DNA from: Peptoniphilaceae bacterium
GTDB taxonomy: Bacteria > Bacillota > Clostridia > Tissierellales > Peptoniphilaceae
Length of the DNA stretch: 64,000 nucleotides
Direction: 5' to 3'
Assembly: GCA_028726605.1 (NCBI GenBank)
Contig: JAQYPV010000007.1
Location: forward strand, 1 to 64,000
Position numbers and translations under genes: made by a program. Every line of letters starts with the position of its first letter. Position 1 is the stretch's first letter. The notes below the pieces were generated by a model, which was not told the origin of the DNA, searched no databases, and saw nothing but the letters and a program-made list of their open reading frames with translations. Of this stretch, positions 1 through 64,000 are shown piece by piece.

Positions 1-135
1 GAGGATGACACAAATGCTCCAGGACCGTTAAGTATTCTCACTCGAGAAGAAACTGATTATCTCAACAGCATTTCGACGGATTATAAGTACGTGGTCAAGG
101 ATAAAAGAGGAAATGTTGTTATGTCGAACATCTGA
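1..135 (+). CDS. 3' end of a truncated CDS (hypothetical protein; ...TREETDYLNSISTDYKYVVKDKRGNVVMSNI*)
   Basis: Open frame from the window edge to TGA at 133-135; 5' end lies outside the window. Confidence 0.55.
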   Translation, partial: EDDTNAPGPLSILTREETDYLNSISTDYKYVVKDKRGNVVMSNI

Positions 136-183
136 GAGCCATCGCTGCGGCGGTGGTTTTTTGATGCCTGAAAGGAGGAGAAG

Positions 184-324
184 ATGGCCTACAATGACAT
201 TGACGTTATTCTCTATAAAATCCTGCGATATATTAGCGAATGTATGAAGGCGGGTGTCCCTGTCGATTTTGACAGCTTCAAGCCAAGAGCTATTAATGGG
301 TATGTATGTTACGGCTCAAAGTGA
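184..324 (+). CDS. Small 46-aa hypothetical protein, possibly the N-terminus of a YjcQ-like phage/accessory protein
   Basis: ATG preceded by aggagga; MAYNDIDVILYKILRYISECMKAGVPVDFDSF...; family recalled, not searched. Confidence 0.4.
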   Translation: MAYNDIDVILYKILRYISECMKAGVPVDFDSFKPRAINGYVCYGSK

Positions 325-336
325 TAGGAGGCGACG

Positions 337-2019
337 ATGAATCAGGCGACGGTTAATTATATGCGTGACGGGATGTTGCTGGAGGAAGAAGTGTCATTCG
401 AGGAGGGCGCGACTTTTTCGCAGGTGGCGGATCAGGTCGGATCCTTCATGCGGGGGCAGGTGACGCTCGCGCGGGTGGGCAATCTGCTCTACGAACTGAC
501 AGCGGAAATTCCGGTGGGAACGACCACGCTCTCGCTCATCGATACGACCGACATGGACGGCTATCGAGTCTACATGCGCACCTTGGCCTTTATTTTCCTG
601 GAGGCGGTCCACAAGTTGATGCCAGACACCCAGACGGTGGTGGAGCACTCCATCTCCGGCGGCCTGTATTGCGTGGTGCGTCGCGATGACGAGCCTCTCA
701 CACTGGACACGGCCACGCGCAACCGCATTAAAGAGAAGATGGCGGATATCATTGCCGCCAATTTGTCAGTGGAACGGGTGCGGATGCCCTTTTCCGAGGC
801 CCAGGAGCTCTTTGCGAAACTCGGGCGAAAGGACAAAGTGGATTTGTTCGCACAGCAACCGGACGCCGAAGTGTCGGTCTATCGGATGGGGGACGCGGTC
901 GATTCGTTCTATGGCTACATGGCGCCGTCCACCGGCTACGTCAAGACCTTTGACCTCGAACTTTTCGACCACGGGCTGGTGCTGTTGGGCGTCGACCACG
1001 ACGATCGCACGCGTGTCAACAACTTCCTGCCGACCTACCTCTTATCGGACATCTACAACGAGGCCGAAGACTGGTCGCGCATGCAGGGCATCTTCACAGT
1101 GGCCCAGCTCAACGCCACCATCCAAAATGGCACCATCGGCGACGTGTGTCGCATGAACGAGGCACTGCACGAGCACAAATTGATGACCATTGCGGAGCAG
1201 ATTTCGTCCGAGCAAAAGCGCATCGTGCTCATCGCCGCGCCGTCTTCTTCCGGCAAGACCAGTTTTGCCGTCAAACTTATGACGAGTTTGCGCGTCTTGG
1301 GACGCCGTCCCATTGCCATCTCGCTGGACGACTACTTTGTGAATCGCGACGCGACTCCGCTGGGCGATGATGGGGAGCCGGACTTTGAGGCGTTGGAGGC
1401 CATCGATCTCGCGCGTTTCGAGAGAGACATGAAGGCGCTCCTCGCCGGCGAGACCGTCGAGCGCATCGCCTTCGACTTCATCACCGGCACGCGCGTCTCC
1501 ACGGGCAAAATGATGACGCTGGACGCGAAGAGTCCGATTTTGATTGAAGGCATTCACGGGCTCAATCCGCGTCTTTTGGCGGATATCGACGACCGCAACA
1601 AGATGCGCATCGCTCTGAGTGTGATCACCCAAATCAATCTGGACGATCACAATCGCATCCCGACGACGGACCTGCGCCTGATGCGTCGCATGGCGCGCGA
1701 TCTGCAGTTCCGCGGCCGCGATGTGCGCACCACCATCCGCTCATGGCCGTCCGTCCGAGCCGGAGAAGATCGCAACATCTTTCCGTATTCCGAACGCGCC
1801 GACATCATGTTCAACTCCTCATTCGTCTACGAAATCGCCGCGTTGAAGCCCATTTTGCTGGCGCCATTAAGCGAAATCAATCCCGACGAACCTGAGTACA
1901 TCGAGTCTTCGCGCTTGCTTTCGCTTCTGAGTTATTTCTTGCCCATGACAGACACCTCCGACGTCGTCTCGACGTCGATCCTACGGGAATTCATCGGCGG
2001 AAGCAAGATTGTGAGCTGA
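337..2019 (+). CDS. Nucleoside (uridine) kinase with TGS/tRNA-synthetase-like N-terminal region
   Basis: P-loop APSSSGKTSFAVKL; long ORF with RBS taggaggcgacg. Confidence 0.85.
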   Translation: MNQATVNYMRDGMLLEEEVSFEEGATFSQVADQVGSFMRGQVTLARVGNLLYELTAEIPVGTTTLSLIDTTDMDGYRVYMRTLAFIFLEAVHKLMPDTQTVVEHSISGGLYCVVRRDDEPLTLDTATRNRIKEKMADIIAANLSVERVRMPFSEAQELFAKLGRKDKVDLFAQQPDAEVSVYRMGDAVDSFYGYMAPSTGYVKTFDLELFDHGLVLLGVDHDDRTRVNNFLPTYLLSDIYNEAEDWSRMQGIFTVAQLNATIQNGTIGDVCRMNEALHEHKLMTIAEQISSEQKRIVLIAAPSSSGKTSFAVKLMTSLRVLGRRPIAISLDDYFVNRDATPLGDDGEPDFEALEAIDLARFERDMKALLAGETVERIAFDFITGTRVSTGKMMTLDAKSPILIEGIHGLNPRLLADIDDRNKMRIALSVITQINLDDHNRIPTTDLRLMRRMARDLQFRGRDVRTTIRSWPSVRAGEDRNIFPYSERADIMFNSSFVYEIAALKPILLAPLSEINPDEPEYIESSRLLSLLSYFLPMTDTSDVVSTSILREFIGGSKIVS

Positions 2020-2117
2020 CGCTTGACGAACGGCGCAACATTCGCAACAATATGCTGTGACAGCGCCAAAGAGTCTATTTTGTGATGTGGGTTTTAGACG
2101 TGGAGCGAGGAGGAAGG

Positions 2118-2957
2118 ATGACGAGAATTTTAACGATGCAGGATCTGTCGTGTGTGGGTCAGTGTTCATTGACGGTGGCCCTGCCCATTTTATCGGCGTG
2201 TGGCGTGGAGGCCTCGGTGTTGCCCTCGGCCGTTTTGTCCACCCATACAGGCGGTTTTACGGGATTTACGTTTCGCGATTTGACGGAAGACATTCCGGGC
2301 ATTTTGGATCACTGGGTGAGCGAATCGCTGGATTTTGCCGCGCTTTACACCGGCTATCTGGGGAGCCAGCGTCAGATTGAGCTGGTCGGCGAGGTGCAAC
2401 AGCGCGTCCTTCAGGAAGGCGCGCCGTCCTTCATCGACCCGGCGATGGCGGACAACGGGCAACTCTACGTCGGCTTCGATGAAGACTACGTGGAAGCCAT
2501 GAAGGGCCTCATCGCAAAAGCCGATGTCGCGTTGCCGAACATCACGGAAGCGTGCTTCCTCACGGGAGAGTCGTACCACGAGCAGGGCGATTTGGAGTGG
2601 TACGAATTCCTCTGCCACCAGTTGATGGCGAGCGGCACCAAGTGCGTCGTCCTGACAGGAGCCGCCATCGACGACGAGACGACGGGCGTCTTGGTCGTGA
2701 CGCAGGAAGGCGCCGAGCACTACCGGCATCGCAGAATTGAAAAAGGCGCGCACGGCACGGGAGACATCTTCGCTTCGGCCTTTGTGGGAAGCGTGATGCG
2801 CGGTGCTTCGCTCATCCAAGCGGCCCAAATTGCCGCCGACTTCACCGTGGATGCCATCGAACTTACGAACCAGGATCCGTCCCATTGGTACGGCGCGCGC
2901 TTTGAACCGTGCTTGGGGGGACTCATCGACAGAGTGGAGGCCGTGTGCAATTTATAG
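2118..2957 (+). CDS. pdxK: Pyridoxine/pyridoxamine kinase (PfkB/ribokinase fold)
   Basis: MTRILTMQDLSCVGQCSLTVALPIL...GAHGTGDIFASAFVG; start moved to ATG 2118 behind an aggaggaagg SD. Confidence 0.8.
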   Translation: MTRILTMQDLSCVGQCSLTVALPILSACGVEASVLPSAVLSTHTGGFTGFTFRDLTEDIPGILDHWVSESLDFAALYTGYLGSQRQIELVGEVQQRVLQEGAPSFIDPAMADNGQLYVGFDEDYVEAMKGLIAKADVALPNITEACFLTGESYHEQGDLEWYEFLCHQLMASGTKCVVLTGAAIDDETTGVLVVTQEGAEHYRHRRIEKGAHGTGDIFASAFVGSVMRGASLIQAAQIAADFTVDAIELTNQDPSHWYGARFEPCLGGLIDRVEAVCNL

Positions 2958-3340
2958 GATATCGGCGTTGCAGCACGTGCCGGAGCATCTTGGATTTGCT
3001 TCGGCAGAAGAACGTGGCGGTGAACGTGCGGGATCTGAAACAGGATCCTCCGACGGCAGATGAAATTCGCGCTTGGCATGAAGCGTCCGGGCTCGACATC
3101 GGTCGATTCTACAACACGTCCGGGCTTTCGTACCGCAATGGAAACATCAAAGAAAGGCGCGCTTCGCTCACGCTGGACGAGCAGTATGCGCTTCTGGGTT
3201 CCGACCCCATGCTCGTCAAACGCCCCATCCTCGTGGACGGGGAGACGGTCTTGGTGGGCGCGGACGTCCGTCGCTTTGCCGAAGCAGCTGATGCGCCGAA
3301 ACGGCGCGTGGTCACTCCGGGGAAGTCAGCGGGAAAGTGA
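2942..3340 (+). CDS. ArsC/Spx family (arsenate reductase-like) protein
   Basis: FIGYRRCSTCRSILDLL...KRPILVDG; GTG start overlaps pdxK stop. Confidence 0.8.
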   Translation, partial: RVQFIGYRRCSTCRSILDLLRQKNVAVNVRDLKQDPPTADEIRAWHEASGLDIGRFYNTSGLSYRNGNIKERRASLTLDEQYALLGSDPMLVKRPILVDGETVLVGADVRRFAEAADAPKRRVVTPGKSAGK

Positions 3341-3360
3341 GAGAATGAGAAAACGAATCA

Positions 3361-3390
3361 GACGACCGCCTCAGGTGGTCGTTTTTTTTT
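3361..3390 (+). terminator. Rho-independent terminator
   Basis: GACCGCC-TCA-GGTGGTC stem followed by a T-run. Confidence 0.85.
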
Positions 3391-3472
3391 CGCTCTCAAA
3401 CGGTGTGCGTCGTGCGTACATGGCTTAGATTGCATCACACGATTTTGACTTTTCCTCTGGTTGCAATTTTTA

Positions 3473-4375
3473 TTATTTGTCGTTATTCAGTACCTCTCGC
3501 CAGTGGTCGAGTTCTCGGATCTCTTCCTTGGAAAGCTCGGGCATCTTCGGATTCATATCTTCCAAGGTCTCCAAGACGACTTGGGAGACGACGGCACGGG
3601 CGAACCACTTGCGGTCGGCGGGCACCACGATCCAAGGGGCGTTTTTCGTGGCGGTCTCGCGGATGGCTTCTTGGTACAAGCTTTGATATTCGTCCCAGTG
3701 CTCGCGCTCGGCGAGGTCGCCAGCGGAGAACTTCCAGTTTTTGTCCTCTTCCTCGATGCGGTCCAGGAGGCGCTCCCTCTGCTCGTCTTTGGAAATGTGC
3801 AGAAAGAATTTCAGGATGTGATAGCCCTGCTCCACCAGATACTCTTCCCAATTTCGAATTTGGCTATAGCGGTTTTCCCAGACGTGTTTGTCGATGACAT
3901 CCTCAGGATATTGCTGGTCGGCGATGAGGTTGTGCAACTGCGTGACGATCACTTCTTCGTAGTGCGAACGGTTGAAGATGCCGATCTCGCCGCGTCGGGG
4001 CAGGGCGCGATTGATGCGCCACATGTAGTCGTGGTCCAGTTCTTCACTGGAAGGCTGCTTAAAGGCCGTGACGTGCGTGCCCTGGGGATTCAGTCCTCGC
4101 ATGACGTGCTTGATGCAACCGTCCTTGCCCGCGGCATCCATGGCCTGAAAGACGATCAAAAGGCTCTGACGGTTTTCGGCGTAGAGTTTTTCCTGCCATT
4201 CAAACATCTGCTCCCGGTTGCGACGCAGAAGCGCTTTGCCATCTTCTTTTTTCAGACCTTGTTTATCCCGCGTGTCGATGTCCTTCAGATGAAAGGCGCC
4301 GCTCGTCACGATGTAGGGTTTGGTTTTGATTCGAATGACTTTCGCTTTTTTCTCATTTTCAGCGTTTTCGCTCAT
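3473..4375 (-). CDS. ppk2: Polyphosphate kinase 2 family (PPK2)
   Basis: FQAMDAAGKDGCIKHVMRGLNPQG...NRSHYEEV motifs. Confidence 0.9.
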   Translation of the reverse strand: MSENAENEKKAKVIRIKTKPYIVTSGAFHLKDIDTRDKQGLKKEDGKALLRRNREQMFEWQEKLYAENRQSLLIVFQAMDAAGKDGCIKHVMRGLNPQGTHVTAFKQPSSEELDHDYMWRINRALPRRGEIGIFNRSHYEEVIVTQLHNLIADQQYPEDVIDKHVWENRYSQIRNWEEYLVEQGYHILKFFLHISKDEQRERLLDRIEEEDKNWKFSAGDLAEREHWDEYQSLYQEAIRETATKNAPWIVVPADRKWFARAVVSQVVLETLEDMNPKMPELSKEEIRELDHWREVLNNDK

Positions 4376-5604
4376 AGTGACTCCTGTTTTCCGTCATCGT
4401 ACAGATGCGCATCGATGCCGATAAAGCGCAATTGCTCAAAAAAGTTGGGGAAGCTCTTACGCACGGCTTGAGCCCCGTTGATGGTCCCGCCCAGTTTCGA
4501 GAGCACGACGCACAACGCCATCACGATGCGGTGGTCGTTGTGTCCGTCGAGTTCCTCTACGGGCGCATGTGCATGGCCGCCCTCGACGCAAACGCGCCCC
4601 TCGCGCGCCTCGATGCGAATGCCGCATTTTTCCAGTTCCTGGGCCATGGCCCCCACGCGATCGCTCTCCTTATCCCGAAGGCGTGCCGCGTCGGTGAACG
4701 TCGCCCCGTGGAAGAGTCCCGCGAGGGCGAAGAGCAGCGGCCCCAAATCCGGACAGTCGCGCAGTGAAATCTCAGGGGTGCCTTTGACGATGGCGCGCAT
4801 GTGCGCTTCTGCGCGGGCGTCGCCCTGGAGCGTGGGTTCGGTGAGGCCGACCACGGCGACGTGACCACCCAGAAAGTTGAAGGCCAGAAATGGCGCGGCA
4901 TTGGAGTAGTCGCCTTCTACGGTGAAGGCGCCGGCGCGGTAGATTTGATTTCCGGGAATGCGGTAGGTGTAGGGCGCCACCGTGTCGATGTCAATGTTCA
5001 ACTGGCTCAGCGCATCCAAGGTGAGCGCGAGGTAGGGACGGCTTTCGACGGGCTCCTCGACGATGAGTCGGCTCTCGCCATTCAAAAGGGGCAGCGTATA
5101 GAGAAGCCCCGTGGCGAACTGACTGGAGACGTCCCCGGGAATGCGGTAAACGCCGGGGCGCAAGGGCCCGCGCACGTGAATGCGATCTGCGCCGCGTTCA
5201 AAGACAAAGCCTTTTTCCTCGGCCAGTGCCTCGTAGACCGTCTGCGGCCGCTGCATGAGGCGCGCCGCACCGGTAAAAGTCACATCTTGATCGGACAAGA
5301 GGGCGAGGGGAATGAAAAAACGCAAAGTGCTCCCACTCTCATGACAGTCGATGGGCGATTGCACCGCGCTGTGGCGCGGGTCGAGGCCCATGAGCCGCAC
5401 GCCGTCTTTACGGCGTTCGACATCGGCCCCGAAGGCAGAAAGCGCGTTAAGCGTGGCATCGATGTCGTCGCTGAAGACGATGGGGCGAATGGCACTTTCG
5501 CCGGCGGCAAGTCCGGCGCCGATCGTCAGACGATGGGCCATGCTTTTGGACGGCGGGGCCGTGACGCGGCCTCGCGCGATAGAGGGACGGATCGTCACGC
5601 GCAT
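4372..5604 (-). CDS. aroA: 3-phosphoshikimate 1-carboxyvinyltransferase (EPSP synthase)
   Basis: PPSKSMAHR, SGSTLRFFIPLA, RDKESDR, GHNDHRIVMAL motifs. Confidence 0.92.
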   Translation of the reverse strand: MRVTIRPSIARGRVTAPPSKSMAHRLTIGAGLAAGESAIRPIVFSDDIDATLNALSAFGADVERRKDGVRLMGLDPRHSAVQSPIDCHESGSTLRFFIPLALLSDQDVTFTGAARLMQRPQTVYEALAEEKGFVFERGADRIHVRGPLRPGVYRIPGDVSSQFATGLLYTLPLLNGESRLIVEEPVESRPYLALTLDALSQLNIDIDTVAPYTYRIPGNQIYRAGAFTVEGDYSNAAPFLAFNFLGGHVAVVGLTEPTLQGDARAEAHMRAIVKGTPEISLRDCPDLGPLLFALAGLFHGATFTDAARLRDKESDRVGAMAQELEKCGIRIEAREGRVCVEGGHAHAPVEELDGHNDHRIVMALCVVLSKLGGTINGAQAVRKSFPNFFEQLRFIGIDAHLYDDGKQESL

Positions 5605-5653
5605 GAAACGCTCCTTTCTTTACGATATGAATTATAGCACGTTCACTCCATGA

Positions 5654-5860
5654 AAAGCGGGAGGTCGAGCCGTTCTTTTGAATCTAACGGAGCGGTGCAC
5701 GCGGGAAAGTCTCTTGTTTAAGCTTCCCTCCCAGCTTGGCGAACAGGTTTTATCCGTATTGGATGGTCTGGAGCGAAAAATGGGGGCAAAGTGCTTTCGA
5801 GAGACCTTTAAGAGCATAACCGTCGACAATGGCAGGATTCATGATGGTCGTAGTGCGGCA
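5654..5860 (+). pseudogene. IS30-family transposase fragment
   Basis: KAGGRAVLLNLTERCTRESLLFKLPSQLGEQVLSVLDGLERKMGAKCFRETFKSITVDNG resembles the IS30 DDE core; in-frame stop at 5651-5653, no intact ORF on either side. Confidence 0.7.
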
Positions 5861-5997
5861 GAGGAGCGGGCACGGAGGGAAAAATTTTCCACCCCCTAGG
5901 GGGTGGAGCCTAGAGGGATGAATCACCGGATTTCATCTGTAATGGAGTGTTGCATTTTAACTTGCAATTTGCGCGAGAAAAATTTTTCTAAAAGGTA

Positions 5998-6026
5998 TTG
6001 ACAACGCCGAAGCCTTCGCGTAAAGT
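5998..6026 (+). promoter_or_regulatory. Sigma-A-type promoter of the metNIQ leader
   Basis: TTGACA-N17-TAAAGT. Confidence 0.7.
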
Positions 6027-6034
6027 AGTGGGCA

Positions 6035-6289
6035 AATGAGAAACCAGTGGAAGAGAAGAGTATATCGAGAGGAATCCATACAGAGAAGCCCGGGAGCTGA
6101 GAAGGGCGGGAGGAGATTCGGTAGAACATGGCCTCGGATGGGACGGCTCGCAGAGGGTCGTACGGGAACTCCCGTTACAGAGTTAGGGCATCGAGTAATC
6201 TGTGTCTGAAGAGCGCATCTCGCATGCGAAAAAAGGTGGTACCGCGGAGCAATTCGTCCTTTTGTCTGATGACAAAAGGACTTTTTTTA
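6035..6289 (+). promoter_or_regulatory. T-box leader, probably tRNA-Met responsive, upstream of metNIQ
   Basis: T-box sequence AGGTGGTACCGCGG (6233-6246), terminator GTCCTTTTGTC-tgat-GACAAAAGGAC+T7 (6256-6288), candidate specifier AUG at 6128-6130 in ..TAGAAC-ATG-G.. Confidence 0.88.
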
Positions 6290-6322
6290 TGGAAATCGTG
6301 GAAGAGAAAGCGGAGGCACGTG

Positions 6323-7327
6323 ATGATCCGAGTGGAGCATCTGAGTAAACAATTTGATGGGGACAACGGAACGCTCCACGCTGTAAACGACGTCTCGTTT
6401 ACCGTGCATGATGGGGAGATCTTCGGGATCATCGGCATGAGCGGGGCGGGCAAGTCGACGCTCGTACGACTGATCAACCGCCTGGAGGAACCCACGAGCG
6501 GCAAAGTGTGGATCGATGAAAAAGAGATGACGGCGCTGTCGCCAAAGGAGCTCTTGGCGGAGCGCAAGGAGATCGGCATGATCTTCCAGTCGTTCAATCT
6601 GTTCCACCAGAAGACCATCCGCCGCAACATCGCCTATCCCATGGAGATCGCCGGATGGAAGAAGGAGGACATCGAGGCGCGCATCGACGAACTGTTGGCC
6701 TTCGTGGATCTCGCCGATCGCGGGAACGCCTATCCGGCCGAGCTCTCCGGTGGGCAAAAGCAACGCGTCGCCATCGCTCGGGCCATGGCGCTGAAGCCCA
6801 AGATCTTGCTTTCGGACGAAGGCACGTCGGCGCTCGATCCCAAGAATACGGCGCAGGTGCTGGACCTGCTGCGCCAGCTGTCGCTCACCTACGGCACGAC
6901 GATCGTGCTCATCACGCACCAGATGGAGGTGGCCAAGGAGATCTGCGATCGCATCGCCGTGATGGACGGCGGCCGCATCATCGAGGAGGCGGCGACTCAG
7001 GAGATCTTCTTCCATCCGAAAGAGTCCATCACGCGCAGCTTCATCTCGCGGCTGCAGGATTCGGACGAGTTGGCGTTTTTGGATGAAATGACGTTTGAAG
7101 GCGATGTCGTGAAGCTCACGTACCGAAACGAGATGTCCAAACACTCGCTGATCACCGACGTCGCGCGCAAGACGAATGCCACTATTTCCATTCTCTCGGC
7201 GAACATCAACAAGTTCCGTCAGGGAGAGTTGGGCTACACAGTGGTGGAGATTTCCGGTCAACCGGAGGAGCGGCAGAAGGCGTTCAACGCCTTCCGTGAG
7301 GAAGTGGATGTGGAGGTGCTTCCATGA
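6323..7327 (+). CDS. metN: Methionine ABC transporter ATP-binding protein (with NIL domain)
   Basis: Walker A GMSGAGKSTL, LSGGQKQRVAIARA; C-terminal NIL-like domain; start re-assigned downstream of the T-box. Confidence 0.9.
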   Translation: MIRVEHLSKQFDGDNGTLHAVNDVSFTVHDGEIFGIIGMSGAGKSTLVRLINRLEEPTSGKVWIDEKEMTALSPKELLAERKEIGMIFQSFNLFHQKTIRRNIAYPMEIAGWKKEDIEARIDELLAFVDLADRGNAYPAELSGGQKQRVAIARAMALKPKILLSDEGTSALDPKNTAQVLDLLRQLSLTYGTTIVLITHQMEVAKEICDRIAVMDGGRIIEEAATQEIFFHPKESITRSFISRLQDSDELAFLDEMTFEGDVVKLTYRNEMSKHSLITDVARKTNATISILSANINKFRQGELGYTVVEISGQPEERQKAFNAFREEVDVEVLP

Positions 7328-7968
7328 TCTTACAGCTTTTGCCGGGCGCCATTCTCGAGACGCTGTACATGGTGGTCTTGAGTTCGCTCTTTGCCATACT
7401 GATCGGTCTTCCGCTGGGGGTGGCGCTGTATCAACTGCGTCCGGGTGGCATCGCCGAACGTCCGGGAATCTACCGCGTGCTCGACGCCATCGTAAACATC
7501 ACGCGCTCCATTCCGTACATCATCTTGATGATCCTCCTGTTGCCGGTCACGAAAGTGCTCATCGGCACGTCCATCGGCTCCACGGCCATGCTCTTTTCAC
7601 TGACACTGGCAGCGGCGCCGTTCTTCGCCCGCCTCGTGGAGTCGGCGCTTTTGGAAGTGGACGGGGGCATCATCGAAGCGGCCAAGGCCATGGGGTCGAA
7701 CCAGCGGGAGATCATCCTTAAAGTCCTGCTTCCCGAGGCTCTGCCGAGCCTCGTCCTGGCGGCGACGAACATGATCATCAACCTCATCTCTTATACGGCG
7801 ATGGCGGGGACGCTGGGCGGTGGCGGATTAGGCGCTGTGGCTGTGCGCTATGGCCTCTATCGTTACCAGTTCGACGTGCTCATCGTGAACGTGGCGATCA
7901 TCGTGTTGCTTGTCCAGTTGGTGCAGTGGCTTGGGACGCACCTTTCGCAGAAATTGAACAAAAAATAA
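7324..7968 (+). CDS. metI: Methionine ABC transporter permease
   Basis: EAAKAMGSNQREIILKVLLPEALPSL permease motif; ATGA overlap with metN. Confidence 0.9.
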   Translation: MILQLLPGAILETLYMVVLSSLFAILIGLPLGVALYQLRPGGIAERPGIYRVLDAIVNITRSIPYIILMILLLPVTKVLIGTSIGSTAMLFSLTLAAAPFFARLVESALLEVDGGIIEAAKAMGSNQREIILKVLLPEALPSLVLAATNMIINLISYTAMAGTLGGGGLGAVAVRYGLYRYQFDVLIVNVAIIVLLVQLVQWLGTHLSQKLNKK

Positions 7969-8026
7969 CGGTTTATCCGTGGACATAGAGTTGGAAGAAT
8001 GTCACTGGAACGTTGAGGAGAGAGAA

Positions 8027-8947
8027 ATGAAAAAGTCATTATTTGCAATTTTGTTGGCCTTCGTCTTCGTGTTGACGGCTTGCGGCAATGGGAACCAGGC
8101 GTCGACGGAAGCGGAAACGTCCGCTGCGGAAGAGACGACGACTGCCGCGTCGGAGAACGCGGATGCGCCGGAGACGAGCGCGGAAGCGAATGCAGAAGGC
8201 GCGGCGCTTTCGGAACCTGTGACGCTCAAGATCGGCGTGAGCCCGGTGCCGCACGGCGAGATCGTGGAAGCCGCCAAGGAGAACTTGGCCAAGCGCGGCG
8301 TGAACGTCGAGATCGTGACCTATGATGACTACGTTGTGCCGAACCAGGCGCTGGCGAGCGGAGACATCGACGTGAACTACTTCCAGCACGAGCCGTACTT
8401 CGAAGACTTCAAGAAGCAGAACAACCTGGATCTGAAGAAGCTGGGGACGGTGCACATCGAACCGATGGCCATTTTCTCGGCGACGGTGAAGGACCTCAAC
8501 GACGTGCCGGAAGGCGGCAAGGTGCTGATCCCGAACGATCCCACGAATGGAGCGCGTGCCCTGTTGCTTCTGGAAAAGCAGGGCCTCATCAAGCTGGATG
8601 ATCCCACCAATATCAGTGCGACGGAAGCGAACATCACTGAGAATCCGAAGAACTTGACCTTTGTCCCGCTGGAAGCGGCCATCGTGGGTCGGACCTATCA
8701 AGATGGCGACCTGGCGGTCATCAACTCCAACTACGCGTTGGAAGCGGGATTGAACCCAGTGACGGACTCGCTCGCCATTGAGGACAAGGACAGCCCGTAT
8801 GCGAACATCTTAGCCGTGCGCACGGGTGAGGAAAATGAAGAGAAGTTCAAGATCCTGTTGGAAGAGCTCAATTCGGATACGGTGAAGAAGTTCATCGAAG
8901 ACAAGTATCAGGGCGCGGTCATTCCGGCGTTCTCGAACGCACAGTAA
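8027..8947 (+). CDS. metQ: Methionine ABC transporter substrate-binding lipoprotein
   Basis: Lipobox LTACGNG; IGVSPVPHGEIVEAAKENLAKRGV; NYFQHEPYFEDF. Confidence 0.9.
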   Translation: MKKSLFAILLAFVFVLTACGNGNQASTEAETSAAEETTTAASENADAPETSAEANAEGAALSEPVTLKIGVSPVPHGEIVEAAKENLAKRGVNVEIVTYDDYVVPNQALASGDIDVNYFQHEPYFEDFKKQNNLDLKKLGTVHIEPMAIFSATVKDLNDVPEGGKVLIPNDPTNGARALLLLEKQGLIKLDDPTNISATEANITENPKNLTFVPLEAAIVGRTYQDGDLAVINSNYALEAGLNPVTDSLAIEDKDSPYANILAVRTGEENEEKFKILLEELNSDTVKKFIEDKYQGAVIPAFSNAQ

Positions 8948-8961
8948 AGCAGAGTAAGGAC

Positions 8962-9004
8962 AGACAAAACCGAGGGCGTCCACGTCCTCGGTTTTGTCCG
9001 TTTT
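8962..9004 (+). terminator. Rho-independent terminator after metQ
   Basis: GACAAAACCGAGG...CCTCGGTTTTGTC hairpin plus tttt. Confidence 0.8.
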
Positions 9005-9180
9005 GTGGATGTGTTGCGCACTCTGTCCGGGTGTTGAATGCGAGACCATCACGTGGCGGGATCTGCAGCGCTTCGTCACCGAAGGGGGGGCGAGCATCAT
9101 TTTAGCGGAGTGAATCATTTACTTTGTGAAGTGAAAGCATCAGGTCTCGGCTCGGGGAAAAAAGGGGAAAAGGGGGAGAG

Positions 9181-9831
9181 ATGGAAAAGATTGCAGTGAT
9201 GGCAGGGACGCCGGTCGACTCAGCGCTTGGCGTGGCTCTGGTGCAGCGTGAAGGATTTGACGCGCTAGCGCTGGCGGTCTCCCAGAATCCACAAGAGCAG
9301 ACGCGCTTTCAACTCTTAGACGCTGAGGCAAAGAAGAAGACGCTCCGCTCGATTTTGGAGCCGGCGCGCGCACAGAGCATCTCTCGCGTGCTCGTCTACT
9401 GTAATTCGCTCAGCGCTTCAGCAGACTTTAGCGTCTTGCAGCAAGAAACTGGTATGGATTTTTGTACGCCCTTTGACGCCTATCGGTCCATTGCTCCACA
9501 GTTTGCGCGTCTGGGCGTGCTTGCGGCAAATGCGCAGGGCGCCGCTGGCGTGGAGCGCGTGCTCGTGGACGCCAATCCCGATTTGCGCGTCGTCTCCGTT
9601 GGAAATTTGCAATGGGTGGAGGCCATCGAAGCCGGCGAAGCGCCGGAGGAGATCGTCGTTCGTCACGGATTTCCCGCGGTTTGTGATCTCATGCGAGAGA
9701 GCGCGTGCCAAGGCGTCGTCCTCGGCTGCACGCACTTTCCCGTGTTGGAAGACGCCCTCTCCAATCGGCTGGAGCTTCCCCTGTTTCAACCTGATGATTA
9801 CTTCCGCGCGTGGCTGCGATCGGGGGATTAA
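9181..9831 (+). CDS. Aspartate/glutamate racemase family protein
   Basis: VYCNSLSA and VLGCTHFPVLED racemase cysteine motifs. Confidence 0.75.
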   Translation: MEKIAVMAGTPVDSALGVALVQREGFDALALAVSQNPQEQTRFQLLDAEAKKKTLRSILEPARAQSISRVLVYCNSLSASADFSVLQQETGMDFCTPFDAYRSIAPQFARLGVLAANAQGAAGVERVLVDANPDLRVVSVGNLQWVEAIEAGEAPEEIVVRHGFPAVCDLMRESACQGVVLGCTHFPVLEDALSNRLELPLFQPDDYFRAWLRSGD

Positions 9832-9886
9832 AAAGAGGCGCCGGTCGTCTTGCTTTACGGGGGAAAGGGGCTTTTCAAAAGACGTC

Positions 9887-10324
9887 TCAGAGATCTGACA
9901 GCGTGATCTGCTTCACGGGAATGTGGTTGCGCGCCAAGAGCTCAAGCGCGTAGTCGTCGATGCGGTAGCCCACTTCATAGTAGATTTCGCGAATACCGGC
10001 TTGAATCAAAGATTTGGTACAATTGAGACAAGGAAAATGCGTGACGTAGCAGGTACAACCATCAACGGAGATGCCGGCTTTGGCGCAGTACAACAGGGCG
10101 TTCATCTCGGCGTGAATCGTCGCGATGCAGTGCCCATCGCGCATGGTATGGCCGACTTCATCGCAATGGGGATTGCCGGCGATGGAGCCGTTGTATCCCG
10201 TTGCGACGATGCGATGCTCGTGGTTGACGAGGACGCAGCCGACGTAGGCGCGGTCACAGGTGCCGCGTTCGGCGACCGTTTTGGCCATTTCCATAAAATA
10301 GACGTTCCAACTCTTGCGTGTCAC
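9887..10324 (-). CDS. Deoxycytidylate deaminase (ComEB-like)
   Basis: HAEMNALLYCAK, CTCYVTHFPCLNCTK; GTG start behind ggaaaggag. Confidence 0.88.
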   Translation of the reverse strand: MTRKSWNVYFMEMAKTVAERGTCDRAYVGCVLVNHEHRIVATGYNGSIAGNPHCDEVGHTMRDGHCIATIHAEMNALLYCAKAGISVDGCTCYVTHFPCLNCTKSLIQAGIREIYYEVGYRIDDYALELLARNHIPVKQITLSDL

Positions 10325-10422
10325 AGCGTGCTCCTTTCCATTTGTACGAGAGACCCGAGCGAACGAGTTTTCGGTCAGCGTTTTCTGTGGGTTCAGTTTA
10401 CCATTGCAGAAGGAGAAAAGAA

Positions 10423-11004
10423 ATGTCGCCAAAAGAAGAAAAAAAGCACATTCGAAAGGATCTTAAAAAGCGCCTTAAGGAAATGACCCCGCTCGAAAAG
10501 GCGCGGGCCGACGCTCGCATCGTGGCGCTCATCCGAAAGAGCGACGCCTATCAAAATGCGGCGAGCGTCTTTTGCTTTGTGAGCATGCCCGAAGAAGTCG
10601 ACACGCATCCGCTCCTGGATTCAATATTAAAGGAAGGAAAGACGCTGGTCGTGCCGCGTATTACGGGCCCCGGTCAAATGGATCTCGTGCCTTTAGAAAG
10701 ACTGGACGCCATGACGCCCGATCGCTTTGGGATTTTGGAACCGGCAGCGGATCTGCCGACGATTGAAAAAGACGCCATCGACTTGGCGATTGTGCCTTGC
10801 TTGGGGGCCACTCGCGATGGCCGACGGCTTGGACGCGGCGGCGGATTCTATGATCGCTTTTTGCGCGACTATAAGGGGGAGGCCCTCCTCGTCGTCTACG
10901 AGGCGATGCTTATCGAGGACGTTCCGATGGAGCCGTGGGACGTGGCATTGCCTCATGTGGTCACCGAAAAGGGCGTCTTTCCTCAATGCCCGGCCGCACG
11001 ATAA
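10423..11004 (+). CDS. 5-formyltetrahydrofolate cyclo-ligase
   Basis: RKDLKKRLKEM...GRRLGRGGGFYDRFL. Confidence 0.88.
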   Translation: MSPKEEKKHIRKDLKKRLKEMTPLEKARADARIVALIRKSDAYQNAASVFCFVSMPEEVDTHPLLDSILKEGKTLVVPRITGPGQMDLVPLERLDAMTPDRFGILEPAADLPTIEKDAIDLAIVPCLGATRDGRRLGRGGGFYDRFLRDYKGEALLVVYEAMLIEDVPMEPWDVALPHVVTEKGVFPQCPAAR

Positions 11005-11603
11005 GAATACTGACAGCCGCAGTAATCCTGACGATACATGCCGAATTCTTTCGTCAACTCCACCGAACGCGTGAATCCGTTCTGCTTTTTGAAATCCGAA
11101 AACAGGTAGGGGATGCCGACTTCTGCGGCGACGCGCGCGCCGATGGTGTTGAGCAGCTGTGCGTTTTTATGGGGACTCAGGGAGAGCGTCGTCGTAAAGT
11201 AATCGAAATTGCCCGCTTTGGCCACGCGTCCCGCCTCGCGAAGACGCAGGTCGAAACAACGGGCGCAGCGACTGCCTCCCTCGGGCGCGGGTTCAAAGCC
11301 TTTCACCGCCGCGTCGTATTCTTCAGGGCGGTACGGGGCCTTCATGAAGTGAAGGCCGTTCGGGGCGTCGAGGCGTTCCAGTAGTTCGCGCTGTTCGCGT
11401 TCTCGAAATGCGTATTCTTCGGGCGGATAAATATTCGGATTGTAGTAGTAGACGGTGATGTCGAAGGCATCGCGAAGCCGTTCTAAAACCGCCGTACTGC
11501 ACGGTCCACAACAACTGTGTAAGAGCAGGCGCGGTTTCGGCCCATCCTCGGGAAAGGATTGAATAATTTCTTCCATTTTCTTCTGATAGTTGATGTGTTC
11601 CAT
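10983..11603 (-). CDS. queH: Epoxyqueuosine reductase QueH
   Basis: LLLHSCCGPCST...YYYNPNIYPPEEY...RCARCFDLRL. Confidence 0.88.
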   Translation of the reverse strand: MEHINYQKKMEEIIQSFPEDGPKPRLLLHSCCGPCSTAVLERLRDAFDITVYYYNPNIYPPEEYAFREREQRELLERLDAPNGLHFMKAPYRPEEYDAAVKGFEPAPEGGSRCARCFDLRLREAGRVAKAGNFDYFTTTLSLSPHKNAQLLNTIGARVAAEVGIPYLFSDFKKQNGFTRSVELTKEFGMYRQDYCGCQYSYRAAGH

Positions 11604-11719
11604 CAGGGCTCCTTCAAGTCTTTAAGTTGATTGGCCTATTCTATCATAAGAAATGTGTTGCACGATTCGATCAAAACGGCTATTCAGAATAAAAATAGTT
11701 TTATATCAATAAAATTCCA

Positions 11720-11748
11720 TTGACGCTCGGCATGGGGTTCGGTACACT
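11720..11748 (+). promoter_or_regulatory. Sigma-A-type promoter of the lysC-thr cluster
   Basis: TTGACG-N17-TACACT. Confidence 0.6.
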
Positions 11749-11792
11749 GATATCGTTCATCGAAAGTACGTGAAGACCGGAAGGGGAACGCT

Positions 11793-13106
11793 ATGCACGT
11801 AGTCAAATTCGGCGGCAGTTCGTGTGCGGATGCCGAGCAGGTCTCTAAAATTCGCCAAATTGTACAAGACAACCCAGAGCGCACCGTCGTCGTGGTGTCG
11901 GCGCCGGGAAAACGCCATGCGCAGGATCATAAAGTAACGGACATGCTGTATTTAGCCCATCAACTGTTCTCCATTGGCATGGGCGGGGGCGAGGTCTTCA
12001 CCGCTGTAGGCATGCGATATGCCGAGATCATCGAAGGGCTGGGGCTTCAGTTTCCCCTTGAGGCGGAACTGGAACAGATTCGCGATGCGCTCTCCCACGG
12101 CGCGAGCGAAGATTACTGTGCGAGCCGCGGCGAGTATCTCTGCGCCAAAATCGTGGCTGAGGCCCTGAACTACCGTTTCGTGGACGCTTGGGACGTCATC
12201 GCCTTCAATGAAGATCGGACGTTGAACTATGACGAGACCGAAAAGCGCTGTCGGGAGAGGCTTACGGGCGAACGCGTGGTGGTCCCCGGCTTTTATGGCG
12301 CGATGCCGGACGGCGAAATCGTGACCTTTTCGCGCGGCGGTTCGGACATCACGGGTTCGGTCCTGGCGGCGGCCTTGAAAGCGGACCTTTACGAGAACTG
12401 GACGGACGTCTCGGGCTTTTTGGCGACAGATCCCGGCATCGTGCAAGATCCCAAGACCATTGACGTCATCACCTACGACGAACTGCACGAGCTCAGTTAC
12501 ATGGGCGCGAAAGTGTTGCACGAAGACGCCGTGTACCCCGCCCATCGCGCGGGAGTCCCCATCCAGATCAAGAACACGAATCATCCGGACGCGGCGGGGA
12601 CACGCATTGTTCTGAAACCGGAGGATGACACGCCCATCGTCACGGGCATTTCAGGCAAGAAAGGCTTCATGGCTGTGGAAGTCACGAAGCGCCATGGGGC
12701 AGGCGACACCGGCTTCTTGCGTCGCTTGATCTCGGTGTTCGAGGCGAACGACTGCGGCGTCGAACACATTCCCTCGTCCATCGACACGTTCTCCGTCTTA
12801 GTGCGTGAGGAACCCTTCCGCAGCAAACAGAAGAAAATTCTGGAAGAAATTGACATCTTCTCCGAGCCGGATTCCATTCGCGTCTCGGATCACATCGCCT
12901 TGCTCGCCGTGGTCGGCGAAGGCATGGCCGACCATCCCGGCGTGGCGGCACGCGTCTTCGCTGCCCTGGGACGCGAGGGCATCAGCATTAAAATGATCTT
13001 GCAGGGGGCAAGCGAACTCAACATCATCCTCTGCGTGGATGAGAAGGATTTTGAGCCGGCCGTGCGGGCCTTGTATCGGGAATTTTTTGAGGAGGAGTCG
13101 AAATGA
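11793..13106 (+). CDS. lysC: Aspartate kinase
   Basis: VVKFGGSSCADAEQ; C-terminal ACT-type repeats. Confidence 0.9.
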   Translation: MHVVKFGGSSCADAEQVSKIRQIVQDNPERTVVVVSAPGKRHAQDHKVTDMLYLAHQLFSIGMGGGEVFTAVGMRYAEIIEGLGLQFPLEAELEQIRDALSHGASEDYCASRGEYLCAKIVAEALNYRFVDAWDVIAFNEDRTLNYDETEKRCRERLTGERVVVPGFYGAMPDGEIVTFSRGGSDITGSVLAAALKADLYENWTDVSGFLATDPGIVQDPKTIDVITYDELHELSYMGAKVLHEDAVYPAHRAGVPIQIKNTNHPDAAGTRIVLKPEDDTPIVTGISGKKGFMAVEVTKRHGAGDTGFLRRLISVFEANDCGVEHIPSSIDTFSVLVREEPFRSKQKKILEEIDIFSEPDSIRVSDHIALLAVVGEGMADHPGVAARVFAALGREGISIKMILQGASELNIILCVDEKDFEPAVRALYREFFEEESK

Positions 13107-14119
13107 AAAAGCTTAATGTGGCCGTCGTGGGGGCAACGGGTCTCGTGGGATCGACTATGCTCAAAGTGCTGGAGGAACGGGAGTTTCCCGTGGCGCAGAT
13201 CTATGCGTTTGCCACGGCGCGATCGGCCGGCAAGACCGTGATGTTTCACGGCGCGCCTTGCGTGGTGGAAGAACTCACGGAGACGTCGTTTGTGGACCAC
13301 GACATCGATGTGGCGCTCTTGTCCGCTGGCGGTGGCACTAGCAAGGTCTATGCGCCCCTCGCGGCCGAGGCCGGCGTGACCGTCATCGACAACAGTTCGC
13401 AGTGGCGGCAGGTCGACGGCATTCCCTTAGTGGTGCCGGAGGTCAATCCCGAGGTCATCAAAGGCTATCGCGGCATCATCGCCAATCCGAACTGCTCCAC
13501 CATTCAGTGCATGCCGATTCTCAAGACGCTGCGCGACCGCTACGGCTTGAAGCGCATCGTCTACAGCACCTACCAGGCGGCGGCCGGCGCGGGCATGAAG
13601 GGCCTGCACGATTTGGAAGAGGGGACGACGACGACCTTCGACTATCCGCTACCGCTGAATGTCTTGCCGCGCATTGACGAATTCATGGAGGACGGCTCCA
13701 CAAAAGAAGAGTGGAAGATGGTGCAGGAGACGCGCAAGATCTTGGGCCTGCCGGACTTGGCCGTGACGGCGACGTGCGTGCGCGTTCCCGTGGACTTCGG
13801 GCATGGCGTGGCCATCAACGCGGAGCTTCAAGACGACTTCGATTTGGAGACGGTGCGCGCGGATTTGGAAGCGCAGGACGGCGTCATCGTCAAAGACGAT
13901 CCGAAGAACCATGTCTATCCCATCCCGCAGGACTGCAAATTCAACGACATGATCTACGTCGGGCGCATACGGCGGGACGCTTCGCAGCCCAACACGCTCA
14001 ACCTCTGGTGCGTGGCGGACAACATTCGCAAGGGTGCAGCCACGAATTCGGTGCAAATTGCCGAGAAGTGGCTGGAATACGCGGATGAGAGCTGGTTTGC
14101 CGACCGGGAGGAGGCGTGA
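13103..14119 (+). CDS. asd: Aspartate-semialdehyde dehydrogenase
   Basis: VAVVGATGLVGSTMLKVLEER; NPNCSTIQ active-site motif. Confidence 0.92.
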   Translation: MKKLNVAVVGATGLVGSTMLKVLEEREFPVAQIYAFATARSAGKTVMFHGAPCVVEELTETSFVDHDIDVALLSAGGGTSKVYAPLAAEAGVTVIDNSSQWRQVDGIPLVVPEVNPEVIKGYRGIIANPNCSTIQCMPILKTLRDRYGLKRIVYSTYQAAAGAGMKGLHDLEEGTTTTFDYPLPLNVLPRIDEFMEDGSTKEEWKMVQETRKILGLPDLAVTATCVRVPVDFGHGVAINAELQDDFDLETVRADLEAQDGVIVKDDPKNHVYPIPQDCKFNDMIYVGRIRRDASQPNTLNLWCVADNIRKGAATNSVQIAEKWLEYADESWFADREEA

Positions 14120-15318
14120 TGCGCATCGCACTGTTGGGCTATGGCACAGTCGGGCAGGGCGTGATGGCCCTCTATCAGGAGCGGTGCGAGGCGCTCAAAG
14201 CGGCTCTCGGTGAGGACATCACATTTGCCGGCATCGGCGTCCGCTCGCTCGACCGCCCGCGCAAAGTGCCAGCCGAGGCGGCGCTCTTTACGACGGACAC
14301 GCGCGCCCTGGCGCTGGATCCGTCGGTGGACGTCGTGGTCGAAGCCACGGGAAGTACGGGCGACATGGGCGATCTCTTGGAAGAGGCGCTGCGGGCGGGT
14401 AAATCCGTGGTGACGGCCAATAAAGCCCTCGTCGCGTCGCGTCTCGTCGCTCTGTCGCGCGCGGCCGAAGATGGCGGCGCATCGCTCTTATTTGAAGCGG
14501 CAGCCGGCGGGGCGATGCCGGTGGTGCGCGTCGTTCAGTCACAAGCAGCGGCTAACGCCGTCACCGGCATTCGCGGCATCTTAAACGGTTCGTCCAACTA
14601 CGTGCTCTCCGAACTCTCCAAAGCGCGAAATCGCGAAGAGGTCATGCGTGAAGCGCGGGAACTGGGCGTGCTGGAAGCGGACCCCACGGACGACCTCGAC
14701 GGCTATGATGCGAGAAATAAATTGACGATCTTGGCATCGTTGGCCTTGGGAGCGGCGGTGCGACCGGAGGATGTTTCGATGATCGGCATGCAGGGCATTA
14801 CGGATGAGGATCTGGCGTTCTTCGCTTTGCAGAGCAAAAAGGTGAAGCTCATCGCTGCGTTTTGCGATGAGCAGGCGTCAGAAGGGCGGCGCGTACAGCT
14901 CAGCGTTCAGCCGACGGCGCTTTCGGCGTTTTCGGACTTCGCCCACGTAGACGGGATTTTGAACGCCGCCGTTTTGGATTGCGATAAGGCAGGCGCGATG
15001 GCGCTCAAAGGCTTCGGCGGCGGCATGGAACCCACGGCTAACGCCATGTGGACGGACCTTCTGAGTTTGTCGACGAAGAGACCCTTTCGCGCCATGGAGG
15101 CCTTTGACGCGGCGCTCGTGGATCACAGTGACGTGCGAAAGTTCTACGTGCGGCCCACCGACGACGCACCGCTTCCACTGACGTCGGACGAATGGGAACG
15201 CGCCGAGAAACAGGGGCCGGAAGCGCCGGCGGGAGCCATCGAGATTCTCCTCACTGAAGAGCGTGCGGTACAACTGTGGCGCGCCGGCAATGTGGTTATT
15301 GCAGGAGGTCGGCCATGA
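14119..15318 (+). CDS. hom: Homoserine dehydrogenase
   Basis: RIALLGYGTVGQGV; GILNGSSNYVLSEL; ADPTDDLDGYDARNKL. Confidence 0.9.
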   Translation: MRIALLGYGTVGQGVMALYQERCEALKAALGEDITFAGIGVRSLDRPRKVPAEAALFTTDTRALALDPSVDVVVEATGSTGDMGDLLEEALRAGKSVVTANKALVASRLVALSRAAEDGGASLLFEAAAGGAMPVVRVVQSQAAANAVTGIRGILNGSSNYVLSELSKARNREEVMREARELGVLEADPTDDLDGYDARNKLTILASLALGAAVRPEDVSMIGMQGITDEDLAFFALQSKKVKLIAAFCDEQASEGRRVQLSVQPTALSAFSDFAHVDGILNAAVLDCDKAGAMALKGFGGGMEPTANAMWTDLLSLSTKRPFRAMEAFDAALVDHSDVRKFYVRPTDDAPLPLTSDEWERAEKQGPEAPAGAIEILLTEERAVQLWRAGNVVIAGGRP

Positions 15319-16757
15319 TCTATCATTCCACTCGAGATCTGTCGCTTGCGGCGACGGGGGCCGAGGCCATCGTGGCGGGCATTGCGCCGGACGGCGGTCT
15401 CTACGTTCCGGAGGTTTTGCCGAAAATCGACCGAAGCGCTTGGAGGGGCGCTTCATTTCAGGACATGGCGTGCGGTATCTTTCGGCTGTTCTTCGACGAA
15501 CTGGAAGACGATCTTCCGGGCATCGTGAAAGCGGCGTATGCCTCGTTTGACGATCCAGCCATTGCGCCCGTGCGGGTCGTGAACGAGCGCCTTGCGCTGT
15601 TGGAACTCTGGCATGGGCCGACGCTTGCGTTCAAGGACATCGCGTTACAAGCTCTGCCGCATCTCATGCAGGCGGCGCTCAAGGCGCTGGGTCGTCAGGA
15701 AAAAGTGCTCATCTTGACGGCTACGTCGGGGGATACGGGCAAGGCCGCGATGGCGGGCTTCGCCGACGTTAAAGACTCTGGCGTCATCGTCTACTATCCG
15801 GCGGACGGGGTGAGCGAGGCGCAGCGTCGCCAGATGCTGACGCACGGTGAGGACAACACGATTGCGCTGGGCGTGGAGGGCAATTTCGACGACTGTCAGG
15901 CCGGTGTGAAACGGCTGTTTGCGGACCGTGTATTGCAAGAGACGCTTGCTGCGAGGGGCATTCGGCTGTCATCGGCCAATTCCATCAACATCGGCCGTCT
16001 CGTCCCGCAAATTACGTATTACTTTACAGCCTATGAGGCGCTGGTGCGAAAGGGCGTTTTGGAGGACGGACAGCCCTTGGATCTGACCGTGCCGACGGGA
16101 AATTTTGGAGATTTTCTGGCGGGTGTCTATGCGAAGGAAATGGGACTGCCGCTGGGGCAGATGACGGTGGCGTCCAATGCCAATCACGTGTTGACGGATT
16201 TTGGCGAGACCGGCGTTTACGACGCCAACCGCCCGCTCGTGCTGACGGCGAGTCCTTCCATGGACATTCTGATCTCGAGTAATCTGGAGCGCTATCTCTT
16301 TTTACGTCTGGGCGATGCGGAGAAGGTGCGCGCGCTCATGACGGAGTTGCGCGAGACGGGCCGCTTCGCCCTGCAGAAGCTCGACGGCGTCCGCTGGGGA
16401 TGGGCTGATGAAACGGCGGTCTTTGCCACCATCCGGGATCTCTACGAGAGCGACCGGGTGACCATCGACCCGCATACGGCGGTGGCGGTGGATGTCGCGC
16501 GTCAGGTTTCGGACGGTTTCCAGCTCGTGCTTTCGACGGCGAGCGCGTACAAGTTCCCGAGAGAAGTGCTGACGGCGCTCGGGCGTGAGGTGCCGGAGAC
16601 GCTGGAAGCGCAGTGGGAGGCGCTTCAAGAGGCGTCGAAACTTCCCGTGCCGCAACCCATTCAGAAGTTGCGTTCGGCGCGTCCGCGGCTTGAGCATCGC
16701 GTGGCGGTGGACGCGATGCGCGAGAGCGTCCTTGAATTTGCCAAAGGAGTGTTTTGA
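15315..16757 (+). CDS. thrC: Threonine synthase
   Basis: GPTLAFKDIALQ, TATSGDTGKAA. Confidence 0.9.
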   Translation: MIYHSTRDLSLAATGAEAIVAGIAPDGGLYVPEVLPKIDRSAWRGASFQDMACGIFRLFFDELEDDLPGIVKAAYASFDDPAIAPVRVVNERLALLELWHGPTLAFKDIALQALPHLMQAALKALGRQEKVLILTATSGDTGKAAMAGFADVKDSGVIVYYPADGVSEAQRRQMLTHGEDNTIALGVEGNFDDCQAGVKRLFADRVLQETLAARGIRLSSANSINIGRLVPQITYYFTAYEALVRKGVLEDGQPLDLTVPTGNFGDFLAGVYAKEMGLPLGQMTVASNANHVLTDFGETGVYDANRPLVLTASPSMDILISSNLERYLFLRLGDAEKVRALMTELRETGRFALQKLDGVRWGWADETAVFATIRDLYESDRVTIDPHTAVAVDVARQVSDGFQLVLSTASAYKFPREVLTALGREVPETLEAQWEALQEASKLPVPQPIQKLRSARPRLEHRVAVDAMRESVLEFAKGVF

Positions 16758-17713
16758 TGCAGTTTACGGTGCGTGCGCCGGCCACGAGCGCCAACTTGGG
16801 GCCGGGATTTGACTGTCTGGGCATCGCGTGGAATCTGTACGGGCGCTTTGTGTTTCACACGCGAGAGGAAGCGGACGACGTGAGGGCGCTCGCGCGCTAT
16901 CGCCACATGGCGGAAGTGAGCCGTCCGGCGGATCGCAACAACATGGTGTTGCAGGCGTACTGGGCGTATGCCGAAGCGCTCAACATCGCGCTTCCGGACG
17001 TGGGGGTCTTCATCGACTCGGACATTCCGTCGACGCGGGGGCTGGGCTCGTCGGCGGCTTGCATCGTGGCGGGATGCACGGCGGCGCGTCATCTGGCGCG
17101 AATGATCGATGGGGGAAAGTCCAAGGGGCGTTTGACAGACGCCTCCGTTTTGCGTGTGGCGACGGCTGTGGAAGGCCATCCCGACAACGTCGCCCCGGCG
17201 CTCTACGGTGGATTGCAGCTGTCGCAGTTGGAAAAGGGGCGCGTGAACGCCGTGCCGCTGCACGTGGCGGAGTCGCTGCGCTTTTTTGTGATGATACCGG
17301 ATGTTGTCATGAGCACGAAATCGTCAAGAGGCGTGTTGAAGGACACAGTTCAACGTGGCGATGCCGTGCACAATCTCTCCGCCCTCGGTTTTTTACTCGA
17401 AGGCCTGCGCACCGGCAAACAGCGCCTCATCCGCCTCGGTCTCAGCGATCGCCTGCACGAACCGCAGCGTCGCCCCCTCATTCCCGACATCCATCGCATC
17501 GAGGCGCTCGTCGAAACGTCCGGAGCCACCGGCATGGTCTTGAGCGGCTCCGGCTCCACCCTTCTCGTCTTTTCTCATCAGCAGCAAGACGCCGAAGTGG
17601 AACGCATCCTCTCTTCGGGGCTGCCTGACAAATGGCAGCTCAAGCGCGTCATGCCGGACTTCTCCGGAGCGATGGTGATGGTCGGGGAAGGGAGGCAGGC
17701 TGATCTTAGGTGA
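16757..17713 (+). CDS. thrB: Homoserine kinase
   Basis: VRAPATSANLGPGFDCLG; STRGLGSSAACIVAG. Confidence 0.9.
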   Translation: MQFTVRAPATSANLGPGFDCLGIAWNLYGRFVFHTREEADDVRALARYRHMAEVSRPADRNNMVLQAYWAYAEALNIALPDVGVFIDSDIPSTRGLGSSAACIVAGCTAARHLARMIDGGKSKGRLTDASVLRVATAVEGHPDNVAPALYGGLQLSQLEKGRVNAVPLHVAESLRFFVMIPDVVMSTKSSRGVLKDTVQRGDAVHNLSALGFLLEGLRTGKQRLIRLGLSDRLHEPQRRPLIPDIHRIEALVETSGATGMVLSGSGSTLLVFSHQQQDAEVERILSSGLPDKWQLKRVMPDFSGAMVMVGEGRQADLR

Positions 17714-18403
17714 CGGGGAAGGGCATGTCCCTCTATAATGTCCCCCAAACGCGCGGATAGGCAGCATGACAGCAACGCGTGAGCATGCGGTGGAGGGCAC
17801 AGCGGTCATCAATCTGACGATATGCATATTTATTAAAATAGAATAAAAAAAACATCACGACGGAGCAGATACTTCACCATTTTGCTCCGCCAAAGTGGTG
17901 TTAAATGAGAATCGCGCTTTACCACTCACATTTTCGCAAATCGGCGAATCGCTATTTCAATATTCGATTTAGCCCCCACCAGTTTTGGGTTTCAGGCCAT
18001 TCACGCCTCGGACGCGGGAGATGAGAGCTTCAAGAATGAGATGCTTTCGTTACATATTCATTCAACGGTGTGTCGCAAAGTCCAAAAATCGAAAGAGCGA
18101 CACATTTTCCTGAAAAAACGGTAGGTTGTAAAACGCTATATGAAAATAGCGATTCGGACACGCCCCAAAAAGTTGGGTGCCCTTTCGCATTTCAAGAATA
18201 GCCAACACTTTTTGACTGAACAAGAGGTCCTCATTGTCGCCGCCCCGCCGCCTCGTCACGGGCGCCGGAAGTCTAGGAGAAACCAGCTCAGTCGCGATAA
18301 AGGACGCACAGCTTCGACAGACTATTTTTCTAAAAAAGAAGCGAAAAAAGCAACGAAAGCGTAAGTGTCAAATGAGAACTCCAGTGGAGTCTTTCGCACA
18401 AAC

Positions 18404-18440
18404 GAGAAAACCGAGAGCCATCGTCAGCTCCCGGTTTTCT
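18404..18440. terminator. Hairpin terminator near the 3' end of the opu operon
   Basis: GAAAACCGAGAGC...GCTCCCGGTTTTC. Confidence 0.5.
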
Positions 18441-18558
18441 TTCGTTCATCTGCACTTTTCTTGCATTTCTTCCGCAGTGCCACCTGACGGCGATGCACGC
18501 CGTCAAGAGCATAATCTCGGGGTGATGTCACGCTGCCTTCTGGCAAGCCCTCGCCTCC

Positions 18559-19221
18559 TCACGCCTGCGCCTTGCGCCCCGGCGTGAGACGACGTTCGAG
18601 CCAGCCAAGGCCCACATCGATTAAGATGGCCATGAAGGCGGTGGGAAGCGCGCCCGCCAAGATGATGGGCGTGCCGCCCACGACGTTGATGCCGCGGGTG
18701 ATGATGTCGCCGAGGCCGCCTGCACCGATGAAGGTGCCGATGGCCGTCACGCCGATGCCGACGACGAGGGCATTGCGAATCCCCGAGAGGATGACGGAGA
18801 TGGCGAGCGGCAGCTCCACGTGCACGATGCGGTAGGCGGGCGTCATGCCCATGCCGCGCGCGACGTCTAACAGTTCCGCCGGTACGGCGCGGATGCCGGC
18901 GATGGTGTTCTTCAAGATCGGCAAAAGCGAATATAGCATGACCGTGACAACCACCGTCTTCGCGCCTAGGCCCATCACGATGATGAGCAGTGACAACATG
19001 GCTAGGGACGGAATGGTCTGCAGCAGGTTGGCCAAGCCCACGATGGGGCCGGCAAACTTACGCCGCTTGGCGAGCACGACGCCCAAGGGAATCGCTACGA
19101 GACTCGCAAAGAAGACGCCGTAAAGCGAAATCAAAAAGTGGCGGAAGAACTGTTGCATGACGTAGGGGCCGTTGATCTGGTAATAGCCGATGAGTTGTTC
19201 GATCAGATTGCCGTTCATCAC
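18559..19221 (-). CDS. Betaine/choline ABC transporter permease (OpuCD-like)
   Basis: Permease EAA-type loop; operon order ATPase-permease-SBP-permease. Confidence 0.85.
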   Translation of the reverse strand: MMNGNLIEQLIGYYQINGPYVMQQFFRHFLISLYGVFFASLVAIPLGVVLAKRRKFAGPIVGLANLLQTIPSLAMLSLLIIVMGLGAKTVVVTVMLYSLLPILKNTIAGIRAVPAELLDVARGMGMTPAYRIVHVELPLAISVILSGIRNALVVGIGVTAIGTFIGAGGLGDIITRGINVVGGTPIILAGALPTAFMAILIDVGLGWLERRLTPGRKAQA

Positions 19222-20300
19222 TTGCCTCCCTTCTGATCTTGCGCTGGATCGTATATCAATCTTTCGACCGCCTGTCCTTCGAGCGCTCGAGTTAGCGTCA
19301 TTCCCGACGTTTGAGGTCTTGGCGCTTGCGTTGGCTCACCCTGCGCCGCGTCCAATTCCGCCGGCCTCTGATCGCGATTAACGTCTTCGAAGTAGTCGTG
19401 CTCCGTCAAGAATCGCTCTGCGACCACATGGGGCTCAATCATCTCCTCATCGCTCAGGCGATTCAAATTCGACATCGTCTCCGTTGAGATCTGCCCGATG
19501 AGTTTCGAGACCACCCAGTCGAGAGCTGGCTTTTCCTGTAACAAGTCGTTCATCACGACCGGCGACGCCTCATAGGGCGGAAAGAGCTTTAAGTCGTCTT
19601 CCAAGACGACGAGGTCGTAGCTCGAAATGCGCCCGTCCGTGGTGTAGCCCAAGACGACGTCCATTTCGTGGTTCTGCAAAGCCGAATAGACCAGCCCGAT
19701 TTCCATGGGGTAGACGTCTTTGAATGTGAAGTCGTACGTCTCCAAAAACGCCTTGTACCCGTCGCCCTCGCGCTCCATCCAGGCCGTGTCCGCGCCCAAG
19801 TTGAGATCCTGCGCGATGGGGGCGAGGTCGCTCACTTTTTGCAAATGATGCTCATTCGCCATCTCACGCGTCACCATGAAGGCGTACGTATTCTCAAAGC
19901 CATACGACGGGTACCACTTCGCGTGGAAACGCTCATCGTAAGCCTTTTGCACCGTGACCATGGCCTCTTCAGGATCCTTCGTCGGCGGCGCGCCCACCTC
20001 GCCCGTGAGGGACGTGCCCGTGTACATGACGCCCGAGAAATTGCTCTGTCCACCCAAAAGCGTCTGATGAATCAAAATCGTCGAGCCCAGGTTGTTGATG
20101 ATGTTCGTCTTTTCCTCCGGCAAGTAGTGGCGGATCATCTGCGCGTTGATCTCCGCCAGAATCTGCCGCTCGGTCGTGTTGCCGCCAGCGATGACGATGC
20201 CGCCGCCCGCGTCCGTTGCGCCGAGGCCCGGCAATTCGCAACCGCACAGCATCACCAGTAACAGCACAAAAAGCCCAACGTGATACCTCTTTTTACGCAT
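19218..20300 (-). CDS. Betaine/choline ABC transporter substrate-binding lipoprotein (OpuCC-like)
   Basis: Lipobox VMLCGCELP; IVIAGGNTTERQILAEINAQMI. Confidence 0.82.
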   Translation of the reverse strand: MRKKRYHVGLFVLLLVMLCGCELPGLGATDAGGGIVIAGGNTTERQILAEINAQMIRHYLPEEKTNIINNLGSTILIHQTLLGGQSNFSGVMYTGTSLTGEVGAPPTKDPEEAMVTVQKAYDERFHAKWYPSYGFENTYAFMVTREMANEHHLQKVSDLAPIAQDLNLGADTAWMEREGDGYKAFLETYDFTFKDVYPMEIGLVYSALQNHEMDVVLGYTTDGRISSYDLVVLEDDLKLFPPYEASPVVMNDLLQEKPALDWVVSKLIGQISTETMSNLNRLSDEEMIEPHVVAERFLTEHDYFEDVNRDQRPAELDAAQGEPTQAPRPQTSGMTLTRALEGQAVERLIYDPAQDQKGGK

Positions 20301-20958
20301 GTTGGCCTCCTTTCACTTTCTTCGTCATCTGAGGCGAACTCATGCGCGGCGAGAGCGCGTTCTCCAATTTGCCGAAGAGCAAATCCGTCAGCACCGCCAG
20401 AATGGAGATGGGGATGGTCCCCAGAATCAGCATGTCGATCTTGTAGTTGTTGAGCCCCGTAAAGATGAAATCGCCGAGGCCGCCCGCGCCGATGTAGGAC
20501 GCCAGCGTCGTCCACGCGATGACGTACACCGCCGACAGGCGAATCCCCGCCATGATGATGGGCATCCCGAGCGGCAGCTCCACTTTGCGGAGAATCTGTC
20601 CCGACGTCATGCCCATGCCTTTCGCCGCGTCGATCAGGTCGCCGTCCACGTTGGTGATGGCGATGTAGGTGTTGCGGATGATGGGCGAGAGGGAGTAAAG
20701 GAAGAGCGCCACGATGGCCGGCGGCTTGCCGACGCTGAAGATGGGAATCATGAACGCCAGGAGCGCCAGCGATGGCACCGTCTGCAAAAGCGCCGCAATG
20801 CCCATGACGATCTTGCCGAGGCGCCTGGTGCGCGTGATGGCGAGGCCGATGGGGACCGCGACGAGCACGCCCAAGAGGAGCGCGATGGCGGCGATGAAGA
20901 GGTGCTCGCCCGTCTTCGTCAGAAGGGCACTCCCGTATTCCTGTAAAAGCGCGTTCAC
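20293..20958 (-). CDS. Betaine/choline ABC transporter permease (OpuCB-like)
   Basis: AKGMGMTSGQILRKVELPLGMPIIMAG. Confidence 0.86.
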   Translation of the reverse strand: MNALLQEYGSALLTKTGEHLFIAAIALLLGVLVAVPIGLAITRTRRLGKIVMGIAALLQTVPSLALLAFMIPIFSVGKPPAIVALFLYSLSPIIRNTYIAITNVDGDLIDAAKGMGMTSGQILRKVELPLGMPIIMAGIRLSAVYVIAWTTLASYIGAGGLGDFIFTGLNNYKIDMLILGTIPISILAVLTDLLFGKLENALSPRMSSPQMTKKVKGGQHA

Positions 20959-22307
20959 TCGCGGCCTCCTTCCTCCGAGACTTGACGGATGCGTTCCACG
21001 AGACTAGGCGTGACCTCGGGTTCGGCCGTGGCTTTCGCGTGAACTGCAATTTTAACGCTCTCTCCATCGGTCGCATCCGTTGAGGACGCGCCCACAGACC
21101 GAGCCTCGTTCGTGCGCTTGAGAGACGGCTCTGAAGTCCCATTCGTACGGTCTGTCGACGATATGATGGTCTCCACGTCCTTCGCCGGCTCGTCGTTGTC
21201 GCCCCAGACGGACTCGTACGACGACGCCACGATCGTGCCACGCGTCACGAGACCCACCAACTTGTAGTGGTCATCCGTCACGGGCAAATTCGGATAGTTG
21301 AGTTCGATGATGGAGTACATCGCATCGTGAATGGTGGTCTTTTCGTGGATATAGACGGTGTCCTTCATGATGTCGCCCACGCGCATCTCCTTGCGTCCGA
21401 GGCGCATGAGGTCATAGATGTCCACATAGCCGCAGAGCACGCCGTTGACGTCCGTCACATAGAGGCGGTCGACGCGCTTCTCGCGCAAGATGCGAAACGC
21501 GGTGCGCGTGTCTGTCTGCGTCGTCACGGCGACTGGCGCGCGTAGCATGATCTCGTCCACCGTGCGCGTGTAGGCCGCCGCGTCCTTCACGCGGTCTGCC
21601 CCCAAGAAGTTCTCCACGAATTCGTTCGCGGGGTGAAGCAAAATGTCGTTGGGCTTGCCCTCTTGGATGAGGCGCCCCTTGTCCATGATGATGATGTGAT
21701 CCGCCAGCGACAGCGCTTCGTCCATGTCGTGCGTGACGAAGACGACGGTCTTGCCCATTTCAATTTGGAGCGTCTTCACCAATTTTTGCAAGGAGTCGCG
21801 TGTGATGGGGTCCAACGCGCCAAACGGCTCATCCATGAGGATGATGTCTTGGTTCGCCGCCAAGGCGCGGATGACGCCGATGCGCTGCTGCTGTCCGCCC
21901 GAAAGTTCCTTGGGATAGCGTTCCAGATACTCCGTCGGCAGGTCCACGCGAGAAATCAGACGCTCCGCGGTTTCGCGCATCTGCTTCTCGTCCCACCCCA
22001 AAAGGCGCGGCACCATGGTGATGTTTTCGTAAATGGTCATGTGGGGCATGAGCCCGATCTGCTGGATGACGTAGCCGATGCGCCGGCGCAGCTGGACGGG
22101 GTCAAGCTCTTTCGTCTCCTTGCCGTCGATCTTAAGACTTCCCGAGGTGGGGTCGATCATGCGGTTGATCATGCGCATGGAGGTGGTCTTCCCACTGCCT
22201 GATGTGCCGATGAACACGGCGAACTCTCCCGTCGGAATGCTGACCGTCAGGTCGTCGACCGCATTCGTGCCGTCGAAAATTTTAGTGACATGCTTAAATT
22301 CAATCAT
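20955..22307 (-). CDS. Betaine/choline ABC transporter ATP-binding protein with CBS domains (OpuCA-like)
   Basis: GTSGSGKTTSMRMINR, LSGGQQQRIGVIRALA; CBS-like C-terminal region. Confidence 0.88.
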   Translation of the reverse strand: MIEFKHVTKIFDGTNAVDDLTVSIPTGEFAVFIGTSGSGKTTSMRMINRMIDPTSGSLKIDGKETKELDPVQLRRRIGYVIQQIGLMPHMTIYENITMVPRLLGWDEKQMRETAERLISRVDLPTEYLERYPKELSGGQQQRIGVIRALAANQDIILMDEPFGALDPITRDSLQKLVKTLQIEMGKTVVFVTHDMDEALSLADHIIIMDKGRLIQEGKPNDILLHPANEFVENFLGADRVKDAAAYTRTVDEIMLRAPVAVTTQTDTRTAFRILREKRVDRLYVTDVNGVLCGYVDIYDLMRLGRKEMRVGDIMKDTVYIHEKTTIHDAMYSIIELNYPNLPVTDDHYKLVGLVTRGTIVASSYESVWGDNDEPAKDVETIISSTDRTNGTSEPSLKRTNEARSVGASSTDATDGESVKIAVHAKATAEPEVTPSLVERIRQVSEEGGRE

Positions 22308-22366
22308 ATTTTCCTCCTCCGCCCTTTAGCCCGAGCCAAAGGACGTTCGATGATATAATGACCGTA

Positions 22367-22846
22367 TCAGTCCATATGGGGATACCCTTGCTGACGCAAC
22401 ACTTCAAAGAGCACGATGGCGGCTGAATTGGAAAGGTTGAGCGATCGCGAGCCCGGCCGCATGGGGATGCGGATGAGGCGCTCCGGATGCGCCGCCATAA
22501 AGTCCTCGGGAATGCCCTTGGATTCCTGTCCGAAGACCGAAAGCACCGGACCGCTCACGACGAGATCCCCAATGGAGCGCGGCGTACGCGTCTCGACGTA
22601 GAGCACTTGGGTGCCCGCGGCGGCGACCTCGTCGGCATATTCGGCAAACGCCTCTAAGCTGTCCCAGACCGTGAGGTCCACGTCGTCCCAGTAGTCCATG
22701 CCGGAACGGCGGATGAGCCGATCCGTGAGTTGGAAGCCAAGCGGGCGCACGAGGTGTAGCGCCGTATCCGTTACCACGCACGTGCGCGCAATATTGCCTG
22801 TGTTGTAGGGGATTTCCGGTGAAATGAGTGCAATGGCATTTTTCAT
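22367..22846 (-). CDS. trmL: tRNA (cytidine(34)-2'-O)-methyltransferase
   Basis: PEIPYNTGNIARTC; LSVFGQESKGIPEDF; LNLSNSAAIVLFE (SPOUT). Confidence 0.88.
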   Translation of the reverse strand: MKNAIALISPEIPYNTGNIARTCVVTDTALHLVRPLGFQLTDRLIRRSGMDYWDDVDLTVWDSLEAFAEYADEVAAAGTQVLYVETRTPRSIGDLVVSGPVLSVFGQESKGIPEDFMAAHPERLIRIPMRPGSRSLNLSNSAAIVLFEVLRQQGYPHMD

Positions 22847-22926
22847 ACATCCTCCTTGTTTCGTGGAGACATCTCTATTGTAACAGATACACTTGACACA
22901 CCCATAAACTGAACGAAAGGAGTCCC

Positions 22927-24066
22927 ATGAACCCCATCTCCGTCATGCACACCGCAGACTTGCATCTGGGCGCGACGCTTTCGAGCCTCGGCGACTTTGC
23001 AGGGTCCCGCCGCGCCGAGATCGTCCGCACCTTTTACCGCATGCTGGACGTCTGCCGCGACGAACACGTAAGCGTCCTCCTCATCGCCGGCGACTTTCTA
23101 GAGGCGTCGACGATCCGCCCGGCCATGCTGTCCGACATCATCCGTCACATGGCAGCCGTCCCTGACGTTCAAATCTGCATCGCCCCCGGCAATCACGATT
23201 TTCTGGCCCCCGACAGTCCCTATGAGACGGCGACGTGGCCGCCCAACGTACACATCTTTGGTCCGGCGTTTTCGCGCGTGGCGGTGGGCGATGCACTCGT
23301 CGTCTATGGCGCCGCCTTTACGGGGACCTATCAACACACGTCACTTCTTCGCGATGTCGACTGGCGACGCGAGCGGCAAGAGACCGAAGGACGCGTGCGC
23401 GTGCTCCTCATCCACGGCGACTGGCAAATCCGCGACAGCGCCTATCATCCGCTGTTCCCCGAGGACCTGCCCTCCGATTTCTTCACATACGTGGCGCTCG
23501 GCCACGTGCACAAGCGCTCCCCACTGCAACAACTCGGCCGGACGACCCTCGCCTACCCGGGAAGCCCCGATGGCGCGGGATTTGACGAGACAGGGGAGCG
23601 GGGCGTCTACCTCGGGACTCTCTTGCCCTTCGAGACTCATCTCACTTTCCGTCCGTTCTCCTCGCGCCTCCTGTGGCGCCTCGATGCCGACATGACAGAT
23701 GTTACGGGCATCGACGAGGCGGCCAAGCGCATCTTAGAACCCATGCGAACGCCCGGATACGCGCTTTCCGACATGATGGCGCGAGTGACGCTCGTGGGCG
23801 ACGCTGCCGAGGACGATCCACTGGATCTGCCCCTGCTGCAAAAGGCGCTCGAAGAGGAACTCACTGCCATCACGTTGCGCGACCGCCGCAGGGTGAGCGT
23901 CGATTGGCCGACGCTCGCTCGCGAGGAATCCCTGCGCGGCTACTTCGCAAAGGCCCTGTACGAACGCTATGTCAAGGCGGACGACGACCAAAAGCCGATC
24001 GTCGAGCGCGCCCTGCGATGGGGACTTGACACCTTCAACGGAAAAGAGGTGGACCGTGCGCATTAA
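22927..24066 (+). CDS. SbcD/YhaO-like metallophosphoesterase (DNA repair exonuclease)
   Basis: HTADLHLGATL, IAGDFLEA, APGNHDF, LGHVHKR motifs. Confidence 0.85.
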   Translation: MNPISVMHTADLHLGATLSSLGDFAGSRRAEIVRTFYRMLDVCRDEHVSVLLIAGDFLEASTIRPAMLSDIIRHMAAVPDVQICIAPGNHDFLAPDSPYETATWPPNVHIFGPAFSRVAVGDALVVYGAAFTGTYQHTSLLRDVDWRRERQETEGRVRVLLIHGDWQIRDSAYHPLFPEDLPSDFFTYVALGHVHKRSPLQQLGRTTLAYPGSPDGAGFDETGERGVYLGTLLPFETHLTFRPFSSRLLWRLDADMTDVTGIDEAAKRILEPMRTPGYALSDMMARVTLVGDAAEDDPLDLPLLQKALEEELTAITLRDRRRVSVDWPTLAREESLRGYFAKALYERYVKADDDQKPIVERALRWGLDTFNGKEVDRAH

Positions 24067-25975
24067 ACAGATCTCACTCCATCACTTTGGAGCATTTCGC
24101 GAGTTTTCGCAAACGGTCCCCGAGGGTCTGAGCCTCTGGGTGGGTGATAACGAATCCGGTAAATCGACCCTTATGGACGCCCTGCAACTCATCTTCTACG
24201 GCACGTCCAAAGGGGGCAACGACCCCCGAGAGAACATTCGAAAGCGCTATATCGCCTCGCGAAAGCGCGACGCCGCAGGCGTCGTGATCTTCGAGGACGG
24301 ACATCGCACCTATCGCCTGGAACGCGAATTCGGGACGTCGAACGGTCAAGATCGCGTGCAACTCTCCGATGAACTCACAGGTGAAAAAATCGCGCTGGAG
24401 GCCAAGGAGACGCCGGGCGATCGCTTTTTCGGACTCAACGCCGATGCGTTTAAGCGCAGCGTCTTTGTGGGTCCGTCAGGCAGCACATTTCACGCGACGT
24501 CGGGGAAGGACGGCGATCAGCTCTACGATCGTCTGTCCAACCTGGGGACGAGTGGCGAAGAAGGCGTGTCAGCGAGCGCCGTGGAGCAAAAGCTGCGCGA
24601 CGCGGAGCACTTCTATCTCAAAGGCAATGGACGCGGCGGCGCCTTGCGCGATGCCGAGGCCGAGATTGCCGCACTGGAACAACAGCATCGCCGTGCGCTG
24701 GCGCGCGAAGAGGCGGTGCGCGAGACGTTGCAGGAACTCGCCCGGGAAGAGGAGTCTCTCGAGCGAGAGAAGCAGGCTTTCGCCGAAAAAACAGCCGCTG
24801 ACGAGGGGGCCGTGGATCCGGAAGTGTTTGCGGAGAAGCGCCGCGACTTGCAAGAAGAGCGGCTCGCTTTCGAGAAGGCGAAGACGGCTTTAGACGTCGA
24901 AGCGGCGCACGCGAGGACGAGACGGGAAGAACTCTCACGTTGGCGCGCTGAGCTCGAAAAAGGGAGCGACACAGAAGTTTCGACGAAGTCGTTTCGCTTT
25001 GACATCCTGGCCCTTCTCTGCGTCATCGGGGGCCTGCTGATCGCCTGGTTCGGGCGCGCAGAGAACGCGTTTCGGGTGACGGGCCTCGTGGCCGTCGTCA
25101 TCGGCATAGTGATTGGAATTGTGGCATGGCGGACGCTGAAACGAGATAAAAGCGAACGCATTCGCAGGGAAGCGGAGGACGCACAGCGTCGCGCCCGGTT
25201 GGAGGCCATCGCGCGAGAAGAAGCGCAGCTGTCAGAGGGGATGTTTGGCGAGCGCCTCGACGCCTTGAAAGCCCGAGAGAGCGCGCTCAAGGCCGGGGAA
25301 GAGGACCTCGAGAGACGCGAAAGAGCGTGGGTGACGCGGCGGCGTGAGGCGGACGAAGCCATCCGAGCAGCGGAGCGAAGGCTCCGCACCCGTGAACAGG
25401 AGCTCTTGGTGCGTCGCACGCGGCTTTCTGCGACGCACGAGGGCGAGCGTCTGGCCGATGAGATCGTCGTCGAAATCCGTGAAAAAGACGAGCGTCGCGC
25501 GGAGATGCAAGCGGAAGTCGACGCCATCGTGCTCGCGGAGGAGGCCCTTGCCGAGGCGCAGCAGATGGCGCAGCGGAACTTCTCGCCGCGGCTCAGCGAG
25601 CGCGCAAGCGAGATCTTCGCCTCCCTGACTGGCGTCGAAGCGCGCACCCTGCGCATCGATTCGCAGTTCAACGTGACGATGGAAAACGCGACGCACGCCC
25701 TGCAGGACTGGATGACGCTTTCCACGGGCACCATCGAGCAGGCGTACCTCGCCCTGCGCATCGCCGTGAGCGAACTCACGGCAGAAGGGCGGGCACTTCC
25801 CCTCCTCATGGACGACCCCTTCGTGTTCTACGACGACACGCGCGCCCGCCTCGGCGTGGATTTTTTACAACACTACAGCGAGGCGTCGGGCCGCCAGATC
25901 CTCTTGTTCACCAGTCACCGCCGCCTCCTGGAGAGCGTGGACGACGCGGACGTCATTCACGTGCGTGCTGATTGA
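24056..25975 (+). CDS. YhaN/SbcC-like AAA ATPase with internal transmembrane hairpin
   Basis: [20 protein letters not shown] Walker [17 protein letters not shown] signature; [12 protein letters not shown] Walker B; GTG start overlapping the upstream gene. Confidence 0.82.
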
Positions 25976-25977
25976 GC

Positions 25978-25994
25978 ATACCCCATCGGGGTAT
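25978..25994. promoter_or_regulatory. Candidate CsoR operator
   Basis: ATACCCC-ATC-GGGGTAT perfect inverted repeat 43 bp upstream of copA ATG; csoR lies downstream. Confidence 0.65.
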
Positions 25995-26037
25995 TCAAGA
26001 AGCGAATTCAATCAGATCGCGTAGAATCGAGAGGGAC

Positions 26038-28761
26038 ATGACAGAACAGATTCGTGCCGAACGAAAAAAAGAGCGTTTCGATGTCGAAGGGATGACGTGC
26101 GCGGCGTGTGAGCGCGCGGTGACCAAAGCCGTATCGAAACTGGAGGGCGTGGATGAGGCCGTGGTGAGTCTCATGACGAATTCCATGGACGTCGCCTATG
26201 ACGATGCCCGCGTGACGCCCGCTGAGATTGAAAAAGCGGTGTCCGAGGCGGGGTATACCGCCCATTTGAGGCAAACGCAAAAGAGAAAGAGCGTGGCGCC
26301 TGAAGAGTCGGTGTTCGAAAAAGCGGCGCGTGAGATGAGGGGGCGCCTCCTCCTGTCTGTGCCCTTTTTGGCGCTCTTGCTGTATGTGGCCATGGGGCCG
26401 ATGGTGGGTTTGCCACTGCCCGCATTCCTGTCGGGCATGGAAGGCAGTAGCAATTACGCATTCGTGCAGCTCCTCCTGGTGACTCCCATCGTCTTCGCCA
26501 ACCGCAACTACTTCGTCCACGGCATGAAGAGCCTCGTGCACGGAAGCCCCAACATGGACGCTCTCATCGCCGTGGGCTCAGGGGCGGCCGTCCTCTACGG
26601 CATCTTCGCCTTGTTCCGCATCAATTACGGTATGGGCTTCGGCCACCCGGAGCTGGTCATGACCTATCGTCACGACCTCTACTTCGAGGGCGCGGGCACG
26701 ATTTTGACTCTCATCACCGTGGGTAAGTACTTGGAGGTGCGCTCCAAAATCCGGACGACCACTTCCGTGCGGGCACTTGTGGACCTGCAGCCTAAGACCG
26801 CGCACGTCTTGCGCGACGGTCGAGAGGAGACGCTTCCCATCGAGGAGGTGCGCGTGGGCGATCACCTCGTCGTGCGGCCGGGTGAGCGCGTGCCGTTGGA
26901 CGGACGCCTCGTCGAAGGGGCGAGTTCCATCGACGAATCGGCCATCACGGGAGAGAGCGTCCCCGTCTCCAAGGGCGTCGGCGACCGCGTGACGGGGGCG
27001 ACGATGAACGGCACGGGCGCCTTCGTCTTCGAAGTGACGGCTGTTCAAGAGGAGACGACGTTATCCAAGATCATCGCGCTGGTCGAGGATGCCAATTCGA
27101 CGAAGGCACCCATCCAGGCGCTGGCCGACCGCATTGCGGGCGTGTTCGTGCCCGTCGTCATGGGGATTGCCCTTCTCACGTTTGGCTTCTGGATGTGGCG
27201 CGGCGAGCCGTTTGAATTCGCGCTGCGCCTTTCCATTTCGGTCCTCGTGATCTCCTGTCCCTGCGCGCTGGGCCTGGCGACGCCGGTCGTGGTGATGGTC
27301 GCCACGGGTAAAGGCGCCGAAAACGGACTCTTGATTAAATCGGCGGAGGCGTTGGAACTCTTGCACGAAGTGGACGCCATCGCTTTTGACAAGACCAAGA
27401 CCATCACCGAAGGACATCCCTTCGTGACGGACGTCGTCGTGCCGCGTGGCTCGCGCGAAGAGGCCGATCGTTTGATCCATCGCGCCGCGCTTTTGGAGGC
27501 TTCGTCCGAACAGCCACTCGCGGAAGCCATCGTGGCGGCGGCGCACGAGGAGCCGACGGGGCAGGTTTCTGACTTCGAGGCGGTGCCGGGTTACGGCGTG
27601 AAGGGGGTCGTGGACGACGGCGTGCCGCACGTGATGGTGGGGGGAAACCTCAAGATGATGCGGCGCGAAGGGGTGGACACGACGCCCTTTGAGGGCGCGG
27701 CGGAACGGCTGGCGTCAGAGGGCAAGACCCCCATGTACTTCGCGATCGACGGGAGACCGGCGGGGCTCATCGCCGCGGCGGATGTGGTGAAGAACACCAG
27801 TAAGGAGGCCATCCACGCGTTAAAGGAGCGCGGCATTCGGCCCATCATGTTGACGGGAGATCATGATGAGACGGCGCGTGCCATTGCACAGTCTCTGGCG
27901 TTGGAGGACTACGTGGCGGATGTGCTGCCTCAGGACAAAGAGCGCCTCCTGCGCGAACTCGGGCAACGGGGGCGTGTGGGCATGGTGGGTGACGGCGTCA
28001 ACGACGCGCCGGCCTTGGCGCGCGCGGACGTCGGCATCGCCATCGGGGCGGGCACGGATGTGGCCATTGAATCTGCCGACATCGTGCTCGTTCGCTCGGA
28101 TCTGCAGGACGTGGTCTCGGCCGTGGACCTCTCCCGTCGCACCAAGGTGAAAATAAAGCAGAACCTCTTCTGGGCGCTTATCTACAATGTCATCTGCATT
28201 CCGGTGGCGGCGGGCGTGCTCTATCCGCGCTTCGGTGTGACGCTGAATCCCATGATCGCCGCGGCGGCCATGAGCCTTTCGTCGCTCTTCGTGATGGGCA
28301 ACGCCCTCACGTTGCAGCGGTTCAAGGTGCAACACGACACGGCCTATGTACCGGCGAAGGCGGGCGAACACCCCATCGCTGTCCATGCTCTGGACGGACG
28401 AGACGAAAGAGACGCAGTGCGAAAAAGTCACGAGATGGGTTACAATAACAGAAGACCGACCGCACGGCCGGCATTGAAAACTGATTGCATCGCGCCGGAG
28501 GGTCGCAAGGCGACGTCGGGTGAGGCGATGATGACGATGAAGGAGGGCACGATGAATAAGACGATGAAAATTGAAGGCATGTCTTGCATGCACTGCCAGA
28601 AGCGCGTGGCGGACGCGCTGAACGCCATCGAAGGCGTGGAGGCCACGGTGAATTTAGAGGACAGTCGAGCGGATGTCACGCTGACGGCGGATGTGGCGGA
28701 TGACGTGTTGAAGCAGGCCGTGGAAGACGCCGGCTATGAAGTGACGGCGATTGAGGGTTGA
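26038..28761 (+). CDS. copA: Copper-translocating P-type ATPase with N-terminal HMA domain and in-frame C-terminal CopZ-like HMA domain
   Basis: [57 protein letters not shown]-terminal [11 protein letters not shown]. Confidence 0.92.
28552..28761 (+). CDS. Possible internally initiated CopZ-like copper chaperone (69 aa), nested in copA frame
   Basis: aaggagggcacg-ATG; [69 protein letters not shown]. Confidence 0.55.
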
Positions 28762-28762
28762 C

Positions 28763-29035
28763 ATGCACGCGGATCACGACAACATTCTACGGCGACTGAA
28801 GATCGTACGCGGTCAAGTTGAGGGTCTCATTCACATGGTGGAGGAGGATCGCTACTGCATCGACATCTCCACGCAGTGCATGGCGGCGTCGCAGGCGCTT
28901 CGCAGCATCAACCGCGACGTGCTCTCGGCCCACATGACCCAGTGTATGATCGAATCTGCGGAGTCGGACAGCCGTGAGGAGATTGAACTGAAGCTGCGCG
29001 AGATGAACGAAGTCATTCAGACGTTGTCCAAGTGA
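28763..29035 (+). CDS. csoR: CsoR family copper-sensing repressor
   Basis: LRRLKIVRGQVEGLIHMVEEDRYCIDISTQ... Confidence 0.88.
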   Translation: MHADHDNILRRLKIVRGQVEGLIHMVEEDRYCIDISTQCMAASQALRSINRDVLSAHMTQCMIESAESDSREEIELKLREMNEVIQTLSK

Positions 29036-29041
29036 GGCCGT

Positions 29042-29911
29042 ATGCTGAAACTCTTTGCTTTTGATCTGGATGGGACCCTGTTGCAGGAGGGGCGGATTCG
29101 CGGACGCAATCGGGAGATCTTGCAGCAGATCGCAAAACACCACACGCTCGTTCTGGTGTCCGGTCGCCCCCTGTCGTCCGTGCAGTTCCTGGCGGAGGAC
29201 GCGGGGCTTTTTGCGTACAGCATCGGCTGCAACGGCGCCGTGGCGGCCGACCCGATGGGGGAGATCCTCTTTTCGCATCCCATGGCGCCTGAGGCCGTCG
29301 AAGAGCTTCTTCGCATCGGCGAGCGTCAGGGGACCTATTTGCATTACTATACGGCGGACACGTTCTATTCGCCCTATTACTGGCCGGAGCGCGTCGAGCA
29401 TTTGGAGGCGATGGCCGTGCCACAGGGCTTTTTCATGCAGTGCAATCTGCACTTGATGGGCCTGCACGAGACGCCGATGGTGCACGGCGTCTTGAAGCTG
29501 CAGTACACATTGCCCGACGATGCGGCGGCGAGTGCTGCGGTGGTCAAGGCCGTGACACAGATTCCCGGCATTCATCACACCTATTCGGGTGGAGGACTAC
29601 TGGAAGCCATGGCGCCGGAAGTGGACAAGTGGCAGGCGGTGCGCCATGTGGCCGATTCGCTCTCGATTCTGCCGGGCGACATCCTCGCCATGGGCGATTA
29701 CGACAACGACGCGGGCATGATCGAACAGGCGGGCGTGGGAGTGGCCATGGGCAATGCGCCGGAACGAGTGCAGGAAAAGGCCGATTTCGTGACGCGAACG
29801 GTGGACGAGGACGGCGCATATTACGCGCTGGAGGCGCTCCGACAGGATCATCAATGGAATGAAGCGGGGGAAGACCCCGAAGGAGAGAATCATGGACACA
29901 CAAGTCGTTGA
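29042..29911 (+). CDS. Cof-type HAD-family hydrolase
   Basis: LFAFDLDGTLLQ; AMGDYDNDAGMIEQAGVGVAMGNA. Confidence 0.88.
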   Translation: MLKLFAFDLDGTLLQEGRIRGRNREILQQIAKHHTLVLVSGRPLSSVQFLAEDAGLFAYSIGCNGAVAADPMGEILFSHPMAPEAVEELLRIGERQGTYLHYYTADTFYSPYYWPERVEHLEAMAVPQGFFMQCNLHLMGLHETPMVHGVLKLQYTLPDDAAASAAVVKAVTQIPGIHHTYSGGGLLEAMAPEVDKWQAVRHVADSLSILPGDILAMGDYDNDAGMIEQAGVGVAMGNAPERVQEKADFVTRTVDEDGAYYALEALRQDHQWNEAGEDPEGENHGHTSR

Positions 29912-30821
29912 CATCGTTGTGATCGGGGCGGGCCCGGCGGGCCTCTCGGCGGCGCTCTACGCGGCGCGCAGCCATCAAAAGGTCGTCGTTCTGGAAAAAG
30001 ACGTCTTGGGCGGGCAGATGATGATCACGGCGCAGATTGAAAACGTGCCGGGGTCCATCGACAACGACCCATTCGCCCTGACCGACCGCATGGTTCAGCA
30101 GGCGAAGCAATTCGGAGCGGAATTTCGTTATGAAGAAGTGACGTCCGTGTCGATCGACGGGCCGTTCAAGACGGTGACCACAACGCAAAACGAATGGCAG
30201 GCGAAGGCCGTCATCCTCGCCACGGGGGCCAATCCTCGCCGTCTGGGACTGCAAGGTGAGGAAAAGTGGACGGGGCGCGGACTCACCTATTGCGCCACCT
30301 GTGACGGGCCGTTCTTTCAGGGGTTGCCCATCTACGTCGTCGGCGGAGGCGACGCGGCCTTTGACGAGAGCCTCTACTTGCACACGCTCTCTGACGACGT
30401 GACCATCCTCTATCGCGGGGCCAAGCCGCGGGCGGCAGTGGTGTTGCAGGAGCGCGCCCGAGAGGCCGGCATCAAGGTCGTCCTGAACACCGAAGTGGTG
30501 AGCCTCGAAGGTGAAAATGACCTGGACGCCATCGTCCTGCGCGACAACGTGACGGGCGAGGAGAAGCGGATCAAAGGCAATTTTGGCCTCTTCATCTACG
30601 TGGGCATGGAGCCGAACACGGGCCTCGTAAAAGGGCAACTCGCTCTGTCGCCCGAAGGCTACGTCGAAGCGGCGGAGACGACGGAGACGAGCGTGGCGGG
30701 CGTCTATGCGGCCGGCGACGTGCGCTATAAAGACGTCCGTCAAATCGTGACGGCGCTGTCCGATGGGGCGAGTGCCGCCATCCACGCCGTGAAGTACATC
30801 GAACAGCAGGATGCCCAATGA
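29892..30821 (+). CDS. trxB: Thioredoxin reductase
   Basis: VIGAGPAGLSAALYAAR; YCATCDGPFF; VYAAGDVRYKDVRQIVTALSDG. Confidence 0.9.
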   Translation: MDTQVVDIVVIGAGPAGLSAALYAARSHQKVVVLEKDVLGGQMMITAQIENVPGSIDNDPFALTDRMVQQAKQFGAEFRYEEVTSVSIDGPFKTVTTTQNEWQAKAVILATGANPRRLGLQGEEKWTGRGLTYCATCDGPFFQGLPIYVVGGGDAAFDESLYLHTLSDDVTILYRGAKPRAAVVLQERAREAGIKVVLNTEVVSLEGENDLDAIVLRDNVTGEEKRIKGNFGLFIYVGMEPNTGLVKGQLALSPEGYVEAAETTETSVAGVYAAGDVRYKDVRQIVTALSDGASAAIHAVKYIEQQDAQ

Positions 30822-31717
30822 AGCAGCACGAGTCTCAAACGCGCCGCGTGAAGCTTTCGACGCGCCTTCCCTGGAAGACGATGCGGCACATCGGTCTCTT
30901 TCTGATCGCCCTTCTCCTCCTTCTCTCTTTTTATCGGAGCAATATGATTTTCAAGACGACAACCTACACCGTGGAGAGCCCGTTTCTCTCCAATGCGTTC
31001 AACGGGTACAGAATTGCACAAATCTCGGACCTGCACGGCCACGTCTTCGGCGATGCCGGCGAGGATCTGTTGACTGCGCTGGACGCGGCGTCGCCCAACC
31101 TGGTCGTCATCACTGGCGACGCCATCTCTCGAAGTGAGAAGCACCCCGAAGAGACGGCCAAAGTCCTACAGGCTGTGGCTTCCCGGTATCCGACGTACTA
31201 CATCCGCGGCAATCACGAATTACACCGCGATGAAGTGGAGCCGGAGCAATCTCGCTTCTACGACGCGCTTCGGGAAGCGGGCGTCATCGTCCTCGAAAAC
31301 GAGTCGGTACCCATTCTCTACCGTGAGGCCCAGATCAACCTGGTGGGGCTCAAAGAGCCTCTCGACGCCTATGAGACGAACACGCCGCCAGATGTGAAGG
31401 CCCTCTTAGGCGAAAAACCCGATGGCTTTACCATTCTCCTGGCCCACAATCCGCTCTGGCTGGAGCGCTATGTGGACTGGGGCGCAGACCTCGTGATCAG
31501 CGGTCACGTCCACGGCGGCATGGTGCGCCTGCCCTTCGTAGGCGGAGTGTTCTCTCCGGATGTCTCGTTCTTTCCCCGCTACGATCGCGGGGTGTATCAG
31601 ATGGGACAGACCAAGATGGTGGTGTCCACCGGCATGGGGGGAAGCGGTTTTCCCTTCCGGCTCTTCAACGATCAAGAGCTCGTCGTCATCACCCTCTCCT
31701 CGCAGTCCATTCACTAA
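30818..31717 (+). CDS. Metallophosphoesterase (YkuE-like)
   Basis: ISDLHGHVFG, VITGDAIS, IRGNHELH, ISGHVHGG. Confidence 0.85.
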   Translation: MKQHESQTRRVKLSTRLPWKTMRHIGLFLIALLLLLSFYRSNMIFKTTTYTVESPFLSNAFNGYRIAQISDLHGHVFGDAGEDLLTALDAASPNLVVITGDAISRSEKHPEETAKVLQAVASRYPTYYIRGNHELHRDEVEPEQSRFYDALREAGVIVLENESVPILYREAQINLVGLKEPLDAYETNTPPDVKALLGEKPDGFTILLAHNPLWLERYVDWGADLVISGHVHGGMVRLPFVGGVFSPDVSFFPRYDRGVYQMGQTKMVVSTGMGGSGFPFRLFNDQELVVITLSSQSIH

Positions 31718-31771
31718 TTTGGGCGAGGTGGTCAGTGTGGTACAATCGTTGTCAGAATGAGGGGAGGTTTT

Positions 31772-33139
31772 ATGAACATTGTCGATATCATCATTCGTAA
31801 GCGCAACGGAGAGGCGCTCACTCCTGAGGAAATTCACTTTTTCGTGGAGGGCGTGAAAAACGAGACCATTGCGGATTACCAGACGTCGGCGCTTCTGATG
31901 GCCATTTTCTTACGGGGCATGGACGAGACGGAAGTGGCCACGCTCACGCGAGAGATGGCGCTTTCCGGGGACTCATTATCGTTTCCCGAGCGCCTGCGCC
32001 CCATCGTAGACAAACACTCGTCGGGCGGCGTCGGGGACAAGACTTCGCTCGTGATTGCACCTGTCGTGGCCGCCTGTGGCCTTCCCATCGCCAAACTCTC
32101 GGGGCGCGGTCTCGGCCACACCGGGGGTACGATTGACAAATTGGAGAGCATTCCCGGTTTTCGGACCGAGCTCACGGAAGCCGAATTCATCCGCAACGTG
32201 GAAGAAGACGGCATCGCGATCATGGGGCAAAGTGCGGACATCGCCCCAGTGGACAAGGTGCTCTACGCCCTGCGCGACGTCACGGGGACGGTGGATTCCA
32301 TCCCGCTCATCGCGGCGTCCATCATGTCTAAGAAATTGGCGGATGGGTCGGATGCCATCGTGTTGGACGTGAAGTACGGCTCGGGCGCGTTCATGAAGAC
32401 GCCGGAAGAGGCCATCGAGCTGGCTCAAGTCATGGTGGGGATCGGCGAGGCCAACGGCAAGAAGACCCTGGCGCTCATCACCGACATGACTCAGCCTCTG
32501 GGCCGCGCGGTGGGCAACGCGCTCGAAGTGCGCGAGGCCGTGGAGACGCTTCAGGGCGGCGGTCCGGAGGATTTTCGAGCCGTGTGCGTGGCGCTCGCGT
32601 CGGCCATGCTTTTGGCGGGCGAGAAGGCCGAATCCCGCGAGGAAGCGGAAGCGATGGTGCAGGAGGCCGTCACTTCGGGACGGGCGCTTCAGAAGTTGAA
32701 GGCCATGGTGCAGAATCAGGGCGGCGACGTGGCGGCTCTGGACGACCTTTCGAAGCTGCCTCAAGCTACGCTGGAGCAGGACGTCGTGGCCACACAGACG
32801 GGGGTGGTCGTGGCGATCGACGCGGAAACCATTGGAAAGGCGTCGCTTGCACTGGGCGCGGGGCGGCGGCGCAAAGAGGACGCCATCGATCCGGCCGTAG
32901 GCCTCGTGCTGTCCAAGAAGGTGGGCGATGCCGTAACGGCGGGGGATTCTCTCGTCACGCTCTACGCCAATGATCCCGAGCGTGTTGAGGAGGCGGAAGG
33001 ACTCGTTCGGGAGGCCTATCAAATCGAAGCGCGGGAAGCGACGGGGAAGACCGCTGTGGTGTACGCGCGCGTCACCCAAGGTGGCGTCGAACGGCTCGAT
33101 GCGGCGAAAGGGGCGGACGATGCGGCAGATGAAGCGTGA
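31772..33139 (+). CDS. pdp: Pyrimidine-nucleoside phosphorylase
   Basis: DKHSSGGVGDKTSLVIAPVVAACGLPIAKLSGRGLGHTGGTIDKLESIPGF. Confidence 0.92.
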   Translation: MNIVDIIIRKRNGEALTPEEIHFFVEGVKNETIADYQTSALLMAIFLRGMDETEVATLTREMALSGDSLSFPERLRPIVDKHSSGGVGDKTSLVIAPVVAACGLPIAKLSGRGLGHTGGTIDKLESIPGFRTELTEAEFIRNVEEDGIAIMGQSADIAPVDKVLYALRDVTGTVDSIPLIAASIMSKKLADGSDAIVLDVKYGSGAFMKTPEEAIELAQVMVGIGEANGKKTLALITDMTQPLGRAVGNALEVREAVETLQGGGPEDFRAVCVALASAMLLAGEKAESREEAEAMVQEAVTSGRALQKLKAMVQNQGGDVAALDDLSKLPQATLEQDVVATQTGVVVAIDAETIGKASLALGAGRRRKEDAIDPAVGLVLSKKVGDAVTAGDSLVTLYANDPERVEEAEGLVREAYQIEAREATGKTAVVYARVTQGGVERLDAAKGADDAADEA

Positions 33140-33581
33140 GGATTCTCCGCATCTGGCGTTACTGGAAGCGGCTGAGGCGGTCTTAGCGCATGCCTACGCG
33201 CCGTACTCGTCATTTCACGTCGGCGCCGCGCTTGAAGATGTCGACGGTCGGATTTGGACGGGATGTAATGTGGAGAATGCCGCTTTTTCGGCGGGCATTT
33301 GTGCGGAGCGCACAGCGCTCTTCAAGGCCGTGTCCGAAGGCGTTACGTCGTTTGTGGCCCTCGCCATTGTGGGCAGAAAAGCAGATGCCACGGCTGCAGC
33401 CGTGGAGTTTACCACGCCCTGCGGCGTGTGCCGTCAGGCGCTCAACGAGTTTTGCGACGCCGAGATGCCGGTGGTCGTCGCCGGAGGTGACGGAGAAGTG
33501 CGGGAGTACACGCTGAACGAGTTGCTTCCGGGAGCCTTTGGGCCTAAAAACTTGAGCGATACGGGAAAACGGTCTAAATAA
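33120..33581 (+). CDS. cdd: Cytidine deaminase
   Basis: YAPYSSFHVGAAL, GCNVENAAFSAGICAERTA, PCGVCRQAL. Confidence 0.92.
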   Translation: MRQMKREDSPHLALLEAAEAVLAHAYAPYSSFHVGAALEDVDGRIWTGCNVENAAFSAGICAERTALFKAVSEGVTSFVALAIVGRKADATAAAVEFTTPCGVCRQALNEFCDAEMPVVVAGGDGEVREYTLNELLPGAFGPKNLSDTGKRSK

Positions 33582-33663
33582 TTAAATTGAACGATACCTT
33601 ATCCTCGAGAAATCGTGTACAATAGAGGAGAAGCAATTCTTGAGAGTCGAAGAAAGGAACGTT

Positions 33664-33969
33664 ATGAACTATTCATTGGGTGACGCCATCATCACGAGCA
33701 TCTTCTCCATGCTCATCGTCTTTCTGATCTTGATCCTCTTGGCAGCGGTCATCAGCCTGTTCAAGTACATCAAGTCAAGTGCGCCGGAACCGGTCAAGAA
33801 GGGGGCGAAGAAAGCACAGCCCGCGCAGGCGGCGAAAAAGGCGCCGGCAGCTGTGGCCGCGGAATCGGCATCGAACGGAGCGCTCATCGCCATGTTGACG
33901 GCGACCTGCGTTGCCGAAGCGGAGTCCGGCCGGGCGATGAACGTCCTTTCCGTTTCACAGATCAACTGA
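33664..33969 (+). CDS. OadG-family (sodium-pump decarboxylase gamma/delta subunit-like) small membrane protein
   Basis: Single N-terminal TM segment followed by Ala/Pro/Lys-rich linker. Confidence 0.65.
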   Translation: MNYSLGDAIITSIFSMLIVFLILILLAAVISLFKYIKSSAPEPVKKGAKKAQPAQAAKKAPAAVAAESASNGALIAMLTATCVAEAESGRAMNVLSVSQIN

Positions 33970-33978
33970 GTTTCTGTT

Positions 33979-34003
33979 CCGCCGGCCTTCGGGCCGGCTT
34001 TTG
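33979..34003 (+). terminator. Rho-independent terminator
   Basis: GCCGGCC-TTC-GGGCCGGC-TTTTG. Confidence 0.8.
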
Positions 34004-34034
34004 TGTGTGATGCAAAAAGCGGAAAGGAGCGAGG

Positions 34035-35765
34035 ATGAAGACGCGAAGGGGTCTCAGGATTCCGATGGTGGCGGGAGGCGTGTTGCTCTCCCTCGCACTC
34101 ATGCCCATCGAAAAGGGACGCGTCCCCATGGTCTTGGCACGGCAAGCAAACGTTTTGACACGGTCGGAAAGTGGAGCCATACGCACAGACGAATTGCGTG
34201 CCTTCATTTGGAATTTTGACATCGAGACGCTGTCTTTGGAAAGCGAGACACTGCACTACCTGGTCTTTGAAGCCGGCGCGCAGTTCGGACGGGGGGCGCT
34301 GGCCATGCAAGTGACGGTGAGCCAGAACGGGGAACTCATCGACAACCCTAAGGTGACGACGACGCAGTACACCGATCGATTCTACGTGTCCTACAACAGG
34401 CTCAAATCTGGTGAGACGTATACCGTGACCGTGGAAGTCTTCGACGAGGACGGTCGCACGGCGAAAGCCGTCGGCGTGGTGCGCGTGGAGGGGCAGGGCA
34501 AGCAACTGCGCGCGGTGACGCTCAAGTCCATCGCCCCCTACGTCTATCACGTGACTGTGGACGGAAATGGCGGTTTCGTGCGCTTGGAGAAAGATCCTTC
34601 CTACGAAGTGTTTCAATACCAGGAGAAGTTCCTCCTGCCGACGCCCAGCATGGCGAGTTCCCCCACGGGTGATGGGGTCTTTGATGGCTGGGAAGTGAAC
34701 GGCGTGCGCATGAAAGCCGGTGAGACGATTGAGATCACCGAGGATACCACATTGAAGGTGCTGTGGAAGGTGGAGTCGTCTTCCTCGAGTTCTTCCGCGT
34801 CTTCGGATGGCTCAGAATCGGACGGCGCGCTATTGCCGGGAGCGCCTGAAGACCCCACCGCTCCGGACGTGCTCCACTATCCGGGGGCTGCGCGCCAGGA
34901 CGTGGCCGTGGCCATTTCCAAGGCCTTCTTTCCCTCGGCTGAAAAAGTCATTTTGGTGCAAAGCATGGCCGATGCGGATGCCTTGAGCGGTTCGAATGTG
35001 TCACAAGGGCGTTATCCCATTTTGTACACGAATGCAGAACTCCTTTTCGAGACCACCAGGGAAGAGATCAAGCGGCTCGGTGCGAAGGAAGTCATCGTCA
35101 TGGGTGGGGAAAAGACCATTCCACCGAAGATCGTCCAAGATGTGTCGGAGATCAGTGGCGTGGAAAAGGTCACTCGCCTCGGCGGCGCGGATCGCTATGC
35201 GGTAAACGTCAATACCCTCTCGTATTTTGACGCCTATGACTCAGTCGTCTTTGCGCAGGGCTTGGCCACAGCGGACGCCCTCGCCGCGGCGCCCTATGCA
35301 CATCACCAAAAGGCACCTTTAGTCTTAGTGAAACAGAGCAGCGTGCCGGAGGTGACTGCTGAGGCGCTTAAAGGGCGAGCGCTCACGAAAGCGACGCTCA
35401 TCGGCGGTGAAAAGACCGTCACAAAGGAGGCGCAGGATGCGCTCTCAGATTTCCTTCGCATTGACGTCAAGCGCATCTCTGGAAAAGACCGTTACGAGCT
35501 GGCCTGTGAAGTGGCAAAGGCGTTTGAAAAGCCGAAAGAGGCATTTGTGACCAATGGCCTCATGTGGTCTGACGCCTTGACCGCTTCTTGCGCAGCACAG
35601 CAGACGGGCTCACCGCTTCTGCTCGTTCGCCAGAGCGTCATTCCCGGGGAAGTGGCTCAATACATTAGGAACAATCCCTCGTTGGTTCGGCTCCACGTCT
35701 TGGGAGGGCCGGCGTCCATCAATCCGAACATGGATGCGATTCTGAAGGGCCTGGATCTCATATAG
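34035..35765 (+). CDS. Secreted surface protein with C-terminal cell-wall-binding repeat 2 (CWB2) domains
   Basis: Repeated V..GG..(T/S)I...V..dl....V.Rl.G.DRYavn blocks; N-terminal signal sequence. Confidence 0.85.
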   Translation: MKTRRGLRIPMVAGGVLLSLALMPIEKGRVPMVLARQANVLTRSESGAIRTDELRAFIWNFDIETLSLESETLHYLVFEAGAQFGRGALAMQVTVSQNGELIDNPKVTTTQYTDRFYVSYNRLKSGETYTVTVEVFDEDGRTAKAVGVVRVEGQGKQLRAVTLKSIAPYVYHVTVDGNGGFVRLEKDPSYEVFQYQEKFLLPTPSMASSPTGDGVFDGWEVNGVRMKAGETIEITEDTTLKVLWKVESSSSSSSASSDGSESDGALLPGAPEDPTAPDVLHYPGAARQDVAVAISKAFFPSAEKVILVQSMADADALSGSNVSQGRYPILYTNAELLFETTREEIKRLGAKEVIVMGGEKTIPPKIVQDVSEISGVEKVTRLGGADRYAVNVNTLSYFDAYDSVVFAQGLATADALAAAPYAHHQKAPLVLVKQSSVPEVTAEALKGRALTKATLIGGEKTVTKEAQDALSDFLRIDVKRISGKDRYELACEVAKAFEKPKEAFVTNGLMWSDALTASCAAQQTGSPLLLVRQSVIPGEVAQYIRNNPSLVRLHVLGGPASINPNMDAILKGLDLI

Positions 35766-35801
35766 AATTAAGTGTAAAAAACTGGCAGGATGATCGTTAT
35801 A

Positions 35802-35841
35802 TAAAAAAGGGATCCGTGCTGCCGCAGCAACACGAGATCCC
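35802..35841 (-). terminator. Rho-independent terminator of gltS
   Basis: Minus strand GGGATC...GATCCC stem followed by TTTTTT. Confidence 0.75.
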
Positions 35842-35898
35842 TATCGGAATGGCGAGAAATAAAACAAACGTCAGTGATGTGCCCCGTATTTGTTCAGC

Positions 35899-37140
35899 TC
35901 ATTGCCAGTTCGCCAAGAAGCTCCCGGCCAGAGACAGGAAGATGGGGTTAAAGATGTCGTCCACGATGACGGCCCACGACGGATACAGGATCCACGCCGT
36001 ATTGTGGTAGCCGTATTCCTGCATGAGTGCGCGCTCATTGGCCACCGCATTGGAACCGGAGCCGCAGCCCCATCCGACGTTGCCCGCCGCCATGACGGCT
36101 GCGCCGTAGTCTTTCCCGAACATGCGGAACGAGACGAAGATGGCGAAGAGGGCGATGAAGATGCCTTGAGCCAAGAGGATGATGCCCATTTGGCCCGCCA
36201 CCGGGGCGAGTTTCGTGAAGTCGATGGACATCAACACGAGGGCGAGGTAGAGTTCCAGCCACATGTCTTCCAAAGCGTTCACTTCTGGCAGGTAGATCTC
36301 GCGTCCCGTCTCTTCCATGACGTTGCGGACGATGGCGCCGGCAAAGAGGCAGCCGATGAACTTTGGCATTTCAATCATCGGAATGTTGTCGAGCAACATG
36401 TAAATGGGCATCCCGAGGGCGCAGGCCAGCAGGACGATGGCGAACGCGTAGATGAGGCGCGTGCCGTCCAACGCGTTCACCTTGCCACTCTTGTGATCTT
36501 CGGGGATGTCGTTGGGGTCAGATTTGAGGTTGTGCTTGTGAATGAGGTAGGCGCCCACAGGTCCGCCGATGAGCGATCCCATGATGTTGCCCATGGTGCC
36601 CGCGGCCACGCCGATGGTGGTGGCGTCCGCTGCGCCCATGTTCTCAAAAATGGGGCCGAAGGCGCTGGCCGTACCGACGCCGCCCGACATCGCAGCAGAC
36701 GAGACCTGCAACGACAAGAGCGGGTGGAGGCCCACGAGTTTGCCGAGGGTCACGCCCAAGACGTTCTGCAGCGTGATCAAGAGGCACGCGGCCACGGCGA
36801 TGTTCACTACTAATTTGCCGCCCGACCGCTTTAAAAGCTTCATGGAGAAGCCGTAGCCGATGCACATGAAAAAGATGTTCTGCGCCAGATCCTTCAAAAT
36901 CTTCGTGTCAAACGAGAACTGCAGCGTGCCGGTGCTGTTGATGATCGAAACGATGATCGAAAACAGGATGCCCGAGACCACTGGCGCCGGAATGGCGTAC
37001 TTTCGCAAGTGCGCCGACTTCGACACGATGAAGCGTCCGAGGAAGATGACGATGGCGGCAAAGCCCAACGTCGTCAAGTACTCAAACTGATAGGTACCGG
37101 CGGCTTGGTCATACGTTCCAAAATAACTGATGATGTCCAT
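35899..37140 (-). CDS. gltS: Sodium/glutamate symporter
   Basis: GltS/ESS-type membrane protein; SGGVGTASAFGPIFE. Confidence 0.88.
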   Translation of the reverse strand: MDIISYFGTYDQAAGTYQFEYLTTLGFAAIVIFLGRFIVSKSAHLRKYAIPAPVVSGILFSIIVSIINSTGTLQFSFDTKILKDLAQNIFFMCIGYGFSMKLLKRSGGKLVVNIAVAACLLITLQNVLGVTLGKLVGLHPLLSLQVSSAAMSGGVGTASAFGPIFENMGAADATTIGVAAGTMGNIMGSLIGGPVGAYLIHKHNLKSDPNDIPEDHKSGKVNALDGTRLIYAFAIVLLACALGMPIYMLLDNIPMIEMPKFIGCLFAGAIVRNVMEETGREIYLPEVNALEDMWLELYLALVLMSIDFTKLAPVAGQMGIILLAQGIFIALFAIFVSFRMFGKDYGAAVMAAGNVGWGCGSGSNAVANERALMQEYGYHNTAWILYPSWAVIVDDIFNPIFLSLAGSFLANWQ

Positions 37141-37226
37141 TTTTCCTCCCAATTCGTTTCATAATGCCTTGCATGACCATTCCGTAAGTTCATATTATAC
37201 ACAGAATTGAGAGATCTTAGATACTT

Positions 37227-38705
37227 TTACTGTGCTTTTTGGTATGGCTCGTACAGCACGCGATCTGCTTGGATGGCCAGCGCGCATTCCACGCGTTTGC
37301 GGAACAGCTCACAGCTCAGCGGCACTGTCGCTTGGAGGTCGCCGGCCGCATGAAGCGCGTTGGCGGCGCATCCGCCGGAGCAGTAGAGTTTCGCCCAGCA
37401 GTCTTGACAATCCGGCCGGCTGTAGCAATTGCACTCCTTAAAATCCGCCGTGAGTTCCGGCTTTTCGATGCCCGTCATCACGTTGCCGATCTTAAAGTCC
37501 GTCTCACCGACGAATTGATGACAGGGGTAGAGATCGCCTTCTGGCGTGACCGCCAGGTACTCCGTGCCGATGCCGCAGCCGCTGATGCGCTTGTGCACAC
37601 ACGGCCCGCCTTCGAGGTTCATCATGAAGTGATAGAAGACGAAGGGGTGGTCTTCGGGAGGAAGCGCGTCGACGTCTTCGCCACTGGCTACGGCATCCGC
37701 GGCGAGGCGATTGCGCCGGATCATCTCGGCCGCGAGCTTGTCGTATTCGGCTTTCAGCGCCTCGACGTCGTCGGGACCCAGCATATACGGCTCGTCCGGG
37801 TCGCCGATGACCGGCTCCATGGAGAGCCGGTAAAAGCCCAGATTGGCCATGTGGAGCACGTCTTGATAAAAGTCCACGTTGTTTTTGGTATACGTGCCTC
37901 GCATGTAGTACTCCTGGTCGCCCCGCGACGACACGAAGGATTTAAAGCGCGGCACGATGCGATCGTAGCTGCCGCGGCCGTCGACCGTGTGGCGCAGACG
38001 GTCGTGGACTTCTTTGCGCCCGTCCAGCGAGAGCACCACGTTGTGCATGTTTTCGTTCAGGAAGGAGATCATCTCATCGTCCAAGAGCATGCCGTTGGTG
38101 GTAAAGGTGAAGCGAAAGTGCTTGCCGGCGTCCTGCTCCTTTTCGCGCGCGTAGCGCACCGTCTCTTTGACGACGTCCCAGTTGAGAGCCGGCTCTCCGC
38201 CGAAGAAGTCGATGTCGATGTTGCGATGGGGACCGGATTCGCGGATGACGAAGTCGATGGCGCGTTTCGCCACGTCGAGCGACATGAGGGCGCGCTCGCC
38301 GTGGTACTTGCCCTGGCTGGCAAAGCAGTAGTCGCAGTCCAGATTGCAGGTGTGCGCGACGTTGAGGCAGAGGGCCTTCACGTAGGTCTTGCGCTCCCGG
38401 AGTTTCAAACTGAGATCCGCGTAGGGATCCTCAGTGAAGAGCTGCTCGTTCGCGATGAGTTCGCGCAAGTCGTTCAAGGTTTCCTGCAGGTCCGCTTCGT
38501 CGGCTTCGGGGAAAGCCTCGTGGAGTTCGGAATTGAGCCTCTCTGACGAAACCGCTTCAAGGGGCGTCAGAGATTCGTTCTTCAGGTGACGATCCAGTGC
38601 CTCCACGGCGTATTCGGCCATGGAATCCAACAGGTGGACGGCTCCGGAGTAGGTATCCACGGCGAAGGCAAGGCCTTGAGCATGGAATTGATGAATCATG
38701 GACAA
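37227..38705 (-). CDS. scfB: SCIFF peptide thioether maturase (radical SAM, SPASM/twitch C-terminus)
   Basis: VAHTCNLDCDYCFASQGKYHGERALMS radical SAM CxxxCxxC; C-terminal Cys cluster CNCYSRPDCQDCWAKLYCSGGCAANA; adjacent SCIFF gene. Confidence 0.93.
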   Translation of the reverse strand: MSMIHQFHAQGLAFAVDTYSGAVHLLDSMAEYAVEALDRHLKNESLTPLEAVSSERLNSELHEAFPEADEADLQETLNDLRELIANEQLFTEDPYADLSLKLRERKTYVKALCLNVAHTCNLDCDYCFASQGKYHGERALMSLDVAKRAIDFVIRESGPHRNIDIDFFGGEPALNWDVVKETVRYAREKEQDAGKHFRFTFTTNGMLLDDEMISFLNENMHNVVLSLDGRKEVHDRLRHTVDGRGSYDRIVPRFKSFVSSRGDQEYYMRGTYTKNNVDFYQDVLHMANLGFYRLSMEPVIGDPDEPYMLGPDDVEALKAEYDKLAAEMIRRNRLAADAVASGEDVDALPPEDHPFVFYHFMMNLEGGPCVHKRISGCGIGTEYLAVTPEGDLYPCHQFVGETDFKIGNVMTGIEKPELTADFKECNCYSRPDCQDCWAKLYCSGGCAANALHAAGDLQATVPLSCELFRKRVECALAIQADRVLYEPYQKAQ

Positions 38706-38730
38706 TCCTATCTAAGCGACAGCGTCGCAA

Positions 38731-38762
38731 TAAAAAAGACGCGGAGCGAAACGTTCCGCGCC
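38731..38762 (-). terminator. Terminator between the SCIFF gene and its maturase
   Basis: Minus strand CGCGGA...TCCGCG-TCTTTTTT. Confidence 0.75.
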
Positions 38763-38770
38763 TGAACAGT

Positions 38771-38917
38771 TTACTTTCTCTTCTGTTCGCAATCCTGATT
38801 GGCGATGCCGCACGAGGTCTTGCAAGCCGATTGGCATGAGGTCTGGCATTCGCCGCAGCCGCCCTCTTTGACGCTCTTCTTCAAATCGCGCGTGTTCAAA
38901 GTTTTAATATGTGTCAT
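38771..38917 (-). CDS. scfA: SCIFF precursor peptide (six cysteines in forty-five residues)
   Basis: MTHIKTLNTRDLKKSVKEGGCGECQTSCQSACKTSCGIANQDCEQKRK; SD gggagga; too short for the ORF track. Confidence 0.95.
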   Translation of the reverse strand: MTHIKTLNTRDLKKSVKEGGCGECQTSCQSACKTSCGIANQDCEQKRK

Positions 38918-38964
38918 GATTTCCTCCCTCAGTCTGATGCCCCATCACGCAGGCGTTTTGTTTT

Positions 38965-38993
38965 ATGATAGCGATTCAAAGGGATGGCGTCAA
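38965..38993 (-). promoter_or_regulatory. Promoter of the SCIFF gene
   Basis: Minus strand TTGACG-N17-TATCAT. Confidence 0.65.
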
Positions 38994-40448
38994 ATCCTCA
39001 AGGGAAACGCACCAGACCTCGGGGGCGACGCTGCCGTTGGGGTCGGCCTCGGTGCGCACGGGGATGCCCTGCTTGGCGAGTTGCAGGAGGTGAGACACCA
39101 TGGCGTCGTCGAGAGGTTCTCCCGGCAAAAGCAGTGGAATGCCCGGCGGATAGGTCCAAACCGTCTCCGCGGCGACGTGGCCCCGGGCTTCGCGCAGCGA
39201 AAGGCGGATGCGCTTTGCCCGTCTGGCGACGTCCAGCGGGAGCGCAGGACGGGGCAGGGGCGGCAGGGGAGGCAGCAATGGCTTGGGCGCGGTGCTTCGT
39301 CCAAGGCGTGCGTCGATCGTTCGAATGGCTTCCACAAAACGCGGGTACATCGCGAAATCGTCGGCGACAGAGAGCAGTGCGAGGATCGACTGCGGGTGTA
39401 CCATCTCTGGCTCGTATCCCGCCGTGCGCATCATCTGTGCCAGCATGGGGCCGTTACAGTCGCTCTCGCGCGTCGAAAGTACGACTTTAAACGGATCATC
39501 GGTTTTCACGTGTTTTATCTTTTGAAGCCCCGCCTCGCCGTGCCATAGGGCCGACGCTTCGTTCCAGTGAGCGAGGCTCTCCTGATGGGCGTGCACGCCT
39601 TCGCGTTCAAGCCACTTGAGACAGCAATCGATGGACGCCAGGATGAGGTGTGACGGCGAGCTCGTCTCGAAGATGGAAATGGCCCGGGAGAGTTCTACGG
39701 GATCCACATCCCGGGACGCGTGGACGAGGGCTGCCGGAGTCAACGCGGGAAGCATCTTGTGAAGGCTTTCGACGACGATGTCCGCGCCCGCGGCGACGGC
39801 ATCGAGGGAAGGGGCAAAATAGCGCAGGTGTGCGCCGTGCGCCTGGTCAACCAAGAGCCGCGCGCCGTGCGCGTGACAGAGGGCTGCGATGGTTTTTACG
39901 TCGGAGACCACGCCTTCAAACGTCGGGGATGTGATGATGACGGTGCGGATGTCGGCATGCTCCGTCAAGGCGCGTTCCACGTCTTCTGGCGCGACGGGTC
40001 CGTTGATGCCGGACGCAAGCCGCGAGGGCACAAGGTAGAACGGGTGGAGGCGTAAGAGCTCCACCCCGTGATAGACGCTCTGATGTGAGGCGCGAGAGAG
40101 CAAGACAGGCGTTTCGGGCGGGCAGAGCGTGTGAATGGCGGATAAGAGACCGCCGGTGGAGCCATTGGTCATGTAAAAACTGTGGGCGGCGCCGCGCTCC
40201 CGGGCGACGTCTTGAAGGCGTGCGCGGAGGGCCGCATCGGGATGGTGAAGATCCCACGAACCTTCGATCTCTGTGACGTCGAGACCGAAGGGCAGATCCG
40301 GCGCCAAAAAGGGATTGCGCTTGTGGCCGGGCATGTGGAGTGGCACGAGCCCGTGCGCTTGAATGTGGCGCAAGGTGTCGAGATAGCTCGTCGCTGGCGC
40401 GAGAGATGGGGAACGATGGTCGTTTCTAGGGAAGGATGCATGGGGCAT
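38976..40448 (-). CDS. Orn/Lys/Arg decarboxylase family (PLP-dependent); exact start uncertain
   Basis: LHMPGHKRN...TNGSTGGLLSAI...LVDQAHGAHL...ESLHKMLPALT. Confidence 0.85.
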   Translation of the reverse strand: MPHASFPRNDHRSPSLAPATSYLDTLRHIQAHGLVPLHMPGHKRNPFLAPDLPFGLDVTEIEGSWDLHHPDAALRARLQDVARERGAAHSFYMTNGSTGGLLSAIHTLCPPETPVLLSRASHQSVYHGVELLRLHPFYLVPSRLASGINGPVAPEDVERALTEHADIRTVIITSPTFEGVVSDVKTIAALCHAHGARLLVDQAHGAHLRYFAPSLDAVAAGADIVVESLHKMLPALTPAALVHASRDVDPVELSRAISIFETSSPSHLILASIDCCLKWLEREGVHAHQESLAHWNEASALWHGEAGLQKIKHVKTDDPFKVVLSTRESDCNGPMLAQMMRTAGYEPEMVHPQSILALLSVADDFAMYPRFVEAIRTIDARLGRSTAPKPLLPPLPPLPRPALPLDVARRAKRIRLSLREARGHVAAETVWTYPPGIPLLLPGEPLDDAMVSHLLQLAKQGIPVRTEADPNGSVAPEVWCVSLEDLTPSL

Positions 40449-40627
40449 GGAGCGCTCATTTCTGAATTCAGTCGAAGGCGCAGCCGAAGTCCCTGATTCC
40501 ACTCGGGACAGGTGTGCGACTTTGACACTTTTCGGTATAATAAGGGGGTATTTCTTCCACGTCGCGGCGTCGTCGGGCGCCACGGATTGATGAAGATCAA
40601 AGTGATTATAATGAATTCGGAGGTCTC

Positions 40628-42415
40628 ATGCGAGAATATCGTACGCTCATTCCTTTTATCCGAGAAAATGCACGTCACTATCTCATCGGCATATTGACTT
40701 TGATCCTGGTGGACGCCGTGGATCTCTTTGTGCCGCAGGTCGTGCGCCACTTCGCGGATCTGGCGCAAGCCGGCGCTTTGACCGTGGACGGCATTTTGCG
40801 CATGGCCTTTCTCTTATTGGGCATGGGCGTCTTCATGGCCTTGGGTCGTTATGTCTGGCGCATGCGCATCTTTGGCTCGGGACGGCGGCTCGAGTACTGG
40901 CTGCGCGACCGCCTGTTTCGCAAGTTCCTGACCTTGGATGAGACATTCTACAATGCACAGAGCACAGGCGATTTGATGGCGCATGCGACCAACGACGTCG
41001 AAACCGTGGGGCGCAGCATGAGTAACGGCGTCATGATCTTGGTGGACAGCTTGTTTATGACGACCTTTACCGTGATCATGATGATTACCACCGTCGGCGT
41101 TCAAGATGCGCTCGTGGCGCTCATCTCGCTGCCTTTTCTGGCGTGGGCCATCATGAAGCTCATGGGACCCATTCAGAAGCGCAGTCGTGCCCTCCAAAAT
41201 GCTTTTTCAGATTTGACGACGGAGGTGCAGGAAAATCTCTCCGGCATCCGCGTCATCAAGGCGACGGCCATCGAGGACAACCGCGCGGCGTCGTTTGAAG
41301 AAGTGAACCTCGACTACCAGCAGAAGTTCATCCGTTGGGCCGCTGTGGACATGCTCTTCGATCCGGCCATCACGCTCATTTCGGGATTCAGCTACGTGAT
41401 CTTTCTGGTCTACGGCACCTATCGCATTGCAATGGGGAGCCTCACGATCGGCGCTTTTGTCGCCGTCATTCAATACCTCAACAAGATCGTCTGGCCGCTC
41501 ATCGCTCTCGGGATGGTGACGTCGTTCGTCCAGCGCGGCGTGTCGTCCATGGCGCGCCTCAACGAGATCTTTCGCGCGAAGCCCCGAATCGCTGAGGCGG
41601 AGCATCCCGTGGATGAGGCCCGTCACGAGGGTCGGGTCGTATTTGACCATGTGAGCTTTCGTTACGGCGCTTCGCTTCCCTGGGTGCTCGAGGACGTCTC
41701 GTTTACCCTGGAGCCTGGTCAGTCGCTCGCCATTTTGGGGCGCACCGGCGTCGGCAAGTCCACGATCATTCACCTCTTGTTGCGGCGCTACGAGCCCACG
41801 AAGGGGCGCATTCTGGTGGACGGGCAGGACATTCGCGACCTGTCTTTCGAAAGCCTCTATGACACGTTTGGCGTGGTGGCGCAGGAGAGTTTTCTCTTCT
41901 CGCGGAGCATTGCGGAAAACATCGCCTTTTCAGCGGATCCCAATCGAGGGATCGATGAAAAGCGCGTGCGCGAGGCGGCGGAATTCGCCCAGGTCGCGGA
42001 GGACATCGAAGCCATGTCCGAGGGATATGACACCCTCGTGGGCGAGCGAGGCGTGACGCTCTCAGGAGGTCAAAAACAGCGCGTCTCCATCGCACGCGCC
42101 TACTACAAGGACGCGCCGTTGCTCATCCTCGACGACTCGCTCTCGGCCGTGGACACGGAGACAGAGAGCCGCATTCTGACTGGCATTCGAGAGCACGAAA
42201 AGGGGATCCTGATGATCTCGCAGCGCGTTTCCACGGTACAGGATGCGGATCAGATCATCGTCATCGAGGAGGGGCGCATCACACAGCGCGGCACGCATCA
42301 AGAACTCGTGGCGACGGAGGGCTTTTACAAAGACCTGTACGAGCGTCAGCTGTTGGAGAGCAGTATGGATGCGTCGCACGGTGCGCTTCGCCGAAAGGAG
42401 GGACGTTATGCCTAA
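40628..42415 (+). CDS. ABC exporter half-transporter (permease + ATPase)
   Basis: ABC TMD; LGRTGVGKSTIIHL, LSGGQKQRVSIARAY. Confidence 0.88.
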   Translation: MREYRTLIPFIRENARHYLIGILTLILVDAVDLFVPQVVRHFADLAQAGALTVDGILRMAFLLLGMGVFMALGRYVWRMRIFGSGRRLEYWLRDRLFRKFLTLDETFYNAQSTGDLMAHATNDVETVGRSMSNGVMILVDSLFMTTFTVIMMITTVGVQDALVALISLPFLAWAIMKLMGPIQKRSRALQNAFSDLTTEVQENLSGIRVIKATAIEDNRAASFEEVNLDYQQKFIRWAAVDMLFDPAITLISGFSYVIFLVYGTYRIAMGSLTIGAFVAVIQYLNKIVWPLIALGMVTSFVQRGVSSMARLNEIFRAKPRIAEAEHPVDEARHEGRVVFDHVSFRYGASLPWVLEDVSFTLEPGQSLAILGRTGVGKSTIIHLLLRRYEPTKGRILVDGQDIRDLSFESLYDTFGVVAQESFLFSRSIAENIAFSADPNRGIDEKRVREAAEFAQVAEDIEAMSEGYDTLVGERGVTLSGGQKQRVSIARAYYKDAPLLILDDSLSAVDTETESRILTGIREHEKGILMISQRVSTVQDADQIIVIEEGRITQRGTHQELVATEGFYKDLYERQLLESSMDASHGALRRKEGRYA

Positions 42416-44315
42416 AGACCGAGAGTCCAAACAGACGTGGGGCCAATTGCGACGTCTGTCCGCCTTTGCCAAACCGTATCTGCGAAGCTATCTCGTGATC
42501 TTTTTCCTGATGTTCTGCTCCATCGGCGCGGGTCTCCTGGGTCCGAAGATCATCCAGGTTCTGATCGACCGGCATTTGAATCCGCTGGGGACGCTGTCGC
42601 TGGAGGCGTCCGTTCGAGAGGCGCACGTCCAGGCAGCGTTCCGATTGGGCTTCATCTACCTCCTTTCCGTTATCGTCAACTTCATCACAATGTACGGCTC
42701 GGACTTCTTGATGCACAAGACGGGCGCGCACATCGTGACGGATTTGCGCCGCAAGCTCTATCGCCACGTGCTTAACTTGCCCATGCGCTACTTTGACCAG
42801 CACGCCATCGGCGGGATCGTAACGCGGCTCACAAATGACACGGAAAACGTGCTGGATCTTTACACCTATGTCTTCACCAACTTCTTCCGCAATATCGTGA
42901 TGATTCTGAGCATCATCGTCGTGATGTTTTCTCTGGATGTGCGGCTGGCGTCTCTGGTGTTGCTCTTCGCACCGGTGGTCGCGGCCATTTCGGTCGTGTT
43001 TCAAAAGCAGATCCGCATCATCTACGACAAGCAACGCGCCATCCGCTCGCTCATCAACACCAAACTCTCTGAGAACCTCTCGGGCATGAGCGTCATTCAG
43101 ATCTTTCACCGGGAGAAGGCCATCTTCGATGAATTCGACGAGACGAGCCGCGCCTATTACGACGTGAGTCGCAACGAAGTGCGTGATTACGCCATCTACC
43201 GCCCGCTGGTAGAACTGCTGCAGGCGCTGGGCCTTGCGATGCTGTTCTGGTTCGGCGGCCGAGGTCAGATGCGCGGCGCGCTGACGTTTGGCGTGCTCTA
43301 CGCCTTCATCAACTACTTGCAACGCTTCTTCCGCCCCATTTTGGACATGGCTGAGATCTTCAACATCATGCAGTCGTCGTTCTCCTCTTCGTCGCGTCTC
43401 ATGACGCTCTTAGATCAGGAAGAGGAGGAGTACGGCAAGGGGGTGGACGTGCCCGAGGGCGGTTTTGTGGGAAAAATTGAGTTCGACCACGTCTGGTTTC
43501 GCTATAATCATCCTGAGGATGCCTTGCGCGAGGCGGCTTCAGAGGACGCCACGCTTTTAACGGATGGGTACAGAGGCGATGCCGACCTCTCTGATGCGGC
43601 GGCTTCGGATGAGTGGATTTTGAAGGATGTGTCCTTCACCATCGAACCGGGCAGTTTTGTGGCCTTCGTCGGAGCGACGGGCGCGGGGAAGAGCACCATT
43701 TTGAGCCTCATCGCGCGCTTTTACCCGGTCGACAAGGGGGAGATCCGCATCGACGGCGTGAACGTCAACGACTACGACCTCGTGCAGTTGCGCCGCGCAC
43801 TGGGGACGGTGCAGCAGGACGTCTTCTTGTTCCGCGGCGACATTCTGGGCAACATCGCCATCGGCCGTCCTGATGTCGGCCGTCGGGAGATCGTGGAGGC
43901 GGCGCGCCTGGTGAACGCGGAGGACTTCATCTGCCAGTTGCCCAAGGGTTACGATGAACCCGTCATGGAGCGCGGCGCGACGCTCTCAGCCGGCCAGCGC
44001 CAGCTCCTGTCGTTTGCACGCACCATCGCGGGTGATCCGTCCATTTTGATTTTGGACGAGGCGACGGCCAACATCGACACGCAGACGGAACAGCTCATTC
44101 AGAAGGCCATCGCGAAGATGGCTCAGAACCGGACGATGCTGGCCGTGGCGCACCGCATTTCTACCATCGCGGGCGCCGATCAGATCATCGTCATGAACCG
44201 CGGGGAAATTGCCGAGCGCGGGACGCAGGACGAGCTCTTGGCGAAGGACGGCTTGTTCCGCGTGCTCTACGAATTGCAATATGGAAAGGAGGTCTCGCAT
44301 GCGACCAGCGAATGA
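42408..44315 (+). CDS. ABC exporter half-transporter, partner of upstream ORF
   Basis: VGATGAGKSTILSLIARFY, LSAGQRQLLSFARTI; overlaps upstream stop. Confidence 0.88.
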   Translation: MPKDRESKQTWGQLRRLSAFAKPYLRSYLVIFFLMFCSIGAGLLGPKIIQVLIDRHLNPLGTLSLEASVREAHVQAAFRLGFIYLLSVIVNFITMYGSDFLMHKTGAHIVTDLRRKLYRHVLNLPMRYFDQHAIGGIVTRLTNDTENVLDLYTYVFTNFFRNIVMILSIIVVMFSLDVRLASLVLLFAPVVAAISVVFQKQIRIIYDKQRAIRSLINTKLSENLSGMSVIQIFHREKAIFDEFDETSRAYYDVSRNEVRDYAIYRPLVELLQALGLAMLFWFGGRGQMRGALTFGVLYAFINYLQRFFRPILDMAEIFNIMQSSFSSSSRLMTLLDQEEEEYGKGVDVPEGGFVGKIEFDHVWFRYNHPEDALREAASEDATLLTDGYRGDADLSDAAASDEWILKDVSFTIEPGSFVAFVGATGAGKSTILSLIARFYPVDKGEIRIDGVNVNDYDLVQLRRALGTVQQDVFLFRGDILGNIAIGRPDVGRREIVEAARLVNAEDFICQLPKGYDEPVMERGATLSAGQRQLLSFARTIAGDPSILILDEATANIDTQTEQLIQKAIAKMAQNRTMLAVAHRISTIAGADQIIVMNRGEIAERGTQDELLAKDGLFRVLYELQYGKEVSHATSE

Positions 44316-45519
44316 CTTGGGCGTCTACAGCCAGTTTTTTGCCCTCCACAAGAATTTGGCCTATCAGATCGCCTTCACGTACACACAAGATGAGGAGACG
44401 GCGGAGCGGGTGGTCGAGCAAGCCATGCGTCAGATGCGCCTCTCCGGCTTTCTGGATTCCGATCTTTCGCGGGAGGACAAGAGGGGACTGTTAGCGCTCA
44501 TCACGCGCCATCGCGCTCTGGTGGCGGCGCGGGAGAATCACAACGCAGCGGCGCACCGCGAGGAGGCCTTGCCGAAGCCGACGATGGTGGGCGATGCGGA
44601 GGTGTCCATCTACGGAGAACTCATCTCCAAGATTCCGACGCGGGATCGGATCGTGCTCATCATGGTGGCCGTCTACGGCCTGTCGGACGCCACGATTGCG
44701 CGCGCCCTTCAGTTGAAGCCGGCGGCGGTGACGAAACGACGCCAGCGCAGCTTGCAGTTCATCGCAGAGCAGTACGACGGGCACAAGGACCCGGAATCCC
44801 TCTTGGAGGATGCTTCATTTCTCACGGCGCTCACGCTGTGGCTCAAAGGGCGCATCAATTCCATTGAGGCCATGAGCAACATGGATCCGCACGCGTTTTC
44901 TGCGGAGACGGAGGAACGCATCATTCAGGCCATGGCGGATCCGCGCCGAGAACGTGCGTTTCGCGCGCTCGACAACGCAGGCAACATCTCACTGTTTGCG
45001 GGGATTCTGGTGTTGGTGGTGGTCCTCGCGATCGTCATCGCGCAGGCGTTTAAGTCAAACGATCGCCCCAACGTGGTGGCGTTGGATTCTTCTCTCGTCT
45101 TTGGGGAGACGCAGGAGGGGCTGGAGTCGATGGCGACGGAGGCTCCTGTGGAGAAGACAAAGCGTATTCCACTGGCGCATGTCGCCGTCGTGCCCGGCGC
45201 CGTCGTCTTCTACGACGCCGATGACGGGAGGGTCTATCGCGCGCCGGCGGGGCAGGAGGCGCAGGAGGTCTTGGACATCGGCGAGACGGTGGAGCAGGCT
45301 TACGGCTTGCAGCACATCGGTGAGGTGGATGGGACGATTTATCTGGCACTCATCGACGGTCGGGGTGCGCACATCGAGGGAAGCCCCGCAAAGCTCGTCA
45401 TCGAGCCGTATTGGCAGGAGAGCTGGTTTGCCGACGGCAAGGAACCGGATGCGTCGACGCGCGTGCGGCGCGGGGGCGTCGCCTACACGTTTGGCGCAGA
45501 GGAAGAGACAGAGGATTGA
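44299..45519 (+). CDS. Sigma-70-like (regions 2/4) protein fused to a transmembrane helix and an extracytoplasmic domain
   Basis: Region-2-like AYQIAFTYTQDEETAERVVEQAMRQM; region-4 HTH LSDATIARALQLKPAAVTKRRQRSLQFI; TM ISLFAGILVLVVVLAIVIAQAF. Confidence 0.6.
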   Translation: MRPANDLGVYSQFFALHKNLAYQIAFTYTQDEETAERVVEQAMRQMRLSGFLDSDLSREDKRGLLALITRHRALVAARENHNAAAHREEALPKPTMVGDAEVSIYGELISKIPTRDRIVLIMVAVYGLSDATIARALQLKPAAVTKRRQRSLQFIAEQYDGHKDPESLLEDASFLTALTLWLKGRINSIEAMSNMDPHAFSAETEERIIQAMADPRRERAFRALDNAGNISLFAGILVLVVVLAIVIAQAFKSNDRPNVVALDSSLVFGETQEGLESMATEAPVEKTKRIPLAHVAVVPGAVVFYDADDGRVYRAPAGQEAQEVLDIGETVEQAYGLQHIGEVDGTIYLALIDGRGAHIEGSPAKLVIEPYWQESWFADGKEPDASTRVRRGGVAYTFGAEEETED

Positions 45520-45527
45520 GGTAAATC

Positions 45528-45563
45528 AAACGCACCGAAGTCATATGACGTTCGGTGCGTTTT
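45528..45563 (+). terminator. Rho-independent terminator
   Basis: AAACGCACCGAA...TTCGGTGCGTTTT. Confidence 0.75.
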
Positions 45564-45600
45564 GGAGTCCGGGGCTTCAGTTGTCGGCATACGAAATTCA

Positions 45601-45640
45601 AAACGGCGGAATCGCAACGTTCAGCGTCGCAATTCCGCCG
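45601..45640 (-). terminator. Hairpin terminator of the DUF308 gene
   Basis: Minus strand CGGCGGAAT...ATTCCGCCG-TTTT. Confidence 0.65.
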
Positions 45641-45664
45641 ACAGTTTGAAATCGACGAAGCGCC

Positions 45665-46204
45665 TCAGCGATGGACGCGTTCGCCGATAAAGGCAGAGAT
45701 CACTTGACCGACGCCGGCGAAGATCAGGAAGAAGCCGACGAGGTTGACGGCGGTGAACAATCCGGCGGTGGGGTTGAAAAGCACCCAGATGCCGGCGATG
45801 CTGCCCAAGATGCCTAGAATGATCATGAGCGCTCGGGCGAAGCCGTCCACCCAGAGGCCTTGAATCCCGCGGGCGAGCATCTGAACGGATTCAGTGAGGA
45901 TCCAGAAGCTGACCATGTAGGGCACGGTGAGGATTCCAATTTCGATGTGAAGTGCTAGGAAGAATCCCAGGATGATGGAGATCACGCCCGTGACGACGAG
46001 AATGACCGAATGCGACCCCGTTAACCTCTTCCAGCGGAAGCTGGCAAAGAGAGCCCAGAAGCCCTCCATCAGTGCGACCACACCCAGCGTAAAGGCGATG
46101 CCGAGAAGCGTTCCCGCCGGGTTTCTAAGCGCAAGAAATGCGGCAATGAAGAGCAGAACCCCGAGAATGAGATCCACCCAATCAAACTTTCTTTCTTCTT
46201 TCAT
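45665..46204 (-). CDS. DUF308/HdeD-family membrane protein
   Basis: Six-TM pattern; NPAGTLLGIAFTLGVVALMEGFW, NPTAGLFTAVNLVG. Confidence 0.75.
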   Translation of the reverse strand: MKEERKFDWVDLILGVLLFIAAFLALRNPAGTLLGIAFTLGVVALMEGFWALFASFRWKRLTGSHSVILVVTGVISIILGFFLALHIEIGILTVPYMVSFWILTESVQMLARGIQGLWVDGFARALMIILGILGSIAGIWVLFNPTAGLFTAVNLVGFFLIFAGVGQVISAFIGERVHR

Positions 46205-46430
46205 GATGATTCCCTTCTAATCGATGGATGACGAAACAAAATGAGCAACTCTCATCAATGTACGCTAAAAGTGATACCCCAAGGAACGATGAAATATGCG
46301 ACTCGGGGAGAGGAAATGGAATCCAAGAGATCGCGCAACTCTTTTTTCGATCTTTTCTGTGTCTGGGGACATCCCCATCGTCGGCGCTCGTCCGGTCGGA
46401 GATAAGAGCGGCATTCGGTGTGGCCGATTT

Positions 46431-46530
46431 TGAAAATAAGTCGGATCGCGTTCACGTGTTGAAAAATGGTGTGGGCAATTTGAAATTAAGTCGAATTGCG
46501 TACACGTATTGAAAAATGGTGTGGGCAATA
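46431..46530. repeat. Two tandem 50-bp units (44/50 identical), start of a degenerate array extending to about 46760
   Basis: TGAAAATAAGTCGGATCGCGTTCACGTGTTGAAAAATGGTGTGGGCAATT / TGAAATTAAGTCGAATTGCGTACACGTATTGAAAAATGGTGTGGGCAATA. Confidence 0.85.
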
Positions 46531-46779
46531 CGAAAAAAAGTGCTTAAGCGTCTAAATTATCGGAAGAAAAGTATACGCTTAAAGAGAATAAATTCACTTG
46601 CGTCTACGGGAGAGCCTAAATATATACGCATTTGAAGAAAAAGTCGGAATTGCCGGCACGCCGCATAGACTCAGTGAAACGTAAATTCGTTTTGCCCCTA
46701 CGATTTTCGGAAGGATAGACGGCATTACGAAAAAATGCTATTTGCCCCTACGCGGCGTGTCGACTCAATCGATTCCGAT

Positions 46780-47970
46780 TCAGTTGTTCGGGTATTCCTT
46801 CAATCCTTCGGCGACGATGTGGATGGCGCGACGCAAGATGTCGGCGTCCACGCAGTAGGATACGCGGACTTCGTCGATGCCGGCGCCCGGGGTCTTGTAG
46901 AAGCCGGAGGCGGGGGTCAGGAGCACGGTCTCGTGGTCGATGGAGAAATTTTTCAACAGCCAGACGACGTAGTCCTCCGCATTCTTCACCGGAAGGCGAA
47001 TCATCGTGTAGAAAGCGCCTTCCGGCTCCGAGAATTCCAGCGTACCCACGGCTTCCAACGCCTCACGGAGCGCATCGCGACGGTTGCGGTAGAGCTCGCG
47101 TACGCCGTCGAAATAACGATCGTCCAGGTTGATGAGTTTCGCCACCGCGACCTGTTCCGCGTGAGGGCATCCCAGACGCATCTGCGACAGCTTGACCATC
47201 GCCTCTTTCAGGTATTCATTCTTCGTGGCGATGGACCCGACACGCGCGCCGCACAAAGCGTATTTCTTCGAGGCGCTGTCGATCAGGAACAGGTGATCGC
47301 GAATCTCTTCGAAGTCGTACATGGACACGAACGGACGCTCGGTGAAGTTGAATTCGCGGTAGACCTCGTCCGAGATGACGTAGAGATCATGCTTCAGCGC
47401 AAAGTCCACGATGATCTGCAGCTCTTCCTCCGTGTAGACGCGCCCCGTCGGGTTGCCGGGGTTGGCGAAAAGGATGGCGCGCAGGTTGTCGCTGTACAGC
47501 GACTCGAACGTCTCCAGAGACGGCAGCGAGTAGTTGTCGTGGACGCTCGTCGTGATGGCGACCGTCTCGACGTCCTGCATCTGCGCGATCATGCCGTAGT
47601 TCGTGTAGAACGGCTCGATGAGCATGATGGCGTCACCCGGATCACAGAGCGTTTGAATGGCAAACGTGATGCCTTCCGTCGCACCGGTCGTGATGAAGAT
47701 CTCCTCCGGTGCGTAGTCGATGCCGTACTTTTTGTAGTAGTCCGATTGCGCCTTGCGCATGGCCGGAATGCCCATGGCAGGAGGATAGGGAACTGTCCCA
47801 CGCGTCAACTGCCCCAGCGCTTCAAAGTATTCATTCGGCGCCGCAATGTCCGGCTGTCCGATCGACAAACGCAGCACCCGCGTGCCAGCGGCCTCAACTT
47901 CCTGTGCCAGGCCTAAATAGCGACGTGTCGGCGAAATGGCAAGCTGTTCAATGCGATTCGATAATTTCAT
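46780..47970 (-). CDS. PLP-dependent aminotransferase class I (AspC-like)
   Basis: LRLSIGQPDIAAPNEY; NPGNPTGRVYTEEEL; DSASKKYALCGARVG. Confidence 0.9.
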   Translation of the reverse strand: MKLSNRIEQLAISPTRRYLGLAQEVEAAGTRVLRLSIGQPDIAAPNEYFEALGQLTRGTVPYPPAMGIPAMRKAQSDYYKKYGIDYAPEEIFITTGATEGITFAIQTLCDPGDAIMLIEPFYTNYGMIAQMQDVETVAITTSVHDNYSLPSLETFESLYSDNLRAILFANPGNPTGRVYTEEELQIIVDFALKHDLYVISDEVYREFNFTERPFVSMYDFEEIRDHLFLIDSASKKYALCGARVGSIATKNEYLKEAMVKLSQMRLGCPHAEQVAVAKLINLDDRYFDGVRELYRNRRDALREALEAVGTLEFSEPEGAFYTMIRLPVKNAEDYVVWLLKNFSIDHETVLLTPASGFYKTPGAGIDEVRVSYCVDADILRRAIHIVAEGLKEYPNN

Positions 47971-48050
47971 GGACGACCTCCTCCTTTGGTTTGACTCATT
48001 ATACACCAGAAACACACGTCAGGAATAGCGGTAAACCGCCTCATTGACAC

Positions 48051-48081
48051 AAAAAAAGTCCCAGCGCCAAGCGCTGGGACA
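48051..48081 (-). terminator. Rho-independent terminator
   Basis: Minus strand GTCCCAGCGC-TTG-GCGCTGGGAC-TTTTTTT. Confidence 0.85.
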
Positions 48082-48113
48082 CACGCCGAGACCGAAATCG
48101 GAAGCGTTCAATT

Positions 48114-49316
48114 TTAGAACATGCCTGCAAACACGCCGGCGATGATGACGGAAGTAATCGTCACGGTCGTAAAGCCGCCCACGATCATCGGCGGGAACAT
48201 GTGGCTCATCAAGAACTCCTTCTCTTCCGGCGTCTTGGCGAGCGCATCGCAAGTGTTCTCCGTGATGACGGCGTTTGGCGGGAAACCGTAGAGCGCCGTA
48301 AGCGCCGTGGCAAAAGCCATGGGGAAGGACATCTTGAGAATTTTCGCCGCGACGAAGGAAAGGGCCGCCATGCCCAAGACGCCGATGACGATGAGAAGGA
48401 TCATCGGGCCGATGATGTTGGCCAGCATTTCCGGCGTGCAGTCTTTGAGGCCGTCGAAGATGTACATCATCAAAGCGAACATCAAGATGCCGTAAGAATT
48501 GGACTTGTTCAAGCTGTTCTCTTCCAAGAAGCCGATGCTGGTGAAGAAGATGCCCAAGACGAGCGCCCACACCGCACCGCTGATCTTCATGTTGAGGAGA
48601 GGGATGGTGATGCCGCCGAGCTGCGTTGCCATCCATCCCACGAGACCCAATTTTCCGAGGATCAAAACCGTCGAGTTCCACTTGTCCGGAACCCCCGGAA
48701 GCAGTTTATGACGCCCCGCCTGCTGCACTTCGTTTGCAGTCCCCACGTTGGCGTTCACCACTTCATGCGTGCCGCTGCGGTACTGTTTTAACAACTTTTT
48801 GCCTTCGAACTGCAGGCAAACCGCGGTCAGCGGATACCCTGCAAAGCCCTGAATGCAGTACATGGCAATGGCGAACACCGCCGCCTCCATCAAACCGGCT
48901 TCTTTTGCGGCATCCATCATCGTCGTTGCGGCGACGATGCCACCGGTGAGCGGCGGCAGGCCGGAGATGACGAAGCTGCGATCCATGAGCTGCGGTCCAA
49001 TCAAGAAGGCCAGCGCGCACATGCCGACGAGGCCCGCCAAGCACACCACGATGGTCTTCCACTGCTCCACCAACTGCTTAAAGCTGATGACGGTTCCCAT
49101 GTGAGTGATCAGAAGATAAATGCCAATGGTGCTACCAAAGGGAATGAGTGCAGAATCGCTCACGAAGGTTTTGGGGAGCACCGTCCAGTAGCCGACGAGG
49201 ACGATGGCGGCGGTGACGAAGACGGAAGGAATCCAGGCCTTGGTCGCCGTGGAGATCATATCGCCGATGATGTAGACGACGGCGCAAAGGACGAAAGCTA
49301 GAGCAAAATTATACAT
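48114..49316 (-). CDS. Polytopic membrane protein, GltS/ESS-like putative transporter
   Basis: About 10 hydrophobic segments; downstream of two M20 genes. Confidence 0.6.
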   Translation of the reverse strand: MYNFALAFVLCAVVYIIGDMISTATKAWIPSVFVTAAIVLVGYWTVLPKTFVSDSALIPFGSTIGIYLLITHMGTVISFKQLVEQWKTIVVCLAGLVGMCALAFLIGPQLMDRSFVISGLPPLTGGIVAATTMMDAAKEAGLMEAAVFAIAMYCIQGFAGYPLTAVCLQFEGKKLLKQYRSGTHEVVNANVGTANEVQQAGRHKLLPGVPDKWNSTVLILGKLGLVGWMATQLGGITIPLLNMKISGAVWALVLGIFFTSIGFLEENSLNKSNSYGILMFALMMYIFDGLKDCTPEMLANIIGPMILLIVIGVLGMAALSFVAAKILKMSFPMAFATALTALYGFPPNAVITENTCDALAKTPEEKEFLMSHMFPPMIVGGFTTVTITSVIIAGVFAGMF

Positions 49317-49383
49317 AAGTACCTCTCTTTACGAATGGGTGGGGCGGGCCGCAATCCGAACGAGCAGATCACGGCCCCGCCGT

Positions 49384-50553
49384 TTAAGTTTGCGCGTTAT
49401 AGTCCAACGCGACTTGAGCGTAGAGCATGGCGCCCTTGATGAGCTGCGATTCATCCACGCGGAAGTTGCCCGAGTGGTTCGGCCAGAGCGAATCGCAGGC
49501 CTCGCTGCCGGTGCCGAGGAACGCGATGGCGCCCGGGACCTTCTGCAAGAAGAACGAGAAGTCCTCGCCACCCGTCGTCGGGGGATAGGCCGCGAGGCAA
49601 TCGTCGCCCATAACCTTTTTGGCCGACTGTTGCGCCAAGGAGACGAACGCGGGGTCGTTCACCGTAGGCACCACGAGGTTGATGTACTCCAAATCGGCCT
49701 GAGCACGATACGCCTCAGCCGTGGCGCTCACCACGCGCTCCAGCCGCCCTTTCATGGACGCCCAAATGTCAGGATTGAAGCAGCGCACTGTGCCCGTCAT
49801 CACGCTGTTCTCGGCGATGACGTTCCAGCGCGTTCCGGCTTGAATGGTTCCCACCGTGACCACGACCGGCTCCATGGGCGAAATCTCACGGCTCGCGATG
49901 GTCTGCAAATTGTTAATCATGGCAGCGGTGACGACGGCGGCGTCGATGCCCGACTCGGGCTCTGCGCCGTGACTGCCCTTGCCCTTCACCTTGATGTGAA
50001 ATTCATCTGCCGACGCCATGCGCGGCCCCGCTTCAAGCGAGATGGTTCCAGCGGCCACGCCGGCCCAGACGTGAATGGCAAAGCACGCGTCCACACCCTC
50101 TAAGGCGCCGTCTGCGATCATGGCCTTGGCTCCAGTGGCTACTTCCTCTGCCGGCTGGAAGGCGAGCTTCACGGTTCCACATAGGTCCTCCTTCATGTCG
50201 TTCAAAATGCGCGCCGCCGTGAGGAGCATTGAAATGTGGCAATCGTGGCCGCACGCGTGCATGACCCCTTCATTTTGGCTGGCATAAGGCGCGCCCGTGG
50301 TCTCCTGCACCGTGAGTGCGTCCATATCGCCGCGAAGCAAGATGGTTTTACCCGGCTTTGCGCCATTGATCGTCGCGAGGATGCCCGTCTCCAGGCCACA
50401 GGGTTGCCACGGAATGCCAATGGCATCCAGCTCGTCCTGAATCACCTGGCTGGTGTTGAATTCTTTTTCGCTGACTTCGGGATGCTGATGAAAATAACGT
50501 CGTTTTTCAATCAGCGCGTCCCCATAACGGCTTGCGACTTCATGAATGTCCAT
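49384..50553 (-). CDS. M20-family amidohydrolase/peptidase
   Basis: RRYFHQHPEVSEKEF; HACGHDCHISMLL; GGEDFSFFLQKVPG. Confidence 0.9.
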   Translation of the reverse strand: MDIHEVASRYGDALIEKRRYFHQHPEVSEKEFNTSQVIQDELDAIGIPWQPCGLETGILATINGAKPGKTILLRGDMDALTVQETTGAPYASQNEGVMHACGHDCHISMLLTAARILNDMKEDLCGTVKLAFQPAEEVATGAKAMIADGALEGVDACFAIHVWAGVAAGTISLEAGPRMASADEFHIKVKGKGSHGAEPESGIDAAVVTAAMINNLQTIASREISPMEPVVVTVGTIQAGTRWNVIAENSVMTGTVRCFNPDIWASMKGRLERVVSATAEAYRAQADLEYINLVVPTVNDPAFVSLAQQSAKKVMGDDCLAAYPPTTGGEDFSFFLQKVPGAIAFLGTGSEACDSLWPNHSGNFRVDESQLIKGAMLYAQVALDYNAQT

Positions 50554-50644
50554 GCATTTCTCCCTTTCCTTCGTTCAACTGAAAACGACAACGTCTTGTC
50601 GGAATGATCGATTGGATCGAGGACCGGTTTTCGTCCGGTCATTT

Positions 50645-51829
50645 CTATTGCAAGTAGGCCATCGCGATGGAGACGAGGGCGCCGATGCCAACGGTCATGG
50701 CTTCCTCTTTGACCGCGCACTTGGGGTGGTGGAGGGGGACGAATTCCCCTTCATGTCCGCCGTAGAGAATGAGAAAGGCGCTCGGAATGTGGCCCAGCTT
50801 GCCGTAGTAGCTGAAATCTTCGCTAAACGTCATTGGCCGCGGCATGTGAAATACCGATTCAGAGCCCAGCGCCTCCGTGATGGCACGTGACGCGAGGTCG
50901 ATCAACGTTTCGTCGTTCACCGTGCCCGGATAGCCTTCGTCGTAATCCACTTGAATGTGGTTTCCGGAGATAGCCTCCATGCCTTTCGCGATGGCGAAGA
51001 CTTGGTCTTTAATTGCCGTCCGCACGGACTCCGAATACGCCCGCGTGACGCCGCCGAAGGTCACCTCACTCGGAATGACATTGGGCGCCTGACCGCCGTG
51101 GATGCTACCGAGCGAAAAGACCGCCATCTCCATGGGATCCACACGCCGTGCCACGATCTGCTGCAAGGTGACGATCATCTGCGCCGCCGCAAGCACCGGA
51201 TCCGTGGTCGTCTGCGGCTCGGAGCCGTGTCCGCCCTTGCCACTGACGGTGAAGTCGAAGAGGTCGACGGCCGTCGTCATGGGGCCGACGTGCAGGCCGA
51301 TCTGACCGACGCGCTCCGCATCTGGCATGACGTGCAGACCGTAAATGGCGTCCACATGCGGGTGCTCCAAGACGCCCTTTTCCACGAGTTCTTTGGCGCC
51401 GCCTGGCAACGTGTCCTCGCTGTGCTGGAAGATCAACTTGACTGAGCCAGAAAACGACTCGCGCTGTTCACAGAGGATTTTGGCCACGCCCAGCATCATG
51501 GAGGTGTGCATATCGTGCCCACAGGCGTGCATAATGCCGGGCGTCTCGCTCGCATAGGGCAGGTCCGTCTCCTCTTGGACGGGCAACGCGTCGATGTCAC
51601 AGCGCAGTGCGAGGCAGCGCCCGGGACCTTTTTGGCCGTCGATGCGCGCCACCACAGCGGTGGGGACGGGACGCTCAATGGCGTCGACGCCGTATTCTTC
51701 CAGTTTTGCTCGAATGAGCGCTGAGGTCCTCACTTCCGTGCGCCCCAACTCCGGATGACGGTGAATATCGCGTCGGATCGCCACGACTTCTGGAAATGTC
51801 GATTCGACTTTTAATTTGATCCAGTTCAT
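50645..51829 (-). CDS. M20-family amidohydrolase/peptidase
   Basis: RRDIHRHPELGRTE; MHACGHDMHTSMML; MTFSEDFSYYGKLG. Confidence 0.9.
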   Translation of the reverse strand: MNWIKLKVESTFPEVVAIRRDIHRHPELGRTEVRTSALIRAKLEEYGVDAIERPVPTAVVARIDGQKGPGRCLALRCDIDALPVQEETDLPYASETPGIMHACGHDMHTSMMLGVAKILCEQRESFSGSVKLIFQHSEDTLPGGAKELVEKGVLEHPHVDAIYGLHVMPDAERVGQIGLHVGPMTTAVDLFDFTVSGKGGHGSEPQTTTDPVLAAAQMIVTLQQIVARRVDPMEMAVFSLGSIHGGQAPNVIPSEVTFGGVTRAYSESVRTAIKDQVFAIAKGMEAISGNHIQVDYDEGYPGTVNDETLIDLASRAITEALGSESVFHMPRPMTFSEDFSYYGKLGHIPSAFLILYGGHEGEFVPLHHPKCAVKEEAMTVGIGALVSIAMAYLQ

Positions 51830-51920
51830 CTTTCACCTCGTTTTCGCCTTTTTATCGCAGGGACACAATTTCTTCACCATTTGTGTGCCCAACAGAGTAA
51901 AATTTGTTATTAATTTCGGG

Positions 51921-51950
51921 ATTAAATCACTTTTTTTCAGGCGCTGTCAA
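51921..51950 (-). promoter_or_regulatory. Promoter upstream of the M20 operon
   Basis: Minus strand TTGACA-N18-TTTAAT. Confidence 0.55.
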
Positions 51951-52076
51951 TGTTTTAATGTGAGGAAAAGCAGTAAATGCGCAACGTTGAAGAGCCAATG
52001 GTTTTCATCGATTAAATGAGCGATCGAACTCTTGCAGAGAGTCATTGGGTTGTGGTAAACTGTCTCTCATGTGAGT

Positions 52077-52147
52077 GGCGACATAGCCAAGTGGTAAGGC
52101 AGAGGTCTGCAACACCTTCACCCCCGGTTCAAATCCGGGTGTCGCCT
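52077..52147 (+). tRNA. tRNA-Cys (anticodon GCA)
   Basis: Acceptor GGCGACA/TGTCGCC; anticodon loop TCTGCAACA; GGTTCAAATCC T-arm. Confidence 0.95.
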
Positions 52148-52157
52148 TTGAAGCATG

Positions 52158-52192
52158 ACGATCGAGGACGGGAGTTCTCGGTCGTTTTTTTT
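52158..52192 (+). terminator. Rho-independent terminator after tRNA-Cys
   Basis: ACGATCGAG...CTCGGTCGT + T8. Confidence 0.8.
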
Positions 52193-52289
52193 GCATAAGA
52201 CCGGTGTGCGTCTATGTGAGAAAATGCACGACAGCGGGGTGAATTTGGTATCATTAGGGGAAATTGATTCAAGAAAGTGAGGAATTATC

Positions 52290-54371
52290 ATGACGCATCC
52301 GTTTGAAACGTTCGGCTATTACCTCTTCAGCCGTCAAGTCATGCGTGAAAGACTGCCTCGTCCGGTGTACAAGGAGTACCGTCGTGCCATGCAGCGCGAG
52401 GGCGAAATCGACCAACCCACCGCTGACGCCATCGCTCATGCCATGAAGGTCTGGGCGCTGGAGCGCGGCGCGACGCATTTCTGCCATTGGTTCCAGCCTT
52501 TGAACGGACGAACCGCCGAAAAGCACGACGCCTTCATCGAACCGGATGCGGAAGGGGAGCCCATCACGCGGCTGTCCGGCAAGGCCCTCATGGCCGGCGA
52601 GACGGACGGCTCGTCCTTTCCGAATGGGGGATTGCGCGATACCTTTGAGGCGCGCGGGTACACCTTCTGGGACCCCAATTCCTACGCCTTCGTGCGCGGC
52701 CACGTCTTGTACATTCCGAGTGTCTTCATGAGCTATCGGGGGGACACGCTGGACCTCAAGATGCCGCTCATCAAGTCCATCGATGCGCTGTCCACTCAGG
52801 CCGTGCGCGTCTTGCACGACCTCGGCAAGACCGAAGTGAAATCCGTCGAACCCATTTTGGGCTTGGAGCAAGAGTTCTTCCTCGTCGAGGCCGATCAGGC
52901 CGCAAAGCGTCCCGATATACGCCTCCTGGGACGCACGCTCTTCTCGGCTGAACTCTTGCAAGTGGGTTTGTTCGAAGACACCTACTTCGAGGGCATGAAC
53001 GAACGCGTGACCGATTACATGGACGAAGTCAACAAGACGCTCTGGGATCTGGGCGTCTACGCACGCATCGAACACAACGAGTTTTCGCCGGGCCAATACG
53101 AGTTTTCGTCCATTTTCGACAACGCCATCACGACCATCGACCAGAACATGGTCGTCATGGACGTGCTGGAAACTGTGGCTCCGCGTCATAACTTCCGTTG
53201 CCTTCTGCACGAGAAGCCCTTCACGGGCATGAACGGATCGGGCAAGCACAACAACCTCTCGCTCATCACCTCGACCGGAGAGAACCTGTTTGACCCGGGC
53301 GAACAGCAGCCGGAAGATTTGCAATTCCTGCTGTTCATGACGGCGTTCATTGTGGCCGTGGACCGCTATCAGACACTGTTGCGCATGGCGGCTTCCGACG
53401 AGGGCAACGACCACCGACTGGGCGGCAACGAAGCGCCGCCGGCTGTAATGTCGATCAACTTGGGCTCGGCGCTGGACGAACTCTTCGAGGTATTGGCCAA
53501 GACCACGGACATTCCGACAGTGAAGCTCAAATCCATGATCCACCCGATCAAGTCCCTGGCCGACTTGTCCATCGAGACCACGGATCGCAACCGTACGTCC
53601 CCGGTGTCCTTCACCGGCAACAAATTCGAGATCCGCATTTTGGGTTCCTCGCTGAACGCCTCGGCGATGAACACCTTCCTGTTCGCCGGCATGGCCGAAG
53701 CGCTGGAAGAGATCGCTGAACGCCTCGAATCCGGCGATCGTTCGGACGAACAAGCGCTTCACACCACGACCATGGAGATCTGCCATGAACTCATGGCCGA
53801 ACACCACCAGATTCTCTTCTCCGGGGATGGCTATAAGAATGAATGGCAAGAAGAAGCCAAGCGTCGCGGTCTCGAACAGGTCAACTCCTACATCGACAGC
53901 GTCGAAGCCATCATCCGTCCACAGACCGTTCAGCTCTGTGAGAAATTCGGCATCTTGACGCGTGACGAACTCGCCGCCCGCCACGAAGTGCTGGTGCAGC
54001 GGTTCTCTCACACGATTGAAATGCAAGCGCGCGTGCTTCTGGATATGGCCAACCGCGGCGTGATCCCTGCGCTCATCGAGCGTCAGGCTGAGCTCAACCG
54101 CGCAGATGAAGGCGGACTCAGTCGCACAATCGATCGCCGCCGCAAAGAAAACGCGGCGTGGTTGGATGAGATGGAGGAAAAGATCGACGTTTTGCGCGAG
54201 ACGCTCGCGGAAGTGCTCGACGTGGAGAATCCGCTGGAGCGCGCTCTGGCTCTTAAAGATCGGGTGCGCGCGGCCATGGCGCAACTCGTCACTCTTTTGA
54301 ACGAAGTTGACGCGGGACTGCCTGAAGGCACGCTTCCGTATCCCTCACAAGACAGTCTTGTCGTACAATGA
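52290..54371 (+). CDS. glnA: Glutamine synthetase type III
   Basis: EPILGLEQEFFLVE; LLHEKPFTGMNGSGKHNNLSL; RTSPVSFTGNKFEIRILGSS. Confidence 0.92.
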   Translation: MTHPFETFGYYLFSRQVMRERLPRPVYKEYRRAMQREGEIDQPTADAIAHAMKVWALERGATHFCHWFQPLNGRTAEKHDAFIEPDAEGEPITRLSGKALMAGETDGSSFPNGGLRDTFEARGYTFWDPNSYAFVRGHVLYIPSVFMSYRGDTLDLKMPLIKSIDALSTQAVRVLHDLGKTEVKSVEPILGLEQEFFLVEADQAAKRPDIRLLGRTLFSAELLQVGLFEDTYFEGMNERVTDYMDEVNKTLWDLGVYARIEHNEFSPGQYEFSSIFDNAITTIDQNMVVMDVLETVAPRHNFRCLLHEKPFTGMNGSGKHNNLSLITSTGENLFDPGEQQPEDLQFLLFMTAFIVAVDRYQTLLRMAASDEGNDHRLGGNEAPPAVMSINLGSALDELFEVLAKTTDIPTVKLKSMIHPIKSLADLSIETTDRNRTSPVSFTGNKFEIRILGSSLNASAMNTFLFAGMAEALEEIAERLESGDRSDEQALHTTTMEICHELMAEHHQILFSGDGYKNEWQEEAKRRGLEQVNSYIDSVEAIIRPQTVQLCEKFGILTRDELAARHEVLVQRFSHTIEMQARVLLDMANRGVIPALIERQAELNRADEGGLSRTIDRRRKENAAWLDEMEEKIDVLRETLAEVLDVENPLERALALKDRVRAAMAQLVTLLNEVDAGLPEGTLPYPSQDSLVVQ

Positions 54372-54416
54372 GAGTGATCGAAAACCAATCATCAAAGCCG
54401 AAGGGGAGGAGCAATT

Positions 54417-55769
54417 ATGAACATCATTCAACCCAGCATATTGCCCGGGTTCATGGAGCTGTTGCCGCAGGAACAGGTGCTATTTGACCAAGTGAAAGAG
54501 ACCATCGAGAGAACATACCGTCGCTATGGTTACTGGCCGCTCGACACGCCGGCCATCGAGAAAAACGAGATTCTGTTCGCCAAGGGCGGCGGCGAGACGA
54601 CCAAACAGATCTTTCGCATTGAAAAGGGGGAGAACGCATCGGAGCAGTCGCTGCGCTTCGATCTGACGGTGCCTCTGGCGCGTTACGTGGCGCAGCATCA
54701 GAGCGAATTGTCCTTCCCGTTTCGGCGCTACCACATCGCAAAAGTCTACCGCGGCGAACGCAATCAGCGCGGGCGCTATCGCGAATTCTATCAGGCCGAC
54801 ATCGACGTGATCGGGCTGGATCACCTCTCCATCATCAACGACGCCGAGGTGCCCGCCGCCATCTACGACATCTTCAGTGAAATCGGCATTCCGGGGGTGC
54901 GCGTCCATATCAACCACCGCGGTCTCATGAACGGCTTCTACACCTCCATCGGCGTTGAAGATGTGCAGAGCGTGCTTCACGCCGTCGACAAGCTGGGCAA
55001 AGTGGGGGCCGACGTCCTAAAGGAAATGCTCGAGGACGAAGGACTCGACGCCGAACAGATCGAACGCATCTTCGCCTTCATCGGCGTGACGGATGCGCGC
55101 GGGGCAGAGGAGCGCCTTCAGGCCATCGCGGAAGCCATGCCGGAGGACGCGCCGGGGGCGGACCTCTTCCGGCAGGGGTATTCCGATCTCATGACCATCA
55201 AAAAGGCCATGCACGGCTTTGGCATGCCCGAAGAGGCCGTGGTGGTGGACCTCGCCATCACGCGCGGGTTGGACTACTACACGGGCGTGGTGTACGAGAC
55301 CTTCATCGATGGCTACGAGTCGCTGGGTTCGGTGGCGTCCGGCGGGCGCTATGACAATCTGGCGTCCAATTTCTCGAAGCAGCACATGCCGGGCGTGGGC
55401 ATTTCCATCGGTCTGACGCGGCTCTTTTTCCAGCTGCGCGAGGCCAACCTCATCGCACCGGAACAGCAGGGCTATATCGACGCCATCGTCATCGCCATGA
55501 GCGACGAAGAGGTGCCGCAAACGGTGGCGCTCACACGCCACCTTCGCGATGCGGGGATCGTGGCGCAGGCCTACACGGAAGCGGGTAAATTAAAGAAGAA
55601 ATTCTCCTACGCCGACGCCGTCAAGGCGCAGTATACGCTGATCATCGGCGAGAGCGAGAGACAGGAACAGACGGTGAGCGTGAAGAACATGGCGACGGGC
55701 GTGCAAGAGACATTACCTTGGGATGACGCCATTGACGCCATCCGTCGCGGAAAGGAAGAAAACGCGTGA
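54417..55769 (+). CDS. hisS: Histidine--tRNA ligase
   Basis: LRFDLTVPLARYVAQH; RRYHIAKVYRGER; TRGLDYYTGVVYE. Confidence 0.9.
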   Translation: MNIIQPSILPGFMELLPQEQVLFDQVKETIERTYRRYGYWPLDTPAIEKNEILFAKGGGETTKQIFRIEKGENASEQSLRFDLTVPLARYVAQHQSELSFPFRRYHIAKVYRGERNQRGRYREFYQADIDVIGLDHLSIINDAEVPAAIYDIFSEIGIPGVRVHINHRGLMNGFYTSIGVEDVQSVLHAVDKLGKVGADVLKEMLEDEGLDAEQIERIFAFIGVTDARGAEERLQAIAEAMPEDAPGADLFRQGYSDLMTIKKAMHGFGMPEEAVVVDLAITRGLDYYTGVVYETFIDGYESLGSVASGGRYDNLASNFSKQHMPGVGISIGLTRLFFQLREANLIAPEQQGYIDAIVIAMSDEEVPQTVALTRHLRDAGIVAQAYTEAGKLKKKFSYADAVKAQYTLIIGESERQEQTVSVKNMATGVQETLPWDDAIDAIRRGKEENA

Positions 55770-57673
55770 AAATCGTTTTGAAAGACCAATCAGAAATCAA
55801 TCTGGAGGAGGGGGCGCGCGCCATTGATCTCGCAAAAGCGATCAGCGCGGGACTGGCGCGCAATGCCCTCGCCGCCGAAATCAACGGGGAAGGGCGTGAT
55901 CTGCGCACGGTGCTTCACGAGGGAGACCGCGTCGCCATCCTCACCTTTGACGACGAATACGGACGCCTGGCGTTCCGGCATTCGACCTCACACCTGATGG
56001 CTCAGGCCGTGGCGCATCTCTACCCCGATGCCCAATTTGCCATCGGGCCGGCGATCAAGGACGGCTTCTATTACGACATAGACTTTGGCGAGACCGTCAT
56101 CACTGACGAGGCGCTGCCCCAGATCGAAGAGGAGATGAAGCGGCTCGTCAAGGAAAAAATCGACGTCGAGCAGTTCACTCTCCCGCGCGACGAGGCTATT
56201 GAGTTTTTTACAGAAAAGAATCAGCCCTACAAAGTGGAACTCATCGAAGATTTGCCGGAGGGCGAGGTCATCAGCTTCTACCGTCAAGGCGACTTTGTGG
56301 ATTTGTGCGCTGGCCCGCACGTCATGAACATGGGCATCCTCAAGGCGTTCAAACTCACGAGCGTCGCCGGCGCGTATTGGCGTGGCGATGAGCACAACAA
56401 GATGCTCACGCGCATTTACGGGACGAGCTTTCCGAAGCAGTCCATGCTGGACGAACACCTGGCGCGCATCGAAGAAGCCAAGAAGCGCGATCACAGAAAG
56501 ATCGGCCGCGACATGGAACTCTTCACGCTCTTGGACGAAGGCCCGGGTTTCCCGTTCTTTCTCCCCAACGGGATGCGCCTCAAGAACGCCCTCTTGCAGT
56601 ACTGGCGTGAAATTCACCGCGAGGCGGGCTACGACGAAATTTCCACTCCGACGATCCTGAATCGCAGCTTGTGGGAGACGTCGGGTCACTGGGATCACTA
56701 CCGTGAGAACATGTACACCACCAGGATCGACGACGAAGACTACGCCATCAAGCCCATGAACTGTCCGGGCGCGATGCTGGTGTACAACGCGAAGCCGCAT
56801 TCCTACCGCGAATTGCCGCTACGCCTGGCGGAGCTCGGGAACGTGCATCGCCACGAGCTCTCCGGGGCGCTTCAGGGCCTCTTCCGCGTGCGCAACTTCA
56901 CGCAGGACGATGCCCACATCTTCCTCGCCCCAGACATGATCGAAGACGAAATTCGCCGCATCGTGCGCCTCATTGACGCGGTGTACACCAAATTCGGCTT
57001 CAAGTACGAGATGGAGATCTCGACGCGTCCGGAGGACTCCATGGGGACCGATGAGGAGTGGGAGAACGCCACGAACGCCCTCATGAACGCCCTGAAATCG
57101 ATGGACATGCCCTTCGAAATCAACGAAGGCGACGGCGCATTCTACGGGCCGAAGATCGATTTCAAGATTGAAGACGCTCTGGGCCGTCAGCATCAATGCG
57201 CAACCATTCAGTTGGACTTCCAGCTGCCGCAGCGCTTTGGCGCGGAGTACACGGGCCAGGACGGCGAAAAACATCAGCCGGTTTTGATCCACCGCGTCAT
57301 CTACGGATCGATCGAGCGCTTTATCGGCATCTTGATCGAGCACTTTGCAGGCAATTTTCCCCTGTGGCTGGCGCCGGTGCAGGTGGCCGTCATCCCCGTC
57401 AACGTCGACGCCCACGGCGCGTATGCTGAAGAACTGGCGGACGAACTGCGGGAAAAGGGCGTCTACGTGGAACTCGACAATCGCAGCGAGACGCTCGGCA
57501 AGCGCGTGCGCGACGCCCAGGTCAAGAAGATCCCGCTGCAATTGGTGATCGGCGATCAGGAGATGGAACACCACACGGTCAACGTCCGTCTCCACGGCGA
57601 AAAAGAGTCGCACAACATGGCGTGGGAAGACTTTGTCACCGAAATCACGGAGAAGATCAAAACGCGCGCTTGA
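55766..57673 (+). CDS. thrS: Threonine--tRNA ligase
   Basis: TGS domain, HSTSHLMAQAV, MNCPGAMLVY, APVQVAVIPVN. Confidence 0.94.
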   Translation: MKIVLKDQSEINLEEGARAIDLAKAISAGLARNALAAEINGEGRDLRTVLHEGDRVAILTFDDEYGRLAFRHSTSHLMAQAVAHLYPDAQFAIGPAIKDGFYYDIDFGETVITDEALPQIEEEMKRLVKEKIDVEQFTLPRDEAIEFFTEKNQPYKVELIEDLPEGEVISFYRQGDFVDLCAGPHVMNMGILKAFKLTSVAGAYWRGDEHNKMLTRIYGTSFPKQSMLDEHLARIEEAKKRDHRKIGRDMELFTLLDEGPGFPFFLPNGMRLKNALLQYWREIHREAGYDEISTPTILNRSLWETSGHWDHYRENMYTTRIDDEDYAIKPMNCPGAMLVYNAKPHSYRELPLRLAELGNVHRHELSGALQGLFRVRNFTQDDAHIFLAPDMIEDEIRRIVRLIDAVYTKFGFKYEMEISTRPEDSMGTDEEWENATNALMNALKSMDMPFEINEGDGAFYGPKIDFKIEDALGRQHQCATIQLDFQLPQRFGAEYTGQDGEKHQPVLIHRVIYGSIERFIGILIEHFAGNFPLWLAPVQVAVIPVNVDAHGAYAEELADELREKGVYVELDNRSETLGKRVRDAQVKKIPLQLVIGDQEMEHHTVNVRLHGEKESHNMAWEDFVTEITEKIKTRA

Positions 57674-57698
57674 GTCTGGTTTGAGTCTGACGCACAGG

Positions 57699-57726
57699 AA
57701 GGAGCGGGAGCCCGCTCCTTTTTTTT
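57699..57726 (+). terminator. Rho-independent terminator
   Basis: AAGGAGCGGG-AG-CCCGCTCCTT + T-run. Confidence 0.85.
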
Positions 57727-57808
57727 GATGCCCGTGACCCCTCTTGGGTATTGCGCCGTTTCATATAATGAGAATGTATCGATTGAATATGAAACCCGAG
57801 GAGGATTT

Positions 57809-58855
57809 GTGAAGACTCAAAAGAAAATTCTGACAGTATCTCTGGCGCTGGCCCTGTTCTTGACCGCATGTGGGACGAACGGCGCAAACGAATCAGCCTC
57901 TGCGGATGCCACATCGCAGGAGACGGCGATGGCATCGAATGAGGCGCAGACGTCGGAGGAGGCGGCAAAGGACAAGGCCCTCGTGATTTACGCGTCCACC
58001 GATCCCATCTACGACTTTGTGACGATGATCGGACAGGACCGCGTGGAGGTCGTGGACCTCATGGAAGGCGAGGGCGATGCCCACAATTGGGAGCCGTCGC
58101 CGCAACTGTTGAAAGACATCAATCGCGCGGATCTCTTCCTTGTGAACGGCGCCAACTTGGAGCACTGGCTTCCGGATATCCAAGGGGCCGTGGACGGCGA
58201 CGTGCAATTTTTGGACATGTCGGCGGGGGTGAACCTCATCACCAACGTGGCTGAGGACCACGAACACGAGGAAGCGCACGAAGCAGAGCACGAAGAAGAG
58301 CATGAGGACGCACACGAACACGACCATGGCGGCGTAGATCCGCACTACTGGCTGAATCCCAAAGATGCCGCCATTCAGGCCAAAAACGTGCACGACGCCC
58401 TAGTGAAAGCGGACCCCGAAGGCCAAAGCGTTTACGACGAGGGTTACGCTAAGGTGGAAGAAGAGTTCCAAAAACTCGTTGCGGCCTACGATGCACAACT
58501 CACGCCCTTTGTCGGACGCTCGGTCATCGTTCCTCACGAGGCGTTCAGCTATCTGTTCAACGAATACCAGCTGACCCAGGTGGGCATCGAGGGCCTGTTG
58601 GCGGAAGGCCAGCCCGATGCCAAGACAGTGGCACACATCGTGGATTTGGGTAAAAAGAACCAGATTCAAACGGTCTTCTACGAGGGGTATGGCGATCCGT
58701 CTCAAGCCGAAGCGATCGCCAAGGAAATCGGCGCAAACACGGCGCCACTGTACACACTGGAAGCGGAGTCGAAGGAGGATCGCGCAAACGGCGCGAATTA
58801 CTTCACCTTTATGATGCAGAACCTGGAAAACCTCGTGAAATCATTCGGAGCATAA
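57809..58855 (+). CDS. znuA: Zinc ABC transporter substrate-binding lipoprotein with His/acid-rich loop
   Basis: Lipobox LTACGTN; EDHEHEEAHEAEHEEEHEDAHEHDHGGVDPHYWLNP; GTG start with aggaggattt. Confidence 0.88.
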   Translation: MKTQKKILTVSLALALFLTACGTNGANESASADATSQETAMASNEAQTSEEAAKDKALVIYASTDPIYDFVTMIGQDRVEVVDLMEGEGDAHNWEPSPQLLKDINRADLFLVNGANLEHWLPDIQGAVDGDVQFLDMSAGVNLITNVAEDHEHEEAHEAEHEEEHEDAHEHDHGGVDPHYWLNPKDAAIQAKNVHDALVKADPEGQSVYDEGYAKVEEEFQKLVAAYDAQLTPFVGRSVIVPHEAFSYLFNEYQLTQVGIEGLLAEGQPDAKTVAHIVDLGKKNQIQTVFYEGYGDPSQAEAIAKEIGANTAPLYTLEAESKEDRANGANYFTFMMQNLENLVKSFGA

Positions 58856-58856
58856 C

Positions 58857-59531
58857 ATGACAGAAGTCTATCGGTTGGAACATGTGGGGTTTCGCTACGA
58901 GGACGACGCGGTCTTGGATGATGTCAATCTCGTCGTCCATCCGGCCGATTTCGTGGGCATCGTCGGAGAAAACGGCGGCGGCAAGACGACGCTCCTGCGG
59001 TTGCTGACGGGGGAGAAGACGCCTCTTTCGGGGACACTCTCGTTTTACGGCGAGAACGGGATTTCCAAGCGCGCCATGCACCGCATCGGCTACGTGCCGC
59101 AGATCAACCCGACGGGAGGCCTGTCGTTCCCCATCACCAGCGAAGAGATGGTGTCGTTGGGTCTCACGCGGTCCATCACGCCGCGCTTTTTCATGAACCG
59201 CGAGGAGAAGCGCAAAGTGGACGCGTCGCTGGCACACCTCGGCATCCGCCACCTCGCCAAGAAGAACGTGCACCTGCTCTCCGGCGGTCAAAAACAGCGC
59301 GTGCTCATCGCCAAAGCGCTGGTGGACGAGCCGGACGTGCTCATCTTCGACGAGCCCACTGTGGGCATCGATCGCGAAAGCAAACAGCAGTTCTACGACA
59401 CGCTCGTGCACATGAACACGGTGCACCACATCACAATTCTGTTGGTCACTCACGAAGTGGACGTGGGCCTTTCCTATTTTTCGCGCCTCTTTCGCGTCAA
59501 AAACCACAGGGTGGAGGAAATCAATGCTTAG
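58857..59531 (+). CDS. znuC: Zinc ABC transporter ATP-binding protein
   Basis: GENGGGKTTLLRLLTGE; LSGGQKQRVLIAKALV. Confidence 0.88.
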   Translation: MTEVYRLEHVGFRYEDDAVLDDVNLVVHPADFVGIVGENGGGKTTLLRLLTGEKTPLSGTLSFYGENGISKRAMHRIGYVPQINPTGGLSFPITSEEMVSLGLTRSITPRFFMNREEKRKVDASLAHLGIRHLAKKNVHLLSGGQKQRVLIAKALVDEPDVLIFDEPTVGIDRESKQQFYDTLVHMNTVHHITILLVTHEVDVGLSYFSRLFRVKNHRVEEINA

Positions 59532-60378
59532 TTACGCTTTCATGCAGCGCGCGCTCATCGTGGGCTTTTTGCTGGGCCTCATCATTCCGCTCATGGGCGT
59601 GGTGGTCGTGAATCGCCACACTTCGACTATTGGCGATGCCCTCTCGCACGCGTCGCTGGCCGGCATCGGCCTCGGCCTTCTGACGGGCATGGCGCCGCTC
59701 GCCGGCTCCATCCTGATGACGGTGGCAGGGGCGTTTGCCATCGAGTTCGTGCGCTATCGCTTCCCCAAAAACGGCGACCTCGCTACGGCCATGGTCATGT
59801 CCGCCGGCGTGGGACTCGCCTCGCTCTTTTCGGACCTGGTGCCCACGGCCATGAAATTCGAGTCGTATCTCTTCGGCTCCATTCTCACCATCTCTCAGGA
59901 GGAGGTCATCTTCTCCGTGGCCATTAGCCTCATGGTCTTCGTGCTCTTCTTTTCGCTGTACTATCCGCTCTTGTACTTGAGCGTGGATCCCAACGGCGCA
60001 CGACTCACGGGCATGCCGACGGGGCTTTTTGACGCGCTCTTCACCGCGCTGCTCGCGGTGACCATCGCCATTGCCGCGCGCACCATCGGCGCGCTCATGG
60101 TCTCGTCGCTCATGATTTTGCCCGTGGCGACGGCGCTCTTCTTTGCGCGAAGCTACCGCGAGACGGTGTTCCTTTCCATGGGCTTTGGGGTCTTTCTGGT
60201 GATCGCGGGACTCGTCGCGTCCTACTCTCTAGGACTCAAGCCAGGTGGCGCAATCGTCGTCATCGGCATCGTCCTCTTTGGCCTCGCCTGGATCATCAGC
60301 GCGACGCTTCGGCAGCGGCCCATGCCGGTGGAGGAGACGATGGGTCCCGTCACCGACGTGTTCGAATCCGACAAGTGA
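59524..60378 (+). CDS. znuB: Zinc ABC transporter permease
   Basis: ABC-3 family: GDALSHASLAGIGLG; overlaps znuC. Confidence 0.88.
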   Translation: MLSYAFMQRALIVGFLLGLIIPLMGVVVVNRHTSTIGDALSHASLAGIGLGLLTGMAPLAGSILMTVAGAFAIEFVRYRFPKNGDLATAMVMSAGVGLASLFSDLVPTAMKFESYLFGSILTISQEEVIFSVAISLMVFVLFFSLYYPLLYLSVDPNGARLTGMPTGLFDALFTALLAVTIAIAARTIGALMVSSLMILPVATALFFARSYRETVFLSMGFGVFLVIAGLVASYSLGLKPGGAIVVIGIVLFGLAWIISATLRQRPMPVEETMGPVTDVFESDK

Positions 60379-60382
60379 TCAC

Positions 60383-60416
60383 AAAAAAAACCGCCGGTCT
60401 CCGGCGGCTTTTTTTT
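60383..60416. terminator. Bidirectional terminator between convergent znuB and rplT
   Basis: A8-CCGCCGG-TCT-CCGGCGG-C-T8. Confidence 0.9.
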
Positions 60417-60436
60417 GTGATCTTTTTTTTCGTCGA

Positions 60437-60784
60437 TCAGGCAGAGACTCTGTCGATCAGCGCCTTGAAATCCTCCGGCTGATGAATGGCCATTTCCGAG
60501 AGCATCTTGCGGTTGATCTGAATGTTCTCGCGCTTGAGGCCGTTCATGAAGCGGGAATAGTTGGTGCCATTCGCGCGGCATGCGGCGTTGATGCGGGCGA
60601 TCCACAGTTGACGGAACTGACGCTTGCGCTGCTTGCGTCCGATGTAGGAGTACTGCAGCGATTTGATGACGGCCTGTTTTGCCGTGCGGTACAGCTTCGA
60701 CTTCGCGCCGTAATAACCTTTTGCCTTCTTTAAGACATTGCGATGCGTCTTCTTCGCGTTGACGCCACCTTTAACTCTAGCCAT
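60437..60784 (-). CDS. rplT: 50S ribosomal protein L20
   Basis: [28 protein letters not shown]... Confidence 0.96.
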
Positions 60785-60795
60785 TCCAATCCTCC

Positions 60796-60996
60796 TTAGC
60801 GCGGCAGCATCTTATTGATGCGCTTCATATCACCCTTGCTCACCAACTGGCTCTTGCGCAGCTTGCGAATGCGCTTGCCCGTGTACTTTCCGGTGAAGTG
60901 ACGCTTCCCAGAGGTGAAACGCTTGAGCTGACCGGTCCCTGTACGTTTGAAACGCTTCGCAGAACCGCGATGCGTCTTCATCTTCTGATTTGCCAT
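60796..60996 (-). CDS. rpmI: 50S ribosomal protein L35
   Basis: [26 protein letters not shown]. Confidence 0.96.
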
Positions 60997-61006
60997 GATG
61001 TTCTCC

Positions 61007-61519
61007 TTACTTCTCATTCTTCGGCGCGAAGAACATGACCATGCTACGGCCTTCCATCTTCGGCGTTTTTTCGACTTGCCCGACTTCCGCGACCAACTCC
61101 GTCACGCGATCCAATACCTCACGCCCGAGGTCGGTATGGCCCAGTTCGCGTCCGCGAAAACGTACGCTGACTTTGACTTTGTCGCCCTCTTCCAGAATCT
61201 CCGCCACTTTTTTGGACTTCGTTTCTAAGTCGTGGTCGTCGATGCGGGGACTGAGACGAATTTCGCGCGTTTCGGCATTTTTTTGGTTCCTGCGTTGTTC
61301 TTTTTGTTTTTTCAACGTTTCATAGCGATACTTGCCGTAGTCGATCAGGCGGCAGACGGGCGGTTCGGCATTGGGCGAAATCAAGACCAAATCCAGTTCC
61401 GCCTCTTCGGCCTTTGCGTGTGCTTCCTGAATGGGCATGACGCCGAGTTGCTCGCCGTCCTCGCTGATCAAACGGACGGTCTTGGCGCGTATCTGCTCGT
61501 TGATTGCTAGTTCCTTAAT
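61007..61519 (-). CDS. infC: Translation initiation factor IF-3 (non-canonical ATT start)
   Basis: [26 protein letters not shown]...; in-frame TGA two codons upstream of ATT; SD GGAGGTG. Confidence 0.9.
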
Positions 61520-61645
61520 AAGTCACCTCCGGGCATTAAAAAAAGCGGGCAGCACCCACTTCCACAAAGACCCGACGGGTTTTTTACGAAGAACCGAAAC
61601 GCCGAAAGCGGTCGGTGAGAGTGGGAACTCTTCTTTAACAGTGGT
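61520..61645 (-). promoter_or_regulatory. infC-rpmI-rplT leader with attenuator (L20-leader-like)
   Basis: Minus strand stem AAGTGGG-TGCTG-CCCGCTT + T-run (61538-61562) with upstream competing CCCACTCTC. Confidence 0.65.
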
Positions 61646-61674
61646 ATTATATCCTCCGTGATCCCCTGGGTCAA
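61646..61674 (-). promoter_or_regulatory. Promoter of the infC operon
   Basis: Minus strand TTGACC-N17-TATAAT. Confidence 0.75.
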
Positions 61675-61700
61675 GGGTGGGACACATTTAGGGAGGAATT

Positions 61701-62008
61701 ATGCAAAAACGCCACAAACGCTTCAGCGAGCGCATTCGGAAGAATCCGCCGCTGTTATTCTTATTCGGCTATGGCCTTGTGATTCTGGTGGGAACCCTGC
61801 TCCTCATGACCCCTTGGGCGACGTCGGATGGCCACATCGCCCCGTTTATCGCCGCATCATGATGGAAGAAAAGGGGCAATCGAACCTCACCATCGCCACG
61901 ACGATGCTCTTCGGAAAGCTCGGCCCCCTCACCATGTTGCACGCGCTCGTGCCTCGAGGCGAACAGCGCCTGAGCCGTCTGGCCGAAGAGAAGATTCTGG
62001 TGGGTTGA
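61701..62008 (+). pseudogene. KtrB/TrkH potassium transporter remnant: N-terminal 53 aa (61701-61862) plus C-terminal about 50 aa (61859-62008), middle deleted
   Basis: NPPLLFLFGYGLVILVGTLLLMTPWATSDGHIAPFIAAS* then NLTIATTMLFGKLGPLTMLHALVPRGEQRLSRLAEEKILVG*. Confidence 0.75.
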
Positions 62009-62028
62009 GAAGTCGCAAAGGAGAATCT

Positions 62029-62196
62029 ATGGACAAGAAAAGGAAGACGTACGCCGTCATCGGCCTCAGGGACGTGGACGTGGCCATCGAAGGCGAGGAC
62101 ATCCGCATGAACCCCTCACCCGCGGAGATCTTTCACGAGGGCGAGACCGTGTACGCCCTGTTGCCGACGGCGTCCTTTAAGAGGATGGAACTGTGA
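62029..62196 (+). pseudogene. KtrA/TrkA remnant: 55-aa in-frame internal-deletion product
   Basis: MDKKRKTYAVIGL (Rossmann start) joined to RMNPSPAEIFHEGETVYALLPTASFKRMEL (TrkA-C end); SD aaaggag. Confidence 0.7.
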
Positions 62197-63011
62197 AGCG
62201 CATGATCTCCATCACGCGACCGGATCACGTGCGCTACAAACAGTGGATGAAGGCTCAAACTGCTCATGGACGGCACAAGAGCGGGCTTTACTTGATCGAG
62301 AGCCGCAAGCTCGTGGCCGAAGCGCTCGCCGCCGGTGTGGAACTGCAGAACGTCATCTTGCGCGAGGACGCGTGGGAGACATGGGAAGAGACTAAGAGCC
62401 TCGCCGCGGCGCGCGGAAGACTTCAAAATTGGGAAGAGGATCTGCCCTTCGTCTCGCTTGCGGCCAACCTCTTTGACCGCCTGGCGTCGTCTCAGACGCC
62501 AGACGGCATCCTAGCCGTGGCGACCCTCCCCGCGCGGGATCCCGTGCCGCGGCGGCTCAAGGGCCGGGTTCTCATCCTGGATCACTTGCAGGATCCGGGC
62601 AACGTGGGGACGCTCTTGCGCAGCGCGGAGGCGTTCGGCTTCAAATCGGTTCTGGGTTTCGAGAGCGCCGATTTTTACGCGCCGAAGACCCTTCGAAGCG
62701 CCATGGGTTCCACGTTTCGGCTGGACCTCTACGCCGCGCATCAGGCGTCGGTCGACGCGTGGCACGAGGCGATGGGCCTTTTTTGGTGGGGAGCGGATCT
62801 CAAGGGCTTCGATGTCCGTCGGGTGACGTGGCCGGAAGAGTTCGCGCTCGTCATCGGAAACGAGGGGCGAGGCCTTTCGCCGGCGGTCATCGCGCGGCTC
62901 CATGAGACGGTCACCATTCCCATGCAAAAGGTGGAGTCCCTCAACGCGGCGGTGTCGGGGTCGCTTCTGATGGGACTCGCCGCGCTTGAACGGCATTCGG
63001 GCAACCGTTAG
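62193..63011 (+). CDS. TrmH/SpoU-family RNA 2'-O-methyltransferase
   Basis: LDHLQDPGNVGTLLRSAEAFGF; LVIGNEGRGLSPAV; SLNAAVSGSLLMG. Confidence 0.9.
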   Translation: MKRMISITRPDHVRYKQWMKAQTAHGRHKSGLYLIESRKLVAEALAAGVELQNVILREDAWETWEETKSLAAARGRLQNWEEDLPFVSLAANLFDRLASSQTPDGILAVATLPARDPVPRRLKGRVLILDHLQDPGNVGTLLRSAEAFGFKSVLGFESADFYAPKTLRSAMGSTFRLDLYAAHQASVDAWHEAMGLFWWGADLKGFDVRRVTWPEEFALVIGNEGRGLSPAVIARLHETVTIPMQKVESLNAAVSGSLLMGLAALERHSGNR

Positions 63012-63085
63012 AATAAGAAGAAGGATCTCGCTCTGACCGGTGCCGGGCGAGGTTTGTTTTATGGCGTCGGAGGATTGGAGGGAAT

Positions 63086-64000
63086 ATGAAGGAGAAGCTG
63101 GAAGCGCTGCGCCGAGAAGCCTTGGATCGAATTGCACAGGCTTCGGACGATCAGGCGTTGGAAGAGGCCCGAGTGGCCTATTTAGGGAAGAAGGGCGGCG
63201 TGACCGAAATCCTCAAGGGTCTCAAGGACCTGCCGGGAGCCGAACGTAAAGAGGTCGGTCAGCTGGCGAACGAAGTAAAACGCGAGCTCTTCGAGGCCAT
63301 CAACGCGCAAAAAGAGGCGCTCATCGATCAAAAGACGATTCTGGCTCACCCGTTGGATTTGACGCGCCCGGGCACGCCGGTGGCGCGCGGGGGACTGCAT
63401 CCCATCACGCAGATGATGTTCGACTTGAACGACGCCTTTCAGTCCATGGGCTTTGAGATCTTTCGCGAAGACGACATCACGAGTGAAAAATACGCCTTCG
63501 ACAACCTGAACTTCCCGCCGAATCATCCGGCGCGCGAGACGATGGACACGTATTGGCTGGAGGGCACGGAGGAAAAGCGCGGAGCCGAGCGGCTCGCCCT
63601 GCGTCCGCACCTCACCGGGGCCTCGGTGCGCTACTTGATGCAGCACGGTGCGCCGGCACGGTTCATCTACCCGGGCAGCGTCTTCCGCAACGAGACGACG
63701 GACGCCCGCCACGAGCGCGCGTTTACGCAGTACGAGGCGCTCATCGTCGACAGAGACTTCTCGTTTGCTTCGGGGCAACTCCTCATCAACACCATCCTGG
63801 AAAAAGTCTTCGGTCACCCCGTACGCACGCGCATGCGCGCCGGATTCTTCCCCTTCGTGGAGCCGGGGTTTGAGATCGACATGGAGTGCCAGGTCTGTCA
63901 TGGAGAGGGCTGTAAGGTCTGTCACCAGATCGGCTGGATCGAAGTCATGCCGGGTGGTTCGCCGCATCCCAACGTCCTGAAGGCGGCGGGCTTGGATCCG
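63086..64000 (+). CDS. pheS: Phenylalanine--tRNA ligase alpha subunit (truncated by window end)
   Basis: MKEKLEALRREALDRIAQ...HPITQMMFDLNDAFQSMGFEI...RPHLTGASVRYLM...GSVFRNETTDARHERAFTQYEAL. Confidence 0.93.
   Translation, partial: MKEKLEALRREALDRIAQASDDQALEEARVAYLGKKGGVTEILKGLKDLPGAERKEVGQLANEVKRELFEAINAQKEALIDQKTILAHPLDLTRPGTPVARGGLHPITQMMFDLNDAFQSMGFEIFREDDITSEKYAFDNLNFPPNHPARETMDTYWLEGTEEKRGAERLALRPHLTGASVRYLMQHGAPARFIYPGSVFRNETTDARHERAFTQYEALIVDRDFSFASGQLLINTILEKVFGHPVRTRMRAGFFPFVEPGFEIDMECQVCHGEGCKVCHQIGWIEVMPGGSPHPNVLKAAGLDP

Follow-up and report, generated by a model that had tools for sequence, protein, structure and literature searches.

The locus at 37227–38917 of the window (the whole 64,000-nucleotide stretch analysed, from a Peptoniphilaceae bacterium) is a Gly37-type SCIFF locus, whose peptide probably carries a Thr34-type cross-link and probably has a neighbouring decarboxylase-family enzyme as functional partner. 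SCIFF peptides are among the most widespread RiPPs of Clostridia and their role is largely unresolved; a partner enzyme could help explain their purpose, and this recurrent partner is the part of the locus that deserves specialist attention. A preliminary description of this DNA had recognized the precursor and maturase, and that identification stands. Its account of the bond chemistry and its suggested export link do not, and the neighbour to which it gave little weight, the decarboxylase-family gene, is the one best supported.

The precursor and maturase genes

The precursor gene scfA (38771–38917, minus strand) encodes 48 residues. ORFs of this size fall below the usual length cut-offs. The ORF was found exactly at 38917..38771 with the sequence reported earlier, preceded by a good ribosome binding site, GGGAGG (38923–38928, minus strand). 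Re-reading places its six cysteines at positions 21, 24, 28, 32, 36 and 43, all within about 45 residues and at the spacing of the SCIFF family. The profile searches proposed in the preliminary description put both genes over the cut-offs, scfA with TIGR03973 (86.1 bits, cut-off 50, E=1.1e-24) and scfB with TIGR03974 (649.4 bits, cut-off 425); scfA also matches PF13165 (85.7 bits, cut-off 27, E=1.9e-24). Judged by these scores, the match of scfA to the SCIFF models is not due to chance. A genome search shows that scfA is the sole SCIFF in this genome.

The radical SAM/SPASM maturase gene scfB (37227–38699, minus strand) starts 71 nt downstream of scfA. Its first possible start is the TTG at 38705 (ORF 37227–38705), and the alternative ATG at 38699 is favoured because it fits the N-terminus of CteB better in the alignment. 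ScfB is homologous to CteB (PDB 5wgg) along its full length, with 480 bits. Thirteen of the 14 CteB cysteines are conserved, including those of the radical SAM and SPASM clusters, and the 14th is itself a non-conserved residue. An extra cysteine, residue 425 of ScfB, lies near the SPASM ligands; it is present in 83 of 96 maturases of the Gly37 clade, and few others have it. The sequence evidence thus confirms a genuine SCIFF thioether-peptide locus of the common clostridial type, in a distinct sub-lineage. It is assignable to a known family, the variant features being the Gly37 core and the recurrent enzyme neighbour. The locus probably works as a ranthipeptide system: the N-terminal recognition domain of ScfB would bind the scfA leader, and the enzyme would form at least one radical thioether cross-link.

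A weak terminator-like hairpin followed by T6 (38732–38761, minus strand) was seen by a folding scan in the gap between scfA and scfB, where it may act as an attenuator; a stricter terminator scan found nothing in this gap. Terminator-like hairpins lie 3′ of scfA in 114/133 Gly37 and 55/79 Thr37 loci versus about 4% of shuffles, and some of these matches are coding sequence, as the scan window extends into scfB.

Core variation and the cross-link

The thioethers of ranthipeptides are, by definition, not formed at the alpha carbon, and the SCIFF bond, at first assigned to C-alpha, is now placed at C-gamma (PMC8326336, PMC8172795). The Cys-to-alpha-carbon bond given in the preliminary description is therefore outdated and, for a ranthipeptide, self-contradictory. 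The published acceptors conflict: in vitro work places the bond at Cys32–Thr37, and co-expression in E. coli places it at Cys32–Thr34 (PMC8326336, PMC8172795).

The core in the window reads CQSAC32KT34SC36G37IA39NQDC, with Thr34 present and the Thr37 acceptor absent. Glycine has no side chain, so a Cys32–Thr37 bond is impossible in this precursor, and the acceptor in the Gly37 lineage would have to be Thr34 or another residue. As the encoded cores read, this sub-lineage has lost one of the two threonines over which the published assignments disagree. The bond here is most likely Cys32 to the C-gamma of Thr34.

SCIFF was found in 118 of the 131 genomes of the family to which the window belongs, in 222 of 250 genomes of an order sample, and in 322 of 398 genomes of a phylum sample (320 over the cut-off). 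Since the invariance of Thr34 in a motif-selected set is circular, only the model-based phylum sample was used for it: all 321 true SCIFFs have Thr34, and residues 32, 36 and 37 all vary. Thr34 together with Thr37 is encoded in 287 genomes of this sample, and Thr34 with Gly37 in eight. Thr37 is replaced in nine of the 321 SCIFF genomes, by Gly in eight and by Ser in one. The 27 genomes with neither pattern comprise 25 with CKTS(L/I)T, which is without Cys36, one with SASKTSCS, which is without Cys32, and one sub-threshold chance match. A cautious reading of these cores rules out Cys32–Thr37 as a bond shared by all SCIFFs and allows Cys32–Thr34 to be almost universal. The conservation of Thr34 alone is no proof of an acceptor role, because the whole block QSAxKTS is conserved.

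Gly37 occurs in at least 118 matches in GTDB contigs, of which at least 117 are readable SCIFF ORFs, and among the matches listed it is nearly always accompanied by a change of Gly39 to Ala39. A tree of 184 maturases groups all the Gly37-type loci, together with the derived Ser32 loci, in a single clade (SH-aLRT 99). Gly37 is best read from this tree as one ancestral change with a maturase lineage of its own.

Other variants were also observed. The replacement of Cys36 by Leu or Ile (CKTS[LI]T) is found in L217–L220 and L222–L242 and accounts for 25 phylum-sample genomes; none of the 12 such loci that were fetched has a decarboxylase-family gene near SCIFF. Cys32, the reported donor, is lost in L054 (6432–6707), L055 (1609–1884) and L314 (3900–4100), where the core reads SASKTSS or SASKTSC. 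These three loci retain the full maturase and the decarboxylase-family neighbour, and the loss possibly reflects a different cross-link or decay. Two tandem SCIFF units, each with its own leader-like stretch, share one ORF in at least six Gly37-clade loci: L053 (6116–6430), L054, L055, L115, L127 and L132. The natural Gly37, Leu36 and Ser32 variants bear on the published threonine conflict and offer ready-made test substrates.

The decarboxylase-family enzyme beside SCIFF

A gene for a short Orn/Lys/Arg-decarboxylase-family PLP enzyme (38976–40583, minus strand) lies 58 nt upstream of scfA. Its true start is probably an internal ATG, such as that at 40445. The protein matches PF01276 (OKR_DC_1) with 134 bits (cut-off 27) and also PF03711, and its nearest solved structure is 2x3l, with residues 68–507 aligned. 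We take the B. subtilis SpeA-like proteins to belong to the same short family. The motifs SLHKML and DQAHGAH are present, with the PLP lysine, aspartate and histidine. Among 104 aligned enzymes, from either side of SCIFF, the PLP lysine is kept in 103, and none lacks the PLP aspartate or the stacking histidine; the L122 enzyme is the only one without the lysine, having Thr instead. By these residues the enzymes look active and do not look like remnants.

In profile searches, a decarboxylase-family gene lies directly beside scfA or scfB in 53 of 71 Gly37-clade loci (adjacency is absent in the other 18) versus 4 of 80 Thr37 or Leu36 loci, counting only loci readable on both sides. Its position varies: it may precede scfA or follow scfB, and in one case it lies downstream on the opposite strand. 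Genes beyond the unit of scfA, scfB and the decarboxylase-family gene are mostly not conserved. The gene likewise follows scfB in L060, L331, L336 and L339, which form a separate Thr37 clade within the same family. In L260 (G272), a tandem pair of decarboxylase-family genes is divergently oriented to a Thr37 SCIFF. Many Thr37 loci sit among genes which, from the cluster sequences, we take to be ruvA, ruvB, ruvC, queA, tgt and yajC. In the Thr37 genomes of the family that were examined, the enzyme gene lies mostly beside a thymidylate-kinase-like gene (tmk, in a housekeeping operon), away from SCIFF.

Because the Gly37 maturases are one clade, SCIFF type and linkage are not independent and plain P values are inflated; Fisher tests give very small P values, which ignore relatedness and are descriptive only. 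A comparison of type and linkage by independent pairs has no power, as only one independent pair exists. A quick tree suggested that different decarboxylase lineages were recruited independently beside SCIFF. We do not claim this, because a tree that groups the upstream and downstream enzymes together is not rejected and scores higher (p-AU 0.915).

Presence of the two genes was also compared. Among the 131 family genomes, 117 have both SCIFF and PF01276, 12 have neither (a class that includes G050 and G059, with PF01276 matches below threshold only) and two are mixed, so that the genes are together or absent in 129. The mixed genomes, G065 and G098, are 76% and 73% complete. Genus g34 contains two genomes with both and four with neither. 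No SCIFF-less family genome has a maturase over the cut-off. Among the phylum-sample genomes that were tested, PF01276 is over the cut-off in 80 of 80 SCIFF-positive and 44 of 76 SCIFF-negative genomes.

These observations have to be weighed against a simpler account, in which the locus is a plain SCIFF locus and the decarboxylase-family gene a passive neighbour, the two being widespread clostridial genes that are lost together in reduced genomes. The single origin of the Gly37 clade on the maturase tree agrees with it, and so does the retention of PF01276 in those 44 SCIFF-less genomes. That Thr37 genomes keep the enzyme mostly with tmk, far from SCIFF, also agrees, and for this reason the co-occurrence could partly reflect shared inheritance. 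However, adjacency survives rearrangements to either side and to the opposite strand while other neighbours change, it recurs in the separate Thr37 clade, and none of the 80 SCIFF-positive genomes lacks the gene. We regard passive neighbourhood as a real possibility but a doubtful one. With a functional partnership, the dependence would be on presence of the enzyme, and linkage would have been added in the Gly37 clade.

As a partner, the PLP enzyme would most likely act as a basic amino-acid decarboxylase, and its pathway would be regulated or served by the matured peptide; action on the peptide itself is less likely. In the latter case it would be a third biosynthetic enzyme that modifies the SCIFF peptide or a fragment cut from it. 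The gene order does resemble a three-gene RiPP operon and the active-site residues are conserved, but the enzyme also occurs away from SCIFF, and to our knowledge this fold occurs only in enzymes whose substrates are free amino acids, which carry an alpha-amine and an alpha-carboxylate. Modification of the peptide is unlikely.

Extended to the Clostridia as a whole, the partnership suggests that SCIFF might depend on a short Orn/Lys/Arg-decarboxylase-family enzyme and might have its role in the metabolism of basic amino acids or polyamines, or in the associated signalling, with the Gly37 clade having made a three-gene unit of it; we put this forward tentatively, as something quite possible. 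Chen 2020, the only genetic study that we found cited (in PMC8102284), is described there as reporting that disruption of SCIFF changes sporulation and the expression of agr genes in C. beijerinckii. A signalling role fits these effects, which are no evidence for a decarboxylase link. We found no paper in the open-access literature searched that links SCIFF or a ranthipeptide with a decarboxylase or PLP, which does not prove novelty. The recurrent partner enzyme turns the question of the SCIFF role into simple knock-out and metabolite tests.

The exporter genes and other neighbours

The flanking genes are as first named. A heterodimeric ABC exporter pair (40628–44315, plus strand, PF00664 and PF00005) diverges from the decarboxylase-family gene, and a gltS-like Na+/glutamate symporter gene (35899–37152, minus strand) lies downstream of scfB, matching PF03616 with 284 bits and falling below the TIGR00210 cut-off. 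The preliminary description had offered both as context and the ABC pair as a possible SCIFF exporter. In its own genus and three related genera the pair does stand divergent beside the decarboxylase-family gene. It is kept only in that genus and a few related ones, however, and is missing from most related SCIFF loci; a domain search found no C39 or other peptidase domain in it, and its best matches are multidrug types, MsbA and SmdAB. Export of SCIFF by this pair is very improbable. The gltS-like gene, in turn, is not beside the maturase in four congeneric genomes and is not part of the SCIFF system; in one congeneric genome examined, the gene after the maturase is presumably MgtE-like, from its sequence. 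As partners of SCIFF, exporter and gltS were both rejected for want of conservation.

Two further ORFs were noticed. The ORF at 34035–35765 encodes a protein that looks secreted and S-layer-like, with CWB2 cell-wall-binding domains. Directly after the ABC pair, one ORF (44209–45519) joins a sigma-70 region 4 domain to a probable membrane segment, and a similar gene also follows in congeneric genomes.

Comparison with known systems

CteA/CteB of Clostridium thermocellum and Tte1186a/Tte1186 belong to the same precursor (TIGR03973/PF13165) and maturase (TIGR03974) families as the window genes. The six-Cys spacing, Cys32 and Thr34 are common to all, and CteB aligns over its full length. The window precursor differs from these systems in having Gly37/Ala39 instead of Thr37/Gly39.

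Freyrasin (PapA/PapB) and other ranthipeptides are made by related radical SAM/SPASM maturases. ScfB reaches 270 bits with the PapB model NF047865, under its cut-off of 340, the Cys-X3-Asp repeats of freyrasin are absent in the window, and the SCIFF model fits far better. Sactipeptides carry alpha-carbon thioethers, the class of bond from which SCIFF was reassigned to the gamma carbon (PMC8326336, PMC8172795).

The short Orn/Lys/Arg decarboxylase family, represented by the S. aureus protein of structure 2x3l, shares PF01276, PF03711 and the PLP lysine, aspartate and histidine with the window enzyme. The window member adjoins scfA/scfB instead of tmk, and the SCIFF genes in turn have this enzyme at their side, in contrast to the yajC/tgt/ruv housekeeping context of many Thr37 loci.
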